From: a virus
Length of the DNA stretch: 31,413 nt
Reading direction: 5' to 3' (one strand)
Virus record (IMG/VR): IMGVR_UViG_3300036985_003138
Location: 1 to 31,413 of that record
How positions within the stretch are numbered: the stretch's first letter is position 1; every line of letters begins with the position of its first letter. A program made the translations under genes and the position numbers. This document shows, piece after piece, positions 1 to 31,413 of the stretch. Below the pieces are notes generated by a model that worked only from the letters and a program-made list of their open reading frames with translations, was not told the DNA's origin and ran no database searches.

Positions 1-214
1 AGGTAGTGTCGCGGGATTACTGAACTTAGTACCAAAGCCACTAGCTGACCATGGGTAAGCAGATACGAACGGTCTTGAGCTATGACCTACAGCTATCTCA
101 GTCCCAGCAGGTGAGAATGCTACACCATATCCTACGCCTGTAGGTAGTGTCGCGGGATTACTGAACTTAGTACCAAAGCCACTAGCTGACCATGGGTAAG
201 CAGATACGAACGGT
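1..214. repeat. Perfect 73-bp direct repeat, 141-bp period
   Basis: Positions 1-73 and 142-214 are identical over 73 bp and lie in the same frame (141 bp = 47 codons). The copies encode the conserved half of the propeller repeat, while the linker between them (74-141) encodes the variable half. The first copy is cut by the window edge, so more units probably follow. Confidence 0.9.
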
Positions 215-291
215 GTTGTAGCGTGGGCTACAGCTATATAGGCTGTGGGCGTTACTACTGCTCCGCCTGTTGTTGCTTTTCTAAACAGCAT
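1..291 (-). CDS. Beta-propeller (WD40-like) repeat tail/receptor-binding protein, 3' part outside window
   Basis: The reading frame starts at the ATG at 291 (minus) and stays open to the window edge, so only the first 97 codons are seen. After a short N-terminal stretch (MLFRKATTGGAVVTP) the protein is a 47-residue repeat. Each unit has a variable strand (AVAHATTPFVSAYPW, then AVGHSSRPFVSAYPW) followed by an invariant GFGTKFSNPATLPTG segment and GYGVAFSP. This pattern is known from phage tail proteins annotated as WD40-like beta-propellers and suggests a distal tail or receptor-binding role (inference). The start overlaps the preceding stop as TAATG, implying translational coupling. It is the last late gene seen here. 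Confidence 0.75.
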   Translation of the reverse strand, partial: MLFRKATTGGAVVTPTAYIAVAHATTPFVSAYPWSASGFGTKFSNPATLPTGVGYGVAFSPAGTEIAVGHSSRPFVSAYPWSASGFGTKFSNPATLP

Positions 292-995
292 TATCTTACC
301 ACCTTACCGTAGATAGTTGTCCCTGCGTCACGAGTCCATAAATACACCCAATCGGTGCCTGAGGTTTGTAGTGTTACACCATTGGACGCGAAAGTTGTTG
401 TCGTCGTGCCATTGCTTTTTATCCAGTTCACCGTTAGCCATGTAATTGTTGATGCACCTAAATTAACCCCTTCGATGAGAAACTCACTTAAATTGCCTGT
501 TGGCGACCAGTTCGTAATCGTTAGTGTCTGTGCGCCTGTGTTTGGTGTCCAGCGTTGGTGCTGTCCATTGGTATAATCTAAGGCGTTTGTCGTACCGCTG
601 TTGTAGTAGGTGTAACCAAAATCTTTTAACATTGCTCTTGAGAGTATCCCATCGAGCATAGAGGTGTTGCCTGAAGCGTCAAAATACAGAGCTTTGCCTG
701 CTGGGTACGTCACAAACACATCTTTTGTTCCTGCACTGAACGTTACTAGGCTTCCTACATTAGATGACGAGATAATGGTGTCACGGCTTAGGGTATTACC
801 CGCGCTGGTGTATGTCCCGATACCTACTTCCCAACTAGCTCCGCTTTGGTCAGCGATGGTGTAGTAACAGGTGTTTGCGTTGCCTACTGCCGTTGAGAAG
901 GTTTGGAAGCCTACTGCTGCTCCTGCTAGACTTATTGCTCCCGTACCTGTGGTTGTGGTGGATTCTTTAACCCTATCTGCTAGTACAAGAGCCAT
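291..995 (-). CDS. Tail-fibre-like virion protein
   Basis: 234 aa. The N-terminus MALVLADRVKESTTTTGTG and the following YYTIAD / WEVGIGTY / LSRDTI elements match a pattern I know from many phage and prophage tail-fibre or collar-like proteins. The body is rich in Thr, Ser and Gly, as expected for beta-structured virion proteins, and there is no signal peptide. It sits 3 bp after the upstream gene and overlaps the propeller gene by one base (TAATG). Tail-fibre base or connector is a reasonable guess; the exact position in the virion is unknown. Confidence 0.65.
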   Translation of the reverse strand: MALVLADRVKESTTTTGTGAISLAGAAVGFQTFSTAVGNANTCYYTIADQSGASWEVGIGTYTSAGNTLSRDTIISSSNVGSLVTFSAGTKDVFVTYPAGKALYFDASGNTSMLDGILSRAMLKDFGYTYYNSGTTNALDYTNGQHQRWTPNTGAQTLTITNWSPTGNLSEFLIEGVNLGASTITWLTVNWIKSNGTTTTTFASNGVTLQTSGTDWVYLWTRDAGTTIYGKVVR

Positions 996-998
996 AAA

Positions 999-1550
999 TT
1001 ATACGCTCGCGGTGAATACTACTAAAATGGTATCACCTGAAATCACTGAACGGTTGCCGCCTGTGAAACTACCCGCAGAATATAAGATACCTGTTGTCGT
1101 AGCGCGTACTTGCGTTTGAGTCAAAATAGCCCCTGCGATAGTCGCTGTACCACTGATACTGAACGAGGTTGATGTTGATGCTTTAGAACCTGACGCTGCG
1201 GCGTTCCATGCTACCGTGATACGGTTTGTGCCTGAGTATGACGTGTTTTCTGTCCAACCTGCGTGTGAAGCCAAGGTGTCTGCTGCATTATATGTAGGCG
1301 TTGATGCGCCGTCTACTAAGCCCATATACCAACCCGCTGTGTATGCTGAACCTGCAAAGTATTTATCTAAGAGGTCATTTTTACCCACAGTCACTACAAG
1401 ATTCTCAATAGCATCTTCCCACGCTACCGCGCCGTCACGCATACAGATTACGTCATAATGCCCTTTAACTTGGACTGTTTCATGCGCGTCACCTGAACGG
1501 ATAAGAGTTGCGCCCGTGGTTTCTGTGATATTTAATTTTTCTGTTGTCAT
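999..1550 (-). CDS. Conserved phage virion structural protein
   Basis: 183 aa. The N-terminal half has the pattern VKGHYDVICMRDGAVAWED followed by IENLVVTVGKNDLLDKYF, which recurs in structural proteins of marine and environmental podovirus-like phages. The C-terminal half is Ser/Thr/Ala-rich and probably all-beta. It lies in the run of small virion genes between the adaptor and the fibre-like gene, 8 bp downstream of the previous gene. A minor tail or decoration role is inferred from position and composition only. Confidence 0.6.
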   Translation of the reverse strand: MTTEKLNITETTGATLIRSGDAHETVQVKGHYDVICMRDGAVAWEDAIENLVVTVGKNDLLDKYFAGSAYTAGWYMGLVDGASTPTYNAADTLASHAGWTENTSYSGTNRITVAWNAAASGSKASTSTSFSISGTATIAGAILTQTQVRATTTGILYSAGSFTGGNRSVISGDTILVVFTASV

Positions 1551-1558
1551 GTTGTTCT

Positions 1559-1975
1559 CTAATTAGAGCTTCGTATTAAAGCTGTGGTAGCTGTGTTAGC
1601 AGGTAGGGTTATGGTAAACGTTCCAGTAGCTGTTTTATCTGAACCAAAATCAAGTACCGCTATGGCTTTGTTGCCTTTGGACGCATTGTATATCAAAGCT
1701 GCGCGTGCTGTAAAATTCGCGCTGCTCCACACAGGATTATCAAAACTTACATACGCTGTATAGTCACTTGAACCTATGGTTAGCCCATGAATGATATTAC
1801 CCCCTGCGGTGTAACCAGTGCCAGCTACTTCGCCTACATATGAATAGGTTGTTGTGTTTTGGTCTAAGTTGGCTGCAGAGGTGAATAGCGCGATGTATAT
1901 GGTGTCTGTTACCAGATTATGTGTTCCGCTGTAGAGTTCCGCTTTGAATGAGGTACATTGGGTTTGAACTATCAT
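1559..1975 (-). CDS. Small phage virion protein
   Basis: 138 aa. It starts MIVQTQCTSFKAELYSGTH and contains IYIALFTSAANLDQNTTTYS, GEVAGTGYTAGG and AALIYNASKGNKAIAVLDFG. This combination is typical of small structural proteins in phage neck/tail operons. The start overlaps the end of the adaptor gene by 4 bp (ATGA), indicating coupled translation. No catalytic motif is visible. I recognise the family pattern but not a precise role. Confidence 0.6.
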   Translation of the reverse strand: MIVQTQCTSFKAELYSGTHNLVTDTIYIALFTSAANLDQNTTTYSYVGEVAGTGYTAGGNIIHGLTIGSSDYTAYVSFDNPVWSSANFTARAALIYNASKGNKAIAVLDFGSDKTATGTFTITLPANTATTALIRSSN

Positions 1976-2622
1976 TGTACAGGAAACCTCACTTGTCCTG
2001 AGCGATAGGAATCGCGTCTATCTTTACCATCACCTAGCTGTTTCAATAATGCCATTGCTTCGGTGTACTGCTGTCTATAGGCTGCCATTAGTTCTGGTGT
2101 GCCTTTCATAAAGATGTAGGCTTCAGTGATTGAGCCGTAGAGCAGTGCGGAATCGAATGTTTCACCTAACCATGTAGAACTCGCAGTTACGATAGACTCA
2201 GGGTAGGCAAAGTAATGAAGCTCTGCTGAGTAATCTGCGTCAGGCGTTGGCGCGACAATAAACGTCAAATATAAGTCGTTGTCCGAGCGTGGTCCAAACA
2301 GCGCGTAATACCGTGGTTCGCCTTCTGTTGTTGCCAATGGGTAGGCTTCGCGTAGATAATTGACATCTTTGTTAAGTAGGTAACTGTAATTTCCACTTGT
2401 ATCTACCGCTGCTAAGGAATGCACTGCCATTAAATCTGTTGGACACTGCAAATACTTGTCATGCGCGGAGAGTGTACCTGTGACATTTTTTCGTAAATCA
2501 GGTAACTGAATAGTGTTGTATATCCGCTGCTCAGTCTGCTGAATGAACGTATTGAGTTGGTCAACGGTAAAACTATTCTCTGTGTAGTCCTGAATAGCTG
2601 TGCATAACTCGGCGTAGGTCAT
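1972..2622 (-). CDS. Head-tail adaptor-like protein
   Basis: 216 aa, mainly helical at the N-terminus (MTYAELCTAIQDYTEN, then FIQQTEQRIYNTIQLPDLR), followed by a beta-rich middle and a C-terminal helical segment (GSITEAYIFMKGTPELMAAYRQQY). This layout and the QxxEQRIYNxxxxPxLR pattern match the phage adaptor family that sits below the portal in podoviruses and some siphoviruses. The neighbours (Cys4 protein, second neck-like gene) support a connector role. The gene overlaps the next one by 4 bp. Confidence 0.6.
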   Translation of the reverse strand: MTYAELCTAIQDYTENSFTVDQLNTFIQQTEQRIYNTIQLPDLRKNVTGTLSAHDKYLQCPTDLMAVHSLAAVDTSGNYSYLLNKDVNYLREAYPLATTEGEPRYYALFGPRSDNDLYLTFIVAPTPDADYSAELHYFAYPESIVTASSTWLGETFDSALLYGSITEAYIFMKGTPELMAAYRQQYTEAMALLKQLGDGKDRRDSYRSGQVRFPVQ

Positions 2623-2625
2623 GGT

Positions 2626-2793
2626 TTAACCCATTGGTCCACGAGCTTTGGTGCCTTTAGTCGCTGCGCCACACCCACGAATTTTGATACCTGATGTCTT
2701 AGTTTCGCCCGATTTGTCCATAGCTTCAGGGGCTTTACTACCAATAGCAATCATAATTGCCAACCCTTGCGGTTTTTTATTTGTTTCTTTCAT
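2626..2793 (-). CDS. Small conserved phage protein with GCGAATKGTKARGPMG C-terminus
   Basis: 55 aa, from ATG at 2793 to TAA at 2626. The protein is basic and ends KIRGCGAATKGTKARGPMG, a C-terminus I recognise from very small proteins in the neck region of podovirus-like phages (their versions usually end KGTKARGPMA). It fills the gap between the adaptor and the Cys4 protein, lies 8 bp from the upstream gene and keeps the operon strand. Function is unknown; a short, basic, Gly-rich tail suggests a virion minor component. Confidence 0.65.
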   Translation of the reverse strand: MKETNKKPQGLAIMIAIGSKAPEAMDKSGETKTSGIKIRGCGAATKGTKARGPMG

Positions 2794-2801
2794 GTGGTTT
2801 C

Positions 2802-3149
2802 TCACGATATGGTGACTGTACCAATAGCTGTTTTTGCTACTAGATTGTTTGGTGTTATGCCAGAATCAATACCTCTTGCTCCGCCTACAGGGTACCAACC
2901 CCACTGAATATCTCTACTGGACACTACAGCGTTATCAGGTCTTGGTTCTCTTAGAGCTTGTGGGTCAATAACAGGGTACATTCCTACGCGTAACTGCGGG
3001 TGGTCAGGCTCCCAACAACTTTTACATACTTTGATGTTAGTTTGGTTGAGTTTGATGGTGAGCTTTTTTAACTCACGATATTTAGTACGCTGACCGCATC
3101 TATCGCAGTAGGCATTAGAATTCTTACCTGAAGCGAACTTAGTAGCCAT
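2802..3149 (-). CDS. Phage structural-operon protein with Cys4 zinc-ribbon-like motif
   Basis: 115 aa. The N-terminus (MATKFASGKNSNAYCDRCG) carries two CxxC knuckles, C15/C18 and C42/C45, followed by W46 and DHPQLRVG. This is a recurring small protein of podovirus-like neck regions (CDRCG, then CxxC, then DHPQ). Zinc binding is inferred from the cysteines. The C-terminal half is probably beta-structured. The start lies 11 bp inside the end of the upstream gene, so the two are translationally linked. Confidence 0.65.
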   Translation of the reverse strand: MATKFASGKNSNAYCDRCGQRTKYRELKKLTIKLNQTNIKVCKSCWEPDHPQLRVGMYPVIDPQALREPRPDNAVVSSRDIQWGWYPVGGARGIDSGITPNNLVAKTAIGTVTIS

Positions 3150-3852
3150 ACCCTACTCGTGGGACTGCTCTAAACGAGGCTTTTTCTCTATCTTCCTGTA
3201 ACGCTATGTCTAACTGACCTGCGTAGTCATTTTGCAGCATAGATAAACGGTTTGGGTCGATAGTGACTTGCTTTTGATACACATAATAGGCTAGACCTGC
3301 GATAAGCGCGTTAAGTAAGCGAAATGGAATATCTTGACCATTTACTGCGTTACCAACATCTTGGAGTCTACGCAACCGCCAATAAACTAAATAATACCCT
3401 GTCTGGTTAGGTGCGGGGTAAAGATTCACTTGTGGCGACTGTACTGTGTCGTCTGCGTTTGTCGCGCCGCTTTGCCTGTCTATCCATATCTGTACGGGTC
3501 TGCCTGTAGCGTTCTTATTTGGAATCGTAGCATACGTTGAAGCCGATATACGGCTGATATTGATGTCTGTTTGGGTTGAACCACTACCTGTTCTAATAAC
3601 ATGGTCAAGCAAATCAATGGTATCAACAGGCAAATCATAAGTAATCTGCCCAGAAACAAGGGGGATAACTCCCTCCTCAATAGTCCACAAGTTGATACCA
3701 CGGTTTGCCCACTCAATAGTCAACAGGTTAAGCGACCGCCTAGCTGTACGAAAGTCATATCCTGACCGTACTTCAGACCCACAACGCTCGTAGGCTTCTT
3801 CAATGATGTCACCTAAATCGAGATTAAATGTCGCTGTACCTGTTAGTTTCAT
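3139..3852 (-). CDS. Neck / head-tail connector-like virion protein
   Basis: 237 aa. The sequence opens with LDLGDIIEEAYERCGSEVR, then YDFRTARRSLNLLTIEWANR and GINLWTIEEG. This is the signature of a large family of neck proteins in podovirus-like phages, often annotated as virion structural or packaged-DNA-stabilisation proteins. A VYWRLRRLQDVG segment near residue 160 precedes a helical C-terminus. Start ATG overlaps the stop of the upstream gene by one base. Placement next to the adaptor supports a connector role; exact homology to P22 gp4 or T7 gp11 cannot be decided by eye. Confidence 0.65.
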   Translation of the reverse strand: MKLTGTATFNLDLGDIIEEAYERCGSEVRSGYDFRTARRSLNLLTIEWANRGINLWTIEEGVIPLVSGQITYDLPVDTIDLLDHVIRTGSGSTQTDINISRISASTYATIPNKNATGRPVQIWIDRQSGATNADDTVQSPQVNLYPAPNQTGYYLVYWRLRRLQDVGNAVNGQDIPFRLLNALIAGLAYYVYQKQVTIDPNRLSMLQNDYAGQLDIALQEDREKASFRAVPRVGYGY

Positions 3853-4733
3853 TAGATATATTTCCCGCGTGTTCTACCAGTGCGCTCTGCACCATGACCA
3901 CGAACACTTCCGCCCGTTTTCATGCACTTTGCTTTACCACCTTTCTTGAAGGCTTCTGCGCCTACTGGTAGTTCATCACCTGAGTATGCTTGCGCTTGCT
4001 CTGCTTTCCATGAATCATACGCTGCTTGGCGTGAGGCTCTGCTTGCTGCTGATTCTGTAGGTCTACTTACTGCTTTTTTAGCTGGTGCTGGTGCTGCTTT
4101 TTTGGTCGCGGGTTTTGTTGTTGGTTTTGATACAGGCTTACTTTCTGTAGCTACACTTTCAGACTTATTAGCTTTAAACGATGTTTCTCTTGGTACACCA
4201 TCATCACCCATAGTCATCGTATTGCTTGGTCTTTGCGCTGTTGAACCTGAGTATGGTTTATACCCTGAACCGCCAGTAGCAGGTCTGTTTGCTGGTCGGC
4301 TTTGCCCTGGTAATGTCATTGACGCGTTACGTCCACCTAACCTGTCGTCTGCGTTACTCATAGCTTCGCTAATTGTTGGAGGTTTGCCCATAGAGTACCC
4401 TTCATCTGACATACCACCACTAGCCATCTTTTTAACTTTTCCGCCTTTTTTCATCTTAGCTTTCTCGCTTTCTTCACCCATCGCGTACTGCTTAGGGGTT
4501 AGCTTTCCTGACTTGATAGCTTTGGCTTCGTTGAGTTCTTCTTTATAGGTTTCTTTACCTTTGAACAATTTACTCGGTTTTTTCATCTCGCCACCTGTTT
4601 TGAATTTTTTGCCTTTGTCCGCGTTGACGAACTCTCGCCCCACGCTTGTGGAAACACCCACACGTTTAGCTGCTTTTGGGTCATGTGCTACCATCTCCAT
4701 AAAACGGTGCTGTTTAGCCGATTTACTAGGCAT
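3852..4733 (-). CDS. Basic low-complexity phage protein (KKGGK repeats)
   Basis: 293 aa, strongly basic. The N-terminus (MPSKSAKQHRFMEMVAHDP, then AAKRVGVSTSVGREFVNADK) is a conserved phage motif. The middle (about 120-220) is a Ser/Thr/Pro/Lys/Ala-rich linker. The KKGGK/KTGG elements recur, and the end is VRGHGAERTGRTRGKYI, another recurrent phage C-terminus. Composition suggests a flexible nucleic-acid-binding or ejected virion protein, which is inference. It overlaps its neighbours by one base on both sides. Confidence 0.6.
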   Translation of the reverse strand: MPSKSAKQHRFMEMVAHDPKAAKRVGVSTSVGREFVNADKGKKFKTGGEMKKPSKLFKGKETYKEELNEAKAIKSGKLTPKQYAMGEESEKAKMKKGGKVKKMASGGMSDEGYSMGKPPTISEAMSNADDRLGGRNASMTLPGQSRPANRPATGGSGYKPYSGSTAQRPSNTMTMGDDGVPRETSFKANKSESVATESKPVSKPTTKPATKKAAPAPAKKAVSRPTESAASRASRQAAYDSWKAEQAQAYSGDELPVGAEAFKKGGKAKCMKTGGSVRGHGAERTGRTRGKYI

Positions 4734-5113
4734 TAGTCTGTTGCTCGTGTTTTGGTCATGTTATGACCTCTAGCATATAAACTGTCTATGCGTTCATGCA
4801 CGCGCGTAAAAACATCATCTATATCGCCTTTTAAATCTTCTCTCAGTCCTGCTAACATAATGTCCATATCTGAGCGTTTAATACTGGTTTGTTTCAAAAT
4901 CTCAATCTCAGTTCTATGTTCATTAAGGCGTTCACACTGAGCATCTAAGCGTGATGTGTTCGTTTTATGTTTATCATTTAGGTCGTCTATTTTAGCTAGT
5001 GCCATAGATTTAACCGCATTGATAAACCACGCTAAGATACCTATAAATGTGCCTATTGCTAACTCAACCATAGGGAGTGACTCCGTGTCTAAATTAATTC
5101 CATCGTGCATCAT
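4733..5113 (-). CDS. Membrane-anchored coiled-coil protein
   Basis: 126 aa from ATG 5113, chosen because it overlaps the preceding TGA as ATGA. A longer open frame to 5173 would overlap the upstream gene in another frame. Residues 14-33 (PMVELAIGTFIGILAWFINA) form one hydrophobic segment. It is followed by a charged, heptad-like helix (about 40-75) and a second helical region. The layout, one N-terminal membrane helix plus a long cytoplasmic or periplasmic coil, resembles holin- or spanin-type lysis accessories, but also some tail proteins. No diagnostic motif; function unassigned. Confidence 0.55.
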   Translation of the reverse strand: MMHDGINLDTESLPMVELAIGTFIGILAWFINAVKSMALAKIDDLNDKHKTNTSRLDAQCERLNEHRTEIEILKQTSIKRSDMDIMLAGLREDLKGDIDDVFTRVHERIDSLYARGHNMTKTRATD

Positions 5114-5568
5114 AATGCCGCCACAACCATAGCCCCTGCTTCCATAGGCTCGTATCGGATATAGTGCTTCCATGTGCCTGTAGTTGAACCTACGCTAACA
5201 ATTAAGTTAATCGTGCTGCCTCCAGGTACGCGAATAGCACCCCAAGGAAACGCGCCAACACCGCTTGCAGTCGTTATCACAGGTGCGTTTGCTACTGAAC
5301 CTAACTGTAATAATACGCTTGTTCCTACTACTTTACTCGCTAATGTCGTGGTTGCTGCTGATATTGTCTGTGATGTTGCTGTAGCTGTGTTTGTGACGTT
5401 GTACTGAATAAGCGTGGCTGTTGCGTCATTCGCTGTATAGCATTCAGAGGCTAAAGCATAGATAAGTACATCACCTGTGGTAGTGAACAATACATCGCCG
5501 TTCACCATAGCTTTCGCGCCTGTTTTAGCAACGTGGTCTGTGTTATCAATAATTGATGTAGCACCCAT
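5110..5568 (-). CDS. Small virion protein (beta-rich)
   Basis: 152 aa from ATG 5568, which overlaps the previous stop as TAATG; the frame is open further upstream but that part is a shadow of the neighbouring gene. The protein is rich in Thr, Ala, Val and Gly, with alternating hydrophobic residues, and contains WGAIRVPGGSTINLIVS followed by WKHYIRYEPMEAG. It looks like an all-beta virion or decoration protein. Family not recognised. Confidence 0.55.
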   Translation of the reverse strand: MGATSIIDNTDHVAKTGAKAMVNGDVLFTTTGDVLIYALASECYTANDATATLIQYNVTNTATATSQTISAATTTLASKVVGTSVLLQLGSVANAPVITTASGVGAFPWGAIRVPGGSTINLIVSVGSTTGTWKHYIRYEPMEAGAMVVAAL

Positions 5569-5963
5569 TAGACACCTACCGTTAAAGACAAGTCTGACAC
5601 TGTCCCAGAACTCACTGATACCGCGCAGTAGATATAAGCCCAATTAGCTGCTGTAATGGCTGCGCCTGACGAATCAGGACCTGCTGTCCATACTGACCCA
5701 CCTAAGACTGTGGTAGCGATTAAAACCCCACCTGTTGTAGCTGTAGCCTGTGTCATTGGTGTAATTATATTAACTTGCGGAGCTGTATTTGAGCCATACC
5801 AGTTAATTGTCACTGTTGAGTTGGTAGGGATATTACCGCATTTAGCTTGCACTGTACGGGTAGGTGATGACATTAACTGTCGTGTGATGTGTGTGTATCC
5901 TGAGCTGGTGAGTGGAACGCCCGTTAGGGCGACCACGCTAGGATTATATCTTGTATAAGACAT
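5568..5963 (-). CDS. Small virion protein (beta-rich)
   Basis: 131 aa. N-terminus MSYTRYNPSVVALTGVPLTS, then a Thr/Ser/Val-rich chain with VTINWYGSNTAPQVNI and a C-terminal WAYIYCAVSVSSGTVSD. No signal peptide or catalytic motif. It belongs to a trio of similar-sized, similar-composition genes (5110-6467), all probably virion surface or tail components. The end overlaps the next gene as TAATG. Confidence 0.55.
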   Translation of the reverse strand: MSYTRYNPSVVALTGVPLTSSGYTHITRQLMSSPTRTVQAKCGNIPTNSTVTINWYGSNTAPQVNIITPMTQATATTGGVLIATTVLGGSVWTAGPDSSGAAITAANWAYIYCAVSVSSGTVSDLSLTVGV

Positions 5964-5975
5964 ATCCGTTACCTA

Positions 5976-6467
5976 CTATGCGGTGAATGAAGTCGGTGTA
6001 TATGTGCCGTCAGCTAAACGAACTGCGTATTCAATCAATAATGTACCTGCGCCGCCTGTTACCGCTGCTGTGGTGTATGTGATGATAGCGTCTGTTGTGC
6101 CTACGTTGGCTAATAACCCTGCGGCTGTTGCGCCTGTACCTGATAACGTCAAACCAAATACACCTGCTGTACCTGAAATGGTAGTTGCTGCGGTAATATC
6201 TGTGCCATTAAGAGATAGTTTAATCGTCGCTGTTGAGCCTGTGGTTACTGTAGTTGTTGCGTAGAACTGTGCGCCGATGATGATTGCACCAGCGGGTAAC
6301 ACGAATGCTCTGGTAGCTGTGGTTGCCGCTGCGAGTTCTGCTGCTGTGATGTTGTCTACTTGTGCGGCAACTGTTGTGCCTAAGTTACGAATAGTACCTG
6401 CTGTAGTGCCTGTGGTGTCTTTTTGTGTGCCGACGAGCCAAGGACCTAAGTGTGTTGATAAACCCAT
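5976..6467 (-). CDS. Conserved phage structural protein
   Basis: 163 aa. The N-terminus MGLSTHLGPWLVGTQKDTTG followed by GTIRNLGTT is a pattern I recognise from structural proteins of podovirus-like phages. The rest is Ala/Thr/Gly-rich and beta-like, with LPAGAIIIGAQFYATT in the middle. It is the first gene after the KilA-N insertion and has its own promoter (6554-6582). A GAGG ribosome-binding site lies about 8 nt before the ATG. Confidence 0.6.
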   Translation of the reverse strand: MGLSTHLGPWLVGTQKDTTGTTAGTIRNLGTTVAAQVDNITAAELAAATTATRAFVLPAGAIIIGAQFYATTTVTTGSTATIKLSLNGTDITAATTISGTAGVFGLTLSGTGATAAGLLANVGTTDAIITYTTAAVTGGAGTLLIEYAVRLADGTYTPTSFTA

Positions 6468-6519
6468 GATGAAACCTCACTGAGAATACGCTGTCTGTGA
6501 ATGTCCGCTAGGTCGGTCA

Positions 6520-6553
6520 GCGCAAATATAGAATTTACCTAGAATATATGCGC
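6520..6553. promoter_or_regulatory. Imperfect dyad at the transcription start
   Basis: GCGCAAATAT (6520-6529) and ATATATGCGC (6544-6553) form a near-perfect inverted repeat (one mismatch) starting immediately downstream of the -10 box. It could be an operator or a 5'-leader hairpin. No regulator can be named. Confidence 0.4.
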
Positions 6554-6582
6554 GTTATACATGAGTTAGGTGTTGTTTTCAA
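6554..6582 (-). promoter_or_regulatory. Sigma70-type promoter for the virion gene block
   Basis: On the minus strand TTGAAA (6582-6577) and TATAAC (6559-6554) are separated by 17 bp, so -35 is 5/6 and -10 is 5/6 with ideal spacing. It lies just downstream of a terminator and about 80 bp before the 6467 start. It would restart transcription of the virion genes after the KilA-N unit. Confidence 0.65.
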
Positions 6583-6586
6583 GCGT

Positions 6587-6627
6587 TAAAAAGCCCATAA
6601 ATATCTGGCTAGAAATAAATATGGGCT
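6587..6627 (-). terminator. Hairpin terminator after the KilA-N gene
   Basis: Perfect 8-bp stem AGCCCATA (6592-6599) / TATGGGCT (6620-6627) with a 20-nt loop. On the minus strand it is followed by five T residues. It sits about 70 bp downstream of the KilA-N stop. On the plus strand CTTTT follows, so it may act in both directions. The long loop makes it weaker than the 7446-7470 hairpin. Confidence 0.55.
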
Positions 6628-6698
6628 AGTCTTTTAACTCTAAAGGAATTTACTATGCGCGATAAGCATAACTCATGTGATGATTCTCGTCAAGATAG

Positions 6699-7379
6699 CT
6701 ACATGGTTTTGGCAATGAGTACCATGTGATTTATATCTCTAATCAATTTCATTTTCAACATGGTCATTAACTGATTTTCTATGGTATCTCTACGTTTCAG
6801 CTCTTGGTATGTTGCTGTATTCCACGACCCCCCAGTAGGGCTTACATTTTCTTTAACCGCTATAGCCACACGGATGTAGTAGTGTTTGGAGTTCGCAGCG
6901 TCTTTTACTAACTCCTGCTCAATCATCATATTTAGAGCTTTAAACGAATCCCCACTGTCATCACGCCACTCTAGCAGTTTACCTTCAATCAGTATGTCAA
7001 ACATCTTAACTTTGAAATCTGCGTCCATTCTGGAAGCCGCATCTAACAGCAGGTAGATATGCGCCCACGTCCCACCACCGTGCCGCCCCCTTTTTGTTCT
7101 AATTAACTCTGACTCAATCGTTGCTACCCTACCATTTTCTAATTGTGCCGATTCGGCAGTTTTAGATTCCAGCCCGTACTTTCTCTCTAGGGCTTGAACC
7201 AGCTCAAGTGTTTCTGGTGAGCGTAGGTAATGCGACATTAGTAACGGGTTTAGTCCTTTAGCTTCCCTGATTGAATTCCCGATTGCCCAAAGTTCTGTTA
7301 GGCTGCCCATTTTGGTTTTGTGTTCAATCTCCAAAGACTTGCCATCAAAGTCTAAGGTCATTACTTGGTTTGTTTTCAT
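6699..7379 (-). CDS. KilA-N domain protein, inserted moron-like gene
   Basis: 226 aa. Residues 103-136 (GTWAHIYLLLDAASRMDADF, then KVKMFDILIEGKLL) match the core of the KilA-N DNA-binding domain found in phage antirepressors and regulators. The N-terminal half (residues 1-80) resembles the region that precedes KilA-N in such proteins. The C-terminus (145-226) is helical and may be a partner-binding tail. Unlike its neighbours it is free-standing: a promoter lies upstream (7412-7439), a strong terminator before that (7441-7470) and a terminator behind (6587-6627). It splits the capsid gene from the other virion genes. A regulatory or host-takeover role is inferred; the target is unknown. Confidence 0.75.
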   Translation of the reverse strand: MKTNQVMTLDFDGKSLEIEHKTKMGSLTELWAIGNSIREAKGLNPLLMSHYLRSPETLELVQALERKYGLESKTAESAQLENGRVATIESELIRTKRGRHGGGTWAHIYLLLDAASRMDADFKVKMFDILIEGKLLEWRDDSGDSFKALNMMIEQELVKDAANSKHYYIRVAIAVKENVSPTGGSWNTATYQELKRRDTIENQLMTMLKMKLIRDINHMVLIAKTM

Positions 7380-7411
7380 GTCTGTATCTCTAATTAGTTA
7401 ATGGAAATATA

Positions 7412-7439
7412 ATTCTACCAACTATTTAAAATATGTCAA
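7412..7439 (-). promoter_or_regulatory. Sigma70-type promoter of the KilA-N gene
   Basis: On the minus strand TTGACA (7439-7434, 6/6) and TAGAAT (7417-7412, 5/6) are separated by 16 bp. It lies between the capsid terminator and the KilA-N start (7379), giving a leader of roughly 25 nt. This is the strongest promoter match in the late module. Confidence 0.7.
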
Positions 7440-7440
7440 A

Positions 7441-7470
7441 CAAAAGGAAGCCCTCACGAGGAGGGCTTCC
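7441..7470 (-). terminator. Rho-independent terminator after the capsid gene
   Basis: Perfect 10-bp stem GGAAGCCCTC (7446-7455) / GAGGGCTTCC (7461-7470) with a 5-nt loop, followed on the minus strand by TTTTG. It lies 28 bp beyond the capsid stop and ends or attenuates the packaging/head operon. Confidence 0.85.
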
Positions 7471-7497
7471 TTAACTACTTGATTTACCTGACGTTTA

Positions 7498-8412
7498 TTA
7501 GCTCGCGCCTGGGGAACCGTAGATACCTAAACTATCTGACCAACCAAAGCTGTATCTTTCCCGTGACTTAAATCTTGAGTTGCCGCTGTCAAAATCTTGG
7601 TCCATTGATGTTTTTAACGGTGAGCGAACAAAGTGCTTCATACCATTAGGCACGTCAGTGGTTAAGAACCAAGCGTTATTGTCTGTCAAGAAGTTGTTGA
7701 CAGTGTAACCTTCGGGAATTGCGCCGTTATTTTTCAATGCGTTCAAGTCATTGTCGGCTGTGCCTACACGACCTTCAGTTTCTAACAAACGGGTTGCCAC
7801 GAATTGTAACGCAGGTGGAACAATCAATTTACGCGGTTTAGCTGCAATCAACAAGCCACGTTCATCTGTCCAACCAGCGATTTGGATAACAGCCGCTTCT
7901 AATGAAGTTTCGTTTAAATCCGCCGCAGTTGTCGGTGTGTTTGAGTTTGTCGCGCCATTCACTAATGGGTGCGATGTTGAGAATAATGATACACCATCAC
8001 CACCTGTATAAGCAGCATTGAAGCCGTTATTTAGTGGGGCGACTGCTTTGATTTGTTTGGTGTATGCCATAGCACGCGCCAATGCTTTTGTGTAACGGGC
8101 TGACAATGAGTCATACAAGTTATCTTCGATAGCTTCTTCAGTTAAGCTGAAGCCCAAAGCGATAGTTTCGTGGTTGTATCTAGCTGTCCACGCTTCTTGA
8201 CCTGCGTCATACGAGATAGCACTGCCCTCAGCTTTAACTGGGGCTGCTGAGAAACCTGATAATTTTGTTTCTTCTTCAAATGAACGCTCAGAGGTTTCGA
8301 TGTCATAAATTTCTTTATGTTGTTCGTCGTAGCGTTTGTATTCCAAACCAAACAATGCGTTCAGTCCTGGTAATAGTTCTTTTAATAACTGACTTCTTGA
8401 AATAGCTGCCAT
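7498..8412 (-). CDS. Major capsid protein
   Basis: 304 aa. The sequence opens MAAISRSQLLKELLPGLNAL, with an early helical arm, then NHETIALGFSLTEEAIEDN and a loop LFSTSHPLVNGATNSN. It ends SRFKSRERYSFGWSDSLGIY. These elements and the length fit HK97-fold major capsid proteins of the Mu-gpT-like/podovirus group; TSHP and the ERYSFGW-type end are typical. Order (portal, GroES-like, scaffold, two head genes, capsid, terminator) supports the call. It is the last gene before the strong terminator, as expected for a highly expressed gene. Confidence 0.8.
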   Translation of the reverse strand: MAAISRSQLLKELLPGLNALFGLEYKRYDEQHKEIYDIETSERSFEEETKLSGFSAAPVKAEGSAISYDAGQEAWTARYNHETIALGFSLTEEAIEDNLYDSLSARYTKALARAMAYTKQIKAVAPLNNGFNAAYTGGDGVSLFSTSHPLVNGATNSNTPTTAADLNETSLEAAVIQIAGWTDERGLLIAAKPRKLIVPPALQFVATRLLETEGRVGTADNDLNALKNNGAIPEGYTVNNFLTDNNAWFLTTDVPNGMKHFVRSPLKTSMDQDFDSGNSRFKSRERYSFGWSDSLGIYGSPGAS

Positions 8413-8424
8413 GTTTTATGCTCC

Positions 8425-9240
8425 TTATGCAACGTAGTAACGGTGTGCGCCAAATGTTGCTTTCACATACACTTCAGGCGTTTGTACCAATACTAATGGG
8501 TTAGTTGACGCGATAGTCGCGGTTGATGCTGTCACAGTCAATGCTTGCGAAGTAGCCGAAGATACTGTCGCTGCTGTTGATACTACTGAGCCTGTGAACT
8601 GTAACTGACCATTAACGCTTTGGAACACGTCAGTACCTACAGGAATAACTTGACCTACCGTCAAACCTGAAACAGTCAATGTTGTTGTATCTGTACCTGA
8701 CACATAAGTCGCCGAAGATTTGATTTGACCTTCTGGTGCTAATGCCAATACACGGAAGTTACCTGTAGACGATGAACCTGCGACAACACCACCTGCTGAG
8801 TTACCTGTAGAGGTTGAACCTGTAGATGTGTTACCTGCCATGTTTTGACCAACTAACAATGAAGATGCAGAGGCGATAGTCGCTGTACCTGCTGCTGTTA
8901 CAACAGCGGCTTTCATAATTAAGTCTGGGTCATCCGCTACAACTGCTACGATGTCACCTGCTAACGTGTTAGCTGGGTAATACTGTGAGTAACGTTTTTG
9001 TTTTGTTACTGGGTCTGTGAACGAACAACCTAAAAATACACCTACTGCCGCGTTACCCGCGATAGTGTTAGCTAAGATAGTCGTATAACCACTTGATAAC
9101 TGTACATAGTCACCGTGGAAGATACCTGTACCATAGTTGTAGGCGATTGGGAATTCGCGTGTCGAGCCTGTGTAGACCTGACCCCCGATAAGATTTACGG
9201 GGTTAAACCCGTAAGGTGCTGCCACTGTTGGATAAGCCAT
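8425..9240 (-). CDS. Head decoration / capsid-associated protein
   Basis: 271 aa from ATG 9240. This start has GGAG six bases upstream; the adjacent ATG at 9243 is too close. The N-terminus MAYPTVAAPYGFNPVNLIGG followed by FPIAYNYGTGIFHGDYVQL is a recurrent phage head-protein pattern. Residues about 125-165 form a Ser/Thr/Gly/Ala-rich low-complexity stretch, then beta-rich TLTVSGLTVGQV segments. It lies directly before the capsid gene (12 bp gap). A decoration or head-fibre role is inferred from position and composition. Confidence 0.65.
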   Translation of the reverse strand: MAYPTVAAPYGFNPVNLIGGQVYTGSTREFPIAYNYGTGIFHGDYVQLSSGYTTILANTIAGNAAVGVFLGCSFTDPVTKQKRYSQYYPANTLAGDIVAVVADDPDLIMKAAVVTAAGTATIASASSLLVGQNMAGNTSTGSTSTGNSAGGVVAGSSSTGNFRVLALAPEGQIKSSATYVSGTDTTTLTVSGLTVGQVIPVGTDVFQSVNGQLQFTGSVVSTAATVSSATSQALTVTASTATIASTNPLVLVQTPEVYVKATFGAHRYYVA

Positions 9241-9259
9241 CATTTACTCCGTTAAGAAA

Positions 9260-9712
9260 TTAAATACCTTTGCCAAATGATGTTTTCGATTCGCGTTCTC
9301 TAAAGATAGGCATACGAGCATCGCTCTGGCGTAATAAGCTATTATCTACAGCATCTACTTGGGCTTGTGTTTGGTTTTCGTAATGCGCGTTACGCTGTGT
9401 GACAAACTCAGTAGGTGTCTTGCATAATAATAGTCCGCCGACTTCTATGTTATCGCTAAAGCGACTATTTGGGTCAACTAGCAGTTGGAACTGAGGTTGT
9501 TCCTCAATTTTTACTGGTTCCCATCCTTCTCTGAGTTTGGCAGATAAGTTACGCGGGTCTGCGTTGTTTAGGGTTGCTACGCGAATCCATCTGTAGGAAT
9601 AACCTGCTTGTTTGTCAGGTTCTGGTAAGAGTTCAGGTTGTTGCCACTGCTTAGGGCGTTCCTGTGTTGCTCTAACTTCAATTTCGCGGGATACTCGTGT
9701 GTTCTCAGCCAT
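9260..9712 (-). CDS. Conserved phage head-operon protein
   Basis: 150 aa. The core YSYRWIRVATLNNADPRNLS followed by KLREGWEPVKIEEQP recurs in a small protein encoded between scaffold and capsid genes in podovirus-like phages. It then has GGLLLCKTPTEFVTQRNAHY and a basic C-terminus ending KTSFGKGI. No catalytic site. It overlaps the scaffold gene by one base (TAATG). Probably a head assembly or completion factor (inference). Confidence 0.6.
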   Translation of the reverse strand: MAENTRVSREIEVRATQERPKQWQQPELLPEPDKQAGYSYRWIRVATLNNADPRNLSAKLREGWEPVKIEEQPQFQLLVDPNSRFSDNIEVGGLLLCKTPTEFVTQRNAHYENQTQAQVDAVDNSLLRQSDARMPIFRERESKTSFGKGI

Positions 9713-10608
9713 TATTTACTCTCCAATTTAATAACTTCTTTTGCGTACTGTTCTGGTGTCAATCCGAATTTTTTTGCTAATGCGACTTGACTTTGGGTAA
9801 GTCTAACTTTGTTTGGTGAAGTTGACCGTGATGCTGAAGCTACAACTGAGGAGGATTTGCGCTGTTTCTGGGGTAGGACTTTTGAAATCCTATTATCTAA
9901 GGCTGCGTAGTATTCGTCACTTCCACCTGTATATCCTTCTTGGATTAAAGTTTCGTGTAAGCCTAAAGCATAACCACGAAGTTCTCTATTATCCTTAAAC
10001 CATGGGTTGCGTTCTTGCCACAACAAAGCTCTCTGGTCGGGTTGAATACTGGGTTGTTGTCTACTGTGCAACTGCTGTTGTGCGATTTGTACATCATTCT
10101 CAGGTGTTTGTAAAGTACCTAGCTGCATATTATGTGAGCGAATAACCTTGATGTTAGCCATCTGCATTCGTTCTTGTGCATCAACTAACCCGTCAGAGTC
10201 ACCTTGTTCGTAGGCTTCTTTATAGGCGCGTCTAGCTTGTTCCAACTCCATATTAGCTGAATGCTGTACAGTGCTGACGTATTCTTTTTCACTTGAGCTG
10301 ATTACTGCGTTGATGCGTTTATTTTCTTCCAATAACCGTTGGGCTAAACCTACTGCTTCATTGGCTTCGCGTTGTACTTTTTCTTTTTCGCGGCGTTCAT
10401 CGTGCCAGACCTTTCTCATTTGCTTGAGCTTTTCTTTGGTCTTAACATCATAATTGTCTAATTCGTCTGCTTCTAATTCTTCGACGATTGGGCGGGGCAT
10501 GGGTTCACGACCCCTGTCCTCCTCTGGGGTATCGTCCTCAATCTCGATTTCAAACTCATTTTCTTCTGCTTCGTCTGGGAAGCGGTATTCATCTTGGTCT
10601 AATGCCAT
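9712..10608 (-). CDS. Capsid scaffolding protein
   Basis: 298 aa. The first 55 residues are very acidic (EAEENEFEIEIEDDTPEEDR). Residues about 60-150 form a long charged helical/coiled-coil region (KLKQMRKVWHDERREKEKVQ). A Q-rich middle follows, then a basic helical C-terminus (SQVALAKKFGLTPEQYAKE). This acidic-coiled-basic layout and the place just before the capsid gene are typical of phage scaffolds; the basic tail would bind the coat. No protease motif is seen, so scaffold removal may need a host or unseen phage protease. Confidence 0.75.
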   Translation of the reverse strand: MALDQDEYRFPDEAEENEFEIEIEDDTPEEDRGREPMPRPIVEELEADELDNYDVKTKEKLKQMRKVWHDERREKEKVQREANEAVGLAQRLLEENKRINAVISSSEKEYVSTVQHSANMELEQARRAYKEAYEQGDSDGLVDAQERMQMANIKVIRSHNMQLGTLQTPENDVQIAQQQLHSRQQPSIQPDQRALLWQERNPWFKDNRELRGYALGLHETLIQEGYTGGSDEYYAALDNRISKVLPQKQRKSSSVVASASRSTSPNKVRLTQSQVALAKKFGLTPEQYAKEVIKLESK

Positions 10609-10632
10609 TATTTGTTCCTTTTTGTGGGAGGG

Positions 10633-10995
10633 TTATTTTCTTCTAATACAGCGCGGGTCGAGAACTACTGCTTCTACAGTATCGTCATTGATGACTCTGA
10701 ACTCTTTGTCATGTATCACCAAGCGGCTGCCTGAGTGCGGACGTACTAAAATAAAATCGCCTTCTTTACACCACGCGCCTGTCGGGAATTTCTTCTCGTC
10801 TTTATAGCAATCAGGACCTAGCGAAACTACATAGAGTACAGTGGTCAGTGTTTCTTCATTTTGACGGGTAATATCTGCTTTGAGTAAGACTGACTCGTCA
10901 AATTTTGCGTCCATTTCAGGAATCGCGCATAGGATACGGTACCCTGACGGTTGGGGTAATTGTGATGCTTTATCTTGAGTTTCTTGTGTACTCAT
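10633..10995 (-). CDS. GroES-like co-chaperonin
   Basis: 120 aa. The sequence follows the GroES order: PSGYRILCAIPEMDAKFDES (core strand, then the mobile-loop region), LTTVLYVVSLGPDCY (the VxxVGxG-like strand), GAWCKEGDFILVRPHSGSRL and FRVINDDTVEAVV (C-terminal strands). GroES is usually about 95 aa; extra residues lie at the N-terminus and in the middle. It probably forms a heptameric lid on host GroEL for capsid folding, as T4 gp31 does for its coat. It lies between portal and scaffold genes. Residues in the mobile loop differ from the bacterial consensus, so the exact match to GroEL cannot be judged. Confidence 0.7.
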   Translation of the reverse strand: MSTQETQDKASQLPQPSGYRILCAIPEMDAKFDESVLLKADITRQNEETLTTVLYVVSLGPDCYKDEKKFPTGAWCKEGDFILVRPHSGSRLVIHDKEFRVINDDTVEAVVLDPRCIRRK

Positions 10996-11004
10996 GTTTT
11001 CCTC

Positions 11005-11199
11005 TTAGATTACTGCTGCTTCAATTACGTCTACAGCGACTTGGGTTGCTACGTCTTGAACTACTGGGTTTTCTACTACAGCTTCAACCACTTTTGCGGC
11101 TTTTTTAGCTACTTTTTTAGCTACTTTTTTAGCTACTTTTTTCACGCCTTTTTCTGCTTTATGTGAAGCATTATTGATTTGGTGGTTAATCGTTGTCAT
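11005..11199 (-). CDS. Small Lys/Ala/Val-repeat protein
   Basis: 64 aa. Residues 19-36 are a (VAKK)n run, followed by a neutral Val/Ala-rich helix (VVEAVVENPVVQDVATQVAV). The repeat would form a strongly amphipathic, cationic helix, resembling histone-H1-like tails or membrane-active peptides. Its start overlaps the end of the next upstream gene by 14 bp. Position between portal and GroES-like genes suggests a virion or assembly component. Function unknown. Confidence 0.55.
   Translation of the reverse strand: MTTINHQINNASHKAEKGVKKVAKKVAKKVAKKAAKVVEAVVENPVVQDVATQVAVDVIEAAVI
11101..11142. repeat. 12-bp tandem repeat (TTTTTTAGCTAC)n
   Basis: Three exact 12-bp units (11101-11136) plus a partial one. 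On the minus strand they encode the VAKK repeats of the 11005-11199 protein. In-frame unit changes would lengthen or shorten the helix by four residues. Confidence 0.85.
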
Positions 11200-11380
11200 C
11201 GTATTGTTCCATTTGGTCTTTTAGGTCTAATAAATATCCACGAGCGATGAGCAGACCTTGAATCTCACCGCATAAGAATTTGTACTCCTCAAACGAAGGT
11301 ACTTTGTTACCGCAGACAGCTTCTTGAAGCTGCTGCGATTTTTCGTCAATGTTTTTTACTGCGATGTCAAGCGTTTTCAT
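11186..11380 (-). CDS. Small conserved phage protein next to portal
   Basis: 64 aa. The core FEEYKFLCGEIQGLLIARGY followed by LLDLKDQMEQ recurs in small proteins directly downstream of phage portal genes. It is probably an all-helical, coil-forming protein. The start lies 14 bp inside the portal 3' end and its own end overlaps the next gene, so it is tightly coupled. Role unknown; a portal-assembly accessory would fit the position. Confidence 0.6.
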   Translation of the reverse strand: MKTLDIAVKNIDEKSQQLQEAVCGNKVPSFEEYKFLCGEIQGLLIARGYLLDLKDQMEQYDDND

Positions 11381-14078
11381 CTGCCCCTTCTGGTGGTGCT
11401 AAGTCTTGCACAGGTACGCCTTGCTCCATTACCTGTGGGTTTTTCTGCGCTCTACTATACGCACCTTGTAGTGCCTCGTGTCCGTACTTGATAGCATTAT
11501 CACGAGTTTTATCTGTGCGGTTGATATGCGCTTGGAAGCCTTGATGGGCGACATTTACCTTGTGCATATCTTTCTTACCTGTCATGTCAGCGGCGTTTTT
11601 CAGCGTGTTGACCATCAAAGTTTTCTGATTATGTTGGTTTCTAGCTGTCATGTCAGCGGCTGTTTTCAACGTGTCTACTTTCAGTTTTTTCTCTGACGTT
11701 TGTGCTTTGACCAATAATGCTGCTTGCGCTTGTTCTGCGCTTATTTGCTGACCTGATAATGCCACACCTGCTACGCTACTAATACGTTCACGTTCAACCT
11801 GCAACTTAGCTTGTTCCAACGCCATATCCGCTTGGTCTTTAGCTTCTTTGCGCTTCTGCTCTGCGGCTTTAATCTGTAACTCTTGCATCTGCATCTGAAT
11901 TATAGGGTCTTTCGCTTGCTCTTGCGCTTTGTTTTGCGCTGCTTGTTTCATGTTTTGCTGTGTCAACTGCTGTGCTGCTTGGGCTAACACTGGGCTTAGG
12001 TTTGCTTCCACTTCAGGGTCTAAGTGAATATCATCACCTGCTTCATCTGTTTGTGGTGGTAACGCCATACCGAGTTGTTGTTCCATATCTTTACGGTATT
12101 GGAAGCCTAAATGCTCTGCGATATGTGCCATTCCTGCTGCTTGGATAGCAGGTAACATCGGGTTGCCTTGCAACGCGCCCATCAATTTCGGGTCGCGCAT
12201 CGCACTCATGTGAACAGCAATATGCGCTTGGTGGTCTTGATTAACAAAGGCTTTCACAGGACGAGTTTTCAGAATGTTCTGGTTCTCTGTCACTGGGTCT
12301 ACAGGTTTCAAGTCCTCTGGCATTGGTACTAATTTCTGTGCGTCTTTAATGCCTAACACATCAAGCATCTGGCGGTGCAATAGCGGTAGATTGTATAACT
12401 GTGGTGCGCCTTGAGCTAATTGCAGTGCTGCTTGGTACTGAACAATCTTTTGCGCCATCGTACTGGCGTTAGGGTCAGATACAGGGATAACATCAATGTT
12501 TTTATAATCAGAACGTTTAGCTTTGCGACTACCTTCATCAGGTTCGTAGTTATAATCAGCAGGTGCATATTCAGCAATAATCCCTTTAAGTAGACGTAAT
12601 TCTTGGCGCATGGAGTAATGAATTCGCGCTTGAACCGCTGACATTACTTTGAGTGTGCGTTCTAAGATAGCTAATGTCGTTCCAACAGGTGCTTGACCAC
12701 TCATATCTGAAATCTGTAAATCTGCTGCGTTAGCAAACCTACGTCCTTCTTCAACAATTTGATTCAGCAATGCCATCAACACTTGGCTTGGTTCTTTATA
12801 GGGTAGTGGCATTAAATTGTCACGGATAGTACCTGATGGTACATCTACGTCACGCCATTCACCTGGAGCAATCGGTGTGTCATCACCTTTAACCCTTAAC
12901 CCTCTCGCTTTGAATCCGCCTGGAAGATTAGACAATGTACCCGCGTCAACGAGTTGACGAATAAGCGAGGTGCCAGACTTAGCAAATGCGCCGACCAAAT
13001 GAATAAGACCGAAACAGTAAAAACCAAAACCAGGCACATAGCCATAATGAACGAAATGCTGACGTTTTTTATTTGCTGTATCATCTTCTTCCCAGTTACG
13101 TCTGATAGCTAAAATTGTGCGCGTACTTTTCTCGATGGTTACTACATACGGTAGTGCAATGCCTGTTGGTTCACCTGCGTCATCAAGATGTTCAAACCCT
13201 TCTAAGTCCAACTCAACGTGCATCTCCAAGATTTTGAATCGGTTGTCAGATGTCGCGTTGAAGCCCATCTTTTCTGCGATTTTCTTCTCTACATCGTCCA
13301 AATAGTTAGCAGGTTCACCTAAATCTACATCGCTATAGAACCCAGCGACTTGCAATCTACGGAGTTCGTTCTCTGTTTTACGCATTACATGAGTGACACG
13401 CGGCGCGGTTTCGATATTGCTTGCGCCATAAGGTACCACTAAATCTTCAGCAGGGATAAACAATGACACCTGACGGTCTAATGACGGGTCAAAATACACT
13501 TTCTTGAAGGCATTACCTGATAATCCCAAACCCCATAACATTCGTTCATGCTCAGGGCGATACTCCGTCATCACTTCGAGGAGTTGGTAGTTCATATCTT
13601 CTTCAACACGCGCTGCTGCGGCTTTCTTATCAGCCGTTTCTTTTCCAATAAGCTGCGTTCTTACACAACCACCAGCAGGAAATGAAGCCATCATGGTTTC
13701 AGCTTGGAATTTAACCAATGCTTCGCTTAGTAGCGGGTGATACACCCCACACGCACCTTCCCATGGTTCAGTGCGCTCCTCCATTTTCATACCAAGTAGT
13801 TCTAAACCATCAACATAAGTATCTAGCCAATCTTGTCTACTGGCTACGTCATCTTCAAAATCAGACAATAACTCACTAGCAAGGCTATGTAGGTCACTGT
13901 CACTAAGGTACTCAGCAAGGTTATCATTGAAATCTTCTTCAGTGCCATCATCGTACCCATCATCCTCGAAGTCACTGCCATCTTCAGGTTCAATATCAAT
14001 TTCTAACTCAGGCATATCGCCTTCATCTGCTAGAGCTTCTATCCCTTGTGGTGCTTGGTTTATTGCTTTGTCAAACAT
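11367..14078 (-). CDS. Portal protein
   Basis: 903 aa, long for a portal. Residues 20-62 are very acidic. The core (about 75-560) has the phage portal pattern: RQDWLDTYVDGLELLGMKME, WEGACGVYHPLLSEALVKFQ, ERMLWGLGLSGNAFKKVYFD and FIPAEDLVVPYGA. The C-terminal 250 residues are Gln/Ala/Lys-rich helices (QMQELQIKAAEQKRKEAKDQ) with a duplicated TLKxAADMT unit. This is like the long helical barrel of podovirus portals. It would form the dodecameric DNA gate that binds the terminase. Start overlaps the TerL stop (TAATG). Confidence 0.85.
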   Translation of the reverse strand: MFDKAINQAPQGIEALADEGDMPELEIDIEPEDGSDFEDDGYDDGTEEDFNDNLAEYLSDSDLHSLASELLSDFEDDVASRQDWLDTYVDGLELLGMKMEERTEPWEGACGVYHPLLSEALVKFQAETMMASFPAGGCVRTQLIGKETADKKAAAARVEEDMNYQLLEVMTEYRPEHERMLWGLGLSGNAFKKVYFDPSLDRQVSLFIPAEDLVVPYGASNIETAPRVTHVMRKTENELRRLQVAGFYSDVDLGEPANYLDDVEKKIAEKMGFNATSDNRFKILEMHVELDLEGFEHLDDAGEPTGIALPYVVTIEKSTRTILAIRRNWEEDDTANKKRQHFVHYGYVPGFGFYCFGLIHLVGAFAKSGTSLIRQLVDAGTLSNLPGGFKARGLRVKGDDTPIAPGEWRDVDVPSGTIRDNLMPLPYKEPSQVLMALLNQIVEEGRRFANAADLQISDMSGQAPVGTTLAILERTLKVMSAVQARIHYSMRQELRLLKGIIAEYAPADYNYEPDEGSRKAKRSDYKNIDVIPVSDPNASTMAQKIVQYQAALQLAQGAPQLYNLPLLHRQMLDVLGIKDAQKLVPMPEDLKPVDPVTENQNILKTRPVKAFVNQDHQAHIAVHMSAMRDPKLMGALQGNPMLPAIQAAGMAHIAEHLGFQYRKDMEQQLGMALPPQTDEAGDDIHLDPEVEANLSPVLAQAAQQLTQQNMKQAAQNKAQEQAKDPIIQMQMQELQIKAAEQKRKEAKDQADMALEQAKLQVERERISSVAGVALSGQQISAEQAQAALLVKAQTSEKKLKVDTLKTAADMTARNQHNQKTLMVNTLKNAADMTGKKDMHKVNVAHQGFQAHINRTDKTRDNAIKYGHEALQGAYSRAQKNPQVMEQGVPVQDLAPPEGADENA

Positions 14079-15583
14079 TAGTAGTATTCTCGTCGTCTAT
14101 ATCGGGTTTCATGTTCTTCTTCAGGTTCATCTAAGCGGGTTCTAATGTGTCCACCTTGCCTAAACATATGCAATGCTAAACTCGTGCAGTCCACGGTATC
14201 ATCGTTAGAACCCGCAGGGAACGCGGCTACTTCGTCCATAAGCTCTTGCGCCCAGCGCGTGTCAGGACACCACACAAACCCTGAAGCAAAAATGTCGGCA
14301 ACTGCGGTAAGCCTTGATATTTTATCATTACCTTTTCCTGGGGTGAACTCCTGTGTTGGGATACCCATACGTCGTAGTTCTTGAATCAGCGATGCACCTG
14401 AAGCGCGTTTTTCCACAATCATTGAATCTGGTTGCCATTCATTGTACGCGTCATACACCCATTGCTTGAGTTCAGGAAACTCTACCCGATTTTTTACAAC
14501 GTCAAGCAGCATTATATTTGGCTGAACTGAACCTGTTTCTTCGTCCTCATGGTAGAACACACCCCACACGGTCATCGCGCTGTAGTCAGCTCGGTTATGT
14601 TTTTCATAGGCGGTATCCCAAGACATGAGAATAAACTCTGTTGGTGGTGGGTTCTTTTTCTCCCATATACGCCACCATTCGCGCTTGACAATCGCGCCCT
14701 CCTCAGAGGTGGGGTTCTGCATATACTGAGCATTCCAAAACCGCGTAGCTAGTTCTGCTTTAGTGCGTTCTAATTCCTCGATTTTCCAATACTCAGACCA
14801 CAATGGTTTTCCTGATGGCATAATGGCAGGAAACTCAATAATCTCCCATTGGTCGCCGTTAGGATTCTTAATCATGTTCCCGACAAGCCTACCCGTCAAA
14901 TCCAAAACCGACCATCGCGTCATCACCAGCACTATTGCTCCACCAGGTTGGAGCCTTTGCCGCGCACCTGTCATGTACAAATCGTACACCGTGTTATGAG
15001 GTTCAGGGTTATTAGACTTACCTATCTGTTCGCTTATGGGGTCGTCGATGAGGCATAAATGACTACCTTTACCTGCGGCGTTTGTCCCAAAGCCTAGTGC
15101 GTGGTATTCACCACCTTTATTTGTGTTCCACCTAGCCGCTGCGGTAGAGTCTTTACTGAGTTTAGTTTCTGGAAATATCTCGTGGTACTTGTCGCTATCG
15201 ACTAAGTTTCTTACTTTACGTCCGAAGGTTTCTGCAAGTTCAGATGAGTGAGAAAACTGCATTATCTTTTTGTCTGGGTATAACCCTAGAAACCATGCTG
15301 GGAGTAGGTACGAAGCCATCTCAGATTTACCATGACGGGGCGGCATATTGATAATGAGGCGCGTAAGTTCACCTTTAGCTATGCGTTCAAAGGCATTGGA
15401 CATAATTTCAAAGTGTCTGCCGTGTATAAAGCCTTCCCACATACAATCTACAAACTTCAAAAACTTTTGCTGGGCTTCTTCTTGTGTTTGACGCTTTTCT
15501 AAGGCACTGAGAATGGCAAGGGCTTTAGCTCTGTCTATTTCGCTCATTCTGAGCAATATGTCGTTGGTTACTCTCGCAGTCAT
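14078..15583 (-). CDS. terL: Terminase large subunit (TerL)
   Basis: 501 aa, normal length. The ATPase domain has Walker A PPRHGKSE at residues 81-88 and Walker B LCLIDDP at about 177-182. The C-terminal nuclease domain starts at LMSWDTAYEKHNRADYSAMT (about 325-345), carrying the first RNase H-like Asp. Later acidic residues lie in MIVEKRASG and FPAGSNDDTVDCTSLAL. It pumps DNA into the prohead with ATP and cuts the concatemer. The gene overlaps TerS by 4 bp and portal by 1 bp. Packaging type (cos or pac) cannot be read from this. Confidence 0.92.
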   Translation of the reverse strand: MTARVTNDILLRMSEIDRAKALAILSALEKRQTQEEAQQKFLKFVDCMWEGFIHGRHFEIMSNAFERIAKGELTRLIINMPPRHGKSEMASYLLPAWFLGLYPDKKIMQFSHSSELAETFGRKVRNLVDSDKYHEIFPETKLSKDSTAAARWNTNKGGEYHALGFGTNAAGKGSHLCLIDDPISEQIGKSNNPEPHNTVYDLYMTGARQRLQPGGAIVLVMTRWSVLDLTGRLVGNMIKNPNGDQWEIIEFPAIMPSGKPLWSEYWKIEELERTKAELATRFWNAQYMQNPTSEEGAIVKREWWRIWEKKNPPPTEFILMSWDTAYEKHNRADYSAMTVWGVFYHEDEETGSVQPNIMLLDVVKNRVEFPELKQWVYDAYNEWQPDSMIVEKRASGASLIQELRRMGIPTQEFTPGKGNDKISRLTAVADIFASGFVWCPDTRWAQELMDEVAAFPAGSNDDTVDCTSLALHMFRQGGHIRTRLDEPEEEHETRYRRREYY

Positions 15584-16068
15584 GTAACTTCACCTTCAAT
15601 CACATTACTCCCTACATACTTCCCAAGCAGAGCCTTTAAATCACTCTCTAGTTCATCACTGGATTTATTGTTGATGTCTACGCTTATCTTTGTTTCAAAC
15701 AACCCAACCTCAGCGATTTTACCTATCTTCTCAATGGCAGATAAGGCGATGTTCTCTTTTTCACTCTCAGCTAAGTCAAGCAACCGTGAAATGGCATAGG
15801 TACGCAGCCGCATTGCATCGTCGTGCAGGGTAAAGTCATATTTAGCCAGTAATCGGCGTACAGCTTTAGCTGCGCCTAGCGTGGTGGGCTTATCAGGGGC
15901 GTTTGGCGTTTGGAATACGATTGCACGGGCTTCGCGCTCGTCATCTTTAGACACAGGGACATCTTCACTAAATTCAGCGAAGGCTTCGTGCTGCATAGCT
16001 GTTTCCCATAAGGCTTCTGGGTTGCTATCTACGTTCCAAACAAAAGGTATTGTCGTTTCGTGTTCCAT
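15580..16068 (-). CDS. Probable terminase small subunit (TerS)
   Basis: 162 aa. N-terminal 70 residues are acidic and variable. The second half is helical (RLRTYAISRLLDLAESEKEN, then IALSAIEKIGKIAEVGLFET) and ends with a DELESDLKALLGKYV-type segment. This resembles small terminase subunits of podovirus-like phages, where a LELIGKIxxVGLF-like motif is common. It is the first late gene, overlaps TerL by 4 bp, and starts just below the control region. No clear helix-turn-helix is visible, so DNA recognition is unproven. Confidence 0.65.
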   Translation of the reverse strand: MEHETTIPFVWNVDSNPEALWETAMQHEAFAEFSEDVPVSKDDEREARAIVFQTPNAPDKPTTLGAAKAVRRLLAKYDFTLHDDAMRLRTYAISRLLDLAESEKENIALSAIEKIGKIAEVGLFETKISVDINNKSSDELESDLKALLGKYVGSNVIEGEVT

Positions 16069-16099
16069 AGGGGTTTGTGACTATGTGTTATTTTTTTCT

Positions 16100-16129
16100 A
16101 GGGTACTACATATTAATGCGTGGTGTCAA
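16100..16129 (-). promoter_or_regulatory. Candidate late promoter
   Basis: On the minus strand a perfect TTGACA (16129-16124) is followed after 18 bp by TACCCT (16105-16100), a poor -10 box. A TGTAGT motif, the same hexamer as in the array beyond it, lies at 16110-16105 directly at the -10 edge. It is about 32 bp from the TerS start. The weak -10 suggests activation or a regulated switch. Confidence 0.4.
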
Positions 16130-16180
16130 GATACACCGCGAGGTGGTGCTGTGAAAAATTTATATATTAAAAATTTTGTT

Positions 16181-16218
16181 GGGTGTTTCTGGAGTGACGG
16201 GGGGTGTTTCTGGAGTGA
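16181..16218. repeat. 17-bp direct repeat, 21-bp period
   Basis: GGGTGTTTCTGGAGTGA occurs at 16181-16197 and 16202-16218, exactly two helical turns apart. It lies between the late promoter candidate and the G/C-rich stretch. Spacing of 21 bp suits a dimeric DNA-binding protein or a terminase recognition site (inference). Confidence 0.8.
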
Positions 16219-16430
16219 GTGAATGCAAATGTGCAGAAACGTCAAAATGTGGTCGTTGAGTGGCTAAAACTGAGCGTAGCACCGCCGAGCCGCCAAATAA
16301 TTTTTTCGGGGGGTGGGGGTCGGTTCCGCGTGGCTACCCCATGCCCGTTTCGTTGGTGCCGATTCTGCGCCTGTAGCGGTGCCTTTACGCCTCGAAAATG
16401 ATTTTTTAATGGTGTTGGTGCGGGTTGTGA

Positions 16431-16486
16431 AGCAGTGAAGCAGTGGAGCAGTGGAGCAGTGGAGCAGTGGAGCAGTGGAGCAGTGG
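16431..16486. repeat. 8-bp tandem repeat, seven units (AGCAGTGR)
   Basis: Seven adjacent octamers: one AGCAGTGA followed by six AGCAGTGG. It is non-coding in any plausible gene. It directly abuts the first TGTAGT motif (16487). Copy-number change by slippage is likely. Confidence 0.9.
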
Positions 16487-17076
16487 ACTACATTAGCTAG
16501 ATAATAAACTACAGGTAAAAACTTGCTTAGATTTACGCTCACTAGCTAATAATGACGATTTGTAGTCAATTGTAGTTTTATGTAGTTTAATTTTTATTAT
16601 GCAAATCAAGCACTTACGGCATAAAAACGCTAATAATAATAATAAACTACAATAAATATATATAGCCCCCTGTGAGAGCTTTTTTTTTCAATTTTTACCC
16701 TTAAAAGGGCAGTTCTTTTTTTTGCATAGTTCATAAAATTGTAGTTTTGTAGTCGATAGCCCCGCAGCCCGCATTATTTTTTGTAAGTCATTGAAATATA
16801 AGGACAATAATAAACTACATAAAACTACACAAACCAAAAAATATCAACAGAATCAATAGATTGCAGTGTAGTCTAATAAATAACAACGCAAAGCAGAAAA
16901 AAGCAAGTATCAACAATCACGCGTAAATTTTAGCCACACGCTATAGACTACACAAAAATAAAAATTGTATTAAAATCAATAGCTTATATGTGTAGTCGAT
17001 GAAAAAAGCAACACAAAGCAAATAAAAGCAGGAAAAAGCAACAAAAAACTAGACAAAGCAAAATATATAGACTACA
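16487..17076. repeat. TGTAGT iteron-like array (14 copies)
   Basis: The hexamer TGTAGT (or ACTACA) starts at 16487, 16508, 16561, 16571, 16581, 16646, 16740, 16748, 16814, 16824, 16867, 16947, 16991 and 17071. Both orientations occur. The bases after the hexamer are mostly TTTAT/TTAAT or CTAT/CGAT, giving a consensus near TGTAGTYTAT. Three copies are exactly 10 bp apart (16561-16586), and another pair is 10 bp apart. In random DNA of this length fewer than one copy is expected. Confidence 0.85.
17001..17060. repeat. AAAGCA boxes in exact 10-bp phase
   Basis: AAAGCA ends each 10-bp block at 17005-17010, 17015-17020, 17025-17030, 17035-17040 and 17055-17060; the 17041-17050 block is degenerate. 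Each box starts with an A tract, so the tracts are phased with the helix and should bend DNA. Two further AAAGCA boxes lie at 16890 and 16900, again 10 bp apart. Confidence 0.85.
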
Positions 17077-17132
17077 CTTCGCACAACTTCAAAACGCAGC
17101 ACATACCGAAGCCACCACGCCACACATCGGCG

Positions 17133-17162
17133 TTGACATAAAAACAACATTTGTTGTGTAGC
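17133..17162 (+). promoter_or_regulatory. Candidate early promoter with internal palindrome
   Basis: Perfect TTGACA at 17133-17138, then after 18 bp TGTAGC at 17157-17162 as a weak -10. The spacer holds an inverted repeat ACAACA (17144-17149) / TGTTGT (17152-17157), suited to a repressor. The first early gene starts 17 bp after the -10, with AAGGGG as its ribosome-binding site. Confidence 0.45.
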
Positions 17163-17179
17163 AGCAACAAGGGGAAAAC

Positions 17180-17542
17180 ATGAAAAAAGCAGACGGATTG
17201 ACGCTAATTTTAGCAGCAGGATTACAAGCACACGCGGAAAAGCTCTTTTTATGCGGTTACACACACGCATTAATAATTGGCAATAAGCTATCAAAAGGCA
17301 AAAAACGCGCGTCAATATATAGAAAAGCCGCTTTTATTGCAGCTCATAGAGCAAGCAAAACACATACCGCGCCGCGCATTACAGCAACGTTAACAAGTGA
17401 AGGCTACTACAACATTTTAAGCGGATTAGATTTAATCAACGCGCACAGCGTACACAAACACACAGGCAAACAGTTGAGCCAATGGGTAATTGACAGCATA
17501 CAAAGCCGCACAGGTTACACAATCCACATAATAGGAGCATAA
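17180..17542 (+). CDS. First early gene, basic protein of unknown function
   Basis: 120 aa, not recognised. The N-terminus MKKADGLTLILAAGLQAHAE is helical; a basic stretch (about 33-60: NKLSKGKKRASIYRKAAFIA) follows, then a Thr/Ser-rich linker and a C-terminal helix (GKQLSQWVIDSIQSRTGYTI). The high charge and promoter-proximal position fit an early regulator or host-takeover protein, possibly binding the repeat array upstream, but this is inference only. It has an AAGGGG ribosome-binding site 7-12 nt before the ATG. The next gene follows after 3 bp. Confidence 0.6.
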   Translation: MKKADGLTLILAAGLQAHAEKLFLCGYTHALIIGNKLSKGKKRASIYRKAAFIAAHRASKTHTAPRITATLTSEGYYNILSGLDLINAHSVHKHTGKQLSQWVIDSIQSRTGYTIHIIGA

Positions 17543-17545
17543 GCA

Positions 17546-17722
17546 ATGGCAGTGCAAATAAAAACTACTAAAAACGTCGTTGGTTATTTATATCACGGCA
17601 CGCCTATTATTGGTGATTTTGTAGTTATTGAAACAATACACGGTTACGCATTTGGCATAGTAGCAGCAATAGAACATCACTATTTTACGGGTAGAGATAC
17701 CGATTTACATACAGGAGCATAA
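17546..17722 (+). CDS. Small early protein
   Basis: 58 aa. The start is set by an AGGAGCATAAGCAATGGCAG junction in which AGGAG lies 8 nt before ATG. The protein is hydrophobic/beta-like in the middle (PIIGDFVVIETIHGYAFGIV) and ends with a His/Tyr-rich EHHYFTGRDT. No membrane helix is certain. Function unknown. It is flanked by 3-bp gaps on both sides in the early operon. Confidence 0.5.
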   Translation: MAVQIKTTKNVVGYLYHGTPIIGDFVVIETIHGYAFGIVAAIEHHYFTGRDTDLHTGA

Positions 17723-17725
17723 ACA

Positions 17726-17836
17726 ATGGCAGGACTAACAGCAGTTTTAACATTATTGGCACTCGTAGCAGTTGCCACAGTTTACGCGGCACACATAGCA
17801 CGCCGCGCAGAAAATCATTATTTTAAAAACATCTAA
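17726..17836 (+). CDS. Small single-pass membrane protein
   Basis: 36 aa. Residues 3-22 (GLTAVLTLLALVAVATVYAA) form one transmembrane helix, followed by a short basic tail with RR. The start sits in an AGGAGCATAAACAATGGCAG junction, nearly identical to that of the gene before it. Tiny early phage membrane proteins often act in host takeover or lysis timing; the sequence does not say which. Confidence 0.5.
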   Translation: MAGLTAVLTLLALVAVATVYAAHIARRAENHYFKNI

Positions 17837-17849
17837 AGGGAAACAGAAC

Positions 17850-18419
17850 ATGAAAACATTAATGGAACAAATTGCAGCAGCAGTACAGGCACAAGGTGGA
17901 TTCACACGCGACGAATGGCAAGACATTCATAACCACGGCATTGGTGGAGGCTTTAGTGGTTTTATCAGTTATTGCGACACCAACACCTTTTTTGGCACAC
18001 ATAAAGAAATTATCTTGCAGTTAGCCAACGAAATACGCGAGGAGTTAGGCATAAGCACACGCGGCGAAGTCTTAGCAGGTTTTCATTGCTTGAAAGGCTA
18101 CACCGCCGAGGAATGCACCCAAGCACTTTACACAGAAACAGACGACACGCACATCATCAAAAACGCTTTGGCATGGTTTGCCGCAGAGGAAGCCGCACGA
18201 TATATCTGTGAACAAGAGGAAGAGGAAGAGGAAGAGGAACCTTTGACAGAATACGAAGCATTAAAACTATTTGATGAAATGCTCGATGAATGTTACGAAC
18301 CCATAAATGCGTTTGGCTTGACTTTATATGCAGCAGACACACTCAAAACGTGTGACCCCATCGCATACCGCGAGACATTCAATAATTGGCTAGACAGTGA
18401 AGGCTTAGAAATTCAATAG
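17850..18419 (+). CDS. Two-domain conserved phage protein with poly-Glu linker
   Basis: 189 aa. The N-terminal domain (about 1-115) contains DIHNHGIGGGFSGFISYCDT and later NALAWFAAEEAARYI. I recognise this GGFSGFI...AWFAxEExA combination from small phage proteins of unknown function. An eight-residue Glu linker follows (GAGGAA units, 18216-18239). The C-terminal domain (about 132-189) reads LFDEMLDECYEP... and ends DPIAYRETFNNWLDSEGLEI, a unit that occurs alone or fused in many phages. Biochemical function is unknown. RBS AGGG lies 11 nt before the ATG. Confidence 0.65.
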   Translation: MKTLMEQIAAAVQAQGGFTRDEWQDIHNHGIGGGFSGFISYCDTNTFFGTHKEIILQLANEIREELGISTRGEVLAGFHCLKGYTAEECTQALYTETDDTHIIKNALAWFAAEEAARYICEQEEEEEEEEPLTEYEALKLFDEMLDECYEPINAFGLTLYAADTLKTCDPIAYRETFNNWLDSEGLEIQ

Positions 18420-18458
18420 CAACCCACAGGCACGGCACACCAACAAGAGGAAACAACA

Positions 18459-18755
18459 ATGCAAAACGAAATAGTGGCATTAATAATTACAAAACAAGAA
18501 CTTTACGACTTGGATGGCGAATTGATAGGCGAACATGAAATGTCGCGTACTGAAATAGACGTAACCCCCCGTATAGGTAGTACATGGACATATAAAAGAG
18601 GGGATAAAAAACCCACATTCACTGTTTGTAATATAGTGGATTTAGTTATCAACGTAACACACACACCCGCTGTAGTTTACACAGGAGCCAGCGGCACAGC
18701 TTACGCAATGCGCGTAGCAGAATTTATTAAAAAATACCAAAAATTAGAGGGCTAA
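18459..18755 (+). CDS. Early protein of unknown function
   Basis: 98 aa, not recognised. It is probably alpha/beta: ALIITKQELYDLDGELIGEH, then IDVTPRIGSTWTYKRGDKKP and a C-terminal helix AMRVAEFIKKYQKLEG. Ribosome-binding site AGAGGAA lies 8 nt upstream. It is followed after 2 bp by the next gene in the early operon. Confidence 0.6.
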   Translation: MQNEIVALIITKQELYDLDGELIGEHEMSRTEIDVTPRIGSTWTYKRGDKKPTFTVCNIVDLVINVTHTPAVVYTGASGTAYAMRVAEFIKKYQKLEG

Positions 18756-18757
18756 AA

Positions 18758-18940
18758 ATGAAAAAGCATAAATTATCAGCAGTTGAGCTTTTATTAGACG
18801 CACGCGGGCAATATATCCCACGCGATTTTGTAACAGAATGCGACCCCGTGCAATGGGGATTAAAATTGGGCAGCCGCTGGATAGTTTTAGACGAAAACGG
18901 CAAACAAACCCAAGCACACATTCACAACAAAGGCGGGTGA
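18758..18940 (+). CDS. Small phage protein with DARGxYIPRDF motif
   Basis: 60 aa. ELLLDARGQYIPRDFVTECD is a motif I know from small phage proteins of unknown function, usually followed by a Trp-rich end, as in QWGLKLGSRWIVLDENGK here. Family members are often longer, so the TGA at 18938 may truncate it: a coding-like frame without its own start (see 18891-19040) begins overlapping its 3' end in the +1 frame. Confidence 0.6.
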   Translation: MKKHKLSAVELLLDARGQYIPRDFVTECDPVQWGLKLGSRWIVLDENGKQTQAHIHNKGG

Positions 18941-19040
18941 TACAGTTACACGCACCGCGCAACGATACGAACAATGGGGAAACTTTGCGTTAGTATGTAT
19001 TAGTTACAAAGGCAAGCAACGCAAAGTATTTTTTAGATGA
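18891..19040 (+). other. Coding-like frame without a start codon (possible +1 frameshift product)
   Basis: Open from 18891 (after a TAG) to TGA 19038-19040. It contains TFTTKAGDTVTRTAQRYEQW and ISYKGKQRKVFFR, which reads like a real protein and resembles small phage proteins beginning with a TFTTxxG-like motif. It has no ATG, GTG or TTG. Its stop overlaps the ATG at 19037 as ATGA, the coupling used at many junctions here. A +1 shift at GGG TGA T (18935-18941) would fuse it to the 18758 gene. Alternatives are a sequencing error or a lost start. Confidence 0.4.
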
Positions 19041-19054
19041 AGTGTTGGGAGATT

Positions 19055-19090
19055 AAAAAGATGAAAAAGATGAAAAAGATGAAAAAGATG
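19055..19090 (+). repeat. 9-bp tandem repeat with four in-frame ATGs
   Basis: Four units of AAAAAGATG (19055-19090) create ATG codons at 19061, 19070, 19079 and 19088, all in the frame of the gene. Unit gain or loss changes only the N-terminus and the distance between GGGAG and the later starts. Confidence 0.85.
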
Positions 19091-19291
19091 AAAAAGCAAA
19101 AAACAACCCGCGTATTTATTGACCAGTACGGTCACGCACACTGCACAAAAACACTAACAGAACTACGCGCCCGCATTGGTGGTAGACTTTCAAAAATGTA
19201 CATTGACGACAAAAACGGCGACTCTATCCATATAGGTTATGTTATCGGTGCCTTATGGCTTACTGAATACACGCGCAAGGAGCGTGAATAA
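19061..19291 (+). CDS. Small conserved phage protein with repeat N-terminus
   Basis: 76 aa from ATG 19061, chosen because GGGAG (19047-19051) lies 9 nt upstream. An in-frame ATG at 19037 would add eight residues and overlaps the preceding stop, but lacks a ribosome-binding site. The N-terminus is four KKM-type units. The body TRVFIDQYGHAHCTKTLTEL... RLSKMYIDDKNGD... HIGYVIGALWLTEYT matches a recurrent small phage protein of unknown function. It overlaps the next gene by one base (TAATG). Confidence 0.6.
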   Translation: MKKMKKMKKMKKQKTTRVFIDQYGHAHCTKTLTELRARIGGRLSKMYIDDKNGDSIHIGYVIGALWLTEYTRKERE

Positions 19292-19539
19292 TGGCACAGG
19301 AGCCGAAATTTAAAACGCAGCGCGGAACGCTCACAGCTTATGCTTTAGCTTGTGGATACATTGACACACGCTACACAAAAACGGGTTATAAAATAGAACT
19401 AGAACAATCGGCAGGATGCAGCGTGTACAACGTGAAAGTATTTGATATAGCAGGGACGACGCGCCTTTGTTGGGATAGCTACGGCACCTTAAAAGACGCA
19501 CGCAGAGCGCAAGCAACAAAAGCGAAGGAGCATAAATAA
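19291..19539 (+). CDS. Small conserved phage protein
   Basis: 82 aa. The start FKTQRGTLTAYALACGYID is a pattern seen in small proteins of many phages, usually followed by a basic beta-rich part and a tail with FxxLxxAR; here YGTLKDARRAQATKAKEHK. Function unknown. TAATG overlaps join it to both neighbours. Confidence 0.6.
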   Translation: MAQEPKFKTQRGTLTAYALACGYIDTRYTKTGYKIELEQSAGCSVYNVKVFDIAGTTRLCWDSYGTLKDARRAQATKAKEHK

Positions 19540-19730
19540 TGGCGACAGGCTACCTCAGAACAAAGGCGACACAATACAACGTTATTGCGAGCGACACAAA
19601 GCAGACGCTTTTTAGTTCAACAAACGAACGCGAAGCATTGCAAGAACTACGCACACGCCGCGAACTTAACCCGACAAAATCTTTTGTGATACACAGAAGC
19701 AGAACCCAACAACGGAGAGCAACACAATGA
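19539..19730 (+). CDS. Small early protein, unknown
   Basis: 63 aa, basic (Arg-rich C-terminus, RTRRELNPTKSFVIHRSRTQ). It looks like a small alpha/beta protein: YNVIASDTKQTLFSSTNERE, then a helix EALQELRTRR. Not recognised. Its AGGAGCATAAATAATGGC start junction copies those at 17533 and 17713. Confidence 0.5.
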   Translation: MATGYLRTKATQYNVIASDTKQTLFSSTNEREALQELRTRRELNPTKSFVIHRSRTQQRRATQ

Positions 19731-19921
19731 AAACATATGCAAAGCAAAACAACGAGCTGTACATCAATACAAGCACGCGAAAAGTACAGTTAATTTTTAG
19801 CAGCCCCGAGACATCGCGCCGCGATTGTTGGATATGGTTGCACAACAACGAGAAACCGCAACTAAACTCGATTGAGTGGGTAAGTAAAAAAGTAGGCTAT
19901 AACGTGGAGGCAATGCAATGA
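19727..19921 (+). CDS. Small early protein, unknown
   Basis: 64 aa. It starts in an ATGA overlap with the previous gene and contains CWIWLHNNEKPQLNSIEWVS and a C-terminal VGYNVEAMQ. Charged, soluble, no known motif. Support is the coupling at both ends and the continuous operon. Confidence 0.45.
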   Translation: MKTYAKQNNELYINTSTRKVQLIFSSPETSRRDCWIWLHNNEKPQLNSIEWVSKKVGYNVEAMQ

Positions 19922-19989
19922 AACGCCTAACCGTCACAGCAGCACTAAAACATTTACGCACGCGATACAACGCACACGGCAAAAGGTAA
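19918..19989 (+). CDS. Very small basic peptide, last gene of the early operon
   Basis: 23 aa (MKRLTVTAALKHLRTRYNAH plus GKR). It is coupled by an ATGA overlap to the previous gene and followed by a terminator. It may be a real peptide or a truncated gene end. Basic and helical; no function can be read. Confidence 0.35.
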   Translation: MKRLTVTAALKHLRTRYNAHGKR

Positions 19990-20023
19990 AATTATATCAA
20001 CAGGCACAGAACGCCGACCCGAT

Positions 20024-20060
20024 AGGGCTTACAGCTTAACCGCTTTAGCCCTTTTTTATT
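20024..20060 (+). terminator. Rho-independent terminator of the early operon
   Basis: AGGGCT (20024-20029) and AGCCCT (20047-20052) pair around a 17-nt loop, and TTTTTT follows (20052-20057). It lies 34 bp after the last small early gene. Confidence 0.75.
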
Positions 20061-20081
20061 GTCTAAAATTTGAGGAACAAT

Positions 20082-20495
20082 ATGCCATCGCCAACACTTG
20101 CAGCACTCACAGCCGTTATCTGTTTAGCAACCACCACGCACCAAGAGGCACGCAATCAAACGCCTAAAGCGCAACGCCTTGTATTATGCACAATACTAAA
20201 CAACACACCAAGCAACGCTAGCCCATGCACCACGGCAACCGACCGCAACCGATACACAAGCAACCGACACGCTAACAGGTATGAAACGATAAGAACCAGC
20301 AAGCACGCGCCAGCGGTACGCATACCACGCCAAGACACTCGCGAATTCATGCAAGCATTAACAATGGCAAGCCAAGCAGTGAAAAACCCCAACGCCTTCC
20401 AATGCCCTTACAGATATTTCAACAACGCGCCACTGGGGAAACGTTTTAAAACTCACACCAAAGCCCACCGCGAAGGCGACCTACTATTTTACTGA
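20082..20495 (+). CDS. Possible SleB-like cell-wall hydrolase
   Basis: 137 aa from ATG 20082, with GAGGA about 6 nt before; an in-frame ATG at 20070 lacks a site. LAALTAVICLATTTHQEARN followed by VLCTILNNTP resembles the start of SleB/Hydrolase_2 domains (EAR with the catalytic Glu, then ...VxxVILNR). The end YRYFNNAPLGKRFKTHTKAH... LLFY resembles the THYFN...LG.R.K...GxHxFY end of phage members. The middle is poorly conserved and has many Thr/Arg. If correct it would cut peptidoglycan and could be an endolysin, but no lysis neighbours are clear. The coding strand is unusually rich in A and C. Confidence 0.4.
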   Translation: MPSPTLAALTAVICLATTTHQEARNQTPKAQRLVLCTILNNTPSNASPCTTATDRNRYTSNRHANRYETIRTSKHAPAVRIPRQDTREFMQALTMASQAVKNPNAFQCPYRYFNNAPLGKRFKTHTKAHREGDLLFY

Positions 20496-20560
20496 GGGAG
20501 GCACTGGTATCAGAGCAACCACCTAGCCGTCAACAACACCACCTAGCCACGGAGAAATTT

Positions 20561-20611
20561 ATGATATATTACTGCCACGCGAACAATTTTAATAAGGTCT
20601 ACCCTGTATGA
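20561..20611 (+). CDS. 16-aa leader peptide, coupled to the zinc-ribbon gene
   Basis: ATG 20561 has GGAG six bases upstream. The peptide MIYYCHANNFNKVYPV ends in TGA that overlaps the next ATG as ATGA. The next gene has no good ribosome-binding site of its own, so this short frame may drive its translation. Its length makes a separate product uncertain. Confidence 0.35.
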   Translation: MIYYCHANNFNKVYPV

Positions 20612-20820
20612 ACGACACCACCAAGCCACAAACACGCACTTGTAAAGCGTGCAAACAAGCCTACCCGATTGAGATGTTTAGCACCAAGAGAAAAGGCTGG
20701 TACAACAACGACTGCACTGCCTGTATTGCCAAGCGCATAGGGAAGGAAACCAAGCCAGCTAAGGTTATGCGAACTAGAGACGTGAAAAACGCAGCAAAGA
20801 TATTTACCAAATGGGATTGA
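20608..20820 (+). CDS. Small zinc-ribbon protein
   Basis: 70 aa. Two CxxC pairs, C12/C15 and C36/C39, in a CKACKQAYPIEMFSTKRKG... CTACI pattern. This is the zinc ribbon seen in small phage proteins, often next to HNH or other nuclease genes. The tail is basic (KVMRTRDVKNAAKIFTKW), so nucleic-acid binding is likely. It precedes the VRR-NUC gene by 4 bp and may work with it. Confidence 0.6.
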   Translation: MNDTTKPQTRTCKACKQAYPIEMFSTKRKGWYNNDCTACIAKRIGKETKPAKVMRTRDVKNAAKIFTKWD

Positions 20821-20824
20821 GCAA

Positions 20825-21106
20825 ATGACACCTGAAAAGAAAGTAAAAGAACAAGTGAAGGCGTTGTGCAAACGCTACGGGGCATACTACGCAATGCCTA
20901 TGGGGACAGGCTACGGGAACTCAGGAGTTCCTGACTTCTTAATATGCCACAAGGGGGAGTTCATTGGGGTAGAAACAAAAGCCGATATAACTAAGAAACC
21001 CACGGCACTTCAGGAAAAGAACCTAGCCGCCATACGCGCAGCAGGAGGTGTCGCGCTGGTAATCCACAAGGATAACTTGCCAAGCCTTGAGAGCTATTTG
21101 GTGTAG
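20825..21106 (+). CDS. VRR-NUC family nuclease
   Basis: 93 aa, the usual size of stand-alone viral VRR-NUC domains. Catalytic pattern of the PD-(D/E)XK superfamily: GVPD with D37, then ExK in FIGVETKAD (E50, K52), then Q63 in ALQEKNLAAIRAAGG. It is probably a structure-specific DNA endonuclease in replication or recombination, possibly cutting branched DNA before packaging. An independent promoter follows it. It sits upstream of the ligase, polymerase and SNF2 helicase, a common set in podovirus-like phages. Confidence 0.8.
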   Translation: MTPEKKVKEQVKALCKRYGAYYAMPMGTGYGNSGVPDFLICHKGEFIGVETKADITKKPTALQEKNLAAIRAAGGVALVIHKDNLPSLESYLV

Positions 21107-21132
21107 TAGAGTGAAATTAAGTAAGTATTAGC

Positions 21133-21162
21133 TTGACAAAGCAGAAATAGGCACAGTACAAT
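21133..21162 (+). promoter_or_regulatory. Sigma70-type promoter for the ligase operon
   Basis: TTGACA (21133-21138) and TACAAT (21157-21162, 5/6) separated by 18 bp, just after the VRR-NUC gene. It would start a transcript about 35 bp before the 21205 gene. Confidence 0.65.
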
Positions 21163-21170
21163 AACCTACC

Positions 21171-21186
21171 TTAGCCAGTTGGCTAA
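21171..21186. promoter_or_regulatory. Operator-like palindrome
   Basis: TTAGCCA (21171-21177) and TGGCTAA (21180-21186) form a perfect inverted repeat with a 2-bp centre, at about +2 to +18 of the 21133 promoter. It is suited to a dimeric repressor. It could also form a weak leader hairpin. Confidence 0.6.
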
Positions 21187-21204
21187 TGAATATGGAGAAC
21201 ATAA

Positions 21205-21516
21205 ATGAACGTCTCGCAGTTATACATCAAGGAGAACACATTGAGCATCATGCAGTTATACAATGGGTTATCGCCGACACAAAAGGCGAACCTACACCAA
21301 GAGCTTTTAGAGTTGAGTAGCCCCAACTCGCTCAACCCGACAAAACATCGCTTGACATTGTACAAGCTGGCACGGAAACGAAAGGGGGCAACACAACGGA
21401 TATTCACAGCACTGCTTAACGTATCATTTGAGAACAGAGAACTATTTTATGACCGCATATGCGGATTAGACACACCACCAGAGGACTTTAACAATGACAC
21501 AAATGACACCCAGTAA
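21205..21516 (+). CDS. Phage protein of unknown function
   Basis: 103 aa, all-helical by eye (LSIMQLYNGLSPTQKANLHQ, then RLTLYKLARKRKGATQRIFT). Basic centre, acidic C-terminus (LDTPPEDFNNDTNDTQ). Ribosome-binding site GGAGA about 6 nt before the ATG. Not recognised. First gene after a promoter/operator, so possibly a regulator, but no helix-turn-helix is clear. It overlaps the next gene by 23 bp. Confidence 0.6.
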   Translation: MNVSQLYIKENTLSIMQLYNGLSPTQKANLHQELLELSSPNSLNPTKHRLTLYKLARKRKGATQRIFTALLNVSFENRELFYDRICGLDTPPEDFNNDTNDTQ

Positions 21517-21841
21517 CAAAAACGAAATAATGGCATTTTGGGAATCAGATGCACAAGAGGTAGAGCTACCCCACGCAACACTAACTAAAGAGATTGAACC
21601 TGATGGCGCGAGGAAAATAATAGCCTGTGAGCTTGAATTCTTAGAGCGAGAAAGTCAAGCATCGGAGGATATGTTGGACGCGCTATGTAAGCGATATAAC
21701 GGAGAATGGTATTACCGCACGGGGGCGAGTGATGCGTACTACATATATTTCACCGACCCTGATGACGCAATATGGTTTGTAAACCACGCCGCTTGGGACA
21801 TAGCCAATGGCTACATAGAGGAGCATACCAATGACATCTAA
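21494..21841 (+). CDS. Acidic phage protein of unknown function
   Basis: 115 aa, acidic (many Glu/Asp). Segments: AFWESDAQEVELPHATLTKE, then a long helix ACELEFLERESQASEDMLDA and a beta part EWYYRTGASDAYYIYFTDP with DDAIWFVNHAAW at the end. An acidic small early protein could be a DNA mimic or an inhibitor; there is no direct evidence. Start ATG 21494 with GAGGA 9 nt before. It overlaps the ligase gene by 11 bp. Confidence 0.55.
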   Translation: MTQMTPSNKNEIMAFWESDAQEVELPHATLTKEIEPDGARKIIACELEFLERESQASEDMLDALCKRYNGEWYYRTGASDAYYIYFTDPDDAIWFVNHAAWDIANGYIEEHTNDI

Positions 21842-22736
21842 AACATTCAAACCACTACTCGCAGCGAAATGCGAGGATATGTCAACACTACGTTACCCTG
21901 TATATTGTAGCCCGAAGCTCGATGGCATAAGATGTGTTGTTTTTGATGGTGTGCTACTCAGCCGCACACTAAAACCTATCCCAAACAAAGAACTGCAAGC
22001 ACGCTATGGCAGACCCGAATTTAACGGACTAGACGGCGAGATGATTTGGGGTAGCCCAACAGCACCCGATGTATTTAACAAAACAACGTCATGTGTCATG
22101 ACACGCGATGCTAACGCAGACCACGTTAAGTTTTATGCGTTTGACTACTTTGGGCAAGCTACAACAGATGAGAAATTCCACCTACGCTTAGACTTACTAT
22201 GTGAAGATTTTATAGGTGTCGAGGGTATATCTATTGTCCCGCAGCTACATTGCAAGGACGAAAAATTTTTACAAGAAGCAGAACAACGCTTTGTTAGCGC
22301 AGGGTATGAAGGCGCGATGATTCGTGACCCACAAGGTTTATATAAATGTGGTAGAAGCACGCTCAAAGAACAGATACTACTAAAGTTCAAACGCTTTGAA
22401 ACGAGCGAAGCCATCATACTGGGCTTCGAGGAGAAAATGCACAACGACAACATAGCTACCACAGATGAAAGGGGGTACACTAAACGCAGTTCTCACCTAG
22501 AGAACCGACGACCTGCTGGCACATTGGGTGCCTTGATAGTACAAGACCTGGATAGTAAGGTGCTGTTTAATATAGGCACTGGTTTCACAGACGCAGAACG
22601 CACAGAAATATGGCGCAACCAAGACGCATACTTGTGTAAAACAGTATCGTACCAGCACTTTCCTGTTGGTACTGTAGACAAACCACGATTCCCCAGCTAC
22701 AGAGGGATTCGCAACACAATAGACTTAGGAGTATGA
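21831..22736 (+). CDS. ATP-dependent DNA ligase
   Basis: 301 aa, near the size of small phage ligases such as T7. Nucleotidyltransferase motifs in order: motif I SPKLDGIRC with the adenylated Lys K29; GLDGEM (66-71); motif III FYAFDY (101-106); motif IV EGAMIRD (160-166); motif V LLKFKRF (K185, K187). A C-terminal OB-fold follows (GTLGALIVQDLDSKVLFNIG). It seals nicks using ATP during replication and repair. Its stop overlaps ATG 22733 (ATGA), but the next gene more likely starts at 22739. Confidence 0.92.
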   Translation: MTSKTFKPLLAAKCEDMSTLRYPVYCSPKLDGIRCVVFDGVLLSRTLKPIPNKELQARYGRPEFNGLDGEMIWGSPTAPDVFNKTTSCVMTRDANADHVKFYAFDYFGQATTDEKFHLRLDLLCEDFIGVEGISIVPQLHCKDEKFLQEAEQRFVSAGYEGAMIRDPQGLYKCGRSTLKEQILLKFKRFETSEAIILGFEEKMHNDNIATTDERGYTKRSSHLENRRPAGTLGALIVQDLDSKVLFNIGTGFTDAERTEIWRNQDAYLCKTVSYQHFPVGTVDKPRFPSYRGIRNTIDLGV

Positions 22737-22738
22737 AA

Positions 22739-24151
22739 ATGAACAAAGAGAAAGTGCGTGAGTTAGCTGCAAAACTGTTTACTGAATGGGGTTTACATAT
22801 TCTGAAAGGTGAAAGTGTAATCACAGAATGGCTAGAACAAAACCAGCCAGATGAGAAAAATATGTTTGATTGGACGGATGGTGAGATAGAAGGTTTCGCT
22901 ATTGAGTTAGTCGGGAAAGACTTTTCAAATTTGCAGGAAGTTATCAATAATCTTCAAAGTATGTTTAAAGCCATGCGCCGTGATTTTGATAAAGCTAAAT
23001 CAAAACTACCGTTAAGTAATGAGCAGGTGTATGACGAGCTTTATCAGGAATATCAGGATGTTAAAAAGGAACTCGAACAACTCAAGTCGCAGCAAGAAGT
23101 AAAGGAAGTGATTGTAGGGCTTAGTGATGAGCAGGTAGGCTACTTAGCTGCGTATTTCGTTTCTAAAGATTATGGGTTTTTTGGTGAGATTGAAACAGTC
23201 ATTAAAGATTGGCAGAAATCACAAACCTTCACACAACCTGAATCAAATACGCTTGAAGTTGTCGTAGGGCTTAGTGAGGGTCAGGTTAGCAAATTTGCAT
23301 ACGAGCAGTATGGTGACACCGATGATGCGACCGAACTAATGCAAGATTTGATATTGTGGCTTAAAACCCAAACCTTCACACAACCAGAAGTAAAAGAAGT
23401 GGTTGTTGGGCTTAGTGATGAGCAGGTAGATGAGCTTTTTAACTACTTCCCGTTCAAAGCCACAAAAGACGAATTCATTGAGGGCTATCAAGAATGGGCT
23501 AAAACCCAAACATTCGCACAACCAGAAGTGAAAGAAATTGCGGTTGGACTTAGCGATGAGCAGGTTACCGCTTTTGCTTGTTATTATGGATTGTCAATAA
23601 CAGAGCAGAGCAAATTAAGGTGTGAACTGAAAAAATGGCTTAAAGCCCAAACATTCGCACAACCAAACACATTGCTTGAATACCAGCTTGATGAAGCGAG
23701 AAAGGAAATTAATCGTGTTGAGTCCTTGAATGCCAATTTACTCAAGCAGCAGTTTCAACCTGATTGGGATGATGCGCCTGAGTGGGCTAGTTGGTTGGCT
23801 CAGGATGAATCGGGCGCATGGATATGGTATGAAACCAAACCGACACTAAACGGCATGGAGTGGGCAGAAAGAAATGGACGTGTAAAACCAGTTAATAGTG
23901 TTGACGGCTGGGCAAGAACCCTACAAGAACGCCCAAGCGAAACAGAACAAAAACAAGAGGTTGCTAAGTTTGAAGTGAACTTAGATAAACTCGATGAAGG
24001 TGTGGTATCAATTCAGTATGGGTATATCACTTACGACAAGGATGGAAATACACAATGGTTTGAAGTCGGAAATCCACTTTATCGCCCAAAACCCACACAG
24101 CAGGTTGAAGTTGGGGAGGTTTGGGTTCGCACTTTGGTCAAGATGAAGTAA
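22739..24151 (+). CDS. Modular repeat protein A, C-terminus altered by a frameshift
   Basis: 470 aa from ATG 22739 (GGAG 7 nt before; ATG 22733 is too close). Order: N-terminal helical domain ending ITEWLEQNQ (about 1-42); coiled coil (about 85-115); four 46-50-residue repeats, each GLSDEQV... plus a variable core ending WLKTQTFTQPE; a second coil; PDWDDAPEWASWLAQDESGA (a Trp-rich domain); then RPKPTQQVEVGEVW, the start of an SH3-like tail. The frame ends early at 24151. The +2 frame continues GSHFGQDEVTII to ISDFLTKFELTGE. Function unknown; the repeats suggest a binding scaffold. It is a paralog of 24267-24995. Confidence 0.7.
   Translation: MNKEKVRELAAKLFTEWGLHILKGESVITEWLEQNQPDEKNMFDWTDGEIEGFAIELVGKDFSNLQEVINNLQSMFKAMRRDFDKAKSKLPLSNEQVYDELYQEYQDVKKELEQLKSQQEVKEVIVGLSDEQVGYLAAYFVSKDYGFFGEIETVIKDWQKSQTFTQPESNTLEVVVGLSEGQVSKFAYEQYGDTDDATELMQDLILWLKTQTFTQPEVKEVVVGLSDEQVDELFNYFPFKATKDEFIEGYQEWAKTQTFAQPEVKEIAVGLSDEQVTAFACYYGLSITEQSKLRCELKKWLKAQTFAQPNTLLEYQLDEARKEINRVESLNANLLKQQFQPDWDDAPEWASWLAQDESGAWIWYETKPTLNGMEWAERNGRVKPVNSVDGWARTLQERPSETEQKQEVAKFEVNLDKLDEGVVSIQYGYITYDKDGNTQWFEVGNPLYRPKPTQQVEVGEVWVRTLVKMK
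23060..23670 (+). repeat. Four protein repeats with conserved DNA boundaries
   Basis: The GLSDEQV-coding blocks start at about 23117, 23267, 23408 and 23546, so unit length is 50, 47 and 46 codons. Boundary DNA (AAAACCCAAACCTTCACACA and GGGCTTAGTGATGAGCAGGT) is nearly identical between units and with 24267-24995, while the cores differ. One such unit is also present in the 24267 gene. Confidence 0.85.
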
Positions 24152-24264
24152 CTATAATTGGTATTAACGGTGCAGTGCTTGCGTATCAGAATAATAAAAC
24201 AAAGAATTTTGGGACGCATGGAATATCTGATTTCCTTACTAAGTTTGAGTTAACTGGAGAATAA
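24117..24264 (+). pseudogene. Out-of-frame tail of repeat protein A
   Basis: After VEVGEVW the homologous SH3-like end is found in another frame: GSHFGQDEVTIIGINGAVLA, then THGISDFLTKFELTGE and TAA at 24262-24264, two bases before the next gene. Adding one G to the GGG run at 24123-24125 restores a continuous frame that ends right where an operon gene should. The paralog keeps this end in frame (VEVGQVW... LSDFLAKFERV). Confidence 0.65.
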
Positions 24265-24266
24265 AA

Positions 24267-24995
24267 ATGATTGATAAAGAAAAAGTTTTTAAGTTAGCTA
24301 TGAAGTTAAAAAACTCATACGTTAATCAGTATGAGGATGCAATCACAGAATGGCTAGAACAAAACCAGCTTAATTCTGACGAAGTTCAAGATTATCGTGA
24401 TGAAATAGAAGAGTTGGAAAGGCATAGCCAAGAGCTGTATGAAGAAGGTAAAGCCTGTATAAAATACCAAAATGAACTAATGGATGAAATACAGCGGTTA
24501 AAATCCCAACAAAAAGAAGTTGTTGTTGGGCTTAGTGATGAGCAGGTATTCCGTGTAGCTAAAATCATGGGTTATTCCAGTGATTCAATCACGGTTGACA
24601 GAATTAACACCTATCTTAAAACCCAAACCTTCACACAGTCACAACAATTATTTATGCCATTTAGTCCTGATTGGACTGATGTTCCAGACGACATAGTGTT
24701 GTGGAGAGTCTGTTTCGAGTGGTTAAATGAAAATCATAATGTAGTAAGGAGTGATGTTTTACAGCCTGAAATAAAACGCCCAAAACCCACACAGCAGGTT
24801 GAAGTGGGGCAGGTTTGGATGCATAAGAACACACTGAATGAATACTATATAAAATCACTCGGACAAATGAAATTTAACGGTGAGTGGCATGATTCTGTAA
24901 CGTATGAATATGATGAAACAGATGAGTTCACCCGCCCACTATCCGATTTCCTTGCCAAGTTCGAGCGCGTGGGAGGGTTGGATGGCAACGTATAG
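24267..24995 (+). CDS. Modular repeat protein B
   Basis: 242 aa. Same architecture as protein A with one repeat: N-terminus MIDKEKVFKLAMKLKNS... ITEWLEQNQ; coiled coil (about 50-85); one VVVGLSDEQV... YLKTQTFTQ repeat; PDWTDVPDDIVLW; RPKPTQQVEVGQVWMHKNTL and the intact C-terminal SH3-like domain ending RPLSDFLAKFERV. The VGQVW...DFL.KFE domain occurs at the C-termini of many phage proteins. GGAG lies 8 nt upstream of the ATG. It overlaps the next gene by 14 bp. Confidence 0.7.
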   Translation: MIDKEKVFKLAMKLKNSYVNQYEDAITEWLEQNQLNSDEVQDYRDEIEELERHSQELYEEGKACIKYQNELMDEIQRLKSQQKEVVVGLSDEQVFRVAKIMGYSSDSITVDRINTYLKTQTFTQSQQLFMPFSPDWTDVPDDIVLWRVCFEWLNENHNVVRSDVLQPEIKRPKPTQQVEVGQVWMHKNTLNEYYIKSLGQMKFNGEWHDSVTYEYDETDEFTRPLSDFLAKFERVGGLDGNV

Positions 24996-25242
24996 AAAAA
25001 TCGCAACGGTTGAAGCTGAACAATTCCTGCCGTTAGACAACAAAATACCTGCTGGAGTTATTTCTAGCGGGTTAGGCGACCCAAGAAAGCGACATGATTT
25101 AGATTGGGTTATTGACACGCTTGAAGGTCGCATGACGGTTGGAAGCGGTGATTGGATTTGCACTGGTGTTGATGGCGAAAAGTGGGCTATTAAGGATTAT
25201 ATTTTTAAACGTACTTATGAGCGCGTTGGAGGTTCGGAATGA
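24982..25242 (+). CDS. Small conserved phage protein (PGDYG-like domain)
   Basis: 86 aa from ATG 24982, with GGAGGG about 8 nt before; the frame is open upstream but overlaps protein B. It starts ATYRKIATVEAEQF and later has DTLEGRMTVGSGDWICTGVD followed by KDYIFKRTYERV. This is the familiar phage pattern xxVEAxQ... LEGxMxxxxGDWIIxGVxGExxxxKxDIFxxTYE. Function unknown, frequent in phage accessory regions. Confidence 0.65.
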   Translation: MATYRKIATVEAEQFLPLDNKIPAGVISSGLGDPRKRHDLDWVIDTLEGRMTVGSGDWICTGVDGEKWAIKDYIFKRTYERVGGSE

Positions 25243-25514
25243 AAGATGATTTAGTAAGAGAAATTGACGGCTCTATCCGTTACTGTGACAGTAACATCGT
25301 AAAACTTGGGTACTGGTGGCTGGTGAAATACAAAGTGTTTGATAGCCTTGTTGATGATGCTATCGAAGCATTCAAGCAACTTGGAGGTGGCTTATTAGCA
25401 TTGTTGTTTTTGCTGTTATTGCCTAGCACACCATTCATTAAGGCATACTTTAGACTTAGACAGGCGAAAGATATGGTTGAGTACCACAATCAGTCCTATG
25501 GAGATTCAGAATGA
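25239..25514 (+). CDS. Small membrane protein
   Basis: 91 aa. Residues 49-66 (GGGLLALLFLLLLPSTPF) are one strongly hydrophobic helix, preceded by an amphipathic charged half and followed by a basic tail (KAYFRLRQAKDM). No signal peptide. It is coupled by ATGA overlaps to both neighbours. Function unknown. Confidence 0.55.
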   Translation: MKDDLVREIDGSIRYCDSNIVKLGYWWLVKYKVFDSLVDDAIEAFKQLGGGLLALLFLLLLPSTPFIKAYFRLRQAKDMVEYHNQSYGDSE

Positions 25515-25594
25515 ATCAAGTTGATATTATGTGGTTTGCAGCAACCATTGCGTTAGCACTTTTAGTTACTGTTGTTTTCGGGGGTTTAAAATGA
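25511..25594 (+). CDS. 27-aa membrane peptide
   Basis: The peptide is MNQVDIMWFAATIALALLVT plus VVFGGLK. Residues 6-25 form one transmembrane helix. It starts in an ATGA overlap with the gene before and ends in an ATGA overlap with the gene after, which is strong support for a real gene. Confidence 0.5.
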   Translation: MNQVDIMWFAATIALALLVTVVFGGLK

Positions 25595-25767
25595 TTTTAT
25601 GTGATTTTAGTGTGTTAATGAAATTGGCACATAAACTTGGGCAAGCTAAAAAATTAGCTGAATTTAACGGTGACTTTGAATCTGTTGAAAAAGCCCAAAA
25701 AGAACACGACGATTACGTTGGTGCTATTTCAAAAAGTGACGGGATGATAGTAAATGCGAGGACGTAA
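25591..25767 (+). CDS. Small helical phage protein
   Basis: 58 aa from ATG 25591 (ATGA overlap). LMKLAHKLGQAKKLAEFNGD followed by a charged helix (FESVEKAQKEHDDY). The frame is open upstream, but that part overlaps the 27-aa gene. Function unknown. Confidence 0.5.
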   Translation: MILCDFSVLMKLAHKLGQAKKLAEFNGDFESVEKAQKEHDDYVGAISKSDGMIVNART

Positions 25768-25855
25768 AAAGCTAGGCGATACCAGCGAGCGCGTTATTCG
25801 CACAATATCCGATTTCCTTGCTAATTTTGAACAGGTGAAGTCATGGTTTTACTAA
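25754..25855 (+). pseudogene. Remnant of a third repeat-protein C-terminus
   Basis: 33-codon frame from ATG 25754. Its second half, ISDFLANFEQV, and the DNA 25805-25830 match the ends of proteins A (24223-24248) and B (24939-24964). As in those cases it stands just before the next start codon (25843). The rest of the gene is missing, so it is probably a deletion remnant, though the short frame could still be translated. Confidence 0.45.
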
Positions 25856-26043
25856 TTATTATCCTGTTAATTTCAACAGGTGACGGTCATGGTGGAAAAG
25901 CATCAGCCGTGATACAGCAGGGGTTTAACGGACACTCTATTGATTCAAGACGTGCCTATATAGAGTGCATAAAGGTTAAAGATGAACTTGATTTAGCTTA
26001 CGGAAGTCAAGTTGTTTCGTCTAAATGTGTTTCGAGTTATTGA
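25843..26043 (+). CDS. Small exported protein with two cysteines
   Basis: 66 aa. A short hydrophobic start (MVLLIIILLISTGD) looks like a signal or anchor segment. The rest is polar with C42 and C62 (YIECIKVKDELD... SSKCVS), which could form a disulfide. The gene at 26654 has the same plan, and similar tiny proteins are frequent in phages. Function unknown. It starts in the remnant above. Confidence 0.5.
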   Translation: MVLLIIILLISTGDGHGGKASAVIQQGFNGHSIDSRRAYIECIKVKDELDLAYGSQVVSSKCVSSY

Positions 26044-26053
26044 GGGTATAACC

Positions 26054-26476
26054 ATGAGTAAAAGAAATTTATTACACAAAAGCAAATTGGAAGATTTTAA
26101 ATCGTGGTTAGATGCAGAAGGAATTCAGCATCGCGCTGGGAAAGGCAGCTATCAAGTATTGCAGGTTATGACGCACAAAGGATGGCAAGTTGTATTTGAC
26201 AAGCACACGGATGAACACTTCACGGTAAATGAAGTTCTTGTTCCAATCGTGACTAGGTTTATTAGGTCTAAGAAGAAAGTGCCTGACGATGTGTCTGATT
26301 TACTTGAAGCATTACAGTTAATTTTCAAGCACTACGACAGAAACAACGGTGAAGCACCGCACCACTGTCATGCACATAAAGCGCACTGGGATTTAGATGA
26401 TTCACCATGCGAAGTCTGTGCAGATTGGGAGAAGGCAAGATTGGCAATAAACAAAAGCAACAGGAGAGTACGATGA
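26054..26476 (+). CDS. Phage protein with His/Cys-rich C-terminus
   Basis: 140 aa from ATG 26054, with TGAGGG about 7 nt before. N-terminal part KLEDFKSWLDAEGIQHRAGK... WQVVFDKHTDEHFTVNE is alpha/beta. It is followed by a helix and a cluster H103 H104 C105 H106 H108 H111 and C119 C122 (APHHCHAHKAHWDLDDSPCE), a likely metal-binding site. Not a recognised family. It overlaps the next gene by 4 bp. Confidence 0.6.
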   Translation: MSKRNLLHKSKLEDFKSWLDAEGIQHRAGKGSYQVLQVMTHKGWQVVFDKHTDEHFTVNEVLVPIVTRFIRSKKKVPDDVSDLLEALQLIFKHYDRNNGEAPHHCHAHKAHWDLDDSPCEVCADWEKARLAINKSNRRVR

Positions 26477-26652
26477 TAACTGAGCATGAAGTACACACAA
26501 TTCATGCCACGTTAGAGCAGATTCAAGCGATGGCGCAGTGTTTTGAAACAGTAGTGCGAACAGAAAAAGAAGGGTCTGACATGTACCAAGCAGCCAACAC
26601 GGGGTTAGCGGTAATGATGGGTAACTTCATATTTAATATCAAAGGAGAATAG
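26473..26652 (+). CDS. Small helical phage protein
   Basis: 59 aa from ATG 26473, coupled by ATGA. MITEHEVHTIHATLEQIQAM, then AANTGLAVMMGNFIFNIKGE. Almost all-helical, slightly acidic. The frame is open upstream only as a shadow. Function unknown; a GGAG motif for the next gene lies at its end. Confidence 0.5.
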   Translation: MITEHEVHTIHATLEQIQAMAQCFETVVRTEKEGSDMYQAANTGLAVMMGNFIFNIKGE

Positions 26653-26653
26653 C

Positions 26654-26824
26654 ATGGCGTATTTAGTAATGATTTCAGTAGTAACAACCTTTTCGGCATT
26701 AGGTAAGCCCCACGACAGCTATGTGTCATCGGTAGAACGTATAAAATATGCAGACTGTTTAGTGTTGAAAGACGCAGTAAGCAAAGCACACCACGCAGTA
26801 ACGTGCATTAAGGAGGGGAAATGA
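26654..26824 (+). CDS. Small exported protein with two cysteines
   Basis: 56 aa. N-terminal hydrophobic stretch MAYLVMISVVTTFSALG, then a polar domain with C35 and C51 (YADCLVLKDAVSKAHHAVTC). Same plan as the 25843 gene. The stop overlaps the polymerase start as ATGA, and the sequence AAGGAGG in its last codons serves as the polymerase ribosome-binding site. Confidence 0.55.
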   Translation: MAYLVMISVVTTFSALGKPHDSYVSSVERIKYADCLVLKDAVSKAHHAVTCIKEGK

Positions 26825-28638
26825 ACATTGTCACATTGGATTTTGAAAGCTATTTTGCTAAAGATTTCAGCCTGTCCAAACTGACCTATGATGAGTATAT
26901 AAACTCTGACCGCTTTGAGGTTATTGGTGTTGGAGTTCAGGTAAATGATGGCGAACCCAAATGGTTTAGTGGGGATTACGAGGCAACAAAGCGAGCTTTA
27001 GAAGCTCTGAATTTAGAAAACAGCGCGGTCATTATGCACAATGCGATGTTCGATGCGTCTATCTTGTCATTCCACTATGGGATTAAACCGAAGGTTATCT
27101 TTGATACCCTATCAATGGCACGCGCTCTACACAACATGAACGTAGGCAACAGCTTAAGCAGACTAGCAACCCATTATGGTATCGGGGAGAAAGGTACTGA
27201 GGTTTATAACTTCATTGGATACAACCGTAAGGATTTTACGCCAGAAGAACTCGCAGCCTACGGCGCGTACTGTAAGCAAGACGTTAATTTGACGCGCCAG
27301 CTATTTGACATCATGGCACCGCACTTCAATAGCATAGAGTTGAAGCTCATTGATATGACGATACGAATGTACAGCGAACCTGTATTGCAGTATGACCGTG
27401 ATTTTCTAATGAATCATCTGGAGAATGTAAAAGCTGCACAGCAAAAGTTCTTAGATGACCTTAACTTAACAGCAACGGAGCTACGTTCAAACCCTAAATT
27501 CGCGGACTTATTGCGAGCGCAAGGGGTAGAGCCACCCACAAAACTGAACCCGAAAGGTATTGAAACCTACGCCTTCGCCAAGACCGATGAAGGACTCAAA
27601 GATTTACTAGAGCATGATAACCCCGCAGTTCAGGCACTGGTAGCAGCGCGTTTAGGCGTGAAAAGTAGTTTAGAAGAAACCAGAGCGCAAGGTTTTATCG
27701 AAACAGGAGATAGGTGTGAGGGTAAGCTCCCTGTAGGTTTAAGTTACTATGGAGCGCGTTCAGGTCGCTTTAGTGCAACACAAAAAAGTCAGTACCAGAA
27801 TTTGCCTAATAAGTCAAACCTCAAGCAAGGTATCATCGCGCCGCCCAACCATGTTATCGTGGGTTTAGACTTATCAAATATCGAGCTGCGTGTAGGACTC
27901 TGGTTCGCTGGGCAGTGGGACAAATTAAAAATTCTACAAGACGGGTTGGATTTGTACAAAGACTTCGCATCAACAGTATTCAACGTGGCGTATGATGATG
28001 TGACTAAAGACCAAAGGTTCATTTCAAAAACGTCGATTTTATCCTTGGTATATGGCACCTCTGACAATAAACTACGCACAGCTATTAAAGCAGGTTCAGG
28101 GGTGGACATTGGTGATGTAGAAGCAAAGCGCATTGTATCTTTATACCGCGAAGAACATCCTAATGTCGTGGCTTTATGGAAACAAGGAGGTGAAGCTATC
28201 AAAGCCATTGCCAACAATACAGTCATGTACATGGGGGAAAACAATGTGTGCTATGTAGACGGGAAAAAAGGAGTGCTACTCCCTTCGGGCTTATATATGC
28301 AGTATCAAGGACTTCGCCAACAATATAACGAGGGGAAAAAAGAGTGGGTATATGATAAGAACTCACGGGAGATAGATAGGATATATTCTAGTAAATGTAT
28401 GCAGAATTTGACCCAAGCACTTGCTCGATGTGTTATTGGCGAGGCAATGGTACGAATCCATAGGTACTATCCCATCTGTTTGACAGTACACGACTCTTTA
28501 TATAGTATTGTCCACGAGTCACAAGCTCAGGCAGCCTACGAGTTCATGCTTGATGAATTAACCAAAACACCCGCATGGCTACCAGGCATCGTACTTGCTG
28601 CTGAAGGTGGTTGGGGTAAAACATTGAAGGATGTGTAA
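26821..28638 (+). CDS. Family A DNA polymerase with 3'-5' exonuclease
   Basis: 605 aa. Exonuclease domain: DFE (D7, E9), HNAMFD (N74, D78) and Y150xxxD154. Polymerase domain: YYGARSGRFSA, motif A GLDLSNIELR (D349), motif B RFISK... LVYG (R399, K403, Y411) and motif C VHDS (D558). HDS instead of the HDE of bacterial Pol I is common in phage members. There is no 5' nuclease domain, as in T7. It is the main replicative polymerase. No thioredoxin-binding insertion can be identified by eye. AAGGAGG precedes it by 7 nt. Confidence 0.93.
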   Translation: MNIVTLDFESYFAKDFSLSKLTYDEYINSDRFEVIGVGVQVNDGEPKWFSGDYEATKRALEALNLENSAVIMHNAMFDASILSFHYGIKPKVIFDTLSMARALHNMNVGNSLSRLATHYGIGEKGTEVYNFIGYNRKDFTPEELAAYGAYCKQDVNLTRQLFDIMAPHFNSIELKLIDMTIRMYSEPVLQYDRDFLMNHLENVKAAQQKFLDDLNLTATELRSNPKFADLLRAQGVEPPTKLNPKGIETYAFAKTDEGLKDLLEHDNPAVQALVAARLGVKSSLEETRAQGFIETGDRCEGKLPVGLSYYGARSGRFSATQKSQYQNLPNKSNLKQGIIAPPNHVIVGLDLSNIELRVGLWFAGQWDKLKILQDGLDLYKDFASTVFNVAYDDVTKDQRFISKTSILSLVYGTSDNKLRTAIKAGSGVDIGDVEAKRIVSLYREEHPNVVALWKQGGEAIKAIANNTVMYMGENNVCYVDGKKGVLLPSGLYMQYQGLRQQYNEGKKEWVYDKNSREIDRIYSSKCMQNLTQALARCVIGEAMVRIHRYYPICLTVHDSLYSIVHESQAQAAYEFMLDELTKTPAWLPGIVLAAEGGWGKTLKDV

Positions 28639-28823
28639 TGCGATTACATGATTTAATACAACAGTTAAAGCAGTTCCACCCTGATTCGCAGGTGGATATG
28701 TACCACGTTATACCATCACCCGATGGCGCGAAAACGTATATGAAACTATCACCGTCAGCAATGTACCTAGAAGATGGTGGCGCAGTAATAACCATAGAAC
28801 TATCAGCAACAGGAGTAAGATAA
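28638..28823 (+). CDS. Small phage protein, unknown
   Basis: 61 aa. MRLHDLIQQLKQFHPDSQVD (an N-terminal helix as in small phage LxxLxxxxPDxxV proteins), then beta-like YMKLSPSAMYLEDGGAVITI. Coupled to the polymerase by TAATG and to the next gene by TAATG. Function unknown. Confidence 0.55.
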   Translation: MRLHDLIQQLKQFHPDSQVDMYHVIPSPDGAKTYMKLSPSAMYLEDGGAVITIELSATGVR

Positions 28824-29002
28824 TGACAATAGGTGAAGTAATTAAGCTGTGGGAAGATGAGCTGCAAGAACTGAAAGGTGTTCTGTACCAACTTGGGGAT
28901 AAGGCTGATACAGTCCAGTACAACTTATACGCTGCTGAAGCCTTGAGATTATCTATGTGCATTAACGAGATATATAAACAACAGATAGGGGTAAGAAAAT
29001 GA
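28823..29002 (+). CDS. Small helical phage protein, unknown
   Basis: 59 aa, all-helical: MTIGEVIKLWEDELQELKGV, then QYNLYAAEALRLSMCINEIY. Starts in TAATG and ends in ATGA, so it is translated between the polymerase and nuclease genes. Not recognised; a replication accessory role is possible by context only. Confidence 0.5.
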   Translation: MTIGEVIKLWEDELQELKGVLYQLGDKADTVQYNLYAAEALRLSMCINEIYKQQIGVRK

Positions 29003-29697
29003 CACCACCATATAAAATAGCCGCGTGGAGTTACAGTTCATTAGGTACGTTCAAACAATGTCCGCATAGGTATTACCGTGAACGAATTGCTAAAGACATC
29101 ACCAAAGAACCTGATACTGAAGCCATTATATATGGTACAGAACTACACAAAGCAGCAGAGGATTATATTGGTGAAGGTACAGCTATTCCGCCACAGTTCA
29201 GCTACATACAAGTGTGGCTTGATAAACTAAAGGCTATTGAGGGTACCAAGTACGTTGAACGCAAGATGGGTATTACTCGAACAGAGGGTGTATTCGGGGC
29301 GTGTGATTTCTTCGCCCCTGATGTGTGGTTTCGTGGGGTAGCCGACTTATTGATAGTCAGCGCAGATAGTACAACAGCCTACATCGTGGATTACAAAACA
29401 GGTAAAAACGCAAAGTACGCAGACCCGTTACAGTTAGAACTCATGGCAGCGTGTGTATTCCTTTTACACCCTACAGTGATAAAGATTAAAGGTATGTTGC
29501 TGTATGTAGTATCGCGGGAAGTTATCACTAAAGAATATGAGGTTCAAGACCGCTTCAAAGTGTTTGAGAACTTAGACGAAGTGCTGCATCGCAGAACGGT
29601 AGCCTACGAAACAGGTGTATTCAATAAGAACCCGAATGGCTTATGCCGTGCATGGTGTCCTGTAGTGGATTGCGCCTATAATGGGAGAGCAAAATGA
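28999..29697 (+). CDS. Cas4/RecB-like PD-(D/E)XK nuclease with Fe-S cysteines
   Basis: 232 aa. Signature order of the RecB/Cas4 family: SYSSLGTFKQCPHRYY with C21; GTELHKAAE (H50); GVADLL (D116); VDYKTGK (D131, K133); Q145 in LQLELM; then C216, C220 and C225 at the C-terminus. The single N-terminal and three C-terminal cysteines are the 4Fe-4S layout of AddB/Cas4 nucleases. It probably processes DNA ends during replication or recombination. No Cas1/Cas2 or CRISPR is near. It overlaps both neighbours (ATGA). Confidence 0.85.
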   Translation: MTPPYKIAAWSYSSLGTFKQCPHRYYRERIAKDITKEPDTEAIIYGTELHKAAEDYIGEGTAIPPQFSYIQVWLDKLKAIEGTKYVERKMGITRTEGVFGACDFFAPDVWFRGVADLLIVSADSTTAYIVDYKTGKNAKYADPLQLELMAACVFLLHPTVIKIKGMLLYVVSREVITKEYEVQDRFKVFENLDEVLHRRTVAYETGVFNKNPNGLCRAWCPVVDCAYNGRAK

Positions 29698-29798
29698 CAT
29701 GGTATCTAAGTTTGATGGGTGTGGTAGCGGTGCTAGGCATTAAGTTGCTCGTAGAAGCAGCGGACATTATGGTAACAAATTTATTTAAGGGGTTGTGA
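29694..29798 (+). CDS. 34-aa membrane peptide
   Basis: MTWYLSLMGVVAVLGIKLLV followed by EAADIMVTNLFKGL. Residues 3-20 form one transmembrane helix. It starts in an ATGA overlap with the nuclease and its stop overlaps the next start (TGATG). Function unknown. Confidence 0.5.
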   Translation: MTWYLSLMGVVAVLGIKLLVEAADIMVTNLFKGL

Positions 29799-29992
29799 TG
29801 GAAGTTAGAGTAGGCAGTTTATGGAAGCACAAAGAAACAGGGGAAGGCGTGGTAATCAGATACTTAGGTATCTCAAAAGACATTAACAACACAGAGGTAG
29901 ACGTAGCGGGTACCTTGAGTGACTCAGGACGTAGTTATGTCTATTCGCACAAAGCGATAGTCAAATACTTTGACGAGGTGGACGATGTATAA
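29798..29992 (+). CDS. Small SH3-like phage protein
   Basis: 64 aa. MEVRVGSLWKHKETGEGVVI... SYVYSHKAIVKYFDEVDDV follows the VxxGxxWxHKxTG pattern of the C-terminal domain of the repeat proteins at 24118 and 24790, so it is probably a stand-alone version of that fold. ATG 29798 chosen because it overlaps the preceding TGA; a GTG at 29795 is also in frame. Function unknown. Confidence 0.55.
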   Translation: MEVRVGSLWKHKETGEGVVIRYLGISKDINNTEVDVAGTLSDSGRSYVYSHKAIVKYFDEVDDV

Positions 29993-30003
29993 GGAGCGCA
30001 ACG

Positions 30004-30294
30004 ATGCCATATAAGAATCCAAAAGACCGTGACTACAAACACGAGCATGAACTGGAAATGCAGAAACCCGAAGCGCGAAAGCTAAGAGCTAAACGCCAGA
30101 CAGCACGCAGAGCGTTAGATGCACAGGGCATAGACCGTACAGGTAAAGACATTGACCACAAGAAACCATTAAGCAAAGGCGGGTCAAACAAGAAAGAAAA
30201 CCTGCGTTTAGTTTCACCAGAAACAAACAGAGCCTTCTCACAAAAGAAAGGCAAGACGGTTAAGAACGCAGACCCAGGGAGTCGAAAGGTATGA
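30004..30294 (+). CDS. HNH endonuclease-like protein
   Basis: 96 aa. HNH core in residues 49-76: D51 H52 (DIDHKKPLSKGGSNKKENLR), the GG turn (59-60), N66 and N75 (SPETNRAF). The N-terminus and linker are very basic, for DNA binding. It could be a nicking or packaging-linked HNH enzyme or a homing-type gene; phage HNH proteins near terminases help cos cleavage, but this one lies with replication genes. AAGGAG lies 9 nt before the ATG. It overlaps the next gene by 4 bp. Confidence 0.75.
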   Translation: MPYKNPKDRDYKHEHELEMQKPEARKLRAKRQTARRALDAQGIDRTGKDIDHKKPLSKGGSNKKENLRLVSPETNRAFSQKKGKTVKNADPGSRKV

Positions 30295-30506
30295 CAGTTA
30301 GTTTGCCCGTAGCAGCAATTAGGCAGTACGCACGGGACGTAGGGATGAATGAGGGGTTTATGCAGCAACACCAAGATATGATTGAGTCCTTCGCCCTGCG
30401 TGTAGCCTCTGCCCAAAAGAAGAAAGACCAGCAAGCAGTAAGAGCATGGTACTTCAACAAAGCAATGAACAAACCGCAGCTATTTGAGCTGCTTGAATCA
30501 GCATAA
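30291..30506 (+). CDS. Small phage protein, unknown
   Basis: 71 aa, mostly helical: VAAIRQYARDVGMNEGFMQQ, then QQAVRAWYFNKAMNKPQLFE. Coupled to the HNH gene by ATGA. Not recognised. It is followed by two small hairpins before the helicase gene. Confidence 0.55.
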   Translation: MTVSLPVAAIRQYARDVGMNEGFMQQHQDMIESFALRVASAQKKKDQQAVRAWYFNKAMNKPQLFELLESA

Positions 30507-30512
30507 TGAAAC

Positions 30513-30550
30513 GCCCTGTGTAACAGCAGGGCTACTTGGGTTTGACCCAA
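30513..30550 (+). promoter_or_regulatory. Two adjacent hairpins in the helicase leader
   Basis: GCCCTG (30513-30518) / CAGGGC (30527-30532) with an 8-nt loop, then TTGGGT (30536-30541) / ACCCAA (30545-30550) with a 3-nt loop. There is no T tract, so they are not a normal terminator. They end 7 nt before GGAG of the helicase gene and could set its translation or RNA stability. Confidence 0.5.
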
Positions 30551-30567
30551 TGACAATGGAGAAAATA

Positions 30568-31413
30568 ATGGAAATAATTCAAAACAAAGCACTACTCGTA
30601 GAAACCGAGTACCCAGAACGTATCACCACAATTATCCTGAAGTCAAAGCTGGTAGCCCACAACCAAGTGTTAGTCCATTGGGGGCATGATGAATGCAAAG
30701 TGCTGCATAACTTAGGGTTCAAAAACACGCCGTCACTCATCGAGAAAGAATATCAGTGGACAGGTATGTATAAACCGTTTGACCACCAACGCATATCGTC
30801 GGGGTTTTTAAGTATGAACAAACGCGCATACTTATTATCAGAAATGGGTTGTGGGAAGTCAGCCAGTGTAGCGTGGGCTGCGGATTACCTTATGAATCAA
30901 GGACATATTAAACGTATGTTGATTATTTGTCCGCTGTCTATTATCAAAGCTGCGTGGCAAAGTGATTTGTTTAAAGTGGTTATGCACAGAAGTGTTGCCA
31001 TCGCACACGGCGATAGACGCGCCCGTGTCGCAGCGATACAAAGCAAAGCAGATATTGTCATCATAAACTACGATGGTGTTGAAACGGTAGCCGCTGAACT
31101 CGCTGCTGGGGGTTTTGACTTATTCGTACTGGATGAAGCGACAGCCATTAAGAAAGCATCGACACGCAGGTGGAAGGCGATTAACCAGATAATCAAACCA
31201 GATGATTGGTTGTGGCTTATGACAGGAACACCTGCTGCTCAATCCCCTGTGGACGCTTATGGACTAATAAAACTTCTCCACCCGCGCAAAGTAGATAAGT
31301 CAGAACACCAGTTCAAAGACCGCGTGATGTTTAAAGCCAGTCAGTTTGTGTACAAACCTAAAGCGGACGCAATGGAATATGTCCACTCACTTATGCAACC
31401 AGCTATTCGTTAT
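30568..31413 (+). CDS. SNF2-type DEAD/DEAH helicase, 5' part
   Basis: 282 codons to the window edge; the gene continues. ATG 30568 chosen for GGAG (30558-30561) 6 nt upstream; ATG 30556 is in frame but lacks a site. Motifs: Q-motif KPFDHQ (Q74), Walker A SEMGCGKS (91-98), Ia IICPLSII, motif II LDEAT (188-192, DEAT instead of DEAH), motif III MTGTP (218-222). This order is that of phage SNF2-like ATPases that accompany VRR-NUC, Pol A and PD-(D/E)XK genes. It probably works as the replication/recombination helicase or translocase. The RecA2 half is outside the window. Confidence 0.85.
   Translation, partial: MEIIQNKALLVETEYPERITTIILKSKLVAHNQVLVHWGHDECKVLHNLGFKNTPSLIEKEYQWTGMYKPFDHQRISSGFLSMNKRAYLLSEMGCGKSASVAWAADYLMNQGHIKRMLIICPLSIIKAAWQSDLFKVVMHRSVAIAHGDRRARVAAIQSKADIVIINYDGVETVAAELAAGGFDLFVLDEATAIKKASTRRWKAINQIIKPDDWLWLMTGTPAAQSPVDAYGLIKLLHPRKVDKSEHQFKDRVMFKASQFVYKPKADAMEYVHSLMQPAIRY

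Follow-up and report, generated by a model that had tools for sequence, protein, structure and literature searches.

A mixed-orientation TGTAGT array between the late and early modules of a pelagiphage-related podovirus as a candidate replication origin

The non-coding DNA between the divergent late and early modules of the phage studied here carries 14 exact copies of the hexamer TGTAGT, and this array is probably the replication origin of the phage, with an initiator binding its TGTAGTY repeats. The original prediction had allowed for an initiator or an early/late regulator as the binding protein; the comparisons presented here favor the initiator, because TGTAGT arrays of unrelated phages and prophages lie beside initiator helicase genes and each array-bearing relative has a single array. 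To our knowledge, origins have not been mapped in the lytic phages related to the abundant pelagiphage HTVC023P group, and the array offers a precise candidate location together with a predicted binder.

Genome Context

The window, meaning the whole stretch of DNA analyzed (31,413 bp), represents part of a podovirus-like phage genome with an expected total of ~62 kb. Pelagibacter phages HTVC027P and HTVC023P, phage DSL-LC04 and phage 023Pt_psg01 have terminases ~50% identical to that of the window. The nearest contig is IMGVR_UViG_3300048672_000233 (G001/L009, the sister phage; 62.6 kb), which keeps the gene order and presents 96% identity for the major capsid protein, 83% for the terminase and 78% for the DNA polymerase; none of the relatives compared exceeds ~85% to the window phage. 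Late genes run leftward from the terminase small subunit-like gene (terS) and early genes rightward from the gene at 17180, leaving ~1.1 kb between them, inside which the array is established (Table 1). The window also encodes PolA and the start of a SNF2 gene. The late module contains a KilA-N domain protein (6699-7379, minus strand), whose sister-phage counterpart is 92% identical. In the sister phage, the terminase large subunit (L009:4708-8262) is 1184 aa long, compared with 501 aa in the window phage, and looks split by two intein-like insertions, one of which bears a LAGLIDADG-like motif.

Table 1. Features of the late/early junction and its flanks (window coordinates).
Feature	Position	Strand	Remarks
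terS, terminase small subunit-like gene	15580..16068	-	First late gene; 74% identical in sister phage
Fifteenth TGTAGT	16105..16110	-	In presumed late promoter; TTGACA at 16124-16129, minus strand; promoter called by eye
Tandem 8-mer GTGGAGCA	16427..16487		7.6 copies, directly left of array
TGTAGT array	16487..17076	both	14 exact copies (7 on each strand); divergent modules on its two sides, late to the left and early to the right; plus-strand sites 16561, 16571, 16581, 16740, 16748, 16867, 16991; minus-strand sites 16487, 16508, 16646, 16814, 16824, 16947, 17071
Two leftmost copies	16487..16513	-	16487 and 16508, one orientation, without partner set to the left
Unit 1	16561..16651		Direct TGTAGT 16561, 16571, 16581 (+), 10 bp apart; AT-rich gap; facing 16646 (-)
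Unit 2	16740..16829		TGTAGT 16740, 16748 (+) facing 16814, 16824 (-); shares 168/169-bp duplication with unit 1
Unit 3	16867..16952		TGTAGTC 16867 (+) facing GACTACA 16947 (-)
Unit 4	16991..17076		TGTAGTC 16991 (+) facing GACTACA 17071 (-); 124-bp duplicate of unit 3
Operator-like dyad ACAACA-TT-TGTTGT	17144..17157		In presumed early promoter; read by eye
Orphan gene, 120 aa	17180..17542	+	First early gene; ~30% identical in sister phage, lowest among matched proteins

Structure of the TGTAGT Array

All 14 predicted copies were found in place, as were the three direct repeats spaced by exactly 10 bp in unit 1 and a second 10-bp pair, which proved to be 16814/16824. The window holds 40 TGTAGT, 14 of them within 16487-17076 and 26 across the other 30.8 kb; there is no second cluster, the copies outside the array standing at background density. 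For 16487-17179 (693 bp), 2000 dinucleotide-preserving shuffles averaged 0.55 copies, with at most 5 in any of them, and the best count of any hexamer never exceeded 11. An unbiased scan, overlapping words included, showed that the array is the sole mixed-orientation hexamer cluster of at least eight copies in the window.

The core is TGTAGTY, as the base after the hexamer is always a pyrimidine (7 C and 7 T in the 14 copies). The extended consensus TGTAGTYTAT put forward previously holds for its Y in all copies, while the full word occurs in only 5/14, and past the core only a weak preference for TAT was seen. One-mismatch versions are not enriched (7 vs. 9.7 expected), so that the array has no halo of decayed copies. 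The repeats form sets on both strands with copies 8-10 bp apart and AT-rich gaps; the site starts of facing sets are 65-80 bp apart, and the gaps between them are 63-78% AT. Strict alternation of orientation among single copies was considered and dropped (9 runs vs. 8 expected for 7 + 7). Two old tandem duplications, with units of 168/169 bp and 123-125 bp, partly built the array, and therefore some of the 14 copies are not independent of each other. Identity between the duplicated units has fallen to ~75-80%, while their hexamers are still exact. Within the window, the two 100-bp segments of lowest stability both fall in the array, with centers at 16614 (unit 1; the lowest) and 16833 (unit 2; the second). 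Unit 4 carries A-tracts phased at 10 bp (17003-17060); curvature analysis gave mixed results, and an Rfam search of the array region returned a sub-threshold match only.

If the array is an origin, its initiator would bind the TGTAGTY repeats in both orientations and melt the AT-rich DNA between facing sets, so that the replicative helicase could be loaded in both directions. The likeliest initiator would be a DUF927-type primase-helicase, whose gene is expected just beyond the right end of the window and which would act in trans through its C-terminal domain, as the precedent of SaPI Rep and the SCCmec helicase Cch2 suggests. That the array acts as an origin, that this helicase binds it and that melting takes place in these gaps are points that we infer by analogy with such systems.

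Arrays at the Same Junction in Related Phages

Relatives that keep the gene order and lack the array had been named in the original prediction as evidence against it. The closest relative, G001, has indeed no TGTAGT cluster, but its early/late junction bears CGTTGT copies on both strands, among them a perfect inverted pair of 20 bp (AAAACGTTGTTTGTATTGTT). With another array at the matching place, it is the position that is conserved and not the word. The G004 group (terminase ~56%) has 13 copies of GGAACAT in 473 bp between the divergent modules, and over four contigs of this group core columns vary in 0/91 cases vs. 24/391 for spacer columns (p = 0.006). Scanning for mixed-orientation clusters of at least eight copies recovered CGTTGT in G001, GGAACA with its overlapping words in G004 and none elsewhere in these genomes; shuffled genomes never gave such a cluster of more than 7. 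Thus one mixed array per genome, at the early/late junction, is found in both G001 and G004, and the same unbiased scan detected no comparable array in G002 and G005. The minima of GC skew did not coincide precisely with the arrays, and gene direction confounds them. Concerning the rest of G001, a second array at 58.5 kb (GTAGTT, 10 copies) was rejected as a coding tandem repeat, and the repeat-rich end at 61.7-62.6 kb, which looks coding too, was discarded likewise.

G001 encodes a DUF927 primase-helicase, PolA and a SNF2 helicase, and homologues of all three are present in G004. The DUF927 proteins of the two phages are 27% identical, compared with 43-49% for PolA and SNF2, which places them among the least conserved of the shared replication proteins, and identity is ~12-23% over most of the last 200 alignment columns, the part with which SaPI Rep and Cch2 contact their iterons. 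In G001, ~16 kb separate the DUF927 gene from the array.

G003/L098 has related late genes (its TerS is 62% identical to that of the window) and a different replication module. Upstream of its terS there is a tandem TTATGCACA (AGTTATGCACAG in L100), matching the DnaA box TTATNCACA; the oriC of Escherichia coli contains AGTTATCCACAG. Such DnaA-box arrays, tandem or inverted, lie upstream of terS in lytic-type phages (L098:4360-4510, L100:889-1526, L097:1-480), and between phages with 99% identical TerS the core of the box is kept while the spacing differs. These arrays could titrate or recruit host DnaA. The mixed array of G003 consists of 10 GAGTAA copies at 48820-49210 (L111:8820-9210), directly downstream of the primase-helicase gene and 3 kb from the array upstream of terS. 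It surrounds the least stable DNA of the G003 genome and is a candidate for a SaPI/PICI-like origin. G003 is therefore one case in which the mixed array goes with the replication gene, and it indicates that an array preceding terS is not necessarily the origin.

TGTAGT Arrays in Unrelated Phages and Bacterial Genomes

Viral contigs were scanned for three TGTAGT at 10-bp steps, which yielded 94 stretches, 80 of which were analyzed. With at least two opposite-strand copies nearby as the definition of a mixed array, 25/80 TGTAGT loci were mixed, compared with 1/36 for the reversed hexamer TGATGT, the one control used (Fisher p = 5e-4). Genes for VapE, DUF927 or a related primase-helicase were present within 1 kb of 12/25 mixed and 2/55 non-mixed viral loci (p = 5e-6), a test that is partly circular since the helicase models were seeded from some of those loci. 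Bacterial genomes, mostly of Bacteroidota, were not used in choosing the helicase genes and form an independent set; there the association was 5/14 for mixed loci and 0/66 for the others (p = 8e-5). Several of the scanned loci are interrelated, and hence these counts are not fully independent.

The helicases beside TGTAGT arrays are VapE-like (PF05272), DnaG/DUF927-like or AAA primase-helicases. Many of the VapE helicases are alike in their C-terminal region, and the DnaG/DUF927 group has another one. Loci such as L136, L153, L183, L133, L141, L186, L196, L199, L296 and L309, among others, share with the window the hexamer core, the 8-10 bp spacing, the mixed orientation and the AT-richness. 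The arrays beside VapE/DUF927-type helicases differ from it in their flanking letters, have no close genes in common with the window phage and are mostly adjacent to the helicase gene. A search of the viral contigs for the exact 21-bp junction of the array units gave no match.

TGTAGT as a universal VapE iteron was rejected, as VapE genes sampled without bias in the phylum of Dysgonomonas lie near arrays built of different hexamers. Specifically, four loci with VapE-type genes in bacterial genomes (L383, L386, L389 and L398) bear mixed arrays of TGATAG, GGGTAA, TGATGA and AAAGTA. TGTAGT would thus be one of several iteron words, and the word seems to differ from lineage to lineage. We tentatively put forward a wider proposal, which we regard as possible while holding it more doubtful than not: TGTAGT may serve as an iteron core across phyla and with dissimilar helicases (VapE-like, DUF927-like and DnaG/AAA-type), and within this podovirus family, with its origin at the early/late junction, near relatives may have exchanged the whole iteron word (TGTAGT, CGTTGT, GGAACA) along with the C-terminal domain of their initiator. 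If true, phages would fall into replication-specificity groups comparable to plasmid incompatibility groups. The occurrence of TGTAGT beside several types of initiator helicase, and of other words in close relatives, makes co-change of iteron and initiator directly testable, and a single mixed-orientation hexamer cluster per genome can be a simple marker for candidate origins in uncultured phages.

Comparison with Known Systems

SaPI Rep helicases use their C-terminal domain to recognize iterons, SaPIbov1 Rep has a relative in the DUF927 helicase Cch, and the C-terminal domain of Cch2 binds AAGTG iterons (PMC7581432), while PICI origins consist of two iteron sets flanking an AT-rich region (PMC6092414). 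Like these origins, the window array has multiple short iterons, far above chance, around AT-rich DNA, and the DUF927 initiator helicase family is represented in the relatives of the phage (G001, with a homologue in G004). Unlike them, where the origin is directly downstream of rep, the array is established between terS and the 120-aa orphan with its helicase expected far off, and it has about nine alternating sets instead of two. By analogy, it would most likely work like an origin of the SaPI/PICI/SCC type; we do not file it as a member of that class, because it does not adjoin an initiator gene, which is a defining feature.

In the putative SCCmec Cch2 origin, too, short iterons are contacted by a self-loading helicase via its C-terminal domain (PMC7581432), but there are only three direct iterons, they adjoin cch2, and the helicase is of another family. 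An iteron array bound by an element-encoded initiator is likewise known from PLE, a satellite of Vibrio cholerae (PMC7145576); it differs in its RepA_N initiator without a helicase and in its semi-palindromic iterons, and no RepA_N domain turned up in the proteins searched in this study. Bacterial oriC regions resemble the array in having repeats of a short word in AT-rich DNA, and the relatives L097, L098 and L100 do have AGTTATGCACAG arrays. A DnaA-dependent oriC was nevertheless rejected for the window, as TGTAGT is not TTWTNCACA and fewer than three boxes occur in any 600 bp of the window loci. Phage stoperator or multi-operator repressor systems have asymmetric operators spread over many intergenic regions and a repressor; the window has one cluster only, with the other copies at background, and no repressor was found among the proteins searched, so this assignment was discarded as well.

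Alternative Explanations

The main rival of the origin reading is an early/late switch, in which a phage regulator such as the 17180 product would sit on the repeats, repressing the early genes and activating the late ones. The array is placed precisely between the divergent modules, with a TGTAGT inside the late promoter candidate and a single-base variant inside the early candidate, so that a regulatory role fits its position equally well, and this counts against the origin reading. The 17180 protein is moreover the least conserved of the proteins matched between window and sister phage (~30% vs. 36-96%), as would be expected of a co-evolving binder. Fourteen sites in 590 bp nonetheless far exceed usual operators, and TGTAGT arrays elsewhere go with helicase genes. 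The 17180 protein, suggested earlier as the binder, could not be established in that role: it belongs to no recognizable DNA-binding family, it had no family match at all, the sister phage holds its only detectable homologue, and its low-confidence AlphaFold model (pLDDT 65) had no match in the PDB. Searches with it and DUF7222 as baits likewise retrieved no close relative besides the sister phage. Overall we consider the switch rather unlikely. Iteron plasmid Rep proteins autoregulate, and an element of dual function, in which the initiator of the origin uses extra sites to repress or time the neighboring promoters as well, would account for the sites in both presumed promoters as well as for the array. 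These promoters are consensus guesses, however, and an automated scan found no excess over shuffles, which leaves such a combination improbable.

That the repeats beside terS mark a packaging start, binding TerS with A-tract bends in between as in cosB or the pac site of SPP1, appears very improbable. The array is indeed directly upstream of terS and contains the phased A-tracts of unit 4, yet the sister phage and G003 have similar TerS proteins (74% and 62% identity, respectively) and the arrays of these phages share no word with that of the window; the conserved GC-rich block beside terS described below is the better packaging candidate. Neutral tandem duplication of an AT-rich spacer, of which the repeats would be functionless relics, is credited with just as little probability. 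Although the two duplications explain several of the copies, the hexamers remained exact while the rest of the units drifted, one-mismatch relics are no commoner than chance, and TGTAGT arrays occur in unrelated phages too. Against the origin reading itself stand, besides its position, the absence of an initiator gene next to the array in the window phage, the ~16 kb between array and DUF927 gene in G001 and the situation in other relatives, where the terS-upstream array of G003 consists of DnaA boxes with the origin-like array elsewhere and G002 and G005 have no comparable array.

Flanking Elements

The further sites noted earlier at the two promoter candidates are both present, namely the fifteenth TGTAGT on the late side (Table 1) and a TGTAGC at 17157-17162 on the early side. 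A sigma-70 promoter scan found promoter-like sites to be no commoner than in shuffles. A dyad like that of the presumed early promoter (ACAACA-CT-TGTTGT) is located upstream of the homologous early gene in the sister phage (L009 ~3051-3064).

Beside terS, a GC-rich non-coding block (GACCCCCACCCCC, ~16248-16323, minus strand) is followed by a partly conserved stretch. The block precedes terS in the sister phage as well as in most of the more distant phages compared, and it is a candidate packaging or late-promoter element. At the place matching the GTGGAGCA repeats of the window, relative L100 has a different tandem 8-mer, GATGCTGT. Finally, another relative (G002; L095:3670-3765 and 4570-4590) presents operator-like CGTAGTG-N-CACTACG dyads ahead of several early genes.
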